Source: Nannocystaceae bacterium
Lineage (GTDB): Bacteria; Myxococcota_A; Polyangia; Nannocystales; Nannocystaceae
Direction of reading: 5' to 3'
Assembly: GCA_019694555.1 (NCBI GenBank)
Contig: JAIBBS010000008.1
Location: forward strand, 1 to 64,000
Length of the DNA: 64,000 nucleotides
Of the stretch, positions 1 through 64,000 are shown in pieces (within the stretch, counting starts at the first letter, position 1; each line of letters opens with the position of its first letter). Below the pieces are notes generated by a model. That model did not search any database. It saw nothing but the letters and a program-made list of their open reading frames with translations, and had not been told where the DNA came from. The translations under genes and the position numbers were made by a program.

Positions 1-43
1 CCCGTGCTCGCCTGCGCTCGAGGTCAACCGCGCCGCGCGAGCG

Positions 44-664
44 TCATGCCCCGGTCGCGCCGACGAGCCGACGCAGGCTCGCGGCCCAGTCGTCGAGGCC
101 TGCGAGCGTCGACGACAGCAGTGCCGGGTCGGCGGCGATGCGTTCGAGCTGGCGGCGGAGCTCGGCCTTGGCGCGCACGAGTCGGCTGCGGAGCGCGGCC
201 TCGCTGATGCCGAGCACGTCGGCGAGCTCGGGGCCGCTGAGGCCCTCCCAGTGGTAGAGCTCGATCGCGATCTGGTAATCGAGCGGGATCGCACGCAGGG
301 CCGCGAGCAGCAGCCGCTGCTCCTGGCGCTCGGCTGCGACGGAGCTGGGACCTGGCGCGAGATCGACCGCGCTCACGAGGTCGGGATCGATGGGGTCGCC
401 GTCGCGCTGCATCCGGCGGAAGTGACGGAACAGCAGGTGCCGCGCGGTCGCGAAGAGGAACGTGCGGAAACTGGCCTCGCGGCGGAAGCCGGCGCGGCCC
501 TGCACGCACGCGAGCAGCACGTCCTGCACGAGATCCTCGACCTCGTCGTTGCCGAGCTTGTTGCGAAAGAAGCAGTAGAGCGCCTCGAAGTGGCGGTCGA
601 TCAGCTGTTTGGCCGCGACCATGTCGCCGCCGGCCCAGGCGTCGAGCAGCTCGAAGTCGGTCAC
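44..664 (-). CDS. ECF-type RNA polymerase sigma factor
   Basis: A 206-residue sigma-70 family protein of extracytoplasmic-function size, expected to direct core RNA polymerase to a small regulon. Region 2 spans about residues 22-90, with the VEDLVQD stretch at 42-48 and the FRTFLFATARH helix at 66-76. Region 4 spans about 115-172, with the helix-turn-helix SGPELADVLGISEAALRS at 143-160. The start is taken as the GTG giving VTDFELLDAW, since this places region 2 at the usual distance from the N-terminus. A C-terminal tail of about 30 residues follows region 4. It is divergent from the 5'-nucleotidase gene. No anti-sigma factor is visible; the frame starting at the ATGA overlap beyond its stop ends after seven codons. 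The target regulon is unknown. Confidence 0.9.
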   Translation of the reverse strand: MTDFELLDAWAGGDMVAAKQLIDRHFEALYCFFRNKLGNDEVEDLVQDVLLACVQGRAGFRREASFRTFLFATARHLLFRHFRRMQRDGDPIDPDLVSAVDLAPGPSSVAAERQEQRLLLAALRAIPLDYQIAIELYHWEGLSGPELADVLGISEAALRSRLVRAKAELRRQLERIAADPALLSSTLAGLDDWAASLRRLVGATGA

Positions 665-766
665 CGACCGCCCGCATAGCACGCCTTTCGCGCGGCTGCG
701 TCGCGGCGCGCAGAAATCGACCGCGGGCCGCGAATGGAATGGGTGGGAGTCGGCACCACCACCGCC

Positions 767-2746
767 GTGAACCGCCCGTTGCCCCTGGCCGCCCTGCTCA
801 CCCTCTTCGCACCGGCGTGCGCCGCCGAGCCCGAGCCGGCCGGCGACGACCCGCTCGACGAGGCGGACGCGAGCTTCGGCAGCGGCAAGGCCGACGGGGT
901 CGCGGCCTCGTGCCCCGTGCTCAAGCTCGCCAACTCCGCCGACTTCGCGACACTCGACGACGACGTCGCGCTCAACAAGCAGGCCGCACAGGGGATCATC
1001 GATTGGCGCGAGGGCCCCGACGGCACGCTCGGCACCGCCGACGACCGCTGGTTCGCCGACCTCGCGCAGCTCGACGCGATCAAGCACATCGGACCCAAGG
1101 CGCTGCAGCGCCTGCAGGCCTATGTCACCGACGAGGGCATCGTCTGTGGCGAGGTCGCGGTGCAGCTGTTGGCGTTCAACGACTTCCACGGCAACCTGCG
1201 CCCGCCGTCGGGCTCGTCGGGCCGCATCCAGACCGGTCCCAACCCCACGACCGATCGCGTCGACGCCGGTGGCGTCGAGTTCATGGCGACGCACGTGCAG
1301 GCGCTCGCCGCCACCAACCCCAACACGCTCGTGGTCGCCGCCGGCGACGTCGTCGGCGCCACGCCACTGCTGTCGGCGCTGTTCCACGACGAGCCCACCA
1401 TCGAATCGATGAACCTGCTGGGACTCGACATCGCCAGCGTCGGCAACCACGAGTTCGACGAGGGCCCCGAGGAGCTGCTGCGCATGCAGCTGGGCGGCTG
1501 CCATCCCGTCGACGGCTGCCGCGACGGCGACGACTTCGCCGGCGCCGCGTTCTCGTACCTCGCGGCCAACGTGATCGACACCGACTCCGGTGAGCCGCTG
1601 TTGCCACCGTACGAGATCCGCCGCTTCGGCAACGCCTCGGTGGCCTTCATCGGCATGACGCTCGAGGGCACGCCGCTGGTCACCACGCCGTCGGGCGTGG
1701 CCGGGCTGCAGTTTCTCGACGAGGCCGAGACCGTCAACGCGCTGGTGCCCGAGCTGCGCGCGCAGGGTGTCGAGGCCATCGTCGTGCTGCTGCACGAGGG
1801 CGGCTTCACCACCGGCCTGTTCAACGAGTGCGTCGGCATCTCGGGGCCGCTGTTCGACGTCGTGCAGAATTTCGACGACGCGGTCGACGTGGTCGTCGCC
1901 GGTCACACCAACGCTGCGCACGTCTGCGAGATCGACGGCAAGATCGTCACCTCCGCGGCCAGCTTCGGCCGCCTGGTCACGGACATCGATCTCGTGGTCG
2001 ACGAGGCCAGCGGCGAGATCGTCCACAAGTCCGCGAACAACGTCATCGTCACCCGCGACGTCGCGCAGGATCCGGGTCAGACCGCGCTCATCGGCCGCTA
2101 CGACGCCTTCGCGGCGCCGTTCGCCAACCGCATCGTCGGCAGCATCACCGCCAGCATCGTGCGCGCGGCCAACCTCGCGGGCGAGTCGGCGCTGGGCGAC
2201 ATGATCGCGGACGCACAGCTCGCGGCCTCGGCCGCCGCCGGCGCCGAGCTGGCGTTGATGAACCCGGGCGGTATCCGCACCGACCTCGTGTTCGAGCAGG
2301 TCTCGGGCGGTGAGGGCCTCGGCCAGGTCACCTACGGCGAGCTGTTCGCGGTGCAGCCCTTCAGCAACAACCTCGTGACGCTCTCGCTCACCGGCGCGCA
2401 GCTCGAGGCCGTGCTCGAGCAGCAGTGGCGCGTCTCGGGCATGGGCGAGCTGGCGGTGATCCTGCAGCCGTCGGCCACGCTCGCATACCGCTGGGATCCC
2501 ACGCGCCCGCTGGGCGATCGCATCGACCCCGCGAGCATCACCGTCGCCGGCGTGGCGCTCGATCCCGCTCGCAGCTATCGCGTCACCGTGAACTCGTTCC
2601 TCGCCGACGGCGGCGACGGCTTCTCGGTGCTCCGCGAGGGCACCGAACGCACCGGCGGTGCGCTCGACGTCGACGCACTCGAGGCGCACCTCGCCGCGCT
2701 CTCGCCCTACGCTGCGGCGGCGGCGACTCGCATCACGCGGCTGTGA
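767..2746 (+). CDS. 5'-nucleotidase/cyclic phosphodiesterase-family lipoprotein with N-terminal HHH domain
   Basis: A predicted surface or periplasmic metallophosphoesterase (659 aa) of the bacterial 5'-nucleotidase (UshA/CpdB) family, which removes phosphate from nucleotides. From GTG 767 the signal peptide ends at Cys18 (LFAPAC), so the GTG is preferred to the ATG at 734. A GKADG motif follows, then a helix-hairpin-helix-like module at about 55-115 (LDAIKHIGPKAL). Metallophosphatase motifs are NDFHGNL (about 137), GDVVGATP, GNHEFDEG (about 225) and VAGHTN (about 378). The C-terminal nucleotidase domain has NPGGIRTD (about 499) and YGELFAVQPF. All metal-ligand motifs look intact. The kinase gene starts 17 nt downstream, so the two may be cotranscribed. 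The exact substrate cannot be read from sequence. Confidence 0.88.
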   Translation: MNRPLPLAALLTLFAPACAAEPEPAGDDPLDEADASFGSGKADGVAASCPVLKLANSADFATLDDDVALNKQAAQGIIDWREGPDGTLGTADDRWFADLAQLDAIKHIGPKALQRLQAYVTDEGIVCGEVAVQLLAFNDFHGNLRPPSGSSGRIQTGPNPTTDRVDAGGVEFMATHVQALAATNPNTLVVAAGDVVGATPLLSALFHDEPTIESMNLLGLDIASVGNHEFDEGPEELLRMQLGGCHPVDGCRDGDDFAGAAFSYLAANVIDTDSGEPLLPPYEIRRFGNASVAFIGMTLEGTPLVTTPSGVAGLQFLDEAETVNALVPELRAQGVEAIVVLLHEGGFTTGLFNECVGISGPLFDVVQNFDDAVDVVVAGHTNAAHVCEIDGKIVTSAASFGRLVTDIDLVVDEASGEIVHKSANNVIVTRDVAQDPGQTALIGRYDAFAAPFANRIVGSITASIVRAANLAGESALGDMIADAQLAASAAAGAELALMNPGGIRTDLVFEQVSGGEGLGQVTYGELFAVQPFSNNLVTLSLTGAQLEAVLEQQWRVSGMGELAVILQPSATLAYRWDPTRPLGDRIDPASITVAGVALDPARSYRVTVNSFLADGGDGFSVLREGTERTGGALDVDALEAHLAALSPYAAAAATRITRL

Positions 2747-2763
2747 TCGGGCAGTATCGGCCC

Positions 2764-5562
2764 ATGTCGGTGTCGCGCACGATCCCCGAGCCGACCGAGC
2801 CCGTCGGGCTCGAGGGCTTCGCGCCGCGCCCCGATCCGCTGGCGCTGCGCCAGGCCAAGGCCGCCGTCGAGGCGCGCCTGCTCGGTGCCGCCGCGTCGAG
2901 CCCCACCCGCATCGGCCGCTTCGTCGTCATCGAGCGCATCGCCGAGGGCGGCATGGGCCTGGTGTTCGCGGCCTACGATCCCGAGCTCGATCGCAAGGTC
3001 GCGGTCAAGCTGCTGCGGCGCGAGCTCAGCGACGTCACCGGCCGTCGCCTCACGCGCGAGGCCCACGCGATGGCGCGGCTGAGCCATCCCAACGTCGCGC
3101 AGATCTACGAGGTCGGCGAGGACCACGGCCGCGCCTTCATCGCGATGGAGTTCGTCGCGGGTCAGACCCTGGGTCAGTGGCAGCGGCAGCGCGCGTGGCC
3201 CGAGGTGCTCGCGGGCTACCGCCAGGCCGCGCTGGGGCTCGCGGCCGCGCACGCGGTCGGGCTGGTGCATCGCGACTTCAAGCCCGACAACGCGATGATC
3301 GCGGTCGATCCCCACGACGCGGGCATCGGCCGCGTGCGCGTGCTCGACTTCGGGCTCGCGCGCACCCAGACGCGCGAACCGACCGAGGAGTCGTGGTCAC
3401 CGGCCTCCGAGTCCGCCGGCGCGAGCGATCCGGTGCTGCGCACGGTGCTGACGCAGGCCGGCTCGGTCGTCGGCACGCCCGCGTACATGGCCCCGGAGCA
3501 GCTGCGCGGGGACGCGGTCGATGCCCGCGCGGATCAGTTCGCGTTCTGCGTGGCGCTGTGGGAGGCCCTGCACGGCGAGCGACCGTTCGAGGGCACCACA
3601 CGCTCGGCGTTGTTCGCCAACCTGACCGAGGGCCGCATGCGCGAGCCTCCGCGCGACAGCCGGGTGCCGAAGTGGATCACCGCGGTGCTGCGCCGCGGGC
3701 TCGCGGTCGCACCCCACGAGCGCCACACGTCCATGCATGCACTCGTCGCTGCGCTCGACCGCGATCCCTCGCGCGCGCGCCGGCGCTGGCTCGTCGCCGG
3801 CCTCGCCATCGGTGGCGCGGCCGCAGCGGTCGCGGCATGGACGCTCGATCGCGCCGCGACCACGCGCGCCTGCACCGAGGCGGCGGCGTCGATCGCCGAG
3901 GTGTGGAACGACGACGCGCGCACGCGGGTCCGCGACGGCCTGCTGGCGGTGGGACCGTCGTATGCGCCGGCCACGGTCGAGCGCGTGCTGCCGACGATCG
4001 ATGGCTGGGCCGAGGCGTGGTCGTCGGCGCGCGAGCAGAGCTGTCGTGCGGTGACGCTGAGCCACACGACGACGACCGAGCTGGGCGCGCGCGCGCAACA
4101 GTGCTTCGCCGAGCGGCGCGCGTGGCTGGCGACGTTGACCACGGTGCTGGCCGAGGCCGACGCGGAGGTGCTGCAGGGTGCTGCGGAGGCCGCCGCGGGC
4201 CTGCCGGCACCCGCGGACTGCCTCGACGAGACCGCGTTGCGACGGCGCGGCGCGGTCGACCCCGACGCCGATCGGCAGGCACGCACCGCGCGGCTCACCG
4301 CTGCAGCCGCGTTGCTCGACGCGAATCGACCGGCGCAGGCCGGCCAGGCGATCGAGGCCCTGCTCGACGAGATCGTGCCGGGCGTGGGCGATCCGCTCGA
4401 GCCGCGCGCACTCGTGGTCGCGATGCAGGCTCGCGATGCGCTGCGGGATCACGCCGGCGCGGTCGAGCTCGGGCGCCGCGCCGTGGTGGCGGCGATCGCC
4501 GCGGGCGACGACGCTGCGGCGTTCGACGCGATGCTCGGGCTCATGGCGGCACTGCAGGAGACCGGCGACCGTCCGCAGGCCCGCGTGTGGGCCGTCGCGG
4601 CCGGCGCGCTGCTGGTCCGGCTCGGCGAGCCCGACGACCTGCGTGGCGCAGCCCTGGCCGCCGCCGAGGCGATGCACCTCGAGGATCCCGCGGCCGCGGT
4701 GGCGCAGCTGCGGCGCGCGCTGGCGATCCACGTGCGCCTGCTCGGTGCCGATCACCCCGCGGTCGGGCTCGACGAGAGCAACCTCGGCGCGGCGCTCGAG
4801 CGCATGGGCGCGGTGGCCCAGGCGCGCGAGCACCACGAGCGAGCGCTCGCGATCCGCGAAGCCGCGCTGGGCCCGTGGCACCCCCACGTGGCGAACAGCC
4901 TGCTCAACGTCGCGCGCTCCCGTGCCGGCGCGCGCGACCTCGAAGGCGCGATCGCCATGACCGAGCGCGCACTCGACATCTGGCAGCGCGCACTGGGCCC
5001 CGACCACCGCAACTGCGCGCTCGCGCTGGGCAACCTCGCCGCCTACCACATGTCGCTCGACGACCACGCGGGCGCCGAGCCGCTGCTCGAGCGGGCGCTG
5101 GCGGTGATCGAGCACAACGAAGGCCCGGACCACCCGTTCGCGGTGGGTCACCTGACCAACCTCGCCATCATCGCGCAGCGACGCGGCGATCTCGATCGCG
5201 CGGCCGAGCGCTTCGGTCGTGCGATCGCGATCGGCGAGTCGTGGGGGGACGGGCGCCGCTCGGAGATCGCCGGACCGCTGACGGGATTGGCGGAGATCGA
5301 GCTGCTGCGCGGCCACGTGCCCGAGGCCCAGGCGCTGCTCGAGCGCGCACTCGCGATCTTCGACGCGGGCCGCTTCGATCTGCCCAACCTCGCGCACACC
5401 CGCTGGGCGCTGGCCCGCACGCTGGCGCAGCAGCGCCGCGACACCGCCCGCGCGCGCACGCTCGCGCGCGCGGCCATCGACGAGTACCGCGCGCTGCCTG
5501 GCGACTGGACCGAGTTCATCGCGCCGATCGAGACCTGGCTGGCTACGCTGCCGCCGGGCTGA
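2764..5562 (+). CDS. Ser/Thr protein kinase with TPR repeats (kinase 1)
   Basis: A Hanks-type Ser/Thr kinase of 932 residues. The kinase domain runs about 50-320, with the glycine loop AEGGMGLVF, catalytic HRDFKPDN at about 168, DFGLA at about 194 and MAPEQ in the activation segment. The HRDF form replaces the common HRDL. A single hydrophobic segment at about 342-360 (LVAGLAIGGAAAAVAA) probably crosses the membrane. The remainder is helical, with about seven tetratricopeptide-type repeats between 650 and 900 (recurring ALA.RE..LGP.HP). Kinase-TM-TPR proteins are typical of myxobacteria. ATG 2764 is chosen because it gives a short lead before the kinase domain. The partner and the signal sensed are unknown. 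Confidence 0.93.
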   Translation: MSVSRTIPEPTEPVGLEGFAPRPDPLALRQAKAAVEARLLGAAASSPTRIGRFVVIERIAEGGMGLVFAAYDPELDRKVAVKLLRRELSDVTGRRLTREAHAMARLSHPNVAQIYEVGEDHGRAFIAMEFVAGQTLGQWQRQRAWPEVLAGYRQAALGLAAAHAVGLVHRDFKPDNAMIAVDPHDAGIGRVRVLDFGLARTQTREPTEESWSPASESAGASDPVLRTVLTQAGSVVGTPAYMAPEQLRGDAVDARADQFAFCVALWEALHGERPFEGTTRSALFANLTEGRMREPPRDSRVPKWITAVLRRGLAVAPHERHTSMHALVAALDRDPSRARRRWLVAGLAIGGAAAAVAAWTLDRAATTRACTEAAASIAEVWNDDARTRVRDGLLAVGPSYAPATVERVLPTIDGWAEAWSSAREQSCRAVTLSHTTTTELGARAQQCFAERRAWLATLTTVLAEADAEVLQGAAEAAAGLPAPADCLDETALRRRGAVDPDADRQARTARLTAAAALLDANRPAQAGQAIEALLDEIVPGVGDPLEPRALVVAMQARDALRDHAGAVELGRRAVVAAIAAGDDAAAFDAMLGLMAALQETGDRPQARVWAVAAGALLVRLGEPDDLRGAALAAAEAMHLEDPAAAVAQLRRALAIHVRLLGADHPAVGLDESNLGAALERMGAVAQAREHHERALAIREAALGPWHPHVANSLLNVARSRAGARDLEGAIAMTERALDIWQRALGPDHRNCALALGNLAAYHMSLDDHAGAEPLLERALAVIEHNEGPDHPFAVGHLTNLAIIAQRRGDLDRAAERFGRAIAIGESWGDGRRSEIAGPLTGLAEIELLRGHVPEAQALLERALAIFDAGRFDLPNLAHTRWALARTLAQQRRDTARARTLARAAIDEYRALPGDWTEFIAPIETWLATLPPG

Positions 5563-5593
5563 GCCTCGCGCGGCAGCGATCGCGCCGTGTCCG

Positions 5594-6772
5594 CTACAGC
5601 ACCGCGACCTTGAACACCAGCGCCTCGTTGTGCGCCTCGTCGAAGAGCGAGCTGTAGATCTCCCCGTCGCGGATCGCCAGGCCCTGCACCGTGCACGAGT
5701 GATCGATCGTGGTCGTGACCGGCAGCTCCAGCACATGGATGAACGCCGCGCCGACGGTGTCGTCGATCGAGTACAGCGTGCCGGCATCTTCGAACGCGAC
5801 CGTGCCGCCGGACGCCACCGCCTGGCCGTACAGCGGCACGATCCCGCCGACCCGCTCCGCGCTGCCGCCGGCCACCGGCGCGCGCCAGACCCCGCGCTCG
5901 CCGAGCTCATCGGCGCGATCGCGGATGAAGTACGCGTAGTTGTCGGTCACCAGCAGCAGCTCGCCGGGCTTGTCGATCGAGATCGGGCCGATGTCGCCGC
6001 CGAAGTCGACCTTCCAGATGTCGTCGGGGTCGGGCCGGTTGCCGCCGCCCAGCGAGTGCGCGTTGGTCCACATCACGCCGGCGCCGTAGACCATGCCGCG
6101 TCCGCCACCGCCGCCCACCCCGCCGACCAGGCTCTCGGCCATCGCAGCGCCGGGTGACAACCGCACCCAGTCGGTGGTGGTCGGCACGAACGAGTCGTCG
6201 AGCTGGTCGTAGCGACCGATGCGATCGCCGTTGGGCAAGACGATCGACGCGGTCGGCGGCACCGGGTTGCCGTTGGTGTCGGCCCACGCCGGGTAGGCGA
6301 TCGCAGCGCCCGTCGCATCGACGACGCCGTTCTCGGTCAGCACCACGTAGGTGTCGGGGTCGACGGGCGCGAGCGAGCAGCCGATCACGCCGAGGTCACC
6401 GGGACACGTGAACACCGACGTCGCGGTGCCGCCGGCGCGGTCGAGCGCGTAGATCTGCGCGTCGGCGCGGAAGTACATGGTCGTGCTGTCGAACGCGATC
6501 TCGCGCAGCACGCTGGTGCCGTCGCCGGGGCTGGTGGGCGCGCCGTACACGGCCCAGTCGGCGAGCACCGTCGCGCCCTGCGGCGCCTGGCAGTGATCAC
6601 CGCTGGTGTCGCCGGTCCCCGCCGACGCGTCGGCCGCGGTGTCGGTGCCGGCGTCGGTGCCGGCGTCGGTGTCGGTCGCAGCATCGGTGTCCGCAGGCGT
6701 GCCGTCGTCGGCCTCGCAGGCGAGCAGGGCAAGGGTCAGGGCCAGAGCTGGCGTCAGGGGTCGAAGGGTCAT
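5594..6772 (-). CDS. Predicted lipoprotein with beta-propeller-like repeats
   Basis: A 392-residue secreted protein. The signal peptide ends in a good lipobox (LALLAC, Cys19), followed by an Asp/Thr/Ala-rich linker to about residue 60 with repeated TDAGTDAG. The rest has regularly spaced strand-rich segments such as TMYFRADAQIYALDRAGG, YAYFIRDRADELGERGVWR and DAGTLYSIDD. This spacing resembles WD40- or DUF5050-like propellers that read out displayed values, but no catalytic motif is seen. It is convergent with kinase 1 and divergent from the small lipoprotein at 6928. Function is not recognised; an extracellular binding or scaffold role is only a guess from fold. Confidence 0.8.
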   Translation of the reverse strand: MTLRPLTPALALTLALLACEADDGTPADTDAATDTDAGTDAGTDTAADASAGTGDTSGDHCQAPQGATVLADWAVYGAPTSPGDGTSVLREIAFDSTTMYFRADAQIYALDRAGGTATSVFTCPGDLGVIGCSLAPVDPDTYVVLTENGVVDATGAAIAYPAWADTNGNPVPPTASIVLPNGDRIGRYDQLDDSFVPTTTDWVRLSPGAAMAESLVGGVGGGGGRGMVYGAGVMWTNAHSLGGGNRPDPDDIWKVDFGGDIGPISIDKPGELLLVTDNYAYFIRDRADELGERGVWRAPVAGGSAERVGGIVPLYGQAVASGGTVAFEDAGTLYSIDDTVGAAFIHVLELPVTTTIDHSCTVQGLAIRDGEIYSSLFDEAHNEALVFKVAVL

Positions 6773-6927
6773 CGCCCCCGGATGACACGCGCCGCGACCG
6801 GCGTTGCAAACCCGGTCGGCATTTTGGCGCAGGTGCGCGCAGGCGCGCAGCCGGGCCGGTGGCGGCCCACCGACGATCGTCGCCCGGCCGGCGAACCGCT
6901 GGCCGCGGCCAGCATCTGCAGGGGCGG

Positions 6928-7596
6928 ATGAGCCACCCCATGCTGCGAATCTCCACCGTCCTGTGCCTTCTGGCGACCACCCTCACCACCGTCGCCTGCG
7001 ACAACGCCGACGACGCGCACGCGCCCGAGCGCCGCATCGAACAGCTCGACTTGTCACGCTTCGGCGTCGATGCGATCGAGCGCGACGACGACGGGTTCGC
7101 CCTGCTCGACCCGGCCGGCGACCCCGTCGGTCACGTCGCGATCGACGACGCGCGCGGCATCACCGACATGACCGTGTCGCTGCACGGACACGCCGCCGAG
7201 GTCTCGTGGACCGACGACGCCGGCTCGCTGCGTTGCGACGGCGGCGAGCTGGTCGCGCAGTCGACCGCCGGTGCCGACGCGGCCGCCGGCGACGCGGCCC
7301 ACACCGCCGCCTGCGACGATGCGCTCGCGGTCGGCTTCGATCTCGCGGACGCGGCCGGCATCGCGCCGCCGTGGACCGCCCAGGCCGAGGGCGACGCGTT
7401 CCGCCTCGAAGAGATCGAGATGATCGGCGGCGTGTGCTCGACCGTCAGCACCTGGGTCGCGGGCAGCAGCTGTTGGAGCTGCGCCCAGGCCGCGCGCAAC
7501 GCCTTCGGCCGCGGCGACGGCTGGTACGAGACCTCGTCGTCGTGCTCGTCGGGCACGCTGTGGACCAGCTGCTCGGCGACCTACTGCACCAACTGA
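6928..7596 (+). CDS. Small Cys-rich predicted lipoprotein
   Basis: A 222-residue protein with a lipoprotein signal ending TTVAC (Cys24). The start is ATG 6928; ATG 6940 in the same frame is equally possible and leaves the signal peptide intact. The middle (about 30-150) is acidic and Asp/Ala-rich and may form a beta-sheet domain (FALLDPAGDPVGHVAIDDARG). The last 50 residues hold seven cysteines among many Ser and Trp (SCWSCAQAARNAF, SATYCTN), implying a disulfide-bonded domain. No known family was recognised. A strong hairpin at 7610-7642 lies 14 nt past the stop and probably ends its transcript. Confidence 0.75.
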   Translation: MSHPMLRISTVLCLLATTLTTVACDNADDAHAPERRIEQLDLSRFGVDAIERDDDGFALLDPAGDPVGHVAIDDARGITDMTVSLHGHAAEVSWTDDAGSLRCDGGELVAQSTAGADAAAGDAAHTAACDDALAVGFDLADAAGIAPPWTAQAEGDAFRLEEIEMIGGVCSTVSTWVAGSSCWSCAQAARNAFGRGDGWYETSSSCSSGTLWTSCSATYCTN

Positions 7597-7609
7597 TCGC
7601 ACCGGGGAT

Positions 7610-7642
7610 CGTCGGCACCGTGCTCACTGCACCGTGCCGACG
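7610..7642. terminator. Bidirectional hairpin between convergent genes
   Basis: Nine paired bases (CGTCGGCAC with GTGCCGACG), a C-C mismatch, then four more pairs around a 5-nt loop. The hairpin sits where the genes ending at 7596 and 7624 meet, and its right half lies inside the 3' end of the minus-strand gene. It has no U-tract. Its symmetry would serve both directions. Confidence 0.5.
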
Positions 7643-8280
7643 ACCTCGACCACCGCACCGTTGGGGCACACCGTGTCCAACGTGGCCATGCGGATCGTGA
7701 ACGTGACCTGCGTGCCCGAGGGCACCGACGCGTCGGCGTCGAACACCACCGACAGCGGCACGGCTTGCCCCTGCAGGATCCCGAACAACGAGTTGTTCGG
7801 CGACGCGGAGGTCACCAGGTCGTGGTCGCTCTCGACCACGATGCTGGGGTAGTCGAGGAAGTCGGGTCCGTCGTTGGACAGCGTCGCGCCGACCGTCACG
7901 CTGCCGCCGGGCAACCAGCTCGCGGCGTCGATCGGCGTGACCATCGGGTCGAGCAGCTCGATCACGTCGATGCCGGCGCAACCATCGGGCAGCACGCCGG
8001 TGGTCGACGACTCACCGCTGCTCGAGCCGTCGGCCGCACCGGTCGACCCCGACGAGCCGCCGGAGGACCCGGACGATCCACCGCTGCCGCCGTCGGTCCC
8101 GCTGCTGCCGCCGTCGGTGCCCGTGGTCGCGGCGGCCGAGCTCCCCTCGCTGCCGTCGGCGTCCCCCGAGCTGCCCTGCGACGCCCCGCTGGTGCCGGCC
8201 TCGGAGCCGGTGTCGCTCGCGGTGCCCGAGTCGCCGCCGCAGGCCGCCGCGCACGCCAACCATAGGAATGCATGTCTCAT
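7624..8280 (-). CDS. Predicted lipoprotein with Gly/Ser stalk and CARDB-like domain
   Basis: A 218-residue secreted protein. The signal is very short, with candidate lipobox cysteines at 10 and 14 (LACAAAC). Residues 15-95 are almost only Gly, Ser, Thr, Asp and Ala, a low-complexity stalk. The C-terminal 115 residues form a beta-rich domain (SVTVGATLSNDGPDFLDYPSIVVESD, split here only for description, then VPLSVVFDADASVPSGTQVTFTI). This looks like a CARDB or immunoglobulin-like cell-adhesion module, though the call rests on pattern only. The ATG at 8280 is chosen over the upstream in-frame codon because it starts the signal peptide. A displayed adhesin or binding protein is likely. Confidence 0.75.
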   Translation of the reverse strand: MRHAFLWLACAAACGGDSGTASDTGSEAGTSGASQGSSGDADGSEGSSAAATTGTDGGSSGTDGGSGGSSGSSGGSSGSTGAADGSSSGESSTTGVLPDGCAGIDVIELLDPMVTPIDAASWLPGGSVTVGATLSNDGPDFLDYPSIVVESDHDLVTSASPNNSLFGILQGQAVPLSVVFDADASVPSGTQVTFTIRMATLDTVCPNGAVVEVVGTVQ

Positions 8281-8352
8281 GATCCGGTGATGGTCGCGGC
8301 GCCCGGGTCCTGCATCAACCATTGCGAAACACCACCGTTTCGCCGCGCTTGA

Positions 8353-9030
<678 letters not shown>

Positions 9031-9119
9031 GGAGCATCGGTAACCGCCGCTGCCGCGCGGTTCGGGCCGCCGCGCGCGAGCACGCCAGCCGCCGCGCCGC
9101 TGGGGCATGCTCGACCGCG

Positions 9120-10145
9120 ATGTCCAGCCCCATCGCGGAGGTCGAGCTGCGCTGCGTCGATCTTGCCGCCGAGCTCGCGTTCTTCGACGCGCTCGGTTTC
9201 ACGGTCGTGCGCGTGATCCCGGCCGACGATCCCGACGAGGTCGCGATCGCGGGGCTCGGCCTGCGGTTGCGGCTGTGTCGCGGCCCACACGATGTGCCGC
9301 TGCGGCTGCACGTCGACGCCGCCACCGATGCGGAGCAGGTCTCGCCGGGCGGCACGCGGGTGCGCTTCGTCGCACCGTCGCCGCTGCACGTGCCCGACAA
9401 TTGCCCCGTCGCAACGCTGGTCCGCGCCGGCGAGGCGGGCTGGCAGCACGGTCGCGCGGGCATGGCCTACCGCGACCTGCTGCCCGCGCGCCACGGCGGC
9501 CGCTTCGTGATCTCGCAGATCCGCCTCGAGCACGGCGGCGACGTGCCCGACTGGGTGCACCACCACCGCATCCGCGTGCAGCTCATCGTGTGTCTGCGCG
9601 GCTGGGTGCGCGTGGTGTACCAAGACCAGGGCCCGCCGATCGTGATGGAAGCCGGCGACGCGGTGCTGCAGCCGCCCGGGATCCGCCATCGCGTGCTCGC
9701 GTGCGCGCCGCAGACGGAGGTGCTCGAGCTCGCGAGCCCCGCGGCGCACGAGACCCACAGCGATCCCGCCATGACGCTGCCGACCGACGTCGTACGCGTC
9801 GATCGCGACTTCGGCGATCAGCGCTTCTGGTTCCACCGCGCCCAGGGCTCGCCGCGCGAGCGACTGCGCGAGCCGGCCGCGATCGCGCGCGACCTCGGCC
9901 TGCACGATCCCTCGGCCGGGCTCGTCCGCGCCCGCGCGCTGCGACTCGACGACGGCACCACTTGGTCGTGGTCCAACGCGGGCGAGCTCGCGTTCGCCTA
10001 CGTGCTCGCGGGCGACGCGACGCTGCAGCGCCCGGGCGCCGAGCCCATCGCGATCGGGCCCGGCGACGCCTTTGCGTTGGCGCCGGGTCCGGCCACCGCC
10101 GTGGCGGCCCGATCTGGGCTGGAGCTGCTCGCGCTCGAGCTGTAG
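9120..10145 (+). CDS. VOC-like/bicupin protein
   Basis: A 341-residue cytosolic protein. Residues 1-105 resemble a vicinal-oxygen-chelate (glyoxalase-like) module, starting IAEVELRCVDLAAELAFFDALGF. A cupin follows at about 130-215, with the metal-binding type pattern HHHRIRVQLIVCLRG and a second motif GDAVLQPPGIRHRV. A second, degenerate cupin lies at 270-341 (ELAFAYVLAGDATLQ, GPGDAFALAPG). The first cupin keeps its histidines (about 142-144 and 188), so a metal site is plausible; the second lacks them. Possible roles are a small-molecule dioxygenase, isomerase or sensor. The ATG at 9120 is used because it starts the VOC fold directly. The gene stands alone between secreted-protein genes. Confidence 0.72.
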   Translation: MSSPIAEVELRCVDLAAELAFFDALGFTVVRVIPADDPDEVAIAGLGLRLRLCRGPHDVPLRLHVDAATDAEQVSPGGTRVRFVAPSPLHVPDNCPVATLVRAGEAGWQHGRAGMAYRDLLPARHGGRFVISQIRLEHGGDVPDWVHHHRIRVQLIVCLRGWVRVVYQDQGPPIVMEAGDAVLQPPGIRHRVLACAPQTEVLELASPAAHETHSDPAMTLPTDVVRVDRDFGDQRFWFHRAQGSPRERLREPAAIARDLGLHDPSAGLVRARALRLDDGTTWSWSNAGELAFAYVLAGDATLQRPGAEPIAIGPGDAFALAPGPATAVAARSGLELLALEL

Positions 10146-10148
10146 TGC

Positions 10149-10154
10149 TATCGT
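10149..10154 (+). promoter_or_regulatory. -10-like TATCGT before the LamG lipoprotein gene
   Basis: TATCGT lies 6 nt before GTG 10161, so transcription would begin at or next to the start codon. It supports this GTG as a leaderless start. No clear -35 is seen. Confidence 0.45.
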
Positions 10155-10160
10155 GGGGCG

Positions 10161-11123
10161 GTGACGAGGGCGCGAGCCTGCATGCGCGCGAGCGCGATGT
10201 GGCTGCCTGCGGTTGCACTCGCAGGTTGCTTCGGCGAGAGCCCGACCATCGACGGCACCAGCGCGTCGGCCAGCACGGGCGGCAGCACCAGCCGCGGCGA
10301 GAGCTCCGGCGCGACCACGCGCGTCGGCACCGGCGAGACCGGCAGCAGCGGCCACGTCGCCGACAGCAGCAGCAGCAACCCGAGCGCCACCGCCACCGGC
10401 GAGTCGGGCTCGAGCAGCGGCGGCCCCGATTGCATGCCGCCGCCGCCGGGTCTGCGCGCGTGGTGGCGCTTCGAGGGCGACCTCGCCGACGAGACCGAGC
10501 AGGCCGACGGCGCGGCGGTGGGCGTGTTGGACTACGCGCCGGGTCGTTTCGGCCAGGCGCTCGCGCTGGACGGCACCGCGTACGTCGACATCGCCGCGCC
10601 CGCGTCGCTGGCACTGGGCGCCGGTCCATTCACGATCGAGGGCTGGGTCCGCGTCGCCGACGGAGTCACCGGCGCCGAGGCGGACGCCGCACTGATCTCG
10701 CGCATGGCCTACGAAGCGCCCACGGCCAACGCCGACGGGTGGATGGTGCTGATCCAGCGCGACCTCCACCAGTGGTGGTTCTGCCTCGGCGCGTCCGACA
10801 ACGGCTGCCGGCTCGACCAGAGCATCGTGGCCGCGTCCGACGGCCCGGCGACCACGCGGACGTGGACCCACGTCGCCGCGTCGCGCGACGGCGACGCGCT
10901 GCTGCTGTTCGTCGACGGCGTATCGTTCCCTGCCGGCGTCGTCGCGCCGCAGGTGCACGACGTCGAGGGCATCACCATCGGTGCGTCCCGGGCCGATGGG
11001 CCCGAGGTCGGCGCGTTCTTCCAGGGATTGATCGACGAGCTGACGATCTACGATCGTGCGCTGTCGCCCGACGAGATCGTCGCGCTCGCCTCGGCACCGG
11101 CGGGCAAGTGCCCACCACCGTGA
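10161..11123 (+). CDS. LamG-domain (concanavalin A-like) lipoprotein
   Basis: A 320-residue secreted protein. The signal peptide ends VALAGC (Cys23), followed by a Ser/Gly/Thr stalk to about residue 92. From about 95 to 315 it carries a LamG/laminin-G jelly roll: LRAWWRFEGDLADETEQ, the FGQALALDGTAYVDIAAP strand pair, PFTIEGWVRVAD, WTHVAASRDGD and FFQGLIDELTIYDRAL. This pattern matches the LamG-like 3 family, which binds glycans or proteins at cell surfaces. GTG 10161 is preferred because of the -10-like element just upstream; ATG 10182 would also keep the signal. Its stop abuts the stop of the convergent gene (TGA|TCA). Confidence 0.85.
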   Translation: MTRARACMRASAMWLPAVALAGCFGESPTIDGTSASASTGGSTSRGESSGATTRVGTGETGSSGHVADSSSSNPSATATGESGSSSGGPDCMPPPPGLRAWWRFEGDLADETEQADGAAVGVLDYAPGRFGQALALDGTAYVDIAAPASLALGAGPFTIEGWVRVADGVTGAEADAALISRMAYEAPTANADGWMVLIQRDLHQWWFCLGASDNGCRLDQSIVAASDGPATTRTWTHVAASRDGDALLLFVDGVSFPAGVVAPQVHDVEGITIGASRADGPEVGAFFQGLIDELTIYDRALSPDEIVALASAPAGKCPPP

Positions 11124-11129
11124 TCACGG
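11118..11129. terminator. 12-bp perfect palindrome over adjoining stop codons
   Basis: CCGTGATCACGG is a perfect palindrome in which the TGA of the plus-strand gene and the TCA of the minus-strand gene are adjacent. A short hairpin (GGGCA/TGCCC) precedes it at 11102-11113. It is a weak terminator candidate. Confidence 0.25.
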
Positions 11130-12788
11130 CTCGAGCAGCTCGACCACCGCGGCCTCGCAACCCGGCTCACCGTCGGGCGCGTGCATGACCGGCCAGCTCG
11201 GCGACACGCCGCCCTGTCCGCCCGCCCCCGGCGTGCCGGCCTCGCCGGACTCCACCGCCAGCGTGGTCGCGACGTAGCTGCCGGCACCGCGGCGGGCGAT
11301 CGCGATCGACATGCCGCCGCAACCGCCGGCACCGCCTCCGCCTCCGCCTCCGCCTCCGCCATCACCACCGCGACCGGCTTGCACGCCCATCACGCCCTCG
11401 CCGATCGAGCCCAGCCCACCGGCGCCACCGAAGCCGCCCATGCCACCGTTGCCGCCGCGACCACCGTCGCCGCCGCGACCCCGCACGATGGTGGTCGAGC
11501 GCAGCACCAGCCCGCTGTCGACCGCGACCACGGCGATCGACGCTCCGCCCGCGCCGCCGGGTTGTCCGCCGGCACCGCCGCAGCCGCCGGCACCGCCGCC
11601 TCCGCCCATGCCGCCGTTGGTCACCTGCGGCACGCCACCACAGCTCGCGCCGTCGACATCGTAGCTCGCGGGGCCACCACCGCCGCCACCGGCACCCGGC
11701 AGGCCCGCGGTCGCCGTGGTCGGCGACCACGCGACCCACGAGCCGTCCTCGCCGAGCTCACCCGGAGCGAGCGCCGCGATGCCTCCGTCGCCGAGCGTGC
11801 CGTCCCCACCGCGCGATCCATCGCCGCCTTCGATCGAGTGCTCGCCGCACACCGAACCCATGCAGTCACCCGGTGGCACCGCACCACCGGCGCCCCCGAG
11901 CGCGGCGAGCACGTCGTCCCCGTCCGCGGGCGGCACCGGCGGACACACCAGGCCCACCGCACCGTCACCACCGTGACCGCTGCAGTTCGCGAAGCCACCC
12001 TCGCCGCCCTGGATGCCGTGCAGCCCGGGCAGGCCGGCGACCGCGGGCGGTGCATCGAAGCCGACCTCGCCTTCGCCGCCCGCACCCGCGACGATGCGCA
12101 GGCCTTCGAGCGTGACGCGGACCGCGGGGTTGTCGACCAGCAGCACCGCCGTCGCGCTCGCACCGGGCTCGGTCGCGTCGGGACCCACGAGCTCGAGCGC
12201 CTGCAGCCACACGTCGTCGGAGAGGTTGCGCCCGACCACCGCCCACGGCAGCACACCGGTGACGCGCGTCGGGGTCTCGAGATCGCGGGCGGCGAAGCCC
12301 GCGGTGTAGCTGCCGTAGATCGACACGCCGCCGCGCAGATCGAGGGTCTCGGCGTAGTCGCCCGCAGCGACCAGCACCGCGCGTGGCGGTGAGTACTCGC
12401 TCGCGCGCGCGATCGCATCGGAGATCGTCGCCAGCGGCTTGCTCGGCACGGTGCCGTCGTTGCCGGGCACCCACAGCGTGGGATCGACGAACAGCGACGC
12501 GCAGACCGTGCCGTCGACGCCATCGCCATCGGCATCGACGCCGGCGAGGTCGGGCGGATCGACCTGGTCGCAGCTCGCCGGCGGCGGCTCGCCGCTGTCG
12601 GAGCCTCCGCCACCGCCGGTGCCCGTGCCCTGGGGATCCGCGGGATCGGCTGCGGTGGTACCGGTGCTCGTCTGGGCGTCCCAACCCGACTCACCGCTGC
12701 CCTCACCGGTTCCAGCGATGGGCGTGGGCGAGCCGCACGAGAGCAACGACGACGAGGCGAGCGAGAGGACGACGCGCGTACGTGGCAT
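11124..12788 (-). CDS. Glycine-rich lipoprotein with DUF1565/pectin-lyase-like domain
   Basis: A 554-residue secreted protein. The lipobox is SLLSC (Cys18), and GAGGAC precedes the ATG. A Ser/Gly/Thr stalk is followed at about 85-250 by a DUF1565-like segment typical of right-handed beta-helices (DPTLWVPGNDGTVPSKPLATI, AVLVAAGDYAETLDLRGGVSIYGSY). From about 250 to 530 the chain is extremely glycine-rich, with GGxGG, GRGGDGG and a run of ten glycines, broken by short beta segments (SIAVVAVDSGLVLRSTTI). Such sequence could extend the beta helix or form polyglycine-II packing, as proposed for some ice-binding and spike proteins. No catalytic residue is recognised. It is most likely a displayed structural or adhesive protein. 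Confidence 0.8.
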   Translation of the reverse strand: MPRTRVVLSLASSSLLSCGSPTPIAGTGEGSGESGWDAQTSTGTTAADPADPQGTGTGGGGGSDSGEPPPASCDQVDPPDLAGVDADGDGVDGTVCASLFVDPTLWVPGNDGTVPSKPLATISDAIARASEYSPPRAVLVAAGDYAETLDLRGGVSIYGSYTAGFAARDLETPTRVTGVLPWAVVGRNLSDDVWLQALELVGPDATEPGASATAVLLVDNPAVRVTLEGLRIVAGAGGEGEVGFDAPPAVAGLPGLHGIQGGEGGFANCSGHGGDGAVGLVCPPVPPADGDDVLAALGGAGGAVPPGDCMGSVCGEHSIEGGDGSRGGDGTLGDGGIAALAPGELGEDGSWVAWSPTTATAGLPGAGGGGGGPASYDVDGASCGGVPQVTNGGMGGGGGAGGCGGAGGQPGGAGGASIAVVAVDSGLVLRSTTIVRGRGGDGGRGGNGGMGGFGGAGGLGSIGEGVMGVQAGRGGDGGGGGGGGGGAGGCGGMSIAIARRGAGSYVATTLAVESGEAGTPGAGGQGGVSPSWPVMHAPDGEPGCEAAVVELLEP

Positions 12789-12985
12789 GTCCTCGTCGGT
12801 GTGCCGCCGCGACGCCGTGCTCGCCACGGTGACGCCGACGCGCGTTCGGGCCGTGCTCGCGCGGCGACGGCCCGCCGATGGAGCCGCGCGCGCGCCGACC
12901 CTGTGGCCCGAAAGCGGTGCCGACCGCGATGGTTCGCCTGCGGGCCGGCCCATGCCAGCTGCTGCCGCGCGCGCGAGCGGGTAGC

Positions 12986-13549
12986 ATGGCTGCCGTGGTA
13001 TCGCAGGAGCTGCCGCTGCGCCGCATCAGCCCCAACATGGGCTGGCTCGCGTACGGCAACGTGATGGTGTCCTACTGGCGCGTCGAGGTCACGGCCACCG
13101 ACGTGCGCGCGCTGTTCCCCGAGACCGATCGCATGTTGGAGCAGCATCGCGACGGCATCGCGACCGTGAACGTGATCGAACACGACACCATCGCGACCGA
13201 CGAGGCCCGCGTGGTCGGTGCGGCACAGATCCGAGACCTGGGCACGCGGCTGCGCTGCACCGCGAACATCTTGCTCGGCGCGGGCTTCTGGATCGCGGCC
13301 GCACGCGCGATCACCTCGACCATCAACTTGATCTCGCGCCGGCCGGTGCCGATTCTCCACACCGACTCGATCGCCGACGCCGCGCGCTGGCTCGCGCCGC
13401 GGCTGGGGCACCGGGCGGACCCGCTCGCGGACCCGCCGGGGCCACAGCGCGCGGGACAAGAGGATGCGCAGGCACTCGCAAGCGCGATCGACCGCGGCCT
13501 GCTGGCTTTCCGGGCGGCCGGCCGGCCACCGAACCCGCCTCCACTTTAA
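12986..13549 (+). CDS. STAS-like conserved hypothetical protein
   Basis: A 187-residue soluble protein without signal or membrane segment. Residues 25-145 have the alternating pattern of a STAS/SpoIIAA-like fold: VMVSYWRVEVTATDV, GIATVNVIEHDTIATD, ARAITSTINLISRRPVPILHT, then SIADAARWLAPRL. The last 45 residues are Pro/Ala-rich. STAS proteins act in anti-sigma or phosphate-relay switches, but the phospho-acceptor serine cannot be fixed by eye. A TAGCAT overlaps the ATG at 12986, so a leaderless transcript could instead start at GTG 12995, shortening the protein by three residues. It lies just before the type VI secretion genes on the same strand, with no evident functional tie. Confidence 0.7.
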   Translation: MAAVVSQELPLRRISPNMGWLAYGNVMVSYWRVEVTATDVRALFPETDRMLEQHRDGIATVNVIEHDTIATDEARVVGAAQIRDLGTRLRCTANILLGAGFWIAAARAITSTINLISRRPVPILHTDSIADAARWLAPRLGHRADPLADPPGPQRAGQEDAQALASAIDRGLLAFRAAGRPPNPPPL

Positions 13550-13612
13550 GTGTCCGGCCCGGGCCCGCCCGGGCATACTGCAAGCTCCGTCCGACCCGTC
13601 CGGAGTCACGCC

Positions 13613-13924
13613 ATGGCACTGCCCGAGATCATCAACTTCGTCCACCAGGCCCTGTTTCGCACCCCGGCACCCGAGGGCATCAGCGAGACCGCGGTCAACG
13701 AGCTCGCGGCCGCCTTCTGGGAGACCCTGCGTCGCTCGCCGTTGGAGGCGCCCACGCCGTACGGAAGCCCGGGCTTGGCGTGGCTCGACTCCACCGAGCT
13801 GCGGGAGTGGCTCGACGTGAACGCCGACCAGGCCCGGTACGACCTGCCGCTGTTCGTGTCGGTCACGATCAGACCGCCGATCGTGACCCCGTCCGGGGTC
13901 CGGGCGGTCCGTCGCGGCCGCTGA
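13613..13924 (+). CDS. Small hypothetical protein upstream of tssB
   Basis: A 103-residue soluble protein starting MALPEIINFVHQAL. It has a helical first half and no membrane segment. It ends in a basic tail (SGVRAVRRGR). No family was recognised. A CATACT hexamer lies 33 nt upstream. It precedes tssB by 107 nt on the same strand, so a type VI accessory role is possible but unproven. Codon use matches its neighbours, which supports a real gene. Confidence 0.65.
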   Translation: MALPEIINFVHQALFRTPAPEGISETAVNELAAAFWETLRRSPLEAPTPYGSPGLAWLDSTELREWLDVNADQARYDLPLFVSVTIRPPIVTPSGVRAVRRGR

Positions 13925-13965
13925 GCGCAGCGTTTGCCCCCTCCCGGCTGCACGAGCCTTCGTGC

Positions 13966-13971
13966 TAGCCT
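13966..13971 (+). promoter_or_regulatory. -10-like TAGCCT before tssB
   Basis: TAGCCT lies 60 nt before the tssB ATG, in the 107-nt gap after the preceding gene. It leaves room for a leader that carries the ribosome binding site. Confidence 0.35.
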
Positions 13972-14022
13972 CGGCAGCCTCGTCGCGGATCCCCGATCCG
14001 CGCGAGCCCCAACCCCTCGAGC

Positions 14023-14029
14023 GAGGAAG
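14023..14029 (+). promoter_or_regulatory. Shine-Dalgarno site of tssB
   Basis: GAGGAAG ends two nucleotides before ATG 14032, with the AGGA core 5-6 nt from it. It is one of the clearest ribosome sites in the window, in contrast to the many leaderless-looking genes. Confidence 0.7.
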
Positions 14030-14031
14030 TC

Positions 14032-14523
14032 ATGGCGAAGGAAGCTTCGGTCGCGCCCAAAGAGCGCGTGAACATCGTGTACAAGCCCGCCACCGACGGC
14101 GCCGAGGAGGTGGAGCTCCCGCTCAAGATCCTCGCGATCGGTGACTACACCGGCCGCAAGGACGATCGGCAGCTCGAGGATCGCAAGCCGATCAACATCG
14201 ACAAGGACAACTTCGAGGAGGTCATGGAAAAGCACGACCTCCACATCGACATCACCGTGCCCGACAAGCTCTCGGGCGAGGACGGTGCCGAGCTCGCGGT
14301 GAGCCTGGACTTCAAGACCATGAAGGACTTCTCGCCCGAGGGCATCTTGCAGCAGGTCCCGGAGCTGCGGCAGCTGATGGAGCTGCGCAACGCCCTGACC
14401 GCGCTCAAGTCCCCGCTGGGCAACAAGCCCGAGTTCCGCAAGGCGCTCGAGAAGCTGCTCGGCGACGAGGAGTCGCGCAAGAAGCTGATGGCAGAGCTCG
14501 GTATCGACAAGGGTGAAGGCTGA
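14032..14523 (+). CDS. tssB: Type VI secretion contractile sheath small subunit TssB/VipA
   Basis: A 163-residue protein, the usual length for TssB, which pairs with TssC to build the contractile sheath. It opens ASVAPKERVNIVYKPATDG and continues with the family hallmarks ELPLKILAIGDYTGR, DDRQLEDRKPINIDKDNF and MEKHDLHIDITVPDKL, then DFSPEGILQQVPELRQLMELR and a short C-terminal helix. All major sheath-family segments are present. tssC starts 11 nt after its stop, so the two are cotranscribed, as is universal for this pair. No other type VI baseplate or membrane gene lies next to them. Confidence 0.95.
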   Translation: MAKEASVAPKERVNIVYKPATDGAEEVELPLKILAIGDYTGRKDDRQLEDRKPINIDKDNFEEVMEKHDLHIDITVPDKLSGEDGAELAVSLDFKTMKDFSPEGILQQVPELRQLMELRNALTALKSPLGNKPEFRKALEKLLGDEESRKKLMAELGIDKGEG

Positions 14524-14534
14524 GGGCAACGACG

Positions 14535-16022
14535 ATGGCAGACGAGCAACAGCAGAGCACCGGCGGCGCAGCGACGACCCTCTCCGAGGGCTCGCTGCTG
14601 GACCAGATCCTGTCCGAAGCCAAGGTCACCCCGAGCGACCAGGACACCTACGCGATCGCCAAGCAGGGCATCAGCGCGTTCATCACCGAGGTGCTGACGT
14701 CCTCGGACAAGTACCGCAAGATCGACAAGGCCGCGGTCGACGTGATGATCGCGGAGATCGACTCGCGCCTGTCCGCGCAGATCAACCAGGTCCTGCACAA
14801 CAAGCAGTTCCAGCAGCTCGAGTCGGCGTGGCGCGGGCTGAAGTACCTCGTCGACAAGTGCGACTTCCGCGAGAACATCCGCGTCGAGGTGCTCAACTGC
14901 AGCAAGCAGGACCTCATCGACGACTTCGAGGACTCGCCCGAGATCCCCAAGTCGGGCCTGTACCGCACGGTCTACTCCGCGGAGTACGGCACGTTCGGTG
15001 GCAAGCCGGTCGGCATGATGGTCTCGAACTACGACTTCGGCCCCGGTCCGCAGGACATGCAGCTGCTGCAGAACTGCGCCGCGGTCGCGACGATGTCGCA
15101 CGCGCCCTTCATGGCCAACGCCGGCCCGGCGTTCTTCGGTGAGGAGTCGTTCGAGAACCTGCCCAAGCTCAAGGACCTCAAGTCGCTGTTCGAGGGCCCG
15201 CAGTACGCCCGCTGGCACGCCTTCCGCGAGAGCGAGGACGCGCGCTACGTCGGGTTGTGCATGCCGCGGTTCCTGCTGCGCCTGCCCTACGGCCAGGCCA
15301 CGATCCCGGTGAAGTCCTTCAACTTCGAGGAGGAGGCCATCGGCAACCACGACGCGTACCTGTGGGGCCCGGCCTCCATCGCGTTCGCGACCCGCGTGGC
15401 GGACTCGTTCGCGAAGTACCGCTGGTGTCCCAACATCATCGGCCCGCAGTCCGGCGGCGCGGTCGAGGATCTGCCGCTGCATCAGTACAAGGCGATGGGC
15501 GAGATCCAGACCAAGATCCCGACCGAGATCCAGCTGACCGAGCGCCGCGAGTACGAGCTCTCGGAAGAGGGCTTCATCGGGCTGGTCTATCGCAAGGACA
15601 GCAACAACGCGGCGTTCTTCTCCGCGAACTCGTGCCAGAAGGCCAAGATCTTCGCCGACACGCCCGAGGGCAAGGCGTCGGAGCTCAACTACCGCCTCGG
15701 CACGCAGCTGCCGTACATGTTCATCATCACGCGGCTGGCCCACTACATGAAGGTCATGCAGCGCGAGCAGATCGGCAGCTGGAAGGAGCGCGCGGACCTC
15801 GAGCGCGAGCTCAACATCTGGATCAGCCAGTACGTCGCCGACATGGAGAACCCGGCGCCGGCGGTGCGCAGCCGCAAGCCGCTGCGCGCGGCCAAGATCA
15901 GCGTCGAAGAGGTGCCCGGTCAGCCGGGCTGGTACCGCTGCAACCTCGCGCTGCGCCCCCACTTCAAGTACATGGGCGCATCGTTCACGCTGAGCCTCGT
16001 CGGCAAGCTCGACAAGACCTGA
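14535..16022 (+). CDS. tssC: Type VI secretion contractile sheath large subunit TssC/VipB
   Basis: A 495-residue TssC of normal length, which co-assembles with TssB into the sheath that drives the Hcp tube. Typical segments are INQVLHNKQFQQLESAWRGL (about 76-95), YGTFGGKPVGMMVSNYDFG (about 153-171), a stretch on oligomer contacts (MSHAPFMANAGP, about 190), RFLLRLPYGQ (about 245), and the conserved C-terminus YRCNLALRPHFKYMGASFTLSL. Nothing is truncated. It is cotranscribed with tssB; a hairpin at 16040-16082 follows its stop. Confidence 0.96.
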   Translation: MADEQQQSTGGAATTLSEGSLLDQILSEAKVTPSDQDTYAIAKQGISAFITEVLTSSDKYRKIDKAAVDVMIAEIDSRLSAQINQVLHNKQFQQLESAWRGLKYLVDKCDFRENIRVEVLNCSKQDLIDDFEDSPEIPKSGLYRTVYSAEYGTFGGKPVGMMVSNYDFGPGPQDMQLLQNCAAVATMSHAPFMANAGPAFFGEESFENLPKLKDLKSLFEGPQYARWHAFRESEDARYVGLCMPRFLLRLPYGQATIPVKSFNFEEEAIGNHDAYLWGPASIAFATRVADSFAKYRWCPNIIGPQSGGAVEDLPLHQYKAMGEIQTKIPTEIQLTERREYELSEEGFIGLVYRKDSNNAAFFSANSCQKAKIFADTPEGKASELNYRLGTQLPYMFIITRLAHYMKVMQREQIGSWKERADLERELNIWISQYVADMENPAPAVRSRKPLRAAKISVEEVPGQPGWYRCNLALRPHFKYMGASFTLSLVGKLDKT

Positions 16023-16039
16023 GCGGTCGCGAGACGACT

Positions 16040-16082
16040 CGACCCCCGCATCGCCGGCACCGTCCGGTCGCTGCGGGGGTCG
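16040..16082. terminator. Hairpin terminator after tssC
   Basis: An 11-bp perfect stem (CGACCCCCGCA with TGCGGGGGTCG) encloses a 21-nt loop and begins 18 nt past the tssC stop. The convergent winged-helix gene ends at 16121, so it could end transcripts from both sides. It lacks a clear U-tract. Confidence 0.5.
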
Positions 16083-16120
16083 TTGCGTCGAGGCGATCGG
16101 CGCGCCGCGGCGGCGCTCGC

Positions 16121-16396
16121 TCAGGCCGCGTGGGTCTCGACGAACTTCGCGATGCTCTGGCGCACATCGATGCGCGCAGACTTCGCCTTGGCCACGACCA
16201 CGTCGAACGGCGCATCCTCCGGCACCGCGGTCCACAAGCGCTGCTCGCCCTGCGGACCCTGCACGATCTCGAGCGCACCGAGCTGACGCAGGCACTGCTC
16301 GAGCGTGGGCTGGTCGGTGCGGAGCTCCTCCGCGATCTCGCGCTCCGCCATCGCAGAGCCGGCGAGTTGGTACAGCAGGTCGGTGATCATCGCCAT
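16121..16396 (-). CDS. Small winged-helix-like protein
   Basis: A 91-residue protein from the ATG giving MAMITDLLYQLAGS; a GTG 12 nt further up (16408) is also possible, and neither has a clear ribosome site. Residues 14-60 look like a winged helix (AEREIAEELRTDQPTLEQCLRQLGALEIVQ), with the wing around QGPQGEQRLW. The tail (VVVAKAKSARIDVRQSIAKF) is helical. This shape fits a small DNA-binding or adaptor protein. It sits between tssC and the PEBP gene, divergent from the latter and convergent with tssC. Its target is unknown; control of the local genes is possible. Confidence 0.6.
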   Translation of the reverse strand: MAMITDLLYQLAGSAMAEREIAEELRTDQPTLEQCLRQLGALEIVQGPQGEQRLWTAVPEDAPFDVVVAKAKSARIDVRQSIAKFVETHAA

Positions 16397-16527
16397 GGGG
16401 AGCGACACATTGGCTGCACCGACGGGGTTTGCCAAGGCCCGCGTGCCCGTCGCGCCGCCTCGTCGAAGTGAGTCCTGGCCGTGCGGAAACCATGGGAGCA
16501 GACCCACGCGGTGTGACGCGGAGCCGC

Positions 16528-16533
16528 TACACT
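16528..16533 (+). promoter_or_regulatory. -10-like TACACT before the PEBP lipoprotein gene
   Basis: TACACT ends 6 nt before ATG 16540, the distance expected for a leaderless transcript. Confidence 0.5.
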
Positions 16534-16539
16534 GCCGCC

Positions 16540-17310
16540 ATGCGGTTGCTTCGTTCGCTTCGTGTGGTGCAGGGTCTGGGACGCGCGCTCGCTGTGTCGG
16601 CGTCGCTGGTCGGGGTCGCGGGCGTGAGCGCCTGCACGGTCACCGGCAGTGACGACGGCGGGAGCACGGGCGGCAGCGGCGAGAGCTCCGCGACCACCAC
16701 GGCCTCGACCAGCAGCACCGCGGAGAGCAGCACCTCGGGCAACGCCGAGAGCAGCAGCACCGGTGGCAGCAGCTCGGGCGGCGCCGACTCCAGCGGCGGC
16801 TCCAGCTCGGAGTCCGGCAGCAGCAGCGGCACCGAGTCGACCGGCGCGGTCGAGTTCGCGCTGATGAGCACCGCCTACGCCGAGGGCGAGGGCATGCCGC
16901 ACGTGTGCCACGCGGCCGGCGGCAACCAGTCGCCGCCGCTGTCGTGGGTCGGAACCCCCGGCGGCACGCAGAGCTTCGGGCTGTTCTTCCACGACATCAC
17001 GATCGACTTCGATCACTCGGCGATCTGGAACATCTCGGCCGACACCACCGAGCTGCCGCAGGACATCGACCACGACACGATGCCGGCGGACGTGCCCGGC
17101 GCGGTGCAGTGCGAGAACTGGCTCGGTGACTTCGGCTACGGCGGCCCGGGTTCGGCGAGCAACTTCTACGAGTTCCGTCTCTACGCGCTCGACGTCGCCG
17201 ATCTCTCGGGCGAGATCGACGAGAACTCCGCGCTGGGCGACGTGTTCGCGGCGTTCGAGGCCCACTCGCTGGGCGTCGCGACGCTGACGGGCCAGTCGAC
17301 CGGACCGTGA
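16540..17310 (+). CDS. PEBP-family (YbhB/YbcL-like) lipoprotein
   Basis: A 256-residue exported protein. The signal peptide ends GVSAC (Cys32), then a Ser/Thr/Gly stalk runs to about residue 100. The remainder is a phosphatidylethanolamine-binding-protein domain of the bacterial YbhB type: HAAGGNQSPPLSWVGTPGG, SFGLFFHDI, HSAIWNISADTTELPQ and FRLYALDV. These match the ligand-pocket core (NxSPxLxW and the D-H-WxxxNI segments). Members bind small anionic ligands, though their bacterial roles are poorly defined. The next gene begins inside its stop codon (GTGA overlap), which suggests coupled translation. Confidence 0.88.
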   Translation: MRLLRSLRVVQGLGRALAVSASLVGVAGVSACTVTGSDDGGSTGGSGESSATTTASTSSTAESSTSGNAESSSTGGSSSGGADSSGGSSSESGSSSGTESTGAVEFALMSTAYAEGEGMPHVCHAAGGNQSPPLSWVGTPGGTQSFGLFFHDITIDFDHSAIWNISADTTELPQDIDHDTMPADVPGAVQCENWLGDFGYGGPGSASNFYEFRLYALDVADLSGEIDENSALGDVFAAFEAHSLGVATLTGQSTGP

Positions 17311-18341
17311 TCGCGCGCCCGCTCGCGCGCCTGTCGAGCGTGCTGGCGATGTCGGCGGCGCTGGGCTGCCGCACGCCGGCCGCCACCACGCCGCACGCCA
17401 GCGAGACCGCGGCGCGCGAGACCGCCGCGCGCGAGACCACCGCGCCACAGGCGGTGACCGGACCGCGCGTGCGCGTGCTGGGCATCGCGCAAGACGGCGG
17501 CCTGCCCCACGCCGGCTGCAGCTGCGATCGCTGCGTCGCGGCCGCGCGCGACCCGGCGCGCGCCAGCTTCGTCTCGAGCGCTGCGGTCATCGTGCCGGCG
17601 CCGCAGCACGACGCAGTGTTCGTGCTCGATGCCACGGTCGACTTCCGCGAGCAGCTCGCGCTGCTGCGCGACGTCCGGGACGATCCGCCCGGCGGTGTCG
17701 ACCGTGCGCCGCTCGACGGCGTGCTGTTGACCCACGCGCACGTCGGCCACTACCTCGGGCTCGCGTTCCTCGGCTTCGAGGCCATCGCCACGCGCGAGCT
17801 GCCGGTGTTCGCCACGCCGCGGCTGGCCACGTACCTGCGCGACAACGGTCCGTGGGCGCAGCTGGTCGCGCAGCGCAACATCACCCTGGTCGAGACCACG
17901 CCCGGCACCGCGTCCCCGCTGGCCGCGGACGTCTCGGCCACGCCGTGGCGGGTGCCCCATCGCGACGAGTACTCCGACACGGTCGCGTACGAGCTCGCGG
18001 GCCCACACCACCGCGTGTTGTTCCTGCCCGACACCGCGCCGTGGCGGCGCTGGGACAGCGACCCGCTGCCGCTGTTCGACCGCGTCGACGTCGCGCTCGT
18101 CGACGGCACCTTCTACGCCGCCGACGAGCTGCCGGGTCGCAACCTCGACGACATCGGCCACCCGCTGATGGTCGAGACCATGGACCTGCTGCAGTCGCGT
18201 GTCGACGCGGGCCGGCTCGCGGTGTGGTTCATCCACGTCAACCACTCCAACCCTGCGCTCGAGCCCGACTCGGCGGCGCGCCGCGAGATCGAACGCCGCG
18301 GCTTCGCCCTCGCCACCACCGGGCTCGAGCTCGCGCTGTGA
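17307..18341 (+). CDS. PqqB-like metallo-beta-lactamase-fold hydrolase (lipoprotein)
   Basis: A 344-residue exported protein with a lipobox AALGC (Cys21). Residues 50-340 match PqqB-type metallo-hydrolases: VRVLGIAQDGGLPHAGCSC with a Cys pair, a THAHVGHYLGL metal motif at about 141, VPHRDEY, LFLPDT and VWFIHVNHSN. PqqB itself is a cytosolic oxygenase-like partner in PQQ synthesis. Here the lipoprotein signal and the absence of other pqq genes argue for a different, periplasmic role. The start codon overlaps the stop of the PEBP gene by 4 nt, so the two are almost surely translated together. The substrate is unknown. Confidence 0.82.
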   Translation: MIARPLARLSSVLAMSAALGCRTPAATTPHASETAARETAARETTAPQAVTGPRVRVLGIAQDGGLPHAGCSCDRCVAAARDPARASFVSSAAVIVPAPQHDAVFVLDATVDFREQLALLRDVRDDPPGGVDRAPLDGVLLTHAHVGHYLGLAFLGFEAIATRELPVFATPRLATYLRDNGPWAQLVAQRNITLVETTPGTASPLAADVSATPWRVPHRDEYSDTVAYELAGPHHRVLFLPDTAPWRRWDSDPLPLFDRVDVALVDGTFYAADELPGRNLDDIGHPLMVETMDLLQSRVDAGRLAVWFIHVNHSNPALEPDSAARREIERRGFALATTGLELAL

Positions 18342-18440
18342 TCGGCTGTCGCGACGCGGCAGCTTGTGTTACTGCTGAGGCGAGCGCGGCAGCGGCGGTG
18401 TCGACGTCGGTGACCACCGAGGCCGCCCTCGGGGATCCCC

Positions 18441-20771
18441 ATGATCGACGAGATCCGCAGCCGCGCCGCCGCCTTGCTCGAGCCGATTCCGGGCGCCGCC
18501 CCGGCCGGCCAGGCCGCCAACCTCGACAGCCGCTACGAGGCCGTGCGCAACGAGCTCGCGAAGCTCGACGCGCCCACCGGCGGCGAGATCGACTGGAAGA
18601 CCGTCGGTGGTACGTGCCGCGAGCTGCTCACGGGCGTGACGAAGGACTTCCTGCTCGCCAGCCAGCACGCGTACGCACAGCTGCAGCTCGAGCGCTGGGC
18701 CGGGCTCGCGACCGGGCTCGCGGTGATCGACGGCATGCTCGAGCGTTGGTGGGACGAGGGCTTCCCGCCGGTCGCTCGCCTGCGCGGCCGCGGCAACGCG
18801 CTCGACTGGCTCACCGCGCGCCTCGAGATCGCGCTGCCCTCGCTGGGCGTGCAGCCGACCGAGGTCGCGGCGTTCGAAGCCGTGCGCACGCTGTGGTCGG
18901 GCCTCGGCGCGCGCGCGCGCGAGCGACTCGGTGAGTTCGTGCCGGCGATGGGCGGCGTCGGCGAGGCGCTCGAACGCCTGCGCATCAACCTGCCTGCGGC
19001 GGCCCAGCCCACACCCGCGCCCGCAGCCGAGCCCGCTGCGACCACACCCGCCGCGGCCGAACCCGCAGCGAGCACACCCGCGGCCGAGCCCGCTGCGACC
19101 ACACCCGCGGCCGAGCCCGCTGCGACCACGCCGGCCGCGACCACGCCCGCCGCGGCTGCCGACGATCCGCTCGCCGCCGCCGACGCGAAGGCCGAAGCGT
19201 GGCTCGCACCGATCGCCGGAGCGAAACCCGCGGGCAGCGAGGCGCGCTACGACCCCGCGTACGAGGCCGCACGCCTCGAGGTGACCAAGCTCGAAGCGAT
19301 CACCGATCAGGTCCTCGACTGGAAGCTGGTGCACGACAACGCCACCATGATCCTGAAGACCAAGTCGAAGGATCTGCTGGTGGCGTCGTACCTCGCGTTC
19401 GCGAAGCTGCGACTCTCGGGGATCGACGAGCTGGTCGTGGGCCTGCAGGTCATCAGCGGGCTGCTCGATCGCTTCTGGGACGGCCTCGAGCCCGAGCGCC
19501 TGCGCGGCCGCGCCAACGCGGTCGGCTGGCTGGTGGCGCAGCTCGAGCCCGCGCTGGGCACGCTCAAGCTCGAGCCGAAGCAGCGCAGCAGCGTGTTGGC
19601 GCTGCAGACCGCGGTGCATCGGCTCTCGGGGCGCCTGCGCGATCGCATGGCTGCCGACGGACCGAGCCTGGGCCCGGTGACCGAGCGCGTGCAGCGGATG
19701 CTGCTCGCGGTGCCGGAGGAGAAGCCGGCACCGCCGCCACCGCCCGCTTCGCCCGCGCCCGCGCCCACGCCGGCCGCGACGGCGCAGCCGGCCGCCGCAG
19801 CACCGGCGCCCGCCGCCGCGCCGGTGCCCACCGCGAAGGCCGTCACCGCGGTCGACAACCCCGAGGCAGTCGGCACGTTCCTGCAGGAGACCGGTCGCGC
19901 GCTGGTCTCGACCGCGAACATGCTGCGCGCGGCCTCCAACGCGAACCCGCTCGCGTATCGACTGCTGCGCACGGGCCTGTACCTGCACATCGCCGCGCCG
20001 CCGCCCTCCGACGGCGGCGGCAAGACGCAGATCCCCGCGGTCCCTGCCGCGCGGCGCACCGCGTTCGCGACGATGGAACAGAACGGCAAGTGGGAGGCGC
20101 TGCTCGAGGAGTCGGAATCGGCGCTGCAGCAGGCGCGCTTCTGCCTCGACTTCCACCGCCTCAGCGCCAAGGCGCTCGAGCACCTCGGTGACGCGTTCAC
20201 GCCCGCGCGCACGGCCATCATCGCGGAGACGGCGTCGTTGCTCGCGCGCATGCCCACGCTGTCGGAGCTCATCGCGCGCGAGGGCACGCCGCTGTGCGAC
20301 GCCGACACCAAGACGTGGTTGTCGCAGGTCGTGCTCGCGGGCAGCGGCGGCAGCGGTGGTGGTGGTGGTGGCGACGCCGCCGGCGGAGACGACGACGCCG
20401 GCGTGTTCGCGCAGGTCCGCGGCATGATCACCGGCGGCAAGGCCAGCGAGGCGATGCGCATCGCGACCGCGCGCATCGACGCCGCGACCACGCACCGCCA
20501 GCGCTTCGGCCGACGGCTGCTGCTGGCGCAGGTGCTGCTCGAGACCAATTCGGCCCTGCTGTCGCGCGGGATGTTCGCGGCGCTCGAACGCGAGCTGCGC
20601 GAGCGCGGCCTGCTCGAGTGGGAGCCCGAGCTGGCCGGACGCGTGCTCGAGGGCTTCGTCCGCGCCATCCGTGCTGCGGCCAAGGCCGGCGCACGCTACG
20701 AGCAGGCCGACGCGGTGTACGAGCGCTTGTGCCTCGTCGACCCGATCGCGGCCGCACGGCTGGCCACTTGA
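18441..20771 (+). CDS. tssA: Type VI secretion TssA-like protein with duplicated ImpA N-terminal domain
   Basis: A 776-residue TssA-family protein, longer than the usual 350-550. TssA caps the growing sheath and links it to the baseplate. Two copies of the ImpA N-terminal domain are present, at about 10-172 and 247-405. They share PIPGAAPAG/PIAGAKPAG, IDWKTV/LDWKLV, SKDLLVAS/TKDFLLAS, LERWWDEGFPP/LDRFWDGLEPE and LRGRGNALDWL/LRGRANAVGWL. A Pro/Ala/Glu/Thr repeat linker (about 190-245) separates them and another (about 423-465) precedes the C-terminal VasJ-type domain, which ends YERLCLVDPIAAARLAT. It is 2.4 kb from tssC and separated from it by unrelated genes. Confidence 0.88.
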   Translation: MIDEIRSRAAALLEPIPGAAPAGQAANLDSRYEAVRNELAKLDAPTGGEIDWKTVGGTCRELLTGVTKDFLLASQHAYAQLQLERWAGLATGLAVIDGMLERWWDEGFPPVARLRGRGNALDWLTARLEIALPSLGVQPTEVAAFEAVRTLWSGLGARARERLGEFVPAMGGVGEALERLRINLPAAAQPTPAPAAEPAATTPAAAEPAASTPAAEPAATTPAAEPAATTPAATTPAAAADDPLAAADAKAEAWLAPIAGAKPAGSEARYDPAYEAARLEVTKLEAITDQVLDWKLVHDNATMILKTKSKDLLVASYLAFAKLRLSGIDELVVGLQVISGLLDRFWDGLEPERLRGRANAVGWLVAQLEPALGTLKLEPKQRSSVLALQTAVHRLSGRLRDRMAADGPSLGPVTERVQRMLLAVPEEKPAPPPPPASPAPAPTPAATAQPAAAAPAPAAAPVPTAKAVTAVDNPEAVGTFLQETGRALVSTANMLRAASNANPLAYRLLRTGLYLHIAAPPPSDGGGKTQIPAVPAARRTAFATMEQNGKWEALLEESESALQQARFCLDFHRLSAKALEHLGDAFTPARTAIIAETASLLARMPTLSELIAREGTPLCDADTKTWLSQVVLAGSGGSGGGGGGDAAGGDDDAGVFAQVRGMITGGKASEAMRIATARIDAATTHRQRFGRRLLLAQVLLETNSALLSRGMFAALERELRERGLLEWEPELAGRVLEGFVRAIRAAAKAGARYEQADAVYERLCLVDPIAAARLAT
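19015..19155 (+). repeat. Tandem repeat coding the TssA inter-domain linker
   Basis: Degenerate units of about 27-30 nt code for repeated AEPAATTPA. They form a flexible spacer between the two ImpA-type domains and could change length by slippage or recombination. Confidence 0.75.
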
Positions 20772-20913
20772 ACGGCCGCCGGACCGGCCCGCGGCGCACG
20801 CAGCCGCTGGAGCTGCGGTGGCCGCCGCGGCCGTGCGCACACAGGGACTGCGTGGGTGCCCGCGGGGCCAAGCAGCATTGACGGCGGGGGCCTTCGTCCG
20901 CAAGACTCCCGCC

Positions 20914-21921
20914 ATGTTCGGATCCCGCTCGCCGCTGCGTTCGGCCCCCCTGCTGCCGCGGGCATGCTCGCTCGCGCTCGTCGGAGCGATGCTGATCGCG
21001 GCCATCCCGGCCACCAGCCACGCGGCGCCGACCCAGGGTCAGATCGAGCAGCTGTACAACGAGGGCGACACCAAGAACTCGGCCGGCGACTTCAAGGGCG
21101 CTGCCGATGCCTGGGGCCGCCTGCTGGTGCTGCTGCCCGAGGAGCAGGCCAACCTCGCGACGCGCGAGAACCTGTTGCTCAACATCCTCGACGCGTATCT
21201 CAACGCGTACCTGCGGATGCCCGGTCCCGACGGCAAGAAGGACATCGAGCACCTGCGCGAGGGCAAGACCACGTTCGAGCTGTACCTCAAGCAGTACCGC
21301 GCGGTGTACGGCTCCGGTCGGGCCATCAGCGCCGCGGTGCAGCAGAAGGCCGACGAGCTCAACGCCGCGCTGGCCAAGGCCGAGGACGAGCTCAAGGGCG
21401 GTGGCGCGACCAAGCCCGACACCACGCCGGATCCCAAGCCGGACAACGGCGGGACCAAGCCCGACCAGCAGCCGGTGGTGTTGCAATCCGAGAACAACGG
21501 CATCGGCCTCATCGTCGGCGGTTCGATCACCGCGGCGCTGGGCTTCGGTGCGCTGGGCATGTTGATCGCCGGCGCGGTCGGTGCACCGCGGGCCGAGACC
21601 GACTACGAGCTGGCGCAGGCCGAGGCCACGATGCTGTGCCCGAGCTTCCCCAACACCTGCTCGGGCATCAGCGCGCAGGACCAGGCGCGCATCGACACGC
21701 TGCAGAACGATCTCGACGACGCCGACCGTCGCGGCAAGACCGCGAACGCGCTCACCATCGCGGGTGCCGTGCTCACGCCGGTGCTGCTGGGCGCCGGCGC
21801 GGCGATGCTCGCCATCGGCATCAAGCGCAACCGCGCGAGCCACAACGCGCGCTCGCCGGTCTCACTGGCGCCCGCGCTCGGTCGCGGGTTCGCCGGGCTC
21901 TCGCTCAGCGGACGCTTCTGA
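20914..21921 (+). CDS. Signal-peptide TPR-like protein with two C-terminal membrane helices
   Basis: A 335-residue protein. An N-terminal signal peptide ends near SHAAP (about residue 38). Residues 40-160 are helical with TPR-like character (IEQLYNEGDTKNSAGDFKGAADAW). A Lys/Pro/Thr/Asp-rich linker follows at about 165-190. Two hydrophobic segments follow, at about 195-225 (IGLIVGGSITAALGFGALGMLIAGAVG) and 285-312 (ALTIAGAVLTPVLLGAGAAMLAIGI), separated by a soluble loop with two cysteines. This layout, TPR then a hairpin of membrane helices, recurs in myxobacterial envelope proteins of unknown role. The ATG at 20914 starts the signal peptide. It follows tssA on the same strand after 142 nt. 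Confidence 0.75.
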   Translation: MFGSRSPLRSAPLLPRACSLALVGAMLIAAIPATSHAAPTQGQIEQLYNEGDTKNSAGDFKGAADAWGRLLVLLPEEQANLATRENLLLNILDAYLNAYLRMPGPDGKKDIEHLREGKTTFELYLKQYRAVYGSGRAISAAVQQKADELNAALAKAEDELKGGGATKPDTTPDPKPDNGGTKPDQQPVVLQSENNGIGLIVGGSITAALGFGALGMLIAGAVGAPRAETDYELAQAEATMLCPSFPNTCSGISAQDQARIDTLQNDLDDADRRGKTANALTIAGAVLTPVLLGAGAAMLAIGIKRNRASHNARSPVSLAPALGRGFAGLSLSGRF

Positions 21922-22139
21922 TCCGCGTCGCCGACCAGGCGCCTCGCGTCTCGTCCACGGCTCGGGCAACGAGCGAAGCGACGATGGACGCGGCCGCTCC
22001 GCTGGGCCTGCCGGACGAGGTCGCGGTTCCGCGGGCGGCTCACGGCGTACCGTCGCCCAAAGGACCGCGAGGATCGGCGCCTACGGCTGATGCAGCCCAC
22101 GTGGTACCGGTGTAGGGTTCCGCCGACCGCGAGCCCTGC

Positions 22140-22871
22140 ATGACGACCTCCGACTACGAAGCGAAGCGGCAGCGGCTCGAAGAAGCGCGAGAGACCACGC
22201 TACGAAAGCTGGGCAGGGTCAGCGACCAGGTATTGTCGCGGATGGTGCCGCTGCGGCCGACAGCTGCAGGGCCCGAGTTGTGCTTCTGGCCTGGGCACGC
22301 GCTGGGAAAGATCCGGATCGTGCACCGGGAGAAAAGTGTCCTCCTCGTCACGGACGGGATCTCGGATCCTTGGAGCCCGGAGCTCCATCCGGACTCTCCA
22401 GACTTCACCTTCGACCTCGAAGTCGCCCTCGAGGTGCCGACGAAGTGGCTCGAAGCGTCGACAGACGAAGCGATCGCCAAGAGCTGGATGCCCACATTTC
22501 TCTGGGCACTCACCGATTGGGTCGTCGCCGAGCGGGTCGATCTCAAGGCACGTCTCGTTCACTTCGACTGCGTCACCCTCGCGGTGCCGCCCGTGGGCGG
22601 ACTGGAGTCTCTGGTCGGGGCCAATGGATTCCACGGCGTCTTGCTTGGCATCCCGTACGTGGGCGACCAGCTGTGTGCGCAGGCGGTCCTTGCACCCCTG
22701 GATGGCGACGATGCGGTGTGGCTCCTGCCCGCAAAGCTGCTCACGCCCGACGAGTACGACTGGGCGATGGGAGTTCGAGACAGCTCGCGGGTGGTCAGCC
22801 TTGCGCAGGCATTCCTCCGAGGTGGCGGTCGGCACCTGAGCTGGCCGTCTCGTCCGTCGATCTTGCCGTAG
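22140..22871 (+). CDS. SUFU (suppressor of fused)-like domain protein
   Basis: A 243-residue soluble protein. Codon third positions are less G/C-biased than in the flanking genes, suggesting recent acquisition. Segments such as SVLLVTDGISDPWSPE, FTFDLEVALEVPTKWLEAS, SWMPTFLWALTDWVVAERV and a C-terminal AVWLLPAKLLTPDEYDWAM suit the SUFU superfamily. Many bacterial SUFU proteins are immunity partners of polymorphic toxins (established for the superfamily; assignment here rests on pattern and is tentative). No toxin gene is visible beside it. TAGGGT lies 21 nt before the ATG. A strong hairpin follows its stop. Confidence 0.65.
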   Translation: MTTSDYEAKRQRLEEARETTLRKLGRVSDQVLSRMVPLRPTAAGPELCFWPGHALGKIRIVHREKSVLLVTDGISDPWSPELHPDSPDFTFDLEVALEVPTKWLEASTDEAIAKSWMPTFLWALTDWVVAERVDLKARLVHFDCVTLAVPPVGGLESLVGANGFHGVLLGIPYVGDQLCAQAVLAPLDGDDAVWLLPAKLLTPDEYDWAMGVRDSSRVVSLAQAFLRGGGRHLSWPSRPSILP

Positions 22872-22936
22872 TCCTGGCCGCGCAAGGACGCGGGGAGAGA
22901 GTCGGCGGCGAGCGAAGTGGGTGACATCGATCCCAG

Positions 22937-22975
22937 ACGCGCGGCGGTATGGCTCGCAGCCCTGCCGCCGCGCGT
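22937..22975. terminator. Hairpin downstream of the SUFU-like gene
   Basis: An 11-bp perfect stem (ACGCGCGGCGG with CCGCCGCGCGT) around a 17-nt loop begins 65 nt past the stop at 22871. It could end transcripts of the SUFU gene or of the degraded minus-strand reading frame that runs into it. Confidence 0.4.
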
Positions 22976-22984
22976 GTAGTTCAT

Positions 22985-23200
22985 CACCAGGTAGACCCAG
23001 CAGTGTTCGGCGCCGGGGTACACGCACGAGTGCGACACGTCGGCGGCGAACTCGATGGCGTCGCGCTTCGCGAACTCGAATTGCTCACCGCCGACGTCGA
23101 GCCCCAAGCGCGCGGTCGCGATCACCAGGTTCTCGCGCGTGCCTGCTCGATGCGGGCCGCTCCGTCGGTCTGGCGCGACGAGGTCGCGGCCTCGCGGGCT
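22985..23200 (-). pseudogene. Frameshifted remnant of an unrecognised minus-strand gene
   Basis: Within the 484-nt stretch between the SUFU-like gene and kinase 2, a minus-strand frame from about 23125 down to 22985 has almost exclusively G/C third positions. It reads LVIATARLGLDVGGEQFEF, then AIEFAADVSHSCVYPG and HCWVYLVMNYTRGG, which looks like genuine protein. Its upstream continuation lies in a different frame (EAATSSRQTDGAARIEQARA) ending at a TGA near 23122, so a single-base frameshift separates the halves. No start codon with a ribosome site and no proper stop are found, and no family was recognised. It is most simply a decayed gene fragment. The rest of the stretch shows nothing besides the small acidic frame and the hairpin. 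Confidence 0.4.
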
Positions 23201-23297
23201 ACTCGGAATCGTTGGCCGACGGCTCGTCGCCGTCGTCGTCCTCGATGAGTTCTGCCAAATCGGTCATGTCGAGCTCTTCGATCGGATCGGGATGCAT
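23199..23297 (-). CDS. Possible 32-residue acidic peptide, or shifted C-terminal tail of kinase 2
   Basis: A short frame begins ATG with AAGAGG 8 nt upstream and codes a very acidic peptide, about 40 percent Asp/Glu, containing DMTDLAELIEDDDGDE and ending NDSE. It starts 58 nt after the stop of kinase 2. The same frame runs back without a stop to the A7 tract at the end of the kinase. Loss of one A there, or a +1 shift, would fuse this sequence onto the kinase as an acidic tail. Both readings are possible; a chance frame cannot be excluded. Confidence 0.35.
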   Translation of the reverse strand: MHPDPIEELDMTDLAELIEDDDGDEPSANDSE

Positions 23298-23355
23298 CGG
23301 CGCGGCCTCTTGAACTTCTTCGACACCGCATCGATCCGAGAATCCGAAGGCCGCA

Positions 23356-26271
<2,916 letters not shown>

Positions 26272-26309
26272 GCCCGGCGATCATGCCAAAGCCCGCGCGC
26301 CGCCGCAGT

Positions 26310-26885
26310 TCAGAAGAGAAACCACAGCAGGTGCTGGTAGAACGCCTTGTCCCACGGCATCGCGTGGCGCGTCTGCACGCGGTGCTGCCAGCCGTCGCTG
26401 CCGGCGACGCACTGCTTGCCCTCGCCCTGGTGGCGGAAGATCGTCGCGCCGCGGCATGCGACCGAGGTCGCCTCCTTCGTCGCCTGCTCGTACTTGCTCA
26501 CCAGGCCGAGGTTGGTCGCGGCCTCGCAGCGCGGGAACTTCCAGCGGTTGTCGTCGGTGCGGTCCTTGCCCACCAGCGCGAAGTCGGTCTCGCCCTGCTT
26601 GCCGACGCAGACCTCGATGTGGCCGCGGCTGCCGTAGACGTAGAACTCGATCACCAGGGCCGCGAGCAGGATCCACCACCAGCGCACGCGGGCGAACAGG
26701 CCGCCGCGCGCGCGCGCGCGCGCGGCCTCGGGCTCGAGGGTCGCCGCGGTCCCGCGAGCCGCAGCGGCTGCGGCCGCGCCGCCCGCGTCGGACTCCGTGG
26801 CAGCCGCCGCGGAACTCTGGGTCGCCGCGGGCGTCGATGCTCCGGATTGCGCGGTCTCGGTCCGCGGCTCGTCCTGCGCGCTCAC
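26310..26885 (-). CDS. Single-pass membrane protein
   Basis: A 191-residue protein from GTG, reading SAQDEPRTETAQSG. The first 65 residues are Ala/Thr/Ser-rich and end in an Arg cluster (ARARARGG). One membrane helix spans about 72-90 (WWWILLAALVIEFYVYG). The C-terminal 100 residues lie on the far side and contain four cysteines in a compact domain (EVCVGKQGETDFALVGKDR, FPRCEAATNLGL, SVACRGATIF, KQCVAGSDGW). No family was recognised. Because the kinase 2 gene follows after 38 nt on the same strand, it may act with the kinase, for example as a sensor or substrate (inference). Confidence 0.7.
   Translation of the reverse strand: MSAQDEPRTETAQSGASTPAATQSSAAAATESDAGGAAAAAAARGTAATLEPEAARARARGGLFARVRWWWILLAALVIEFYVYGSRGHIEVCVGKQGETDFALVGKDRTDDNRWKFPRCEAATNLGLVSKYEQATKEATSVACRGATIFRHQGEGKQCVAGSDGWQHRVQTRHAMPWDKAFYQHLLWFLF
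26705..26725. repeat. Alternating CG tract
   Basis: About ten CG dinucleotides in a row code the Arg/Ala stretch before the membrane helix of the gene ending at 26310. Such tracts can adopt Z-DNA and are prone to slippage. Confidence 0.6.
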
Positions 26886-27094
26886 GATCCATGGATAGCA
26901 GCGCCCACGTTCCGCCGTCGAGCGGGCCCGCGCAGCGGCTCCAGCGTGCCGCCGGTGCGGATCTCGCCGGCTTCGTCGCTTGCGCGCCCGGTAAACCCGC
27001 TCACGGTGCAACCGCCACGGCGCGAGCGCACCCGCCGGCCCGAAAGCTCGAGCCCCTTCGCGCCGATGGTCCGCGAGCGGACGGCCATCTCCGG

Positions 27095-27100
27095 TATAGT
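27095..27100 (+). promoter_or_regulatory. -10-like TATAGT in the 26886-27183 intergenic region
   Basis: TATAGT lies 83 nt before ATG 27184 in a 298-nt divergent gap. It is the best -10 match there; no consensus -35 is seen. The rest of the gap shows no convincing gene. Confidence 0.4.
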
Positions 27101-27183
27101 GTCGACTGGCGGACGTGGACGTGCGCGCCCACGCTGCCCCCACCAGCGGTGCCCCACGGGTGCCTTTGCGGAGCGAACGAGCG

Positions 27184-27975
27184 ATGACGGCAACGAATGA
27201 GGCGTGGATCTCCGACTCCCTCGCGCGGCTCGAGCACCTCGAGCGCCAACGCGAGCAGCTCGCGGCCACCGGTCAGACCGAGCGGCTGGCCGAGCTCGAA
27301 GAAGAGATCAAGAGCTTGTACGAAGTGCTCGAGGCTGCGGCCGACGACGGCGACACGCCGGCGAACTCGGCCCACGCCCAGGCCGCCGCGGCGCCGGCAT
27401 GGACACCACCGGCCGCGGTCGCGAGCGCGCCCCAACCACCGTTCGGTCCACCGCCGCAGGCGTTCGCTCCACCGGCGCAGTCGTTCGCTCCGCCGGCGCA
27501 GTCGTTCGCCCCGCCCGCGCAGGCCTTCGCGCCCGCTGCCGCACCGAGCTTCGCGCCCGCGCCGATGTCGAGCAGCAGCGACGACGACGACATCCGTGGC
27601 GGCAGCAAGGCACCGCTGGTGATCGGACTGGTCGCTGTCGTCGGTGCGATCGGAGCGGCGGCGTGGTTCTTCGTCTTCGCGCAGCCCAAACCGGTCGAGC
27701 AGCCCAGCGCACCCGCGGGCACGCCCACGGTGATCCAGGCCGGAGCGATCCCGGACGACACGCAGGATCCCAACGTCGCCAAGGGCGGTGACGCCTCGCG
27801 CACGCCCGCGGTGACGATCAAGGAGCCCGCGCCCGACGACCGCCGGCCGGTGTCGCGCCCGTCCTCGGGTGGCAACACCGCGGGCCCCAGCCGGCCTTCG
27901 CGCCCGGAGAAGACCGACTCGCGCTCGGGCATCAAGGTCGATCACTCCGACGATCCGCTCGCCGGCGTGAAGTGA
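27184..27975 (+). CDS. Coiled-coil, single-pass membrane protein with FAPPAQ repeats
   Basis: A 263-residue protein. Residues 8-55 form a coiled coil (SLARLEHLERQREQLAATGQ, LAELEEEIKSLYEVLEAA). A Pro/Ala-rich linker follows with four near-identical AFAPPAQS units at about 92-120. A DDDD patch precedes one membrane helix at about 142-162 (VIGLVAVVGAIGAAAWFFVF), and the last 100 residues are a disordered Pro/Asp/Ser tail ending DHSDDPLAGVK. No enzymatic domain is seen. The layout suggests a membrane-tethered scaffold. purE starts 49 nt downstream, but purE has its own -10-like element. Confidence 0.7.
   Translation: MTATNEAWISDSLARLEHLERQREQLAATGQTERLAELEEEIKSLYEVLEAAADDGDTPANSAHAQAAAAPAWTPPAAVASAPQPPFGPPPQAFAPPAQSFAPPAQSFAPPAQAFAPAAAPSFAPAPMSSSSDDDDIRGGSKAPLVIGLVAVVGAIGAAAWFFVFAQPKPVEQPSAPAGTPTVIQAGAIPDDTQDPNVAKGGDASRTPAVTIKEPAPDDRRPVSRPSSGGNTAGPSRPSRPEKTDSRSGIKVDHSDDPLAGVK
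27463..27530 (+). repeat. Tandem 21-24-nt repeat coding FAPPAQS
   Basis: Near-identical units code for TFAPPAQS-like Pro/Ala repeats in the cytoplasmic linker of the gene at 27184. Copy number could vary between strains. Confidence 0.7.
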
Positions 27976-28010
27976 TCGCCGCGGGCGATGAAAGGTGGCG
28001 CGCGACCTGA

Positions 28011-28016
28011 TAGCGT
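28011..28016 (+). promoter_or_regulatory. -10-like TAGCGT before purE
   Basis: TAGCGT ends 7 nt before ATG 28024, consistent with a leaderless purEK transcript. Confidence 0.45.
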
Positions 28017-28023
28017 CGCGCGC

Positions 28024-28515
28024 ATGAGCGATCCGTCGCCGCTGGTGGGCGTGGTCATGGGCAGCAAGTCGGACTGGGACACCATGTCCGGCGCGGCCGA
28101 GACCCTGCGCGAGTTCGGCGTGGCGCACGAGTGCAAGGTGGTCTCGGCCCACCGCACGCCGGCGTGGCTCGGCGAGTACGCGGCCGCGGCGGCGTCGCGC
28201 GGGCTGCAGGTGGTGATCGCCGGGGCCGGCGGCGCGGCGCACTTGCCGGGGATGCTCGCGGCGCAGACGGTGCTGCCGGTGCTGGGGGTACCGGTGCCCA
28301 GCCACGCGCTGTCGGGCATGGACTCGCTGCTGTCGATCGTGCAGATGCCCCGCGGGATCCCGGTGGGCACGCTCGCGATCGGCAAGGCCGGAGCGGTCAA
28401 CGCGGCCTTGCTCGCGATCGCGATCCTGGCGCTGACGCGACCGGAGCTGGCGCAGCGGCTGCACGAGTTCCGCGCGCGCGAGCGCGACAAGGTGCTGGCG
28501 GAGACGCTGCCGTGA
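28024..28515 (+). CDS. purE: 5-(carboxyamino)imidazole ribonucleotide mutase
   Basis: A 163-residue class I PurE, which converts N5-CAIR to CAIR in purine synthesis. The diagnostic motifs are GSKSDWDTM (13-21), SAHRTP (about 43-48), and [14 protein letters not shown] (about 72-85), with [13 protein letters not shown] near residue 115. Length and motifs are normal. purK starts in the stop codon of purE (GTGA overlap), so the two enzymes, which act consecutively, are translationally coupled. Confidence 0.97.
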
Positions 28516-29657
28516 GCGTGCGCGCGATCCTGCCGGGCGCGACGGTGGGCGTGCTGGGCTCGGGACAGCTCGGGCGCATGTTCGCGATCGCGGCGCGGCG
28601 GATGGGCTACCGCGTGCACACCTTCAGCCCCGATCGCAACAGCCCCACCGGGCAGCTGGCCGATCGCGAGATCGTCGCGGCCTACGAGGACCTCGACGCG
28701 GTGCGGGCGTTCGCACGCGAGGTCGACGTGGTGACGTTCGAGTTCGAGAACGTCGCCCACGCCGCGACGCTCGCCGCGGCCGAGCACGCGCCGGTGCGAC
28801 CCGACGGCCTGGTGCTGCACACGACGCAACACCGCCTGCGCGAGAAGAGCTTCCTGACACGCGTGGGCGTGCCGGTGGCGCGCCACCGCGCGATCGACTC
28901 GCTCGCGACGCTGCGCGCCGCGGTCGCAGAGCTCGGCACGCCCGCGGTGCTCAAGACCGCCGGCTGGGGCTACGACGGCAAGGGTCAGGTGCGCATCGCC
29001 GCGCCCGAGCAGTGCGAGGCGGCGTGGCAGAGCCTCGGCGGCGCCGAGGCGGTGCTCGAGGCCTTCGTCGACTTCGCCGGTGAAGTCTCGATGGTGGTCG
29101 CGCGCGGCAGCGACGGCACCGTGGTCGACTGGGGCCTCATCGCCAACGAGCACCGCGATCACATCCTCGACGTCTCGACCGCGCCGGCCGAGGTCGCGCC
29201 CGCGACGTTGGCCCAGGCCCGCGACATCGCGCGCACGATCGTCGAGGCGCTCGAGCTGGTGGGTGTGCTGTGCGTGGAGTTCTTCGCGCTGCACGACGGC
29301 TCGCTGCTGGTCAACGAGCTGGCCCCGCGCCCGCACAACTCCGGGCACCTGACCTTCGACGCCGCGATCACGAGCCAGTTCGAGCAGCAGCTGCGCGCGG
29401 TGTGTGGCCTGCCGCTGGGCTCGACCGCGCTGGTGCGCCCCGCCGCGATGGCCAACCTGCTGGGGGATCTCTGGCAGCACGGCGAGCCCGACTGGGCCGC
29501 GGCGCTGCGCGCCGACACCGTGAAGCTGCACCTGTACGGCAAGGGCGACCCACGACCGGGGCGCAAGATGGGGCATCTGACTGCCCTCGGCGATGGCGCG
29601 GCACAGGCCCGCGCGACGGTGCTGCAGGCCCGCGCGGCGCTGCAGCGACGCGACTAG
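28512..29657 (+). CDS. purK: 5-(carboxyamino)imidazole ribonucleotide synthase
   Basis: A 381-residue ATP-grasp enzyme that carboxylates AIR to N5-CAIR using ATP and bicarbonate, feeding PurE. The N-terminal motif is [13 protein letters not shown], the glycine loop is [10 protein letters not shown] at about 152-161, and the Mg-binding end of the ATP-grasp is [20 protein letters not shown]. The start is the GTG overlapping the purE stop. Nothing is missing. This is a standard two-step purine module. Confidence 0.97.
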
Positions 29658-29726
29658 GCCACGGCGCACGCACCGGGCGGCACGCAGCGCGAAGCTGGTG
29701 CTGCACGGCCCCGCGACCGCGCGCGA

Positions 29727-30338
29727 TCAGCCCCAGCGCGCGTGGTACAGCGCCCACTGCGGTTCGCTCTCGAGCATCTCGACGCGGCTCGGTCGCGCGG
29801 TCGCGATCTCCAGCAGCACCTCGAACATGCCGACGTTGGCGAGGTGGTTGCTGCCGCCGTGCAGATGCGGTGGATGCGTGAGGCGCAGCGTCATGCCGTC
29901 GTCGGTGCGGGTGGCGTCGAGGTCGGTGCCCTTTTGGAACATGCCGTGCACCGCGGCGCTCATGCGCAGCACCATCGACGGGCCTGAGATCCGCGTGAGC
30001 GCGCGGTACATCCGTGAGCGTGCGGTCCGCAGCGTGCGCTCGCGTGTCCACTGCACCACCTGCTCGGGCCGTGGGTAGTGCGTGTCGACCACCGCGAAGA
30101 ACACCGCGTCGGACAGCACCGCGGGGACCCACGCGCCCGGCAGCGGTGGTTGCTCGATCAGTGCCCACACCTCCGGCGGCATCGCGTCGCGCCAGGGCGA
30201 CAACTCGTGGCCCTCGGCCGCGCTGAGCACCAGCGTGCCGCGCGAGCGGCACTCGGGGTACGAGGCCAACCCCGCGGGCAATCGCGCGACGTACTGCGCC
30301 AGCTGAGGCAGCTGGCTGGCATCGATCCCGTGCCCCAC
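29727..30338 (-). CDS. DUF2378-like myxobacterial small protein (paralogue A)
   Basis: A 203-residue soluble protein from GTG. It shows no enzymatic motif. Its middle and end align with the protein at 46650: RGTLVL with RGSVLA, WALIEQPPLPGAWVP with ARALPDDPPEDAWFP, then ISGPSMVLRMSAAVHGMF with TVGPTLVLSRADALHGHL. Both end in a Trp-containing strand. The pattern recalls the DUF2378/TIGR02265 family of myxobacteria; that name is tentative. It is the last gene of a three-gene minus-strand set after the thioesterase and the DUF2914 protein, with a gap of 53 nt. A TACAAC sequence lies close upstream. Confidence 0.65.
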   Translation of the reverse strand: MGHGIDASQLPQLAQYVARLPAGLASYPECRSRGTLVLSAAEGHELSPWRDAMPPEVWALIEQPPLPGAWVPAVLSDAVFFAVVDTHYPRPEQVVQWTRERTLRTARSRMYRALTRISGPSMVLRMSAAVHGMFQKGTDLDATRTDDGMTLRLTHPPHLHGGSNHLANVGMFEVLLEIATARPSRVEMLESEPQWALYHARWG

Positions 30339-30391
30339 GCCCGAACGTTGTAGCAGCTCCGACCGCGCGGGCGCAGCGTGCAGAGCGCGGC

Positions 30392-31549
30392 CTACTCGAT
30401 CACGGTGAAGTGCGCGCGTCCGACCAGCTGGTCGTCGTCCGTGAGCACATCCACGGTCCACGCGCCGACCGTGCTCGCCGGCAGCGCGTCGCTCGCGATC
30501 TGCGAGCGCAGGCGCACGGTGTCCCACAGCCCCTGCGGGTGCGGGTCGACGTCGGTCGAGCGCTGCACGAGCTCGCCCTCGTGGCGCCACTCGTGGATCA
30601 GCCGCTCGCCCTTGCCGCCGGGCGTGAACACGTCGGTGACCGCGAACAGCTCGTGGACCAGGGAGCTGTGGATGCTGCTGACCTCGATCGCGAGCCGACC
30701 GTCGTCGAGCAGCTTGGGCCCGACCGCGGCGCTGCGCAGGTTCATCGCCACCGGCGGCACCACGGTGCGGCCGTACCACGCGCCCGCCAGCGACGCGAGC
30801 GTCCAACCCACCAGCAGCGTCGCACCGGCCGGTCGACCGAGCAGCCGCAGCGGCACGTGCATGGTCCAAAACGCCAACGCCGACACCGCCGCCGCGATCG
30901 CGAGCGTCAACGCGGCGCGCAGGTTGGGTAGCAGCGCCGGCACCACCAGGTTGAGGCACGCGAACAGCGTGAAGAAGTAGAACACCGACGCCGCGGTCTT
31001 CCAGCGCATGAGCATGCGATCGAAGACCACGTCGAGGGTCGACAGCGCCGCGCACAGGCCCAGCGCCAGCATGAACCAGCGGTTGGACGAATCGAACGTC
31101 ACCGAGCGCCAGTAGAACGGCAGCAGGAAGAACAACATCCCCTGGTACATGTTCTTGAGCACGTAGGTCATGACGAAGAAGCGCACCTTGGCGCCCTTGC
31201 CCTCGACCTGCTGTGCCGCACCGCTGCCGAACAAGCGGAAGAACAGGATCAGGATCAGCCACACCGCCGCGAGCGTGATGGTCAGAAACCGCGCGTGCGC
31301 GAAGCCCTTGGCCGCGAACAGCACCACGAAGATGCCCAGGCCCAGCGCGTAGAACGAGTGGCCCCACCACAGCACGCGGCCGTACTTGGCCAACGCCGCG
31401 CGCAGCCGGGCCAGCCCACCCCGCGGCGCCGTCACGGTGGCGCCCGTCGGCGGCGCGCCGTGGCCCGCGACCGGCGCCCAGCCACCGTGCGCGCCGTGGC
31501 CGGGCGCGGACGGACCCGGCGGCGTCTGAACGGGTGGCGGCGCGCTCAC
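30392..31549 (-). CDS. Polytopic membrane protein with C-terminal DUF2914 domain
   Basis: A 385-residue protein. After a Pro/Gly-rich N-terminus it has about seven membrane helices between 60 and 265 (SFYALGLGIFVVLFAA, FLTITLAAVWLILILFF, MLFFLLPFYW, MLALGLCAALSTLDVVF, FYFFTLFACLNLVVPALL, and others). The last 100 residues are a DUF2914-type domain (LIHEWRHEGELVQRSTDV, TVGAWTVDVLTDDDQLVG). The combination matches DUF5924/DUF2914 proteins, whose function is unknown. GTG start; it overlaps the stop of the thioesterase gene by 4 nt, which implies coupled translation. Confidence 0.8.
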   Translation of the reverse strand: MSAPPPVQTPPGPSAPGHGAHGGWAPVAGHGAPPTGATVTAPRGGLARLRAALAKYGRVLWWGHSFYALGLGIFVVLFAAKGFAHARFLTITLAAVWLILILFFRLFGSGAAQQVEGKGAKVRFFVMTYVLKNMYQGMLFFLLPFYWRSVTFDSSNRWFMLALGLCAALSTLDVVFDRMLMRWKTAASVFYFFTLFACLNLVVPALLPNLRAALTLAIAAAVSALAFWTMHVPLRLLGRPAGATLLVGWTLASLAGAWYGRTVVPPVAMNLRSAAVGPKLLDDGRLAIEVSSIHSSLVHELFAVTDVFTPGGKGERLIHEWRHEGELVQRSTDVDPHPQGLWDTVRLRSQIASDALPASTVGAWTVDVLTDDDQLVGRAHFTVIE

Positions 31550-32364
31550 CCTCCGATCCTACCAGGCTCGATGCGGCGGGGCTCGACCACCAGCGACTGC
31601 AGCGCCCGTCCGAGCTCGCCGTCGCGATCGTGCAGCTCGCTCTGCACCAGCCCGATGCCGGCGCTGCCATCGGCGGTCGCGCGCGAGTCGAGCGCGAACC
31701 ACTCGCCGCGCGGGTCGCGGTCGACGTGGATCGTCATGTCGGGGTTGATGAAGCTGTACTCGCGCGGGTCGAGCACCGGACACACGCCGTTGCCGGCATC
31801 CGCCAACGTCACCAGCGCCGCCAGCGGTGAGGTCGGCTCGCCCGCGACGAGCGGCTGGCGCAGGCGCAGCCACGCCGCGGTCGCGCCCTTGCCCCACACG
31901 CCGCGTGCGATGCGGGCCTCGACGCCGGTGTGATAGCCGATGCTGTCGCGGAACAGCGGGAACACCCACGGCTCGAGTCCTGCGGGTCCGCGCGGCGCCG
32001 CGTGTCGTGGGCACCGTGGTGAGGGCAACACCAGCGGCGCGCGACGGATCCGCAGCGCGCGGGCGACCAACACCGGCTTGTCCTCGTGCAGCAGCGTGGC
32101 CTCGAGCCGCTGCGCCGCCTGACCTGCTCGCGCGACGGTGGTCGTCAGCGTGAACGCGCCGATCGGCACCGGCCGCAGGTACTCGAAGGTCAATCGCGCG
32201 ATCATGAAGCCGGCGGGATCGGGCTCGCACCGCTCGATCGCGGTGGTCAGCAGCGCCGCGGGCGGACCGCCGTGCTGCAACGTCGAGCTCCACGGACCGC
32301 GGGTCAGCTCGGTCGCGAGCAGCCGGTCACCGTCGCGGACGAAGAAGGCTTCGGGCGGGGACAC
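31546..32364 (-). CDS. Acyl-CoA thioesterase-like double hotdog protein
   Basis: A 272-residue protein of the TesB/acyl-CoA-thioesterase-like type, likely cytosolic and hydrolysing acyl-CoA. The first hotdog has RGPWSSTLQHGGPPAALL (22-39) and LTFEYLRPVPIGAFTLTT, and the second has SPLAALVTLADAGNG and SFINPDMTIHVDRDPRGEW. The latter strand with D-x-T-I-H is the usual active-site region. GTG start, 49 nt from the divergent saccharopine-dehydrogenase-like gene. It heads a unit with the DUF2914 membrane protein and paralogue A, so lipid or membrane remodelling is a plausible shared theme (inference). Confidence 0.85.
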   Translation of the reverse strand: MSPPEAFFVRDGDRLLATELTRGPWSSTLQHGGPPAALLTTAIERCEPDPAGFMIARLTFEYLRPVPIGAFTLTTTVARAGQAAQRLEATLLHEDKPVLVARALRIRRAPLVLPSPRCPRHAAPRGPAGLEPWVFPLFRDSIGYHTGVEARIARGVWGKGATAAWLRLRQPLVAGEPTSPLAALVTLADAGNGVCPVLDPREYSFINPDMTIHVDRDPRGEWFALDSRATADGSAGIGLVQSELHDRDGELGRALQSLVVEPRRIEPGRIGG

Positions 32365-32398
32365 CGCTCGAAGGTGCCACAGCCGCGGGGCGGCCGGC

Positions 32399-32404
32399 TA
32401 TGCT
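32399..32404 (+). promoter_or_regulatory. -10-like TATGCT before the saccharopine-dehydrogenase-like gene
   Basis: TATGCT ends 9 nt before ATG 32414 in a 49-nt divergent gap, consistent with a leaderless or near-leaderless transcript. Confidence 0.45.
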
Positions 32405-32413
32405 CCGCGCGCG

Positions 32414-33553
32414 ATGCAGCGCGTCATCATCCTCGGTTGCGGCATGGTCGGTTCCACGATGGCGATGGATCTCGCGCGCGACGAGGGCCTCGCGGTCACG
32501 GTCGCGGACGTGCGCGCGGCGGCCCTCGACGCGCTCGCGGCCCAGTGCCGCGTCGCGACCGTCGTCGCCGATCTCTCGGACCCGGCCGCGATCACGGCGC
32601 TGGTGCGGCCGTTCGACCTCGTGGTCGGTGCACTGTCGTCCTCGATGGGCCTCGCGACGCTGGGCGCGGTGATCGCCGCCGGCCGGCCCTATGTCGACAT
32701 CAGCTTCATGGCCGACGACGCGCTGTCGCTGTCGGCCCAGGCCGCGGCCGCGGGCGTGGTCGCGATCGTCGACTGCGGCATCGCTCCGGGCATGAGCAAC
32801 ATGGCCGCGGGCTACGCGGCGAGCCAGCTCGAGGTGTGCGAGCGGCTGGAGATCCTCGTCGGCGGCGTGCCCGAGGTGCGCTCGTGGCCGTTCGACTTCA
32901 AGGTCGCGTTCGCACCGATCGACGTGATCGAGGAGTACGTGCGCCCCGCTCGCATGGTCGAGCACGGCGAGGTCGTGACCTACCCGGCGCTGTCGGGTGC
33001 GGAGTTGGTGGAGTTCGACGGCGTCGGCACGCTCGAGGCCTTCAACACCGACGGCCTGCGCTCGCTGCTGCACGGCGTGCCGTTCGCCACCATGGTCGAG
33101 AAGACCATGCGCTGGCCCGGTCACCTCGCGCTCGTGCGCGCGATGCAGGCGGCGGGCTTCTTCTCCGCCGAGCCCATCACGGTCGCGGGCCAGCGCGTGG
33201 TGCCGCGCGACGTCACCGCGGCGCTGGTGTTCCCGCACTGGACCTACGCGCCCGGCGAGGTCGATCGCACGGTGCTGCGCGTGACCGCGACCGGACGCCG
33301 GCAGGGCGCACGCGTGCGCATGATCTGGGAGCTGGTCGATCGCGCCGACGTCGTGCACGGGCGCAGCAGCATGTCGCGCACCACCGGCCTGCCGGCGACC
33401 ATCGTCGCGCGGCTGCTGCTCGCGGGCCGCTTCACGACGCCGGGCGTGCACGCGCCCGAGACCCTGGGTCGGATCCCCGGCGTGCTCGATCACGTGCTCG
33501 CGGCGCTGGCCGAGCGCGGCATCGCGTTCCGCAGCCGCGTCGAGCCGGCCTGA
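32414..33553 (+). CDS. Saccharopine dehydrogenase-family oxidoreductase
   Basis: A 379-residue NAD(P)-dependent oxidoreductase of the saccharopine dehydrogenase/lysine-6-dehydrogenase type. The N-terminal Rossmann loop is ILGCGMVGSTMAMDLA (6-21), followed by VVADLSDP and IVDCGIAPGMSNM, which is typical of the family. The C-terminal catalytic domain has a YPALSGAELVEFDG loop and EKTMRWPGHLALV. Possible roles are lysine or 2-aminoadipate metabolism. No other lysine-pathway gene is nearby. ATG 32414 is supported by the -10-like element upstream. Confidence 0.85.
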   Translation: MQRVIILGCGMVGSTMAMDLARDEGLAVTVADVRAAALDALAAQCRVATVVADLSDPAAITALVRPFDLVVGALSSSMGLATLGAVIAAGRPYVDISFMADDALSLSAQAAAAGVVAIVDCGIAPGMSNMAAGYAASQLEVCERLEILVGGVPEVRSWPFDFKVAFAPIDVIEEYVRPARMVEHGEVVTYPALSGAELVEFDGVGTLEAFNTDGLRSLLHGVPFATMVEKTMRWPGHLALVRAMQAAGFFSAEPITVAGQRVVPRDVTAALVFPHWTYAPGEVDRTVLRVTATGRRQGARVRMIWELVDRADVVHGRSSMSRTTGLPATIVARLLLAGRFTTPGVHAPETLGRIPGVLDHVLAALAERGIAFRSRVEPA

Positions 33554-33614
33554 GCGACGGTCCGCGGACGCGGCCAGGCTCTCGTCGCGACGCGACCGGA
33601 CGCCCAGGGGCCCG

Positions 33615-34886
33615 GTGACTCGCGCGGCGCCGTCGATCCGGCCACCGCCGCGGAACGTACCCGCACTCGTGCGCACCGCACTCGTGCTCGCGCTGACCGT
33701 GCCGCTCGCCCGCGGCTGCGGCGGCGTGCCCGCGCCACCGGCGACGCCCGGCAGCGACGCCGGCGACGACGGCGGCAGCAGCAGCGGGCCGCGCCGCGAC
33801 GGCTCGGGCGAGGGCGACGAGGCGACGCTGCCGCGCTTCGATCTCGGAGCGCGCGATGGCGTGGTGCTGCGCGGCGTGACCGTGGTCGGCCTGGGCGCGC
33901 GCGACGTGACGCTGCGCGAGGGCCTGGTCGCACGCATCGCCGCGGTCGGGGCCGCCGCGCCCGACGACGACGCGCTGGCCGAGCTCGACGCGCGCGGGCA
34001 GTACCTGGTGCCCGCGTTCATCGACAGCCACGTGCACCTCGCCTATGCCTTCGACGCGCCCACGCTCGCGCACGGCGGCGTCGCGGCGGCGGTCGACCTC
34101 GCGGCACCGCTGGGCTTCTTCGCCACCGACCACGCGCCGCTGCAGCTGGCGCTGTGCGGCCCGATGATCACCGCCGTCGGCGGTTATCCCACGCAGGGCT
34201 GGGGTGCGGGCGGCTTCGGCCTCGAGGTCGAGGGCGTCGACGCCGTGCGCCAGGCCGTGGATCAGCTCGCCGAGCTCGGCGCGCGCGCGATCAAGCTGCC
34301 GCTGGGCGATGCGCCCGAGCTCAGCGACGCCGAAGTCGCGGCGTTGGTCGAGCGCGCCCATGCCCGCGACCTGCCGGTGGTGGCGCACGCGCTCGCCGAC
34401 GCCGACGCGAGCCGGGCCGCGGACGCCGGCGTCGACGTGCTCGCGCACACGCCGGTCGAGCCGCTGTCGGACGACACCGTCGCCGCGTGGCAGGGCCGCA
34501 CCGTGATCTCGACGCTCGATGCCTTCGGCGGCGCCGCGAGCACGATCGACAACCTCCGGCGTCTGCGTGCCGCGGGCACGCGCGTGCTCTACGGCACCGA
34601 CCTGGGCAACACCGGGATCCCCGGCATCGATCCCAACGAGCTGGGACACCTGGTGAGCGCCGGGCTCGATGGTGCGGCGATCCTCGCGGCCGCGACCGCC
34701 GAGCCGGCGGCGTTCTGGCGCTTCGATGGGCTGGGCCCGCTGCGCGAGGGCGGTCGCGCGAGCGTGCTGCTGCTCGATCGCGATCCGCTGCGCGACCCCT
34801 CGGTGCTGGCCGAGCCGACCGCGGTCTACATCGACGGTGAGCTGCAGCCCAAGTCGTGGACCGCGGGCGACGGCATCAAGGACTGA
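33615..34886 (+). CDS. Exported amidohydrolase-family protein
   Basis: A 423-residue protein from GTG with an N-terminal signal that may end at Cys35 (LARGC), so lipidation is likely but weak. A Gly/Ser/Asp linker follows. The amidohydrolase core has DSHVHLAY (HxH, about 137-140), KLPLGDAPELSDAEV, VAHALADADA, VLAHTPVEPL and VLYGTDLGNTGIPGIDP with the metal-ligand Asp at about 330. These fit an imidazolonepropionase- or isoaspartyl-dipeptidase-like enzyme; substrate unknown. The 3' end overlaps the convergent kinase 3 gene by 11 nt. Confidence 0.85.
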   Translation: MTRAAPSIRPPPRNVPALVRTALVLALTVPLARGCGGVPAPPATPGSDAGDDGGSSSGPRRDGSGEGDEATLPRFDLGARDGVVLRGVTVVGLGARDVTLREGLVARIAAVGAAAPDDDALAELDARGQYLVPAFIDSHVHLAYAFDAPTLAHGGVAAAVDLAAPLGFFATDHAPLQLALCGPMITAVGGYPTQGWGAGGFGLEVEGVDAVRQAVDQLAELGARAIKLPLGDAPELSDAEVAALVERAHARDLPVVAHALADADASRAADAGVDVLAHTPVEPLSDDTVAAWQGRTVISTLDAFGGAASTIDNLRRLRAAGTRVLYGTDLGNTGIPGIDPNELGHLVSAGLDGAAILAAATAEPAAFWRFDGLGPLREGGRASVLLLDRDPLRDPSVLAEPTAVYIDGELQPKSWTAGDGIKD

Positions 34887-37536
34887 CGCGCGCGTCGGCC
34901 TGGTCCCAGGTCGCGAGCAGCGCGTCGATCTCCGCCACGGCCTCGGGGTCCTGCTCGCGGAACTCGCTGCGCGCACCCGCGGCCAGCACGCGCGCGCGCG
35001 CGCGATCCGAGTCGCCCAAGGCCTGCGCGAGAAACCACTGCGCCTCGGCGCGGGCGCGCGGCGGGGTGTCGTCGCGCGAGCGGATCGCCAGCGCACGCTC
35101 GCCCAGCCGCGCGGCGGCGTCGCGATCCCCCTCGGCCAACGCCAGCTGGCCCAGGCCCAGCAGCGGATGCGCGAGCAACGGGTGCTCGGGCCCCAGCGCG
35201 GCCTCGGCCAGCGACAGCGCGCGCTGGTACATCGCCTTCGCGCGCGCGGTCTCGCCGGTCGTGGCCAGCACCATCGCGAGGTTGTTGAGGTTCGCCGCGA
35301 CCGACGGATGGGCCTCACCCAGCGCGGCCTCGAGGTTCGCGAGCGCCTGCTCGTACAACGCGATGGCGCCGGCCTTGTCGCCGTTCGCCGCCGCGGCGCT
35401 GGCGACGTTCACCAGGCAGGTGCCGACGTCGGGATGGGCGGAACCGTGGACGTCGCGCAGCACCGCGCACGCACGCGCGTAGCTCTCGGCCGCGCGCGCC
35501 GGGCGACCGCGGACCATGTCGATGTTGCCGAGGTTGTTGAGCACGCCCGCGACCGCGGCGTGATCGGGCCCGAGCTCGCGCTCGCGGATCGCCAGCGCGC
35601 GCTGATAGCTGGCCTCGCTGGCATCGATGTCGGCGGCGGCGTACTCGACCGCGCCGCGCTCGACCAGGTGGGTGGCCTCGCGCAGCTGCGTCGGATCCGG
35701 CAGCGTCGCGAGCAGGATCTCGGCGTGGCGCAGCCACGGCATCGCATCGGCCGGCTCGGCCAGCCGCACGCCGACGGTGAACGCGACCTTCTCCGCGGCC
35801 TCGACCGCGGTCGCCGGTGCGCCGCCGGCCAGCGCGACGAAGTACGCCTCGGTGTACTCGCGCCGCGCCGCCGCAAAGTCGCCGCGCCGATCGTGCAGCT
35901 GCGCGAGCGTCTCGTGGGCCTCGGCCTCGAGCGCGGGCCAGCGCGCCGCCTGGGCCTCGTGCAGCACCTGCAACGCCAGCGCTTCGCCCTGCGCCGCGTC
36001 GCCGCCCAGCACCAGCGCGCGTGCGCGAGCCAGCCGCGCATAGACCTCCTGGCGGCCCTGCTCGTCGAGATCGACCGGCGGCGCGAGAACGGCCCCGCTG
36101 CCGTTCTCGCACGCGTCGGGCTCGGCCAGCTCGACGATCACCTGCATGGTGCGGCGTACGGTCCGCGCATCGGCGCGCGACAGGGTCTCGAGCGCCGCCG
36201 CGAGCTCCATGCGGCGTTCGTCGAGGCACCACCGCCCGCGCGCGTAGGCCTGCTCGTCGATCGCGACGTCCACCCGCGCGGCCTGGCACAGCGCGGTGGC
36301 GCTCGCACGCCAGCGCGACGCCCAGGCGTCGAGTGCGGGCAGGGCCCGTGCCGCGGTCTGCGCGGCGAACGTCACCTCGACACCCTCGATCGCGCGCCGC
36401 AGTGCGTCCGCGACGTCCGGGTTCCAGTCGCGCGCCAGCGCGTCGGCCTCGTCGCGGCACGCGGCCACGCGCGCGGCGTGATCGAGCCCAGCCACACCCA
36501 CCGCGACGGCGACGGCACCGCCGACCCCGGCCAGCGCGAACAGGGCCCGTCGCGTCCGCGCGCGTGACTGGCCGCGCGCGAGCGCCTCGCCCAGCGCCGC
36601 CATCGAGGGGAAGCGCCGCTCGGGGTCGCGCGACAACCCGCGCAAGACGATGGCGCGCAACCACCCCGGCACGCCGCGCGCGCGTCGTGGCGGCGGGCGC
36701 AGTTGCCCCGAGACCACGCTCGCGGCGAGCTCCTGCACCGTCACGCCGTCGAAGGGCCGCGCGTGGAACAGCGCCTCGTAGGCCATCACGCAGAAGCCGA
36801 ACTGATCGCTGCGCTCGTCCGCGGTCACGCCGAGCCACTGCTCGGGTGCCATGTAGCCGGGCGTGCCCTCGCGCGCGCTCACGCGACGGCTGGCATCGGC
36901 CGAGACGCTGGTGCCGCTGCTGCCCCCGTCGAGCTGCGCGTCGAGCGGTGCGCGCGCGAGGCCGAAGTCCATCACGCGCACGCGCTCGCCGGGCTCGCTG
37001 ACCATGACGTTGTCGGGCTTCACGTCGCGGTGGACCAGGCTGGCTTCGTGCGCCGCCGCGAGGCCGTCGGCGACCGGACGCAGCTTGGCGAGCACCTCGG
37101 ACCAGTGCCGCGGCCGCGCGCGCAGCCACTGCGCCAGGGTCTGGCCGCGCACGAGATCCATCGCGATCCACACGCGACCGTCGCCGTCCCCGACGTCGTG
37201 GATCGCGATCACGTTGGGATGATCGAGCCGCGCGAGCGCCTGCGCCTCGCGCAGCAGCCGGGCGCGATGCTTCGCCGCGCGCTCGGGATCCGCGACCGCA
37301 CGCATGACCTTGATCGCGACGCGGCGATCGAGCTCGGGGTCCCACGCCGCGAACACCACGCCCATGCCGCCGGCGCCGATGCGCGCGAGCACGACGTAGC
37401 GGCCCAGCGTCTCGCCCGGCGTGAGCGCGATCTCCGACACCACCGCGGACACCGAACCCGCCTCGCCGCCGTCGAGCGTCGGTGCATCGCTGCGCCCCGG
37501 GAGCTCCGGGATCTCCGAGTCGATGCGCGTGCCCAA
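34876..37536 (-). CDS. Ser/Thr protein kinase with TPR repeats (kinase 3)
   Basis: An 886-residue Hanks-type kinase. The glycine loop is GAGGMGVVFA (54-63), the ATP lysine K76 (AIKVM), HRDVKPDN begins at about 173, DFGLA at about 194, and TPGYMAPEQW marks the activation segment. Here the canonical HRDV is kept, unlike kinases 1 and 2. A membrane helix is likely at about 335-355 (LFALAGVGGAVAVAVGVAGL). The C-terminal half has about eight TPR units (recurring ALA.RE..LGP.H.AVA..LNNLGN). The start appears to be TTG 37536, with no better upstream ATG/GTG; GTG codons around residues 28-33 are alternatives. Confidence 0.9.
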   Translation of the reverse strand: MGTRIDSEIPELPGRSDAPTLDGGEAGSVSAVVSEIALTPGETLGRYVVLARIGAGGMGVVFAAWDPELDRRVAIKVMRAVADPERAAKHRARLLREAQALARLDHPNVIAIHDVGDGDGRVWIAMDLVRGQTLAQWLRARPRHWSEVLAKLRPVADGLAAAHEASLVHRDVKPDNVMVSEPGERVRVMDFGLARAPLDAQLDGGSSGTSVSADASRRVSAREGTPGYMAPEQWLGVTADERSDQFGFCVMAYEALFHARPFDGVTVQELAASVVSGQLRPPPRRARGVPGWLRAIVLRGLSRDPERRFPSMAALGEALARGQSRARTRRALFALAGVGGAVAVAVGVAGLDHAARVAACRDEADALARDWNPDVADALRRAIEGVEVTFAAQTAARALPALDAWASRWRASATALCQAARVDVAIDEQAYARGRWCLDERRMELAAALETLSRADARTVRRTMQVIVELAEPDACENGSGAVLAPPVDLDEQGRQEVYARLARARALVLGGDAAQGEALALQVLHEAQAARWPALEAEAHETLAQLHDRRGDFAAARREYTEAYFVALAGGAPATAVEAAEKVAFTVGVRLAEPADAMPWLRHAEILLATLPDPTQLREATHLVERGAVEYAAADIDASEASYQRALAIRERELGPDHAAVAGVLNNLGNIDMVRGRPARAAESYARACAVLRDVHGSAHPDVGTCLVNVASAAAANGDKAGAIALYEQALANLEAALGEAHPSVAANLNNLAMVLATTGETARAKAMYQRALSLAEAALGPEHPLLAHPLLGLGQLALAEGDRDAAARLGERALAIRSRDDTPPRARAEAQWFLAQALGDSDRARARVLAAGARSEFREQDPEAVAEIDALLATWDQADARVSP

Positions 37537-37595
37537 GCTCGCGGATGATGCCCGCAGCGACCGGGTCTGCGCCAGCGCGACGACGGCGCGACGGC

Positions 37596-38723
37596 TCAGA
37601 TCACCGTGCAGAAGCTGGGATAGAAGTCCGGCAGACCCATGTCCAGCGGCGAGGCGCCGTCGAGCCAGTAGGGGTGATTGCGCACGAAGTCGATCGCGGT
37701 CGCGAGCGGATCGCCATCGCCCGGCGGCGGCAGCCCGTGGCCGCCACCGTGCTCACACCGCAGCAGGAAGTTGCCGTTGCCGGTGTACTCGTCCACCAGG
37801 TGCAGCGACGCGGCGTTGAAGTCGATTCCCAGCATGTCGCTGGGCCCGCCCCACATCACCAGCGCGGCGAACTTGCGCGGCGAGGTCCACGGCCACCACG
37901 GGCCCACGAACTCGGTCGGGTGCCCGCCGGAGATCGTCAGATCGCTGGCGAGGTACTGCCCGCGCACGGTGCCGAGGTACGAGGTCCACAGCCCGCCGGC
38001 GGACACACCGATCGACGACACACACTGCTCGTTGATGGGAAACTGCTGCGAGATGCATGCGAACAGGTCGTCGAACATCGCGAGGTCGACACCCGACTGA
38101 CCGATGTCGAGCGGCGTGTCGGGCCACTTCGCGTCGAACATGCCGGAGTCCTGCGGCACCACGATGATCGCGCGCGCCTCGTTGGCGAGCGCCTGCGCGT
38201 CGACCTCGTCGACGAAGTCCATCGCGTTGCCGCTGATGTGATACCAGGCGAACAGCAGCGGATACGTGCCGGTCGCGTCGGCGGCGTCGGGCACGATCAA
38301 CGCGAACTCGCGCGAGAGCCCGCCGGCGACGAAGCCGGTGTTGTAGCCCGGTTGCAGCATCGGGCACGCGCCGCCCGAGTACGCCGGTGGGGCCGGCGGC
38401 ACGGGTGATCCGCCCGGCGGGGCCTCGCCGCACAGGCCGGCATCGAACAGCTCGCCGCCGGTGGACTCGTCGCCGCCGCCGGAGCTGCCGTCGCCGTCGC
38501 CGTCGCTGCCGTCGGCGTCGCCGCTGCTGCTCTCGCCGCCGTCGACCTCACCGTCGCCGCCGCTCGAGCTGCCCCCGAGCGAACTCGCGCTGCCAGCCGA
38601 GCTGTCGGGCAGCGTCGTGCCCTGCGCGCCGTCGGCGTTGGCGTCACCGTCGTCGGAACACGCTGCACCCATCGGCAACCACCACACAAGCACCGATCGC
38701 AGCCAGCGTTCGCCCCGTGCCAT
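37596..38723 (-). CDS. Predicted lipoprotein esterase (PHB-depolymerase-like hydrolase)
   Basis: A 375-residue exported protein. The signal ends LPMGAAC (Cys22), then a Gly/Ser/Asp stalk to about residue 95. The remaining 280 residues resemble an alpha/beta hydrolase of the polyhydroxybutyrate-depolymerase/feruloyl-esterase kind: PLLFAWYHISGNAMDF, IIVVPQDSGMF, then the nucleophile motif GVSAGG at about 245 (Ser in GxSxG), and a catalytic His candidate in CEHGGGHGLPPPG near 335. It is probably a surface-displayed esterase. Divergent from the FGE-like gene at 38889. The ATG at 38723 starts the signal. Confidence 0.8.
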   Translation of the reverse strand: MARGERWLRSVLVWWLPMGAACSDDGDANADGAQGTTLPDSSAGSASSLGGSSSGGDGEVDGGESSSGDADGSDGDGDGSSGGGDESTGGELFDAGLCGEAPPGGSPVPPAPPAYSGGACPMLQPGYNTGFVAGGLSREFALIVPDAADATGTYPLLFAWYHISGNAMDFVDEVDAQALANEARAIIVVPQDSGMFDAKWPDTPLDIGQSGVDLAMFDDLFACISQQFPINEQCVSSIGVSAGGLWTSYLGTVRGQYLASDLTISGGHPTEFVGPWWPWTSPRKFAALVMWGGPSDMLGIDFNAASLHLVDEYTGNGNFLLRCEHGGGHGLPPPGDGDPLATAIDFVRNHPYWLDGASPLDMGLPDFYPSFCTVI

Positions 38724-38888
38724 GCCCAGGGAGTGAGCACGCGCCGTGCCACGGGTTCCCGCGCGCGCACGGGCGCGGCGCCAGCCCCAGATCCGCACAG
38801 GCTTCGCACAGGCTGCATGGCCCCGGGCGAGTCGCCCAGGGCGTGTTGCCCATCGCCGCGCGGCGCCGGGATCGGCGATGCTGGTGCG

Positions 38889-40079
38889 GTGATCCGCCGC
38901 ATCGCGCCCGTGCTGCTGCTGTCCTCGTGCCACGGAGCCGCGCCCGCGACCGGCGACGCCACCGGCAGCAGCTCCGGCACCGATGCGATCGCCAGCACGT
39001 CGAGCACCGGCGCGAGCGCATCGACCGGCGCGCTCGAGTCCTCGTCGGGCGACGTCGGCAGCAGCGGTGGCAGCAGCGACGGCGCCGACACCGTCGGCGA
39101 GAGCAGCAGCAGCACCGGTGGCGAGGCGATGGCGTGCACGCTCTCGGGCCAGGCCGGGCTGTGCGAAGACGTCGTCGGGTGCGCAGGCCTGTCGCTGTTG
39201 GGTGTGTGCGATGGCGTGCCGTCACTGCAGTGTTGTCTGCCCGACGCGGTGTCGTGTTCGGTCCTGGGTGCGCCGGGGCTGTGCCTGCCGACCGCCCAGT
39301 GTCCGCGCGGGCTCGAGCAGACCGCGGGGCTGTGTCCCGGCGACGCCGACATCCAGTGTTGCACCGATCCGGCGCTGGCCTGCGACGAGTCGGCGATGCC
39401 GCTGCCCAACGAAGGTCTGGTCGAGGTCGTGCTCGATCCGAGCTGCCCGCCGGGCATGATCGCGATCGACAGCTTCTGCATCGATCGCTTCGAGGCCGCG
39501 CTGGTGGTGATCGACGACGGCGGCGCGGTGGTGTCGTCGCACTCGCCGTACTTTCCTCCCGGCGACACGCTGGTGCGGGCGGTCTCGATCGAAGGCGCGG
39601 TGCCGCAGGGCTACATCGATGCCGACTCGGCCCAGGCCGCGTGCGCCGCTGCGGGCAAGCGGTTGTGCAGCGACACGGAGTGGCTGCGCGCGTGTCGGGG
39701 CGAGGCTGCAACGATCTATCCGTGGGGCGATCGCGCGATGCCGGGCGTGTGCAACGACGCGCGCGCGCAGCACCCCGCGGTCGAGTACTTCGGCACCGCC
39801 GAGCCGTGGATCTGGTCCGAGCTCGGCAACCCCTGCATCCTGCAGGTCCCCGACGGCGTGCAGACCACGGGCGCGCACCCGGGCTGTGTCACGGCCGAGG
39901 GGGCGTTCGACATGGTCGGCAACCTCCACGAGTGGACCGCGGACCCGGCCGGTACGTTTCGGGGCGGCTTCTTCGTCGACACCGTGCTCAACGGCCCCGG
40001 CTGCACCTACGCGACGGTCGCGCACGACCGCTCGCACTGGGACTATTCGACCGGGTTCCGCTGCTGCGCCGATCCGTGA
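38889..40079 (+). CDS. Lipoprotein with two CC-type Cys modules and a C-terminal FGE/sulfatase-modifying-factor domain
   Basis: A 396-residue secreted protein. The lipobox is LLLSSC (Cys14) from GTG 38889, then a Ser/Gly/Thr stalk. Two Cys-rich modules of about 40 residues follow at about 78-160, each ending in an x-x-CC motif (GVPSLQCC and PGDADIQCC), resembling small cell-wall-binding modules known from fungal-type amidases and lysozymes. The C-terminal 210 residues match formylglycine-generating/SUMF1-like domains (AACAAAGKRLCSDTEWLRAC, GNLHEWTADP, SHWDYSTGFRCCADP). The active-site Cys pattern of true FGE is not obvious, so it may be a C-type-lectin-like ligand domain rather than an enzyme. 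Codon bias is normal. Confidence 0.8.
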   Translation: MIRRIAPVLLLSSCHGAAPATGDATGSSSGTDAIASTSSTGASASTGALESSSGDVGSSGGSSDGADTVGESSSSTGGEAMACTLSGQAGLCEDVVGCAGLSLLGVCDGVPSLQCCLPDAVSCSVLGAPGLCLPTAQCPRGLEQTAGLCPGDADIQCCTDPALACDESAMPLPNEGLVEVVLDPSCPPGMIAIDSFCIDRFEAALVVIDDGGAVVSSHSPYFPPGDTLVRAVSIEGAVPQGYIDADSAQAACAAAGKRLCSDTEWLRACRGEAATIYPWGDRAMPGVCNDARAQHPAVEYFGTAEPWIWSELGNPCILQVPDGVQTTGAHPGCVTAEGAFDMVGNLHEWTADPAGTFRGGFFVDTVLNGPGCTYATVAHDRSHWDYSTGFRCCADP

Positions 40080-40100
40080 TCGCGGCGCCGGCCCGCCTGC

Positions 40101-40106
40101 TACCCT
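40101..40106 (+). promoter_or_regulatory. -10-like TACCCT before the 58-residue gene
   Basis: TACCCT ends 9 nt before ATG 40116. The spacing matches the other short-leader starts in this window and supports expression of the small gene. Confidence 0.45.
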
Positions 40107-40115
40107 CGGGCGGCC

Positions 40116-40292
40116 ATGGAAGAGTTCGTCAAGGAATTGGTCGCGAAGGTCGGGCTCGACGAGGACAAGGCGCGCGCCGTCGTCGCCTTCATCCAAGAGA
40201 ACGCGCAGAAGATCCCCGAGTGGATCGGCGGCAGCGACATGCTCGAGTCGCTCAAGGACAAGCTGCCCGGCGGACTGGGCAAGCTGTTCTAG
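40116..40292 (+). CDS. Small helical protein (58 aa), DUF2780/2267-like
   Basis: A 58-residue frame with strong G/C third-position bias. It reads EEFVKELVAKVGLDEDKARA, VVAFIQENAQKIPEWIGGS and ends KLPGGLGKLF, a compact amphipathic helical bundle. This pattern, helix-turn-helix with a Gly-rich end, recalls DUF2780 (VcgC/VcgE) or DUF2267 proteins; the name is tentative. A -10-like element sits 9 nt upstream. The stop overlaps the stop of the convergent flavoprotein gene by 4 nt. The function is unknown. Confidence 0.75.
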   Translation: MEEFVKELVAKVGLDEDKARAVVAFIQENAQKIPEWIGGSDMLESLKDKLPGGLGKLF

Positions 40293-41407
40293 TCCGGCTG
40301 TTCGCCGAGCAGGGTCGAGGCGCGGCTCGCGAGCCACTGCGGGTTGAACACCTTCGAGGTCAGCGAGCGCGCCCGCTCCGATCGCATCAGCTGCACGAAG
40401 CCGTGGCCGGCCCAGAACTTGGGCAACATGCGTGCGCGCGTGCGCGTGCGGTACAGGCCGCGACCGACGCGCGACAGACCCTGCTCCCGCGTGAAGTGGC
40501 GCCCGATCGCGTCGGCCGCCAGCACGCCGCTCTCGAGCGCGAACGAGATGCCCTCGACGGTGCCGGGCGACACCAGCCGTGCGGCCTCGCCGATGTCCAT
40601 CACGCGGGCCTCGGCGATGGTGTCGCTGACCTTCGTGGTCACCACCGCCGGGTGGCCCATCCACTTGCCGACCAGCTGTGCATCGCGCACGACCTCACCG
40701 AAGTGCTCCTCGAGGATCGTCTCGAACAGCGCCTTGAGCGTCTTGGTCTCCGGCGCGCCCTCGGGGATCGTGAGCCCGATGTTGGTCACGCCGCCGGGCT
40801 CCGGGAACGCCCATGCGTAGTAACCGTCGAGGCGGCGGTCCCACACCATCGTGCCCTGTCCGTCCGGCTGTCGCGTGTCCTTCCACCAACCCATGATCGT
40901 GCGGATGCCGGTGTGCGGCGTCGGGTCGCGCGAGAAGCGGGCCGGCGAACCGTTGGCGCACACGACCATGTCGGCCTCGATCTCGCCGGACGCGGTCCGG
41001 ATGCCGCAGATCTGGCCGTCGCTGCCGCGCAGGAGATCGGTGACCTTGGTCTCCTGCTGGAACGTCGCGCCGGCCTGCTGGGCCGCCTCGACCATGCCTT
41101 GATCGAAGTCGATGCGCGGCAGCACCCACGCACCCTTGGCGCCGCTCAAGTAGATCTCTTGCCCGCCAGGTCCGCGCGCGAGCAGCTTGGGCATGCGCAG
41201 CGCCTTGGGCGAGAAGCGATCGCGGATCTCGAGGTGATCGAGCACCGACAGCGACAGCGGCGACAGCCCGCTGCCGCAGACCTTGATCCGCGGGTAGCTC
41301 GACTTGTCGAGCAACAGCACCTCGGTCTGGCCGCGCCGCGCCAACGCCAGGGCACAGGCCGAGCCCGACGGCCCGGCACCGACGATCACGATCTTCGGTT
41401 TCGGCAT
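40289..41407 (-). CDS. FAD-dependent oxidoreductase, geranylgeranyl-reductase family
   Basis: A 372-residue flavoprotein. The dinucleotide-binding loop is VIVGAGPSGSACALALA (about 6-22), followed by KVCGSGLSPLSLSVLDHL. The YAWAFPEPGGVTNIGLTIPEG segment and GDxxxP-like GEAARLVSPGTVEGISFALES resemble geranylgeranyl reductase/electron-transfer flavoprotein dehydrogenase-like enzymes. Members reduce isoprenoid chains or hydroxylate aromatics. ATG 41407 starts directly at the FAD loop. It lies 3 kb from the prenyl-synthase fusion but not in its operon; a link to isoprenoid metabolism is inference. Confidence 0.83.
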   Translation of the reverse strand: MPKPKIVIVGAGPSGSACALALARRGQTEVLLLDKSSYPRIKVCGSGLSPLSLSVLDHLEIRDRFSPKALRMPKLLARGPGGQEIYLSGAKGAWVLPRIDFDQGMVEAAQQAGATFQQETKVTDLLRGSDGQICGIRTASGEIEADMVVCANGSPARFSRDPTPHTGIRTIMGWWKDTRQPDGQGTMVWDRRLDGYYAWAFPEPGGVTNIGLTIPEGAPETKTLKALFETILEEHFGEVVRDAQLVGKWMGHPAVVTTKVSDTIAEARVMDIGEAARLVSPGTVEGISFALESGVLAADAIGRHFTREQGLSRVGRGLYRTRTRARMLPKFWAGHGFVQLMRSERARSLTSKVFNPQWLASRASTLLGEQPD

Positions 41408-41568
41408 CGCCCACCGGATAGAACGCGAAGGCGCGCTTGGCAACCCGGGGTCTGCTGGGCGCGTGTGACCGCCATCACTCGCGCGCGGCGCAACCAGCCC
41501 ACCGCGCCCGCCCTACCCGATCGTCGAGGCAAGCACGCTTGCCGAATGCGCATGCTGGCCTCGCGCGC

Positions 41569-42090
41569 TCAGGGAGCGTCGGGGCCCGGCGGCCGTTCGA
41601 CGCGCATGATCGCCTTGCGGAAGCGTTCGTTGAGGCCCATCACCAGCTTGCGCTGGTCGTCGCTCGCGGCCTCCGGCGTCCGCATCAGCGCGTCGACCAA
41701 CGTGTTGCCTTCGCGATACGTCTCGACCCAACGCGGCTGCGGGATCCGCTCGCCGCGCTCGGCGGTGTCCTCGAGGCGCTCGACGAACTGCTCCAGCTCG
41801 TCGAGGGTCTTGTCGAAGTCGACCGGTTCGGCATTCGCCGCGGCGGCCGCGGGCCCGACCACGCGCGTGGTCGTGGGCTTGGTCTGATCGCGGCCCGCGG
41901 TGCGCACGCGCTGGGCGGCGGCCCTCGGCGTGCCCTTGGCCGGCGGGCCGTCACCGTCGCGCGCGGCGGCGGTCCGACCCGTGGGCACCGGCGCGGTGTC
42001 TTCACGCGACGACACCCCCACCGCCCAGACGATCAAGCCCAGTGCGACGCCCAACCCGGCGACGAAGCCGACGATGCGGAGGCGGTTCAA
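41569..42090 (-). CDS. Membrane-anchored hypothetical protein
   Basis: A 173-residue protein from TTG with an N-terminal membrane anchor at about 6-26 (IVGFVAGLGVALGLIVWAVGV). A Pro/Ala/Thr-rich disordered linker leads to a helical C-terminal half (VDFDKTLDELEQFVERLEDT, RKLVMGLNERFRKAIMRVE). No family was recognised. A -10-like TACAGT lies 9 nt before the TTG, which supports that unusual start. It is divergent from the HIT gene. Confidence 0.65.
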   Translation of the reverse strand: MNRLRIVGFVAGLGVALGLIVWAVGVSSREDTAPVPTGRTAAARDGDGPPAKGTPRAAAQRVRTAGRDQTKPTTTRVVGPAAAAANAEPVDFDKTLDELEQFVERLEDTAERGERIPQPRWVETYREGNTLVDALMRTPEAASDDQRKLVMGLNERFRKAIMRVERPPGPDAP

Positions 42091-42099
42091 GGCACGGGC

Positions 42100-42105
42100 A
42101 CTGTA
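42100..42105 (-). promoter_or_regulatory. -10-like TACAGT before the membrane-anchored gene
   Basis: TACAGT, read on the minus strand, ends 9 nt before the TTG at 42090 and supports that start. Confidence 0.45.
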
Positions 42106-42176
42106 CCATCGGCGCGGGCGCGCGCGACAGCCCAGCGGCTGGACCGTCGATCGCGCGTCAGGGCGAGGATACTTCC

Positions 42177-42629
42177 GTGAGCACAGACGACGGCGCGCGC
42201 GGCGACGACACCGGCGCCCCCAAGACCATCTTCGGCAAGATCCTCGACGGCGAGCTGCCGTGCCACCGCATCTACGAGGACGAGCACGTGCTCGCGTTCC
42301 TCGACATCTTCCCGCTGTCGCCCGGGCACGTGCTGGTGATCCCGAAGGAGCGCAAGGCGTTCCTGCACGAGCTCAGCGACGACGCGGCCGCGGCGATCGG
42401 ACGGGTGCTGCCGCGATTGGCCCGCGCGGTGATGCGCACGACCGGTGCCACCGCGTACAACGTGCTGCAGAACAACGGCGCCGCGGCGCACCAGGCGGTG
42501 TTCCACGTGCACTTTCACATCATTCCCAAGCATGGGGATCGTGGGTTGGGGATCGCGTGGCATCCCAGTGCGCTCGCGGGTGGGGATGCGGTGGCGTTGG
42601 TGGAGCGGATTCGCGAGGAGCTCGAGTAG
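42177..42629 (+). CDS. HIT-family (histidine triad) hydrolase
   Basis: A 150-residue HIT protein, a small nucleotide hydrolase or transferase acting on adenylylated substrates. The family signature is HVHFHIIPKH, with the catalytic HxHxH histidines at about 112-116, preceded by ELPCHRIYEDEHVLAFLDIF, SPGHVLVIPKE and YNVLQNNGAAAHQAVFH. The N-terminal 18 residues are acidic and variable. GTG start. It is followed at once by a G-rich tract and a perfect hairpin (42629-42712), which probably end its transcript. Confidence 0.95.
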   Translation: MSTDDGARGDDTGAPKTIFGKILDGELPCHRIYEDEHVLAFLDIFPLSPGHVLVIPKERKAFLHELSDDAAAAIGRVLPRLARAVMRTTGATAYNVLQNNGAAAHQAVFHVHFHIIPKHGDRGLGIAWHPSALAGGDAVALVERIREELE

Positions 42630-42685
42630 GGGGGACGGGGACGGGCGGGCACGGGCACGGGCACGGGCACGGGCACGGGGCAGGG
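42629..42685 (+). repeat. G-rich tandem tract with (GGGCAC)5, potential G-quadruplex
   Basis: Immediately after the HIT stop come GGGGGAC and GGGGAC units, five perfect GGGCAC units (42647-42676), then GGGGCAGGGG. The spacing G3-N3-G3 repeated many times fits a quadruplex-forming sequence on the coding strand. Confidence 0.85.
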
Positions 42686-42712
42686 GCTGAAGAACGCGGG
42701 GCGTTCTTCAGC
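42686..42712. terminator. Perfect 12-bp hairpin after the G-rich tract
   Basis: GCTGAAGAACGC, loop GGG, GCGTTCTTCAGC. It lies 57 nt past the HIT stop and ends 6 nt before the -10-like element of the next gene. It has no U-tract. It is either a terminator or part of an operator overlapping the -35 region. Confidence 0.55.
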
Positions 42713-42718
42713 ACCTGC

Positions 42719-42724
42719 TAGCAT
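42719..42724 (+). promoter_or_regulatory. -10-like TAGCAT before the DUF4215 lipoprotein gene
   Basis: TAGCAT ends 8 nt before ATG 42733. The hairpin at 42686-42712 would cover its -35 region. Confidence 0.45.
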
Positions 42725-42732
42725 TGCAAACC

Positions 42733-44055
42733 ATGCACCTCCCCCGCGTCGTGATCGGCGGCCTCGGGGCCTGCGCGCTGGCGTGTGCTGCCGGCGAAGC
42801 CACCGAAGGCAGCGGTGCCGCGACGCTGCCGCACTTCACCAGCGGTGCAGACGGGACCGACGGCACCTCGTTCGTCGATCCGTCGGCGACCGGGCCCGTG
42901 GGCAGCAGCGATCACGGACTGCCGACCACGGATGGATCCGAGAGCGGCGTCGAGTGTCCCATCGGCAGCCTCGGGTGTCCGTGCACGCCCGGTGGCGCGT
43001 GCGACGATCCGTTGGGTTGCCTCGCGGGCACCTGCACCGAGGTGCCGCCGGAGTGTGGCAACGGCGAGATCGAAGGCAGCGAGGCGTGCGACGACGGTGC
43101 CGCCAACGGCGACGAGCAGGCGTGCAAGAGCGACTGCACGCTGCAGCAGTGCGGCGACGGCTTCGTGGGACCGGGCGAGGGCTGCGACGACGGCAACGAC
43201 GACGACACCGACGCGTGCACCAATGCGTGTGCGCTGGCGTCGTGCGGCGACGGCATGGTGCAGCAGGGCGAGGCCTGCGACGACGGCAACGACGACGACA
43301 CCGACGCGTGCCTGGCCACCTGCGTCGCGGCCTCGTGCGGCGACAGCATCGTGCAGGCCGGTGTCGAGGGCTGCGACGACGGCAATCCCGACGACAGCGA
43401 CGGCTGCACCAACGCCTGCACCGTCGCCAGCTGTGGCGACGCGATCGTGCACGCCGGTGTCGAGGAGTGCGACGACGGCAACGGCAACGACGGCGATGGC
43501 TGCACCAACGCGTGCGCGTGCCCGCGGCTCGACTTCGCCGACGCCGGCGACATCGCGGGCTGGAGCACCAGCGGTGGCTGGGCGCTGTACGCCAGCGCGC
43601 CGGTCAGCAGCAACCTCGAGGTCGTGTTCGTGACCGGCGGCAGCGCCGTGGGCACCGACGGCAACCGCGTCCCGCCCTACCCCGGCGCCGAGATCGAGAC
43701 CTCGAGCCTGACCACCGCGACGTTCGTGTTGCCGCAGACCCTGCGCTTCCACTCGTGGCACGTCGACGAGGGCGGTGCCTCCTACGACACCAAGCGCCTG
43801 TCGATCTCCACCGACGGCGGTGCGTCGTGGACGCTCTTCGTCGACTGCGCCGACGCGGCACTGGGCGATCAACCCTTCTGCAGCTACGTCTCGGGGCCGC
43901 GCGACGAGTTCGCGTTCGACGACATCGCGATCGATCTCGGTGCGTTCGCCGGCAGCAGCGGCCAGGTTCGTCTCGAGTACGACAGCATCGACGAGTGTTG
44001 TCAGTTCGAGCAGGGCTGGTTCCTCGACGACGCCAACTTCGTCACCTGCGGCTGA
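42733..44055 (+). CDS. Lipoprotein with five DUF4215-type Cys repeats and a C-terminal beta domain
   Basis: A 440-residue secreted protein. The lipobox is GACALAC (Cys18), then a Gly/Ser/Thr stalk. Five repeats of about 30 residues follow at about 107-262, with the DUF4215/TIGR02232 pattern CGDG.V..GE.CDDGN...D.C...C, a myxobacterial Cys-rich repeat. The C-terminal 170 residues are beta-rich (WALYASAPVSSNLEVVFV, FVLPQTLRFHSWHVDEGG, RLSISTDGGASWTLFVDCAD) and look like a jelly-roll or MAM-like module. ATG 42733 fits the -10-like TAGCAT 8 nt upstream. A surface-binding role is likely. Confidence 0.88.
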   Translation: MHLPRVVIGGLGACALACAAGEATEGSGAATLPHFTSGADGTDGTSFVDPSATGPVGSSDHGLPTTDGSESGVECPIGSLGCPCTPGGACDDPLGCLAGTCTEVPPECGNGEIEGSEACDDGAANGDEQACKSDCTLQQCGDGFVGPGEGCDDGNDDDTDACTNACALASCGDGMVQQGEACDDGNDDDTDACLATCVAASCGDSIVQAGVEGCDDGNPDDSDGCTNACTVASCGDAIVHAGVEECDDGNGNDGDGCTNACACPRLDFADAGDIAGWSTSGGWALYASAPVSSNLEVVFVTGGSAVGTDGNRVPPYPGAEIETSSLTTATFVLPQTLRFHSWHVDEGGASYDTKRLSISTDGGASWTLFVDCADAALGDQPFCSYVSGPRDEFAFDDIAIDLGAFAGSSGQVRLEYDSIDECCQFEQGWFLDDANFVTCG

Positions 44056-44206
44056 CGCCCGCGGTATCCCGCGTGGGCACGACTACCGCTGCAAGCATCG
44101 TCTAGCGTTCGAGACGCGGGCGCGCGACACGCATCGCGAGCGCGCTGCGGCACGATCTGCAGTCGTGCTCGTGGGCGAGTTGCCCAGCGCGGGCTTGCGA
44201 TCCTGC

Positions 44207-44212
44207 TAGTGT
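44207..44212 (+). promoter_or_regulatory. -10-like TAGTGT before the fusion gene
   Basis: TAGTGT ends 9 nt before GTG 44222, supporting this GTG as the real start. Confidence 0.45.
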
Positions 44213-44221
44213 GCCGCTGAC

Positions 44222-46672
44222 GTGCACGACGACGCGGTTCCGGGAACCCAAGAGGCATCAAGCGCAACGCGAAGCGCGTTGCACAATCTTCTCCAGGACA
44301 CGCGACGCCAGCAGCCGCAGTGCTACGGACACAGCATGCTGGAAGCACTCGACCGGGATTGCGGGGGACCGTTCGAACCCAGCGGCGACGGCTTGCTCGG
44401 CCGCTCGTCCGAGGGCCCGGCCCGCGCGCGCGCGTTGCCGCGCCGACCTGCCGACTGGCCCGCACCGGGCCCGATCGACCTCGCACTGCACGATCTGCCG
44501 CATGCGTCGTCGACCACCGAGTGGTGGTACCTCAAGGCCCACGTCGAGACCGTCGACGGCCGCGGCTTCTCGCTGTTCGCGGCGTTCTTCCGGGTGCTGC
44601 GCGGTCGCGACGAGACCACCGGCGAGCTGCAGTACGCGCACTCGCTGACGTGGGCGCTCTCCGATCCCGGCCGCCGCCGCTACGTGACGCAGTCGCTGGT
44701 CGATCGCAGCGCGCCGTCGCTGGGCATCCAGAAGCTCGACCGCGGCGAGGGCACCCGCGACGTCCGCATCCGTCGCGCGATGCGTGAGGTCTGCGCGCGC
44801 GACAAGGTCCCCTACCCCGATCGCATGTTCGCGCGCACGCCCCACGTCGCGCAGCGCCGGCTCGAGCTCGAGTTCGACGACGCTCGGCTGTCGCGCACCG
44901 ACGACGGTCGCTATCGCCTCGAGCTCATGCACGACCAGGCCAAGGTCGGCTGCAGCCTGGTGTTCACGCCGCGCAAGGCCGCGGTGCGCCACGGCGACGA
45001 CGGCGTGGTCAAGGGCACGCAGGGCGAGGACATGTTCTACTACTTCGTGCCGCGCTGCGACGTCGAGGGCGAGCTCGTCGACGCCGGCGTGCGCGTGCCG
45101 CTGCGCAGTGGCAGCGGCTGGTACGACCACGAGTTCGGCCGCCACCCCGAGGGCGAGGCCGCGGTCGACAAGGGCAAGCGCGACGACGTGGCGTGGAACT
45201 GGTGCGGCGCGCAGCTCGACGACGGCAGCGAGCTGTCGGCCTACCGCATCGTCGATCTCACGACCGAGGAGGTCCTGGGCGAGCGCGTGCTCGTGGTCGA
45301 GGCCGACGGCACGCGCCACGAGTACCGCACCGGCAGCTTCGAGCCGCGCAACCTGTGGCGCAGCACCCGTTCGTTCAACGAGTACCCCACGCGGTGGTCG
45401 CTGCAGGTGCCCGAGGCCGGGCTCGAGCTGTCGCTCGACGCCGCGTTCGACGACCAGGAGTTCATCACCGTGGTGTCGAAGCCGGCGTTCTGGGAGGGCC
45501 GCGTCGACGTGCACGGCACCCGACGCGGTCGGCCGGTGCGCGGCCTGGGCTACGTCGAGCGCAGCGGCTTCTCCAGCATCGACGACCTCGAGGGCTTCTT
45601 CGGCGCCGTGGGCAAGGAGGTGCGCCGCTCGGTCGCCGAGCTGTACCCGCGTCAGCCCAGCTTCGAGCAGGCCCGTGATCTCATCGCCAGCGAGGCGCGG
45701 GCCGGCTGGATGGACGGCGTCGACGTCGAACGCTTCGCGCGCACGATGATCCACCCGGTGCGCGACATCACCGATCGCGGCGGCAAGTCGTGGCGTTCGT
45801 ACGCCGCGCTGGCGTGCTGCGACATCGTCGGCGGCGACTCGCGCAAGTTCGTGAAGTGGCTGGCGATGCCGGAGTTCATGCACGTGGGCTCGCTGATCGT
45901 CGACGACGTGCAGGACCGCTCCGACGTGCGCCGCGGCGGCCCCACGGTCCACCGCGTCTACGGCGACGCGCATGCCATCAACAGCGGCACCGCGGCGTAC
46001 TTCATGGGCCAGAAGCTGCTGGCGTCGGAGGAGGTCTCCCACGCCGACCGGCTCAAGCTCTACGACCTCTACTTCGAGGCGTTGCGCGCCGGGCATGCCG
46101 GCCAGGCGCTCGACATCGAGGGCTTCGACGACATCGTCGACGACGCGGTCGAGCGCGGCGACGGGCTCGCGCTCGAGCACCGCATCCTCGCGATCCACCG
46201 CCTCAAGACCGCCGCGCCCGCGGCCGGGCTCGCGCGCATGGGCGCGGTCGCCGGTGGCGGCTCCACGGCGCAGATCGAGGCCGTGGGCGACTTCTTCGAG
46301 GGCCTGGGGCTCGCGTTCCAGATCATCGACGACGTGCTCAACCTGCGCGGCTTCGGTCGCGGGCTCAAGGCCACCGGCGAGGACATCAGCGCCGGCAAGG
46401 TCACGCTGCCGGTGGCCAAGGCCATCGCGGCGCTACCACTGCCGCGACGACGCTGGCTGTGGCAGACCCTGCGCGCACGGCCGCAGGATCCCGCGGTGGT
46501 GGCCGAGGTCATCGCCGCGATCGAGGAGTGCGGCGCGCTCGATGCCTGCGTCGAGCAGGCCCACGCCCTGGTCGAGTCCGCGTGGCAGCGCTTCGATCCC
46601 CTGGTCGAGGACTCCTTTCCCAAGCTCGTGCTGCGAGCGTTCGGCTGGTATGTACTCGAGCGCCACTACTGA
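44222..46672 (+). CDS. CrtC/AttH-like hydratase domain fused to a polyprenyl diphosphate synthase
   Basis: An 816-residue two-domain protein. Residues 85-440 resemble the CrtC (hydroxyneurosporene synthase)/AttH lipocalin-like family: TEWWYLKAHVETVDGRGFSL (EWWY at 99), GWYDHEFGRHPEG, VAWNWCGAQLDDGSELSAYR and FWEGRVDVHGTR. Residues 460-816 are an all-helical trans-prenyltransferase: GGKSWRSYAALACCD, first Asp motif DDVQD at about 560, RRGGPTVHRVYGDAHAINSG, FQIIDDVLNL at about 700, and TGEDISAGKVTLPVAKA. The second motif is DDxxN, as in eukaryotic-type GGPP synthases, and no two-residue insertion occurs in the first. Predicted role: make a prenyl diphosphate and act on it or on its terpenoid product. 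The next gene overlaps its end by 23 nt. Confidence 0.85.
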   Translation: MHDDAVPGTQEASSATRSALHNLLQDTRRQQPQCYGHSMLEALDRDCGGPFEPSGDGLLGRSSEGPARARALPRRPADWPAPGPIDLALHDLPHASSTTEWWYLKAHVETVDGRGFSLFAAFFRVLRGRDETTGELQYAHSLTWALSDPGRRRYVTQSLVDRSAPSLGIQKLDRGEGTRDVRIRRAMREVCARDKVPYPDRMFARTPHVAQRRLELEFDDARLSRTDDGRYRLELMHDQAKVGCSLVFTPRKAAVRHGDDGVVKGTQGEDMFYYFVPRCDVEGELVDAGVRVPLRSGSGWYDHEFGRHPEGEAAVDKGKRDDVAWNWCGAQLDDGSELSAYRIVDLTTEEVLGERVLVVEADGTRHEYRTGSFEPRNLWRSTRSFNEYPTRWSLQVPEAGLELSLDAAFDDQEFITVVSKPAFWEGRVDVHGTRRGRPVRGLGYVERSGFSSIDDLEGFFGAVGKEVRRSVAELYPRQPSFEQARDLIASEARAGWMDGVDVERFARTMIHPVRDITDRGGKSWRSYAALACCDIVGGDSRKFVKWLAMPEFMHVGSLIVDDVQDRSDVRRGGPTVHRVYGDAHAINSGTAAYFMGQKLLASEEVSHADRLKLYDLYFEALRAGHAGQALDIEGFDDIVDDAVERGDGLALEHRILAIHRLKTAAPAAGLARMGAVAGGGSTAQIEAVGDFFEGLGLAFQIIDDVLNLRGFGRGLKATGEDISAGKVTLPVAKAIAALPLPRRRWLWQTLRARPQDPAVVAEVIAAIEECGALDACVEQAHALVESAWQRFDPLVEDSFPKLVLRAFGWYVLERHY

Positions 46673-47357
46673 TCCCGGTGCGCGCGCGCACGGCTGCACC
46701 CGCGGCTTCGTCGCGGACACCGGCGCGTGCGGCTGCACCGAGCCGGCCGAGCACGACGTCGCTGCGATCGCGGCGCGTCCGCGCTGGGCGCTCGAGCGCA
46801 CGCTCGCGCTCCCGGGCCGCTGCCGTGGCAGCGTGCTCGCGCGCTGGGCCGACAACTGCCGCCGCCACTTCGGCGCGGCCGCGGTGCAGCGGCTGCGCAC
46901 GCAGCTGCCGGCGTGGGCGCGCGCGCTGCCCGACGATCCGCCCGAGGACGCGTGGTTTCCGGTCGGCCTGCAGCTGCACCTGACCGAGCTCGTCATCGAC
47001 ACGCTGCTCGGCGGCGACGCGCTGCAGCTCGAGGCGTTGCTGCGCGCGGACATCCAGCGCGGCCTGTCGCGCGCGCAGCAGCTGCTGCTGCGCACGGTCG
47101 GCCCCACGCTGGTGCTGTCGCGCGCCGACGCGCTGCACGGCCACCTCTACGACGTCGGCCACGCGCGCGCGCGGGTCCACGGCGGGCGCGCGACGATCGA
47201 CTGCGAGGGCGCAGCGCTGTTCGGCCACCCGACGTGGTTGCTGCTGCAGCTGTTCGCGCACCGCGGCCTGGTCGCGCTCACCGGCCGCGAGGCGCTCGAG
47301 GCCCGCGCGACCGCCACCGGCGAGACCGCGGTCCGCTTCGAGCTGAGCTGGCGTTGA
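46650..47357 (+). CDS. DUF2378-like myxobacterial small protein (paralogue B)
   Basis: A 235-residue protein whose ATG lies 23 nt inside the 3' end of the prenyl-synthase fusion gene, so translation is probably coupled. The N-terminus has five cysteines in the first 45 residues (GCTRGFVADTGACGCTEP). The body aligns with paralogue A at 29727 over most of its length (RGSVLARW, DAWFPVGLQLHLTELVIDTLL, VGPTLVLSRADALHGHLYDVG, ending RFELSWR). The family tie (DUF2378/TIGR02265) is tentative. It is convergent with hemN, 6 nt away. A partner or adaptor for the fusion enzyme is plausible. Confidence 0.68.
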   Translation: MYSSATTDPGARAHGCTRGFVADTGACGCTEPAEHDVAAIAARPRWALERTLALPGRCRGSVLARWADNCRRHFGAAAVQRLRTQLPAWARALPDDPPEDAWFPVGLQLHLTELVIDTLLGGDALQLEALLRADIQRGLSRAQQLLLRTVGPTLVLSRADALHGHLYDVGHARARVHGGRATIDCEGAALFGHPTWLLLQLFAHRGLVALTGREALEARATATGETAVRFELSWR

Positions 47358-47363
47358 TCCGCG

Positions 47364-48755
47364 TCACGCGGTGCGACTGAACTGCGCCGCGGCGTCGTCA
47401 CGATCGAGGTACGCGTCGAACGCCATCGCGACGTTGCGCAGGAAGTAGCGCCCGCGCGGGGTCACCACCACGCGCGAGCCCTCGCGGCGCACCAACGCAT
47501 CGCGCTCCAGCTCGGCCAGCTGCTCCCACGACCGCGGCGACAGCTGCGCCGCCGTGCCATTGCCGAGCCGCGGCAGCTCGGACTCGCCGTAGCACATGAT
47601 CGACTGGATCACGCGCTCGCGCGCGAGGTCGTCCTCGGACAGCTCCATGCCCGCGACCACCGGCAACTGCCCCTGCTCGACCTGCGCGGCGTACTCCGGC
47701 ACCGCCTTGGCCGACTGCGCGAAGTCGCGGCCGATGCGGCTGATGGCGCTGGCGCCCAGGCCCAGCAGATCGGTGCCGGCACGCGTGGTGTAGCCCATGA
47801 AGTTGCGCCGCAGCGTGCCGGCGCGGCGCGCCAGCGCGAGCTCGTCGTCGGCCAGCGCGAAGTGATCCATGCCGATGGCCTCGTAGCCGGCGCGGGCCAG
47901 GATCGTGGCCGCGGTGTGGAACAGCTTCACGCGTGTGTCCGCGTCCGGCAGCGCCGCGGCATCGAGCGCGCGCTGGTGCTTGAGCCGCGCGGGCAGGTAC
48001 GCGAACTGGTACACCGCGATGCGGTCGACGCCGAGATCGGCGACCGTCTGCACCGTGCGACGGAACGAGTCGACGCTCTGGTGCGGCAGGCCGTAGACCA
48101 AGTCGACCGCGATGCTGCGGATGCCCAGCGCGCGCGCGCCCAACACCATGTGCTCGATCTGCGCCAGGCTCTGGTGTCGGCCGATGGCCTTCTGCACGGT
48201 CGGGTCGATGTCCTGCACGCCCATCGACAGCCGGTCGAGCCCGAAGCGCTGCAGCGTCTCGAGCTGCGCCATGGTCGTCACGCGGGGGTCGATCTCGATC
48301 GACTGTTCACGGTCCGGCAGCAGCTCGACGCGCTCGGCGATGGCGCGGTGCAGCGCGATGAGATCGGCGACGTCGAGCCAGGTCGGCGTGCCCCCGCCCC
48401 AGTGCATCTGACACACGCGCAGCCGCGCCTGCGAGGTGGCCTCGAGCACGCGATCGAGCTCGCGACGGATCAGATCGACGTAGCCGCTGCCACGCGCGTG
48501 GGTGCGGCTGAGCACCACGTTGCAGCCGCAGAACAGGCACCGCCGCTCGCAGAACGGCACGTGCACGTACAGCGACAGCGCGTGGTCGGGGTCGCTGCGG
48601 GCGCGTTCGCCGAGGTCCGCGAGCGCCGCGGCCCACCGCGCGCTGGGGTAGCGCTCGGGCCAGTGCGGCACCGCGGGGTAGCTCGTGTAGCGCGGTCCGG
48701 GTCGACCGTACTTGACCAGCAACGACGGGCTGGGCGGGGACTCCTGCGGCTGCAT
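47364..48755 (-). CDS. hemN: Oxygen-independent coproporphyrinogen III oxidase
   Basis: A 463-residue radical-SAM enzyme that decarboxylates coproporphyrinogen III to protoporphyrinogen IX in heme synthesis. The [4Fe-4S] ligands are Cys69, Cys73 and Cys76 in FCERRCLFCGC, with the fourth HemN-type Cys78. YVHVPFCE, HWGGGTPTWL, SIEIDPRVTTM, LSMGVQDIDPTVQKAIGR and VDLVYGLPHQ are the hallmark HemN segments, distinguishing it from HemW. A -10-like TACAGT lies 13 nt before the ATG. It stands alone on the minus strand between unrelated genes. Confidence 0.94.
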   Translation of the reverse strand: MQPQESPPSPSLLVKYGRPGPRYTSYPAVPHWPERYPSARWAAALADLGERARSDPDHALSLYVHVPFCERRCLFCGCNVVLSRTHARGSGYVDLIRRELDRVLEATSQARLRVCQMHWGGGTPTWLDVADLIALHRAIAERVELLPDREQSIEIDPRVTTMAQLETLQRFGLDRLSMGVQDIDPTVQKAIGRHQSLAQIEHMVLGARALGIRSIAVDLVYGLPHQSVDSFRRTVQTVADLGVDRIAVYQFAYLPARLKHQRALDAAALPDADTRVKLFHTAATILARAGYEAIGMDHFALADDELALARRAGTLRRNFMGYTTRAGTDLLGLGASAISRIGRDFAQSAKAVPEYAAQVEQGQLPVVAGMELSEDDLARERVIQSIMCYGESELPRLGNGTAAQLSPRSWEQLAELERDALVRREGSRVVVTPRGRYFLRNVAMAFDAYLDRDDAAAQFSRTA

Positions 48756-48768
48756 GCGAATGTCTTGG

Positions 48769-48774
48769 ACTGTA
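48769..48774 (-). promoter_or_regulatory. -10-like TACAGT before hemN
   Basis: TACAGT on the minus strand ends 13 nt before the ATG at 48755. Confidence 0.4.
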
Positions 48775-48878
48775 GCGCTGCGCCGCAGCGGTGTCGGGCG
48801 CAGGTCCGTCGTTGGGCCGCGAAGATTGCTGCCCGCCCTTTCCGCCCGGGCGTGCAGTGATTGCGCGCGCCGGTCTGC

Positions 48879-50948
48879 TCACGAGCGCGTCGTGATCCGC
48901 ACCGCGCCGGTCAGCGCCATGTCCTGGCCGTTGCCGAACAGGTACAGCGGATTGTGCCAGGGCACGAACTGAGCCCACACGAAGTAGGTGCCGCTGCGCC
49001 CGAGCTGCGCGTCGTCGAGCGCGATCTCGATCGAACGATCGAAGCTCGAGTCGGGCCGCAGGTACCGCATGTGGTCGGTGCCCTGCAGCGGCGCGACGAA
49101 GTGCGTGTCGTCCTCCGAGCTGTACAGGACGTCGACGCGGCGATCGTCGGGATCGCCCGAGGTCCCCAGCACCAGCAGCACGCGGTTGTCGCCGTCGACG
49201 AAGTCGGCGACATGGCCGAAGGCCCGCAGCTGCAGCGCGCTGCCGGGCTGGTAGCCGGCGATGGTGTCGCCGACCATGGACTCGACGCCGTCGGCGAGCA
49301 CGCGCAGGTCGATGAAGTTGCTGCGGTCGTGCACGACCACGCGTCCGGCCGCGAGCCCGTCGAACACACCGTGCTCGCCGTCGTGCCACACGAAGCGCCG
49401 CGCCCACACCGTGGTCGTCGGCGAGGCCAGCTCGGCGTTGGTCGGATCGCACGGCCCGCCCTCGCACACGACCTCCGCGAAGTCGTGCACGTCGCTGCCA
49501 CCGGTCAAGACCATGGGCCAGCGCCCCTGCTTGAGCATGCCGACCCACGAGTGCGACAGCGGCTGCTCGGGCAGCTCGGTCTGCAAGAGGTCGTCCTTGG
49601 TCACGTCGCCCAGCGCGATGCCGCCGTGGTAGGCGTCGTCGTCCTCGCGATCGTGGCGGTTGCCGCCGTTCCACACCTCGAGGCCGTCGAACGCGAGGCT
49701 GCTCCAGTCGTACTCGATCCAGAACGTCGGCGCGGACTCGTGGTTGACGATCGCGAGCCCGCCCATGGCGTGGATGAGCGCGATCTCCTCGTCGTTGGTG
49801 GTGCTGGCGTCGACCCAGCGCTCGCGGAACACGCCCGGGCCGAAGCCGGCGTCGTGGTCGTAGTCGGTGCCGCCGGCGAGCAACTCGGGCGCGTACTGCG
49901 GGTGGCCCGGGAAGGGATTGCGCGGCAGGAAGCCCAGGTGGCCGTCGAAGCGGTTCGAGATCTCGCTGCCGACCACCAGCAGCACCGTCGGATCGGCCTC
50001 GGTCAGCGCACGCGCGACGTCGCGGCCGGTCGCGACGTCGAGCGGGTCGTCGGCGCCGCACCACGGCGCGAAGTGACGCCCGCACTCGTCGAGCTCGTTG
50101 TTGCTGTGATCGCTGAACACCAGCCAGTGCAGCCGCCCGCGCAGCGATCGCGTGCGGCGATCGGCGAAGTCGAGCCCCGAGTCGTTGCTCGCGAGGTTGA
50201 CCATGCGCTCGTAGTAGTCCTGCGCGCCGCCGGCCTCGTCGTCACGCTCCGAGTGGCGGGTGTGGACGTGCAGATCGCCCGAGTACCAGTGGTTCTCGCG
50301 CACGCCGAGCTCGAAGCGCTGCGACAGCTCGGGCGCCCACGCGCCGTCGTCGAGCACGCCGCAATCGCGCCACGCCGACCAGCGCAGCTCGACGGCGTGG
50401 CAACCAGGCGCGACGCCGTCGAGGATCCACACCAGCCGCGCGTGCTCGCGCGCGTCGCCGCCGGCGTCGTGCTGCACGCTGTCGCCGGGATCGAGCACCG
50501 CACCGGCGACCGCGAGCGAGGCGCCCGCGGGTGCCTCGTGCAGCGTCCAACGCACGCGATCGGTGGCGCACGCGCCGATGTTGGTGCGCACGTCGTAGAC
50601 GTAGGCGGTGTCGGCCAGCGCCATCGTCGGCGGCTCGGTCGCGAAGCCGTAGTCGTCGGGCAGTCGTGCGGGCACCAGCGGACCGGTGGTCGTCGCGGCG
50701 CACGACGGCGGTGGCATCGGCGGCGGCAACGGCTCACCGGTGTCGTCACCGCCGTCGCTGCTGCCGTCGTCGCTGCCCGCCGGCGCGCCGCTGGTGCTCT
50801 CGCTGCCCGCCGAGCCCGAGCTGTGTGCCGCGGCGCCGCTGGTGCTGCCGCTGCCGCTGCCCTCGCCGGTCGCGCCCGCGCGCGAGGGATTGCACGCTGC
50901 GAGCAGCGCCGCCGCTGCGAGCCCTCCGCGTCGATCGATCGTCAGCAT
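48879..50948 (-). CDS. CehA/McbA-family PHP-domain metallohydrolase lipoprotein
   Basis: A 689-residue exported protein. The lipobox is ALLAAC (Cys19), then a Gly/Ser stalk. A beta-sandwich region (about 80-215) precedes the PHP metal site: WYSGDLHVHTRHSE at about 222, VFSDHSNNELDE, VVGSEISNRFDGHLGFLP, and later IVNHESAP and GGSDVHD at about 480. These ligands match CehA/McbA-like phosphoesterases or carbamate hydrolases. A C-terminal beta domain ends the chain. ATG 50948, with TAGCGT 17 nt upstream. The substrate is unknown. Confidence 0.85.
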   Translation of the reverse strand: MLTIDRRGGLAAAALLAACNPSRAGATGEGSGSGSTSGAAAHSSGSAGSESTSGAPAGSDDGSSDGGDDTGEPLPPPMPPPSCAATTTGPLVPARLPDDYGFATEPPTMALADTAYVYDVRTNIGACATDRVRWTLHEAPAGASLAVAGAVLDPGDSVQHDAGGDAREHARLVWILDGVAPGCHAVELRWSAWRDCGVLDDGAWAPELSQRFELGVRENHWYSGDLHVHTRHSERDDEAGGAQDYYERMVNLASNDSGLDFADRRTRSLRGRLHWLVFSDHSNNELDECGRHFAPWCGADDPLDVATGRDVARALTEADPTVLLVVGSEISNRFDGHLGFLPRNPFPGHPQYAPELLAGGTDYDHDAGFGPGVFRERWVDASTTNDEEIALIHAMGGLAIVNHESAPTFWIEYDWSSLAFDGLEVWNGGNRHDREDDDAYHGGIALGDVTKDDLLQTELPEQPLSHSWVGMLKQGRWPMVLTGGSDVHDFAEVVCEGGPCDPTNAELASPTTTVWARRFVWHDGEHGVFDGLAAGRVVVHDRSNFIDLRVLADGVESMVGDTIAGYQPGSALQLRAFGHVADFVDGDNRVLLVLGTSGDPDDRRVDVLYSSEDDTHFVAPLQGTDHMRYLRPDSSFDRSIEIALDDAQLGRSGTYFVWAQFVPWHNPLYLFGNGQDMALTGAVRITTRS

Positions 50949-50965
50949 CGCCCCGCCCCACGACG

Positions 50966-50971
50966 ACGCTA
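50966..50971 (-). promoter_or_regulatory. -10-like TAGCGT before the PHP lipoprotein gene
   Basis: TAGCGT on the minus strand ends 17 nt before the ATG at 50948. Confidence 0.4.
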
Positions 50972-51084
50972 CGTGAGCGCCGCGGGCGTCGGCGCTCGCT
51001 GCCCGCGACGTGCCGGGTTTGCGTACGCAGAAGCGGCGACTGGCAGCCCGCGGTCCGACCCGGCGGCGCGACCACCACGGGCTG

Positions 51085-52902
51085 CTAGGGCTCGAGGCCG
51101 GCCGCGACTGCGGCCGCGTGCGCGAGATCGAAGCCCGCGAGCGTCTCGCTGCCACCGGGCGGCGGCGGCTGCCACGGCACGAAGCCCTCGCGTCGCCACA
51201 CCCGCCACAGGTAGCGCGGGTCGTCGAGCGATCGCGGCAGCTCGAAACGCACCACGCGTGGTCGACCGTCGTCGGTGACGGCCTCGATCGCTACCGTGCC
51301 GCCACAGTCGGGTCCCGAAAGCGGCATGCGATCGCCGACGGCGAACGGCACTCGCAGGCTGCGGACCATGCGTTCGACCGGCGTGGTCAACAGCCCGTCG
51401 CTGGCCTCGACGCGCAGGGTTCGCTCGTCGACCCGGACGAAGCGCACCGGCCCGGTCGAGGTCGCGAGCGTGCGCGCGGCGATCGGCGCGGGCTCGCCGT
51501 CGGCGATGCGCGTGAACACCAGGTACGATCCGGGCCCGTCGTTGGGCGCGAAGGCGGCGATGACCTCGTGCTCGGTGATCGCGGGCTCGCGCGGCACCGT
51601 GCGATCGAGCGTGGCCAGGGCCTCGCGCACCGTCGCCATCGAGCGCGCGCGCACCGGCAGCAGCGCCACCGCGAGCACGGCGTGCACGAACCACAGCAGC
51701 GCGAGCGCCCCCCGCTCGGCGCGCCGCGGCGGCGCGGCGTCGGGCTTGCCCACCAGCACCATCGCGACGATCGCCGCGCCGCCCAGGCCCACGAAGCCCA
51801 GCAGTCGATCGGCGGGGAACGTGCCCGCGAGCGGCACGCACGCGAGCGTGGCCCCCAGCGCGAAGAGCCCCGCGACGCCGCGTGCGGCCGCGCGACGCCA
51901 CACCAGCGCCGCCGTGATCGCGACGACGGCCGCGTACCACGCCGCCAGCGCGATCGCGATGCCGCGCGGCCACGCCAGCCAGAAGTCGGACCACGGCCCC
52001 AGCAGCTGCGCGCCCAGCAGCGCGAGCACGCGCCCGGGCAGCACCGTCGCGAACGCGAGCGGATCGCCGCTGGGATCGATGTAGATGTCCGAGCCGGAGC
52101 CGCCGTAGCCGCCCATGCGATAGGCCGCGATCCACGGCACCACCACCAGCAGGTACGGCAGCAGCACGCGCGCGCGCGTCAGCAGCGGGCCGCGCTCGAA
52201 CGCCAGCGCGTGCGCGCCGAGGTAACCCAGCATCGCGATCGTGCCCTCACCCGCGAGCAGCCCCACGCCCAAGCTCGCGGGTGCTGCGACCGCGGCCGCG
52301 CGCGAACCGTCGCGACGCCAGCGATCGTGCAGCCACAGCGCGGCGAAGCCCGCCGTCGCCATCAGCAGCGCGTTGCGGTTCGAGATGTAGCCGACCACCG
52401 GGCCACGCGCGTCGTCGAGTGCGAACAGCGCCAGCGCCACGGTCGCGACGATGGGCGGCAGCAGACGCCGGAAGACCGCGCGCGCGGCCGCCAGCATCGC
52501 CGCGAAGTACACGAACGAGTGCACCAGCATCGCGCTCGAGGATCGCGGCCACAGCACCAGATCGAGCGCGTGCGTCAGCGAGGACAGCGGCCGCAGGAAG
52601 CCCAGGCGGTAGTGCGGCGCGACCCACCACGCGAGCATGCCGCCGTCGAGCAGCGACGCCCGCTGCTGCGGGTCGTCGCGCACGAACACGAAGAGATCCC
52701 AGGTGCTCGGCGCGAGCCCGTCGAAGCGCGGGCCGCCGACCCCACGCACGCGCAGCATCGCGTCGTCGGCGGCGAAGCCGACGCCGAGCGACGGCGTCAC
52801 CAGCAGCACCGCGACCGCGATGATCCACACGTCGGCGTGCGGCCGCGCCAGCCACTGCAGCCAACGCCGCCGCCACGGTCCCCAAGACGCGAATTCCGAC
52901 AC
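51085..52902 (-). CDS. GT-C-like polytopic membrane protein
   Basis: A 605-residue inner-membrane protein from GTG. Roughly ten to eleven hydrophobic segments fill residues 25-440 (VWIIAVAVLLVTPSLGVGFA, PIVATVALALFAL, RALVLLPYLLVVVPWIAAY and others). An acidic DD pair in the first periplasmic loop (GFAADDAML) and NRNALLMATAGFAALWLHD suggest a GT-C-type glycosyltransferase that uses a lipid-linked donor. The last 170 residues are soluble and beta-rich. The glycosyltransferase call rests on topology only. It lies upstream of the PHP lipoprotein gene on the same strand, 136 nt away. Confidence 0.72.
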   Translation of the reverse strand: MSEFASWGPWRRRWLQWLARPHADVWIIAVAVLLVTPSLGVGFAADDAMLRVRGVGGPRFDGLAPSTWDLFVFVRDDPQQRASLLDGGMLAWWVAPHYRLGFLRPLSSLTHALDLVLWPRSSSAMLVHSFVYFAAMLAAARAVFRRLLPPIVATVALALFALDDARGPVVGYISNRNALLMATAGFAALWLHDRWRRDGSRAAAVAAPASLGVGLLAGEGTIAMLGYLGAHALAFERGPLLTRARVLLPYLLVVVPWIAAYRMGGYGGSGSDIYIDPSGDPLAFATVLPGRVLALLGAQLLGPWSDFWLAWPRGIAIALAAWYAAVVAITAALVWRRAAARGVAGLFALGATLACVPLAGTFPADRLLGFVGLGGAAIVAMVLVGKPDAAPPRRAERGALALLWFVHAVLAVALLPVRARSMATVREALATLDRTVPREPAITEHEVIAAFAPNDGPGSYLVFTRIADGEPAPIAARTLATSTGPVRFVRVDERTLRVEASDGLLTTPVERMVRSLRVPFAVGDRMPLSGPDCGGTVAIEAVTDDGRPRVVRFELPRSLDDPRYLWRVWRREGFVPWQPPPPGGSETLAGFDLAHAAAVAAGLEP

Positions 52903-52914
52903 GCTGGCTGCCCC

Positions 52915-52920
52915 ACGATA
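52915..52920 (-). promoter_or_regulatory. -10-like TATCGT before the GT-C-like gene
   Basis: TATCGT on the minus strand ends 12 nt before the GTG at 52902. Confidence 0.4.
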
Positions 52921-53102
52921 GCGCGGACCGGCGGGCCGTGAGCGACGTCACCGCCTCGAGGCCGAGAACCGCGGGCCCCGTCGTTGCACCTCACGCGCGA
53001 CGCCTCGCGGATGACGGCGTCAGTCGGGCGAGGGTGCGTTCGCCCTCGTCGCTTCGACCCCTGCCGCGTGCGGCTCCGCGCCCACGCACGGAACGTTCTG
53101 AG

Positions 53103-54989
53103 ATGTCGATCCTCGCCACGCTCCTCGCCACGTGGACGATCGGTCTGCTGCCGGTCGCCAGCCTCGAATCCCCCGTCCCCCCGGTCGCTGTCGATCCCGC
53201 CATCGTCGCCGCATGCGTCGAAGGCGGCGGCAACGAGGCCGACTGCACGCAGCAGGCGATCGCCTCCGCGAAGCTGCAGGCATGCATGGCCGAAGGCGGC
53301 ACCGCCGAGGCCTGCGCGGCCGCGGTCGAGGCCCAGCTCGCCGGCGCAGCCGATCCCGCGGCAGCCGCGGACGCGGACGCCGCGGCGCCCACGCCCGCGC
53401 CGACCCCGGCCGCTGCACCCGACGACGCACCCGCACCCGCGGCCGGCGACGCGCCGGCGCCCGGTGACGCGCCCGCACCCGACGACGCGCCGGGCCCCGG
53501 CGATCGCGACGACGCGGATCCGCAGGCCGCCGCCGCGAACGCGCCGACCGACGGCGACGCCGCGCCGACCCCGGAGCAGGCCAACGCCGCGATCGCAGCC
53601 GGCGATGCGCCGCAGGGCGAGACGCTCGACGAGGCCCACCCGGGCATGGATCCCAAGGAGTACCTCGCGCTGTTGCGCGAGATCCTGCACGCGCAGAAGG
53701 AGAAGGTCGCGGCGCGGCTCGAAGAGAAGATCGCCGCCAAGCAGGAAGCCAAGATGGCGACGATGACCAGCGTGCTCAGCTGGGTCTCGCTCGGTGGCCT
53801 GCTGCTGTTGCTGTTGCCGCTGTCGCTGCGCAAGAAATACCCCGGTCAGGACGCGCTGCTGTGGAAGTACTCGGCGCTGGCCGCCGGCGTGTGCACGGTG
53901 GTGGTGTTCCTGTTCGCGCAGGTGCTGCTGCTGCTGCGCGAGGTCCAAGGCGCGCTCAGCTCGCTGGTCAACCCGCAGGTCGCGGTGATCGACGCCTCGT
54001 TCCAGGTGCTCGAGGACAACGTCGACAGCCTCGTCGACGTCGGCCCGGTGCTGATCGAGGCCCCGCTCGCACAGGTCGCCAGCGGTGAGCAGGACAGCCT
54101 GCCGCTCGCGATCCTCGACAACATCTCGCGCATCAACGAGGACATCACCGTCTTCAAGAACATCGCGCGGCAGTTCGAGGGCGTGTTCGCGCTGTTCGGC
54201 TACCTGCCGATCGTGCTCACCGTGGTCGCGGTGGTGCTGTTCCTGCTGTCGATCAAGCCGGTCATCGTGGAGATCGTCGGCATGCCCGGCAAGGTCGCCT
54301 CGGGCCAGGTCCGCGCCGCCGACGTGGTCAAGCAGGTGTTCCGCACCGTCGGCCGCGAGCTGCTCGCCACGCTGTGCCTCATCGGCGCGTTGATCGTGGT
54401 GACGATCTTCTCGGGCCTGATGCTGACGCTCGCGGTCGAACCCGCGATCGAGGCCTTCTTGAGCTACGTGTTCACCTCGCTGCTGTACACCGTGGCGTCG
54501 CCGGAGTTCAGCAAGGCCGCGGTCTACCTCAGCGTCATGGGTGCGCTGCTGTTCCTGGTGCTCAACATCGCCGCGGTCCTCGTCACCAACGTGCTCTTTT
54601 TGGGCAAGGTGCAGAAGATCTTCAAGCGCCGCTTCCACGACCGCGTGCCGCTGGGCGCCCACAAGCGCTTCTGGGGCTGGGGCTCGCTGTCGCTGGTGTG
54701 GGCACACGCGCTGCCGCTGCTGTTCGTGGCCGGCGCCCGCGAGGGCATCGGCAAGCTCATCGACGCGATGACCAAGGACGGTGATCCCCCCTGGACCGCG
54801 CTGCTGGTCTCGGGCCCGGCGATCCTCGTGTTCGGCTTCATCCTGGTGTTCTGGGCCGCGCGCGGCCTCGCGGCGGTGCGCTTCATCATGAAGTACCGCC
54901 CGCAGGACGCCGGCGTGGCACAGCCGCCCGCGGCCAACCCCGCCGCGCCGCGCGGCGGCACCGATCGGTATCGCGCCGCGCGTCGCTGA
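53103..54989 (+). CDS. Polytopic membrane protein with a long Ala/Pro-rich soluble domain
   Basis: A 628-residue protein. A hydrophobic N-terminus (LATLLATWTIGLLPVAS) may be a signal, and residues 30-90 contain four paired cysteines (AACVEGGGNEADC, KLQACMAEGGTAEAC). A long Ala/Pro/Asp linker follows, then a coiled coil (KEKVAARLEEKIAAKQE) before seven membrane segments at about 224, 258, 362, 420, 478, 530 and 566. The TM cluster shows no transporter motif. No family was recognised. Envelope stress or transport roles are possible. ATG 53103 is chosen because it opens the hydrophobic segment. Confidence 0.7.
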   Translation: MSILATLLATWTIGLLPVASLESPVPPVAVDPAIVAACVEGGGNEADCTQQAIASAKLQACMAEGGTAEACAAAVEAQLAGAADPAAAADADAAAPTPAPTPAAAPDDAPAPAAGDAPAPGDAPAPDDAPGPGDRDDADPQAAAANAPTDGDAAPTPEQANAAIAAGDAPQGETLDEAHPGMDPKEYLALLREILHAQKEKVAARLEEKIAAKQEAKMATMTSVLSWVSLGGLLLLLLPLSLRKKYPGQDALLWKYSALAAGVCTVVVFLFAQVLLLLREVQGALSSLVNPQVAVIDASFQVLEDNVDSLVDVGPVLIEAPLAQVASGEQDSLPLAILDNISRINEDITVFKNIARQFEGVFALFGYLPIVLTVVAVVLFLLSIKPVIVEIVGMPGKVASGQVRAADVVKQVFRTVGRELLATLCLIGALIVVTIFSGLMLTLAVEPAIEAFLSYVFTSLLYTVASPEFSKAAVYLSVMGALLFLVLNIAAVLVTNVLFLGKVQKIFKRRFHDRVPLGAHKRFWGWGSLSLVWAHALPLLFVAGAREGIGKLIDAMTKDGDPPWTALLVSGPAILVFGFILVFWAARGLAAVRFIMKYRPQDAGVAQPPAANPAAPRGGTDRYRAARR

Positions 54990-55027
54990 CGGACATCGCG
55001 CCGCCGACCCACGTGACGGCTGCCGGG

Positions 55028-55033
55028 TATACT
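55028..55033 (+). promoter_or_regulatory. -10-like TATACT before the esterase-like lipoprotein gene
   Basis: TATACT, close to the -10 consensus, ends 11 nt before ATG 55045. Confidence 0.5.
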
Positions 55034-55044
55034 CGGCAGCCGTC

Positions 55045-57060
55045 ATGCGTTTCTGGTCCGTCCCGCTCGCGCTCGCGTCGATCCTCGCGTGTCACGCCGA
55101 CGACAATCCCGCGGCCGAGGGCACCTCCGGCTCCGCCGACACCACCGCCGGCAGCGGCGAGACCGGCAGCGATCCCGATCCGGTCGTCGACTGGCCGACG
55201 CTGTCGTGCGATCCGCTGGTGCCCGACTACTGCGCGCACCCGTTCCCGTCGAACGTCTTCACGCAGGCCGATCCGGCGACGCCCACCGGGCGCCGCGTGG
55301 TGCTCGCGCAAGAGACCATGCCGACCAGCTACTACGGCGTGCAGGGCGATCCCACGCCGTGGTCGCGCAGCGACGGCTTCTCGCCCGGCGCGGCGATCAT
55401 GGCGTACCTGCCCGGCGCGAGCGCGGCCGGGTTGCCCAGCGCCGCCGACATCGGCGCGTCGCTGGCGGACGACTCGCCGACGATCCTGCTCGACGCCGAC
55501 AGCGGCACGCGGATCCCCCACTTCGCCGAGCTCGATCTCTCCGCCGACGACCCGAGCCTGCGGCTGCTGTTCATCCGCCCGGCAGTGCGGCTCGACAACG
55601 CCACCCGCTACATCGTCGCGCTGCGCGGGGTCACCGACGCCAACGGCGCGCCGATCGTCGCCTCGCCGGCCTTCGCGGCGCTGCGCGATCGCACCGCGCT
55701 CGACGAGGAACCCTCGGTCGAGGCCCGCCGACCGCTGTACACCGACATCTTCACGCGCCTGGGCGACGCCGGCGTCGAGCGCGAGTCGTTGCAGCTGGCG
55801 TGGGACTTCACGACCGCGAGCGACGAGAACATCGTCACGCCGCTGCAGCACATGCGCGACGAGGCGCTCGCGCTGGTCGGTGACGTGCCCAGCTTCGCCA
55901 TCGACGAGATCCAGCTCGACTTCGATCCCCGCATCGCCTACCGCGTGACCGGCACCTTCGACGTGCCGCTCTTCGTCGACCAGCCCGGACCCAACGCGGT
56001 CATGAACCTCGGCGACGACGGCCTGCCCGAGGCCAACGGCACCTACGCGTTCCCGTTCGAGCTGCTGATCCCCGCGCGGGCCGACGACGCACCGGTGCAG
56101 CTGCTGCACTACGGACACGGCCTGCTCGGTACCCACGAGGAGATCGAGCGCGACGAGTTCCTCGAGCTGTGCCAAAACCACGGCTGGGCCATCTACTCGA
56201 CCGACTGGACCGGCCTGGCGCAGGCCGATCAGGCCTACATCGGCGTGATCCTGCAGAGCGGCGAGATCGAGGACTTCGACGGCATGTTCGCGCGGCTGCA
56301 GCAGTCGGTCGTCAACGCGCTGGTGCTCGACCGCGTGATCGCGCAGGGCGTGACCGGCCACGCGACCCTGGGCGCCAAGCTCGACCCGTCGCTGCAGGCG
56401 TACTACGGCATCAGCCTCGGCGGCATCATGGGCGCGCTGTACATGAGCGTCACGCCCGACGTGACCCGCGGCGGGCTCGAGGTCATGGGCACGCCGTTCG
56501 GCGTGCTGCTCAACCGCAGCGCGCAGTTCGACGCCTTCTTCGACATCGCCAAGTCGACCTACGAGGACCCGCGCGACATCCAGTTCGTGCTGGGCCTGGT
56601 GCAGATGCTGTGGGATCGCGTGGAGCCCAACGGCTTCCTGCCGCACCTGCGCGACATGCCGCTGGCGGACACGCCGGCGCACGAGGTCATGATGCGCGCG
56701 GCGGTCTCCGATCACTCGGTCAGTACCGTGGGCGCGCACATCATGGCGCGCTCGCTCGGCGTGCCGCACGTCGACTCGGGCGTGCGCGAGGTCTACGGCC
56801 TCGAGACCGTCGCGGCCGCGCCCGCGGGTTCGGCCTTCATCGAGTACGACTTCGGCCTGCCGCCCGAGCCGGCGTGCGCGGTGCCGCAGCGCGCCTGCAA
56901 CGATCCCCACGGATCGATCCGCGTGCTGCCCGAGGCCGCCGAGCAGCTCGACACGTTCCTGCGCACCGGCGTGGTGCAGAACACCTGCCCCGGCGGCGTG
57001 TGCAAGTTCCCGCAGGATGGCTGCGATCCCACGCCCGACGCCACCGCGTGCGCCGAGTGA
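55045..57060 (+). CDS. Predicted alpha/beta-hydrolase lipoprotein
   Basis: A 671-residue exported protein. The lipobox is ASILAC (Cys16), then a short stalk. Residues 60-300 are beta-rich (RVVLAQETMPTSYYG, LFIRPAVRLDNATRYIVALRG). A hydrolase-like half follows, with LLHYGHGLLGTHEEI (about 352), and the nucleophile elbow YYGISLGGIMGA with Ser at about 455. Candidate catalytic His residues occur later (VSDHSVSTVGAH, VPHVDSG). The family resembles large exported esterase-like proteins of Deltaproteobacteria. The -10-like TATACT supports ATG 55045. The substrate is unknown. Confidence 0.78.
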   Translation: MRFWSVPLALASILACHADDNPAAEGTSGSADTTAGSGETGSDPDPVVDWPTLSCDPLVPDYCAHPFPSNVFTQADPATPTGRRVVLAQETMPTSYYGVQGDPTPWSRSDGFSPGAAIMAYLPGASAAGLPSAADIGASLADDSPTILLDADSGTRIPHFAELDLSADDPSLRLLFIRPAVRLDNATRYIVALRGVTDANGAPIVASPAFAALRDRTALDEEPSVEARRPLYTDIFTRLGDAGVERESLQLAWDFTTASDENIVTPLQHMRDEALALVGDVPSFAIDEIQLDFDPRIAYRVTGTFDVPLFVDQPGPNAVMNLGDDGLPEANGTYAFPFELLIPARADDAPVQLLHYGHGLLGTHEEIERDEFLELCQNHGWAIYSTDWTGLAQADQAYIGVILQSGEIEDFDGMFARLQQSVVNALVLDRVIAQGVTGHATLGAKLDPSLQAYYGISLGGIMGALYMSVTPDVTRGGLEVMGTPFGVLLNRSAQFDAFFDIAKSTYEDPRDIQFVLGLVQMLWDRVEPNGFLPHLRDMPLADTPAHEVMMRAAVSDHSVSTVGAHIMARSLGVPHVDSGVREVYGLETVAAAPAGSAFIEYDFGLPPEPACAVPQRACNDPHGSIRVLPEAAEQLDTFLRTGVVQNTCPGGVCKFPQDGCDPTPDATACAE

Positions 57061-57130
57061 CGCACGCGGCGGCCCCGGCCGCGCTCGAGGGCGCGCCGCG
57101 GGGCGCCGGTCACGGGACCCCGCCGCGTCC

Positions 57131-57150
57131 GGTCGCTTCGCGACGCGACC
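57131..57150. terminator. Short hairpin between convergent genes
   Basis: GGTCGC and GCGACC pair around an 8-nt loop in the 115-nt gap between the genes ending at 57060 and 57176. The stem is short and the flanks are very GC-rich, so this is a weak terminator candidate. Confidence 0.25.
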
Positions 57151-57175
57151 CCGCCAGCCCCCCGCGCAAAGACTC

Positions 57176-57901
57176 TCAGTGCGGCTCGGCGAAGTAGGGG
57201 AACTCCGCCGGCGGCGCGACGTCGCTCGCGGTCGGGTTGAGCGGCAGATCGGCGAACGTCCGCAGCTCGTGCACGGTGAGGTCGAGGAAGATCACCGCGA
57301 GCGTGATGTCGACCACCGGGTCCGTCGGCGTGCGGCCGTTGGGGAAGCCCGCGTCCGCGGTGAGATCGATGCGGATGACGTCCGGGATCGCCACCGAGGC
57401 GGCCTGCGTCACGCAGGTGTCGGTGTCGCACGGGGTCAGGCCCGCGGCGATCAGGTCGTCGTCGAGCGCGCCGTGCAGCGCGGTGATGGCCTCGACGATC
57501 TGCGGTGCGAACACGCCGTCGGCGTCGTCGGCCGGCGTCGCGGCGTTGTAGTCGTCCTTGTCGGTGATGACCGCCGTCGCGACCGCGGGCATGCCCATGC
57601 GGTCCTTCTGCGCGAAGTCCTCGGGCGGCGCGTCGTCGAACTCGTAGTCGCCGGCGTCACCGGTGCTGGAGTCCTCTCCGGTGGTCGCGGTGGTCGTCGC
57701 GGTGGTGCTGGCCGTGGTCGCGCTGGTGCTGGCCGTGGTCGCGCTGGTGCCCATGGTCGCGCTCGCGTCGGTGGAGTCGCCACCGTCGCTCGAGCCGGTG
57801 CCGCCGGAGGTGTCGTCACCGCGCTGGGCGCCGTCGTCGTCGGTGCACGCCGTCGTCGCCAGCAGCGCGAGGGAGATTGCGATGCGTGTGATGGTCTTCA
57901 T
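57176..57901 (-). CDS. Lipoprotein with the C-terminal part of a DUF4331 domain
   Basis: A 241-residue exported protein. The lipobox is LATTAC (Cys19), then a Ser/Thr/Gly/Asp-rich linker with repeated ATTAST. Residues 85-241 match the second half of DUF4331: MGMPAVATAVITDKDDYNAAT, VEAITALHGALDDDLIAAGL, IPDVIRIDLTADAGFPNGR and TDPVVDITLAVIFLDL. Its start lies 12 nt after the stop of the gene coding the first half, so a domain normally found on one chain is coded here as two exported proteins. Its function is unknown. Confidence 0.82.
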   Translation of the reverse strand: MKTITRIAISLALLATTACTDDDGAQRGDDTSGGTGSSDGGDSTDASATMGTSATTASTSATTASTTATTTATTGEDSSTGDAGDYEFDDAPPEDFAQKDRMGMPAVATAVITDKDDYNAATPADDADGVFAPQIVEAITALHGALDDDLIAAGLTPCDTDTCVTQAASVAIPDVIRIDLTADAGFPNGRTPTDPVVDITLAVIFLDLTVHELRTFADLPLNPTASDVAPPAEFPYFAEPH

Positions 57902-57912
57902 GTGCCCGTTCC

Positions 57913-58569
57913 TCACCCGTTGCGCCCTGCGCTGGCCCACACCGTGACCGTGTCCGAACCCGCCGCGACCGCGTCGAGGCTCATCTCGAGCACGAACATC
58001 GTGACGTTGGTGCCCGCGAAGGTGTCGCGGGTGTTCATGAAGCTGAGCGTGCCGGTCATCTGCGTCTGCTTGAACCCGTCGAGGTCGAAGAAGAACGCGT
58101 CGTCGCGCGAACCCGCGAACACGCGCAGGCCCAGACCTGCGTCGAGCGTGGTGTCGACCGGGCCGACGACGTCCTCGAGCGCGCCGGGCAGGTTCTCGAC
58201 CTTGACGCCCCACTCGCCGGCAGCGTTGCTGCCGAAGCGCACGTAGACCAGCTGGTCGTCGGCGCCGTCGTCGTTGTTGTCGATGTGCACGGTATAGAGG
58301 ACGTGCGGATCGTAGGTCGCCGGCGCGCCCGCCTCGGACAGGCCGGCGAAGCCCACCGCGACCACGAGCTTGTCGTCGGTGTGCCAGGCGTAGACGTCGG
58401 TGATGTCGACCGCGGGGTCGTCCTTGGTCATCGGCGCATCGGCGTGGTCGGCCGCCAGGCCGATCGCCGAGGTCCATGGCAGTGCCGCGAGCAGGATCGC
58501 GCACGCGGCTTTGGCTCGCCCGAACCCGGGCCCTGTGGGCTTGCGCCCCTGTCGACGCTCGAAATTCAT
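57913..58569 (-). CDS. Exported protein with the N-terminal part of a DUF4331 domain
   Basis: A 218-residue protein with a signal peptide ending near IGLAAD. The mature part opens DHADAPMTKDDPAVDITDVYAWHT, the usual DUF4331 N-terminal motif, and continues LVVAVGFAGL, LYTVHIDNNDDGADDQLVYV, and a C-terminal VLEMSLDAVAAG. The GGGAGG site 8 nt upstream selects the ATG at 58569 over the in-frame ATG at 58575, which would be only 2 nt from it. The gene is followed by the C-terminal-half gene and they form an operon. Confidence 0.82.
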   Translation of the reverse strand: MNFERRQGRKPTGPGFGRAKAACAILLAALPWTSAIGLAADHADAPMTKDDPAVDITDVYAWHTDDKLVVAVGFAGLSEAGAPATYDPHVLYTVHIDNNDDGADDQLVYVRFGSNAAGEWGVKVENLPGALEDVVGPVDTTLDAGLGLRVFAGSRDDAFFFDLDGFKQTQMTGTLSFMNTRDTFAGTNVTMFVLEMSLDAVAAGSDTVTVWASAGRNG

Positions 58570-58577
58570 GACCATCG

Positions 58578-58583
58578 CCTCCC
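58578..58583 (-). promoter_or_regulatory. Ribosome site that fixes the DUF4331 start
   Basis: GGGAGG on the minus strand is 8 nt from the ATG at 58569 and 2 nt from the one at 58575, so 58569 is the likely start. Confidence 0.6.
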
Positions 58584-58638
58584 GCCGGTCGTTTGCAGCG
58601 CAACCGGGTCGGCAGCGGTACGACCGACCGACGCCGGC

Positions 58639-58655
58639 GGATCGGCCGCCGATCC
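58639..58655. promoter_or_regulatory. Perfect inverted repeat in a divergent promoter region
   Basis: GGATCGG and CCGATCC flank CCG in the 176-nt gap between the divergent DUF4331 operon and the Cys-rich lipoprotein gene. More GATC-containing copies follow directly. It could be an operator for either gene. Confidence 0.3.
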
Positions 58656-58735
58656 GATCGATCCGACCGGCCCACCGGCCCGTACCCAGCCCGACGTCGA
58701 GGGTGCGCGGCCCGCAAGCCAGGCCGACTCGACGC

Positions 58736-58740
58736 GGAGG
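58736..58740 (+). promoter_or_regulatory. Ribosome site of the Cys-rich lipoprotein gene
   Basis: GGAGG lies 5 nt before ATG 58746 and selects it over upstream in-frame codons. Confidence 0.55.
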
Positions 58741-58745
58741 TCGAC

Positions 58746-59525
58746 ATGCATACGGGGATCGGTTCGTCTTGGTGCGCACGTCTGGGCGTGGCAGCGTTGG
58801 GTTTGGCCAGCGCGCTCGCGGTCGGCTGCGCGAGCGGCAACGGCAACGACGACGACGGCGCGAACGACAGCTCGGGCTCGGTCGGCGACGGCTCCGAGGG
58901 CGGGTCCAGCAGCGGCGGCGCGACCTCGGCCACGAGCGCGACAACGGCCAGCACCACGGCCACGACCGCGGAGACGCTGTCGACCACCGCGGCGACGGCC
59001 GAGAGCGACAGCGGCGCGATGGACAGCTCCACCGGCGAGGCCACGCTCGACTGCACGAGCTACTGCGACGTGTACATGACCGCGTGCGTCGACCACAGCG
59101 AGTACGCCAACACCGAGGACTGCATGGCCAACTGCGAGCAGTGGCCCGTCGGCGACGCCGCGGACACCGGCGCCGACAGCCTCGGCTGCCGCCTCTACCA
59201 CGCGACCGTCGCGGGCAGCACCGATCCGGAGCTGCACTGCCCCCACGCCGGGCCCAGCGGCGCACAGACCTGCGTCGCCGCCGAGGCACCGACCTGCGAT
59301 CTGTACTGCATGCGCTACTTCACCAACTGCACCGGTGATCTCAACGCGTTCATGGACACCGACGAGTGCATGGCCGAGTGCAGCACCTGGTACCCCGGGG
59401 CCGAGACCGACGTCTCTGGGCACACGGTCGGATGCCACTCGTACCATGCGAACGCCGCGGTCAGCGACGCCGAGACCCACTGCCCCCACGCCGGTCCCGG
59501 CGGCGGTGGCATCTGCGTGCTGTGA
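58746..59525 (+). CDS. Lipoprotein with two tandem YC/HCPHAGP Cys modules
   Basis: A 259-residue secreted protein. The lipobox is ALAVGC (Cys28), then a Ser/Thr/Gly/Ala stalk to about residue 97. Two tandem modules of about 78 residues follow. Each has C..YC..Y...C, then DCMANCEQWP or DECMAECSTWYPG, GCRLYHA or GCHSYHAN, and HCPHAGPSGAQTC or HCPHAGPGGGGIC. The HCPHAGP module recurs in Deltaproteobacteria, sometimes near cytochromes, so redox or metal-ligand roles are conceivable. Here both copies keep all cysteines and histidines. Function unknown. Confidence 0.82.
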   Translation: MHTGIGSSWCARLGVAALGLASALAVGCASGNGNDDDGANDSSGSVGDGSEGGSSSGGATSATSATTASTTATTAETLSTTAATAESDSGAMDSSTGEATLDCTSYCDVYMTACVDHSEYANTEDCMANCEQWPVGDAADTGADSLGCRLYHATVAGSTDPELHCPHAGPSGAQTCVAAEAPTCDLYCMRYFTNCTGDLNAFMDTDECMAECSTWYPGAETDVSGHTVGCHSYHANAAVSDAETHCPHAGPGGGGICVL

Positions 59526-59597
59526 TGCGGGCATGCGGCGCCCGGGCGCGCGCGAGGCTTTGCGGCCGCGCGCAACCGGGCGACAATCGCGAGCATC

Positions 59598-60404
59598 GTG
59601 CGTTCACGTCGCTCCCGTCGCGCCCCCCGAGTGCTCGTGCTGTTGTTGCTGGCCGGCTGTGATCACGCCGCGCCAGCGACCACGGTCGCGCCGTCGTGCC
59701 CGCCGTGTCAGTGCCACTGCACCGGCGGCGACACCCCGGCGGCTGGCGGCGGCAGCGATCGCGGCGGCGACGTGCACGCGCGCGTCGCCGCGCTGAGCGA
59801 CAGCCTCACGCGCAAGGCCGCCAAGCGCGACGGCAAGGGCTGCCTCGAGGACCTCGACGCCCTCGCCAGGCTCGACGCCGCGACCGCGAAGCGGATGAGC
59901 TTCCAGCGCGGCCAGTGCCTCATGCTCGCGGGCCGCTGCGACGACGGCAAGCAGCTCGTGCGCGACTGGTTCGCCGACACCACCTCGCAGCTGCCCGAGA
60001 CCATCGATCGCTCGGTCGAGGCCACCGCGAGCATGTACTGCGAGGGCAGCATGAGCGACCGCGACGCGTTGCTCAAGGCGCTGATGGACCTGCAGCAGGG
60101 CGCGTACCAGGGCAACATCGGCATCCGCGCGTGCAACGACGCCATCGCGCGCGTGGATCGCTTCCGCAAGACCGTGCGACCCAAGAACGACGAGGACACC
60201 CAGGTCGCGCAGCTCGATCACTACTTCTATCACACCGCCGCGTCGTGCCTCGCGCGCGCGGGCGACTGCCGCGGCGCGTGGGAGGCGTTCCAGGTGCGCT
60301 TCCCGGCCGACGTGCTCAAGACCGTGACCGATCCTGCGGTGCGCGCGAACATCATCGAGACCTCCTTCGACAGCGTGGTGCAGAAGTGCAAGGGCAAGCG
60401 GTGA
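59598..60404 (+). CDS. Lipoprotein with a helical repeat domain, in operon with the RND transporter
   Basis: A 268-residue exported protein from GTG. The lipobox is LLLLAGC (Cys21), followed by a Cys-rich PPCQCHC motif, then a helical, TPR-like body (VHARVAALSDSLTRKAAKRD, MSFQRGQCLMLAGRCDDGK, YYHTAASCLARAGDCRGAW). The cysteines in the helical body probably form two disulfides. No family was recognised. The MMPL/RND gene starts 13 nt downstream, so the two are cotranscribed and this lipoprotein may assist export. Confidence 0.72.
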   Translation: MRSRRSRRAPRVLVLLLLAGCDHAAPATTVAPSCPPCQCHCTGGDTPAAGGGSDRGGDVHARVAALSDSLTRKAAKRDGKGCLEDLDALARLDAATAKRMSFQRGQCLMLAGRCDDGKQLVRDWFADTTSQLPETIDRSVEATASMYCEGSMSDRDALLKALMDLQQGAYQGNIGIRACNDAIARVDRFRKTVRPKNDEDTQVAQLDHYFYHTAASCLARAGDCRGAWEAFQVRFPADVLKTVTDPAVRANIIETSFDSVVQKCKGKR

Positions 60405-60417
60405 GCGCGTCGTCGCG

Positions 60418-62634
60418 ATGACTGCTCGCTTCGCCGCGCTCGCGCAGCTGCTGCTGCGGCACCGCCGGATCGCCGCGATCGCGTGGCTCTTGCTGCTGGG
60501 GTTCGCGTTGGCCGGCGCGGCGCGGCTGCGCTTCGATCTGTCGTCGAAGGCATTCTACGGCGATGGCGATGCCGCGACCGCGGCACTCGAGGCCCTGCAG
60601 GCACGCTGGGGTCACGACGACGCGACCCTGGTCGTGGTCGCGGATGCACCCGACGAGGCCGGCGTGCTGACCCACGCGCGGCTGCACGCGATCCGAGCGC
60701 TGGCCGACGAGCTGCGCGCGCGCGACGAGGTCGAGCGTGTCGACACCGTCACCGACCACCCGGCCTCGGCTGCGGTCGCCGGCGGCTCGCGCCCGGCGCG
60801 GGCGTGGTTGCACAGCGCGCCGATCGTGCCGGTGTTGCTGGCGGCCGACGAGCGCAGCGCCGCGATCGCGGTGCGGCTGCGCTTCAGCTCCGACGCGCTC
60901 GAGCCCACCGTCGCCGCGGTCGAGGCGCTGCAGGCCGTGATCGGGGCGCACGACGGCGACGCGGGCCTGCGGCTGTACGCCGGCGGCCTGCCGGCCGTAC
61001 GCGCCGCGTTCGCGCGCACCAGCCTCGCAGACCAGCGCGTGCTGGTGCCGGTGTGCCTGGTGGTGGTGTCGCTGGTGCTGTCGCTGGCGCTGCGCCGCGC
61101 GTGGCAGGTGGTGGTGCCGCTGCTGCTCGCGCTGGTGCCGACGGTCGTGCTGCTGGGGCTGATGGGCTGGGCCGGCGTGCCGATCGGTCTGCTCAACCAG
61201 GGCTACTTCACGCTGCTGCCGGTCATCGCGCTCGCCGATGGCGTGCACCTGGTCACGCGCGTGGCCGAGCACGGCGCGAGCGCGCTGGACCGCGACGCTC
61301 GCGACGGCGCCATCGCCACCGGCTGCGGCCGCGTGGGCCTGTCGTGTCTGCTGACCAGCTCGACCACCGCGATCGGCTTCGCCTCGCTGGCGCTCTCGGG
61401 CATGCCGATGCTGCGCAGCTTCGGCGGCTGGGCGGCGCTGGGCGTGATGCTGGCGTTCGCCACGCTGCTCTTGCTCGCGCCGCTGCTGCTCGCACCGGTG
61501 CGCGACCTGGGCCCCGGCACCGCGCTGGTCGGCGACGAGCGGCACTGGCTCGCGCGCGCGACCGCGTTCGCGCGCACGCGCCCGTGGCCGACGCTGCTGC
61601 TGGCGATCACGCTGACCGCGGTGGCAGTGCTGGCGGCGCGGCGGGTCCCGATCGACAACCGCCTGTCGGACTTGGTCGACGCCGATCATCCGGCGTCGCG
61701 CGCGAGCGCTGCGATCGACGCGCGGCTGGGCGGCGTGCTCTCGCTCGAGCTCGAGCTGGTCGGGCCCGCCGGCCACTGGCGCGCACCCGAGCACGTGCGC
61801 GCGCTGGCCGAGCTGGAGGACGCGATCGCGACGCTGCCGCAGGTACGCGCGGTGATCGGACCGACGGTGATGTTGCGCGCCGCGGGTTCGCGGGTGGCCG
61901 ACGACGAGGCCGGCATCGTCCGCGGCTGGCGTCGGCTCGACGCCGCCGGCCTGCGCCGCGACGTGCTCGACGACGACGAGGGCATCGCCCACGTCAGCGT
62001 GCGCGTGCCCGACCTCGGCGGTCGCAGCTTCGAGGCCCTGGTCGCGACCATCACCGATCGGACCCACGCGCTCGCGGGCGTCACCGTGCACGCCGGCGGT
62101 ACCGCGGCGCTGGCCTACCGCGGCGTCAACCGCATCGCGACCGAGCTGCGCGACAGCATCCTGGGTGCGTTCGCGGTCATCACGATCGCGATCGGTGTGG
62201 CACTGCGCAGCGCCAGGGCCGGGCTGGCGGCGATCGTGCCCAACGCCGTGCCGCTGCTGCTCGGCTACGCTGCGTTCGCGCTGTGGCTCGATCACTTCGA
62301 CCCGCTCGGCGGTGTGATCCTGGCGGTGGCGCTGGGCATCGCGGTCGACGACACCATCCACCTGCTCGCGCGCACGCGCGAGCACCTGCACCAGGGACAC
62401 GCCACCGCGCACGCGCTCACGCTGGCGGTGGCGGGCGCGGGCCTGCCCTGCGCCGTGACCTCGGTGGTGCTGGCGGCGGGCCTGGCCAGCTTCACGCTGT
62501 CGAGCTTTCCACCGCTGCGTCAGCTCGGGGCCCTGGGCGCGCTGGTGATCGTGGTCGCGCTGGTGTGCGATCTGCTGCTGCTGCCCGCGATGGTCATGGT
62601 GCTGCGCCGCCGCGATCGCCCGCCGCGTGGCTGA
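60418..62634 (+). CDS. MMPL/RND-superfamily transporter
   Basis: A 738-residue inner-membrane protein with the tandem RND layout. One N-terminal helix (IAAIAWLLLLGFALAGAA) is followed by a large periplasmic loop, then a TM bundle from about residue 205 (VLVPVCLVVVSLVLSLALR) through VIALADGVHLVTRV (about 268). The second half repeats this, with VALGIAVDDTIHLLART at about 640, the DDxIH core of hydrophobe/amphiphile exporters. MMPL members move lipids and lipid-like molecules. It follows a lipoprotein gene and is convergent with the type III PKS/ICMT operon, overlapping it by 41 nt. A lipid cargo is inferred. Confidence 0.9.
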   Translation: MTARFAALAQLLLRHRRIAAIAWLLLLGFALAGAARLRFDLSSKAFYGDGDAATAALEALQARWGHDDATLVVVADAPDEAGVLTHARLHAIRALADELRARDEVERVDTVTDHPASAAVAGGSRPARAWLHSAPIVPVLLAADERSAAIAVRLRFSSDALEPTVAAVEALQAVIGAHDGDAGLRLYAGGLPAVRAAFARTSLADQRVLVPVCLVVVSLVLSLALRRAWQVVVPLLLALVPTVVLLGLMGWAGVPIGLLNQGYFTLLPVIALADGVHLVTRVAEHGASALDRDARDGAIATGCGRVGLSCLLTSSTTAIGFASLALSGMPMLRSFGGWAALGVMLAFATLLLLAPLLLAPVRDLGPGTALVGDERHWLARATAFARTRPWPTLLLAITLTAVAVLAARRVPIDNRLSDLVDADHPASRASAAIDARLGGVLSLELELVGPAGHWRAPEHVRALAELEDAIATLPQVRAVIGPTVMLRAAGSRVADDEAGIVRGWRRLDAAGLRRDVLDDDEGIAHVSVRVPDLGGRSFEALVATITDRTHALAGVTVHAGGTAALAYRGVNRIATELRDSILGAFAVITIAIGVALRSARAGLAAIVPNAVPLLLGYAAFALWLDHFDPLGGVILAVALGIAVDDTIHLLARTREHLHQGHATAHALTLAVAGAGLPCAVTSVVLAAGLASFTLSSFPPLRQLGALGALVIVVALVCDLLLLPAMVMVLRRRDRPPRG

Positions 62635-63136
62635 GCGCGCGGCGCTCGCAGGGGATCCGCACCAGCCCCAGCAGCGCTGCGTTCGCCACGCTGGCGAGCC
62701 ACGCCGTGGTCGTGGCACCGACCGACAGCGGCACCGCGGCCAGCTCGATCACGACCGCGAGGTAGTTGGGATGCGCGAGCCAGCGGTAGGGCCCGTGCCG
62801 CAGCGGCACGTCGCCGGGCACGACCAGCACGCGCGTGTTCCAGCGCTCGCCCAGGCTCGCGATGGCCCAGTAGCGCAGCAGCTGCGCGACCACGAAGGCA
62901 CCCAACCACAGCGGCCACGCCGGCGCCGGCGCGCCACCGCGCGTCAGTGCCTCGAGCGGCCACGCCACCAGCCAGCCACCGTGCAGCAGGAAGAACAGTG
63001 GATAGTGCGCGGCGCCGAACTCGACCGCACCGCGCGCGCGCGCGCGGGCCTCGTTGCGCCGCGCCAGCCGCAGCTCGGCGGCGCGCTGGATCGCGAGCAC
63101 GCCCACCAGCGTCGCGATCATCCCGGTGCCGCTCAT
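62594..63136 (-). CDS. Isoprenylcysteine carboxyl methyltransferase-family protein
   Basis: A 180-residue integral membrane methyltransferase of the ICMT/phospholipid-methyltransferase type. Four to five membrane segments surround the SAM-binding C-terminal motif GPYRWLAHPNYLAVVIELAA (about 114-133), with the RHP-N core typical of this superfamily; IPCERRAL follows near the end. In Streptomyces, SrsB, an ICMT-type enzyme, methylates phenolic lipids made by the type III PKS SrsA; the same order is seen here. The ATG overlaps the PKS stop by 4 nt (ATGA). Product methylation is inferred. Confidence 0.85.
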   Translation of the reverse strand: MSGTGMIATLVGVLAIQRAAELRLARRNEARARARGAVEFGAAHYPLFFLLHGGWLVAWPLEALTRGGAPAPAWPLWLGAFVVAQLLRYWAIASLGERWNTRVLVVPGDVPLRHGPYRWLAHPNYLAVVIELAAVPLSVGATTTAWLASVANAALLGLVRIPCERRALSHAAGDRGGAAP

Positions 63137-64000
63137 GCCTCGAACACCGCCGCCTCGGCGCAGAAGCCCGGGCCCAGACCGACCACCACGCCCAGGCCGC
63201 TGACACCTCGCGCGAGCAGCTGCTGCAGCACGAACAACGCCGTCGGGCTCGACATGTTGCCGCAGCGCTGCAGCACCGCGCGGGCCGGCGCGAGCTGTTC
63301 GTCGTCCAACCCCAGGCACTGCTGGTAGGCCGCGAGCACCTTGGCGCCGCCGGGGTGCAGCGCGAAGTGACGCAGCGCCTCGCGCGGTCGCTGCACGCCG
63401 TGCAGCGCCGCGGTGACGAACTCGGGCAGCATCGTCTGCACCAACGCGGGGATGCTGCGGGCGAAGCGGACCTGCAGGCCCTCGTCGCGCAGATCCCATC
63501 CCATGACGTCCTCGCTGTCGGGCAGCAGCTGCGCCGCACCGCCCAGGATGCGCGGCCCGGGGCCCTGGGGCGCGAGCACGGCCGCGGCGGCCCCGTCGGC
63601 GAACAACGCGGTCGCGACGAGGTTGCGGCGACTGCAATCGGCCGCGACGAAGGTCGCGCTGCAGATCTCCGCCGCGACCAGCAGCACCGGTCGCTGCAGT
63701 CCGCGGCACAGCGCTGCGGCACGCGCGAGTCCGGCGGCACCGCCGGCGCAGCCCAGGCCCCACAGCGGCAGCCGCTGCACGTCGCGCCGCAGGCCCAGCC
63801 GTGCCACCAACGCGGCGTCGAGGCTGGGTGTGGCGATGCCGGTGCTGGTGACCCACACGATCGCGGCGATGTCGGCGTGCGCCAGCTCGGCGTGCGCGAG
63901 TGCCTGCGTCGCGGCGGCGGTGCCGAGCTCGACCGCGCCCTCGGCCCACACCGCGTTCTTCTCCGCGAAGCTGCGCGGCGACTCGAACCATGCCAGCGGC
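63133..64000 (-). CDS. Type III polyketide synthase (chalcone/stilbene synthase family), 5'-truncated by the window edge
   Basis: Residues corresponding to the C-terminal two-thirds of a type III PKS; the N-terminus lies beyond base 64000. The catalytic triad is complete: the nucleophile Cys at 63748-63750 (GLGCAGGAAG), His at 63355-63357 (HPGGAKVL) and Asn at 63256-63258 (CGNMSSPTALFVL). The edge reads AWFESPRSFAEKNAVWAEG, typical of the family. The enzyme condenses malonyl-CoA units with an acyl starter, giving pyrones or resorcinols. It overlaps the ICMT-family gene by 4 nt, forming an operon. The starter and product are unknown; alkylpyrone or phenolic lipid is a fair guess. Confidence 0.9.
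   Translation of the reverse strand, partial: PLAWFESPRSFAEKNAVWAEGAVELGTAAATQALAHAELAHADIAAIVWVTSTGIATPSLDAALVARLGLRRDVQRLPLWGLGCAGGAAGLARAAALCRGLQRPVLLVAAEICSATFVAADCSRRNLVATALFADGAAAAVLAPQGPGPRILGGAAQLLPDSEDVMGWDLRDEGLQVRFARSIPALVQTMLPEFVTAALHGVQRPREALRHFALHPGGAKVLAAYQQCLGLDDEQLAPARAVLQRCGNMSSPTALFVLQQLLARGVSGLGVVVGLGPGFCAEAAVFEA

Follow-up and report, generated by a model that had tools for sequence, protein, structure and literature searches.

The window analysed here, the whole stretch of 64,000 nucleotides from a Nannocystaceae bacterium (contig JAIBBS010000008.1), contains on its forward strand a gene that joins an AttH/CrtC-like half to a polyprenyl synthase half. The frame 44222-46672 (+) is open throughout in translation, with no stop or frameshift between the halves, and three Pfam domains are found in it in the order CrtC N-terminal lipocalin, Lipocalin_9 and polyprenyl synthetase, all above their gathering scores. 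The single continuous frame described in an earlier note on this DNA is thus confirmed, and the motifs named there (EWWY, DDVQD and DDVLN) are all present and conserved. The features of the locus are as follows.

44222..46672, + strand: whole open frame of the AttH/CrtC-like and polyprenyl synthase fusion, from the first in-frame GTG at 44222
44336..46672, + strand: favoured coding sequence, 778 aa from its ATG, based on the codon-model start choice and the homologue starts
44516..45139, + strand: CrtC N-terminal lipocalin domain PF07143, frame residues 99-306, E 9e-18, 65.9 bits against a cut-off of 22.5
44519..44530, + strand: EWWY motif, E62-Y65 in 778-aa numbering, invariant across the main subfamily
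45119..45127, + strand: Trp-Tyr-Asp motif including Asp264, from the alignment with CrtC Asp268 and the kievitone hydratase WYD
45182..45568, + strand: Lipocalin_9 domain PF17186, second beta-barrel, frame residues 321-449, E 8e-23
45752..46519, + strand: polyprenyl synthetase domain PF00348, type-III-GGPPS-like, frame residues 511-766, E 5e-46, 157.5 bits against 27
45902..45916, + strand: first Asp-rich motif DDVQD, read from the sequence
46328..46342, + strand: second Asp-rich motif DDVLN, whose Asn is also found in yeast type-III GGPPS and is Asp in actinomycete members
46650..47357, + strand: overlapping downstream partner gene, 235 aa, of a diverged DUF2378-like family, ATG at 46650, 23 bases inside the fusion
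51085..52830, - strand: polytopic membrane protein of a ~590-aa family that directly adjoins the fusion in many other Myxococcota

Although no in-frame start precedes the GTG at 44222, translation probably does not begin there. Codon scoring favours the ATG at 44336, and the homologues begin just upstream of the PxDWPxxGxIDL segment; therefore, the true protein should have about 778 aa, of which residues 1-32 have very low confidence in the AlphaFold2 model. No sigma-70-like promoter was found in the search of 44050-47500, which leaves the TAGTGT -10-like element proposed in the earlier note unsupported. The coupled downstream gene holds up, since its start overlaps the 3' end of the fusion and its family accompanies the fusion elsewhere. 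The members of this family have about 200 aa, and one of them weakly matches DUF2378. Of the 318 genomes of the class searched, 18 have a strong member (E below 1e-40), and the fusion is present in 16 of the 18 (Fisher p 3e-15, a value that ignores relatedness), with the partner gene at most 370 bases from the fusion in all but one of the co-occurring genomes. Two partners of ~200 aa were seen without a detected fusion (G089 C593 and G312 C33), one of these genomes being incomplete.

In 14 genomes, the gene of the ~590-aa membrane protein is no more than about 240 bases away from the fusion; in a further 5, among them the genome of the window, the distance is up to 5 kb. The sequence pattern of this protein weakly suggests a GT-C glycosyltransferase; no match was found among the Pfam and PDB profiles, and hhalign against PMT_2 gave a Prob of only 67% (0.5% for the MMPL control). 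An MMPL exporter as the conserved neighbour was rejected, because the Myxococcota protein has no MMPL match whereas the actinomycete proteins do. Some other genes of the surroundings were recognised by eye or by weak matches. Type III polyketide synthase-like and isoprenylcysteine-methyltransferase-like genes lie side by side in the window at 62594-63999 (-), 16 kb from the fusion, and a second genome of the genus has such a pair at a distance of 2.7 kb (L021 10163-11736, +), both by eye. Upstream, at 40289-41407 (-), there is an FAD oxidoreductase with a weak match to a geranylgeranyl-reductase catalytic domain (PF22578, E 7e-4).

Then, could the fusion be an artefact of assembly or of a frameshift? 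When one genome per species was scanned, 171 relatives were confirmed and 80 loci were kept. In 72 of the kept loci the gene is not truncated by a contig end, and every one of these spans both halves. The relatives are 33-86% identical across both halves; four genomes of the same genus carry the fusion at 75-81% identity, and it is present at least in part in about 36 of the 318 genomes of the class. Its hosts belong to at least five major lineages, that is, Myxococcota, Bacteroidota (Spirosoma, Saprospiraceae, Membranihabitans and several Flavobacterium isolates in pure culture), cyanobacteria, Thermoplasmata archaea and actinomycetes (Streptomyces, Microtetraspora and Nonomuraea). The archaeal contigs carry TFIIB-like and Gar1-like genes, recognised by eye, alongside the fusion, and archaeal hosting looks real. 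The fusion is also found on plasmid records of Tolypothrix and Streptomyces canus, labelled there only as 'polyprenyl synthetase family protein'. Because it recurs in four genomes of one genus and across phyla, the fusion is far beyond chance, and an artefact was rejected. Homologues with the two domains always in separate genes would have spoken against the earlier note; instead, they are fused in hosts from Myxococcota through archaea. Note that the record titles of L032, L075 and L084 (Klebsiella, Clostridia and Caldiserica MAGs) fit the gene and its neighbours poorly, and these contigs are possibly mislabelled or mis-binned.

In the tree of the synthase halves, the fusions cluster together with two stand-alone relatives, and a single origin of the fusion is possible. 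The halves of Spirosoma and Cyanosarcina pair with each other (98/80), pointing to horizontal transfer. Stand-alone synthases about 40% identical to the C-terminal half occur in genomes of the same family (L027 4606-5790 and L028 6025-7239); no AttH domain was detected on the contigs carrying them, and loss of the AttH half is possible there.

Based on an alignment of 35 sequences, the AlphaFold2 model of the fusion is confident (mean pLDDT 89.3, pTM 0.87), with an N-terminal half like AttH and kievitone hydratase and a C-terminal half like GGPP synthase, and both halves also matched the expected Pfam families above the cut-offs. Foldseek with the whole model returned AttH, kievitone hydratase and then the GGPP synthase 1wy0. 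With the N-terminal half alone, the matches were AttH (2ich, E 1e-26), kievitone hydratase (7a0q/7a0t, E 3e-19), the 25-phosphosteroid lyase (9fzn, E 5e-11) and the pericyclases Phm7, Fsa2 and CghA (E about 1e-9), which have the same fold. By predicted models and Foldseek, this half is a double calycin barrel of the AttH/kievitone-hydratase superfamily. Kievitone hydratase hydrates a prenyl tail (PMC5805349), and the 25-phosphosteroid lyase introduces the subterminal alkene into a sterol side chain (PMC11061730); for the two enzymes of known function that are nearest to the modelled half, the site of action is the end of an isoprenoid chain.

Residue conservation was scored in 35 members, namely 29 main members and six others, the actinomycete and L103 group. 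In the 29 main members, E62-W-W-Y65, W262-Y263-D264 and W287-x-W289 show little or no variation, and WYD and WxW are also the motifs of kievitone hydratase. The region of the W287-N-W289 pair (CrtC W283/W285) precedes and lies within the Lipocalin_9 domain. Against the annotated CrtC of Roseobacter litoralis, in a weak profile alignment (Prob 1.4%), D264 aligns with Asp268 and W287/W289 align with Trp283/Trp285. In CrtC, Asp268 is essential and the proposed proton donor, Trp residues are likewise essential (PMC4717167; PMC12402844), and geranylgeraniol and farnesol are hydrated as well (PMC12402844). EWWY may be the equivalent of CrtC Trp110. However, in the same weak alignment (Prob 1.4%), the columns of His239, Trp241 and Tyr266 are D, F and W in the fusion, which means that three of the four CrtC residues with dead alanine mutants are not conserved, and HxW at the place of His239/Trp241 occurs in none of the aligned members. 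Next to the fusion, carotenoid genes were recognised neither in the window nor in the relatives inspected. A true CrtC of a carotenoid pathway was therefore rejected, on residues and on gene context. Since the Asp and the Trp pair are kept while His239, Trp241 and Tyr266 are absent, the N-terminal half may be like a prenyl hydratase and yet no CrtC. The kinship with CrtC claimed in the earlier note stands with a qualification: the PF07143 match and the fold support it, but the half is closer to AttH and kievitone hydratase, and three catalytic residues of CrtC are missing.

Asp264 is lost in five of the six members of the actinomycete and L103 group; consequently, hydration is not the function everywhere. 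The relative at L026/L103 (5963-8020) has an AttH half without EWWY and WYD and a full synthase, and it adjoins aminotransferase, M28 peptidase and PP-loop-like genes, with a possible small peptide gene at L026 491-700.

The synthase half keeps DDxxD, the second DDxx, the Lys/Arg/His site for IPP, Arg-Arg, Lys-Thr and Gln. K484, R487, H516, D523/D524/D527, R532/R533, K624, Q662 and D665/D666 do not vary among the 29 main members and hardly vary in the remaining six, with one change of Lys484 to Arg in the actinomycete group. The resemblance to eukaryotic-type GGPP synthases suggested in the earlier note is borne out by DDVLN, by the small G518/S519 at -5/-4 of the first Asp motif, as in yeast type-III GGPPS, and by Y555, F556 and H587, which align with Tyr107, Phe108 and His139 of the yeast enzyme (5 higher in the PDB chain numbering). 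In yeast type-III GGPPS, the Tyr/Phe/His set, with small residues upstream, stops the chain at C20 (PMC9729869), and these matches make C20 the best guess for the product. The genome holds four other prenyl synthase (PPS) genes, so the fusion need not be the housekeeping synthase, a role that is unlikely.

In Tolypothrix, a chain of 1509 aa comprises, from its N-terminus, a sulfotransferase, a GT28/UGT-like glycosyltransferase, CrtC, Lipocalin_9 and the synthase, and its gene is flanked by those of a membrane-fusion protein and a DevC-type permease. UGT-type genes lie downstream in the L050 myxobacterium (+1), Membranihabitans (L079, +1) and Cyanosarcina (L061, +2). In Spirosoma, a tight run contains the fusion, a lipase-maturation-factor-like (LMF1) membrane protein, an FkbM methyltransferase, a GT28-like enzyme and two P450s in succession, and this FkbM shares 50% identity with the FkbM that follows the fusion in Cyanosarcina. 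In Nitrosomonas stercoris, a diverged member lies upstream of a flavin monooxygenase. At the actinomycete loci L104, L105 and L108, MMPL-type transporters are next to or near the fusion; most actinomycete members have lost the catalytic Asp. No UGT stands beside the fusion gene in the window, and no terpenoid cluster is recognisable at most Myxococcota and Flavobacterium loci. Both points speak against the reading as a terpenoid enzyme. Where tailoring genes do adjoin the fusion, they point to a tailored and usually glycosylated terpenoid as the end product, and the compact terpenoid route imagined in the earlier note is strengthened by the fused or adjacent glycosyltransferases, P450s and methyltransferases.

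We propose that the chain may combine a GGPP synthase with an acid-catalysed hydratase of the terminal isoprene, a reading that we regard as about evenly poised between right and wrong. The C-terminal all-helical domain would make GGPP from IPP and an allylic diphosphate (FPP, or a shorter one starting at DMAPP), and elongation would stop at C20. Asp264 of the N-terminal half would then protonate the terminal double bond (C14=C15) of the chain, the tryptophans of EWWY and WNW would hold the tertiary cation, and water would add to it, so that an omega-hydroxylated (15-hydroxy) geranylgeranyl chain results. Glycosylation would follow, on either the tertiary or the prenyl alcohol, and some hosts may oxidise, methylate or sulfate the product. 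The fusion, its conservation, the intact synthase residues, the kept Asp and Trps and the neighbouring genes are observed, and the folds are predicted; the C20 length, the substrate of the N-terminal half, the choice of water over ring closure and the final product are what we infer here.

In a close alternative, an internal double bond would capture the cation, that is, the GGPP synthase would be joined to a class II-like cyclase, and protonation by Asp264 would lead to a cyclised prenyl diphosphate. The chemistry is the same as that proposed for CrtC, which was modelled on squalene-hopene cyclase (PMC4717167), and many aromatic residues are conserved in the N-terminal half. The pericyclases Phm7, Fsa2 and CghA have its fold, which counts against a hydratase, and there are copalyl diphosphate synthases that carry a prenyltransferase part in the same chain, of which PDB 8v0f and 9q3i match the C-terminal half. 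However, the nearest enzyme of known function by Foldseek is a hydratase, the open-licence literature searched yielded no terpene cyclase with a calycin fold, and no class I cyclase adjoins the fusion in the window, so that we consider cyclisation rather unlikely. A wider version, in which the half is a calycin-fold terpene cyclase with an aspartate acid that acts on its own GGPP, was spread by horizontal transfer and feeds unisolated glycosylated diterpenoids, is judged unlikely; if true, it would be a new structural class of diterpene cyclase in bacteria and archaea.

Calycin and lipocalin folds are often lipid-binding. The N-terminal half could accordingly be non-catalytic, a domain that passes the prenyl chain to a downstream glycosyltransferase or exporter; the actinomycete members keep the fusion despite the loss of the Asp, L103 does so without most of the motif, and ABC, MMPL or DevC exporters adjoin several members. 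The conserved Trp-Tyr-Asp, WNW and EWWY of the main members, however, resemble an active site and not a mere pocket, and we hold such a handover role to be unlikely. That the synthase half is a terpene synthase or an inactive scaffold without prenyl synthesis is very unlikely: DDVLN has Asn for the third Asp, and terpene synthases of prenyl-synthase descent are among the PDB relatives of this half, but the IPP-site and allylic-site residues are conserved, and yeast type-III GGPPS likewise has Asn there.

Few enzymes hydrate an isolated double bond selectively, and such enzymes are in demand. Under the preferred reading, GGPP synthase with hydratase, a putative hydratase would be permanently coupled to the supplier of its substrate and kept across bacterial phyla and archaea, and the fusion would offer a testable entry to unknown terpenoid glycosides via easily grown hosts, for example, Flavobacterium.

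Both halves are of known folds and one-chain prenyltransferase-cyclases are known, but this combination is new to the literature searched: no published description of the architecture was found in the open-licence literature searched, and NCBIfam has no equivalog for it. Kievitone hydratase of Nectria haematococca (7a0q/7a0t) has in common with the N-terminal half the two-barrel CrtC-type fold (TM 0.77 on the target) and the Trp-Tyr-Asp and Trp-x-Trp motifs, and hydrates the end of a prenyl group; it differs in being a secreted, fungal, single-domain enzyme of prenylated isoflavonoid substrates without a synthase half, at about 15% identity. The fusion matches CrtC (PF07143) above the cut-off and keeps the equivalents of Asp268 and Trp283/285, but has D, F and W for His239, Trp241 and Tyr266, and is synthase-fused and outside a carotenoid cluster. 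AttH NE1406 of Nitrosomonas europaea (2ich), the closest solved structure to the N-terminal half, shares EWWY and W-x-D-x-E, but is a stand-alone protein with no assigned function. For the synthase half, the type-III GGPPS yeast Bts1 and human GGPS1 (the yeast enzyme being the one compared) offer the Asn-ended second motif, the small residues before the first motif and the Tyr-Phe-His stop, whereas they are eukaryotic and single-domain, with low overall identity, and the archaeal GGPPS 1wy0 scores higher. Finally, in the fungal prenyltransferase-terpene synthase and cyclase-prenyltransferase copalyl fusions (e.g. 8v0f), GGPP is also made and transformed in one chain. The second domain of those enzymes, however, is an alpha-helical terpene cyclase, whereas here it is a calycin-fold, hydratase-like domain.
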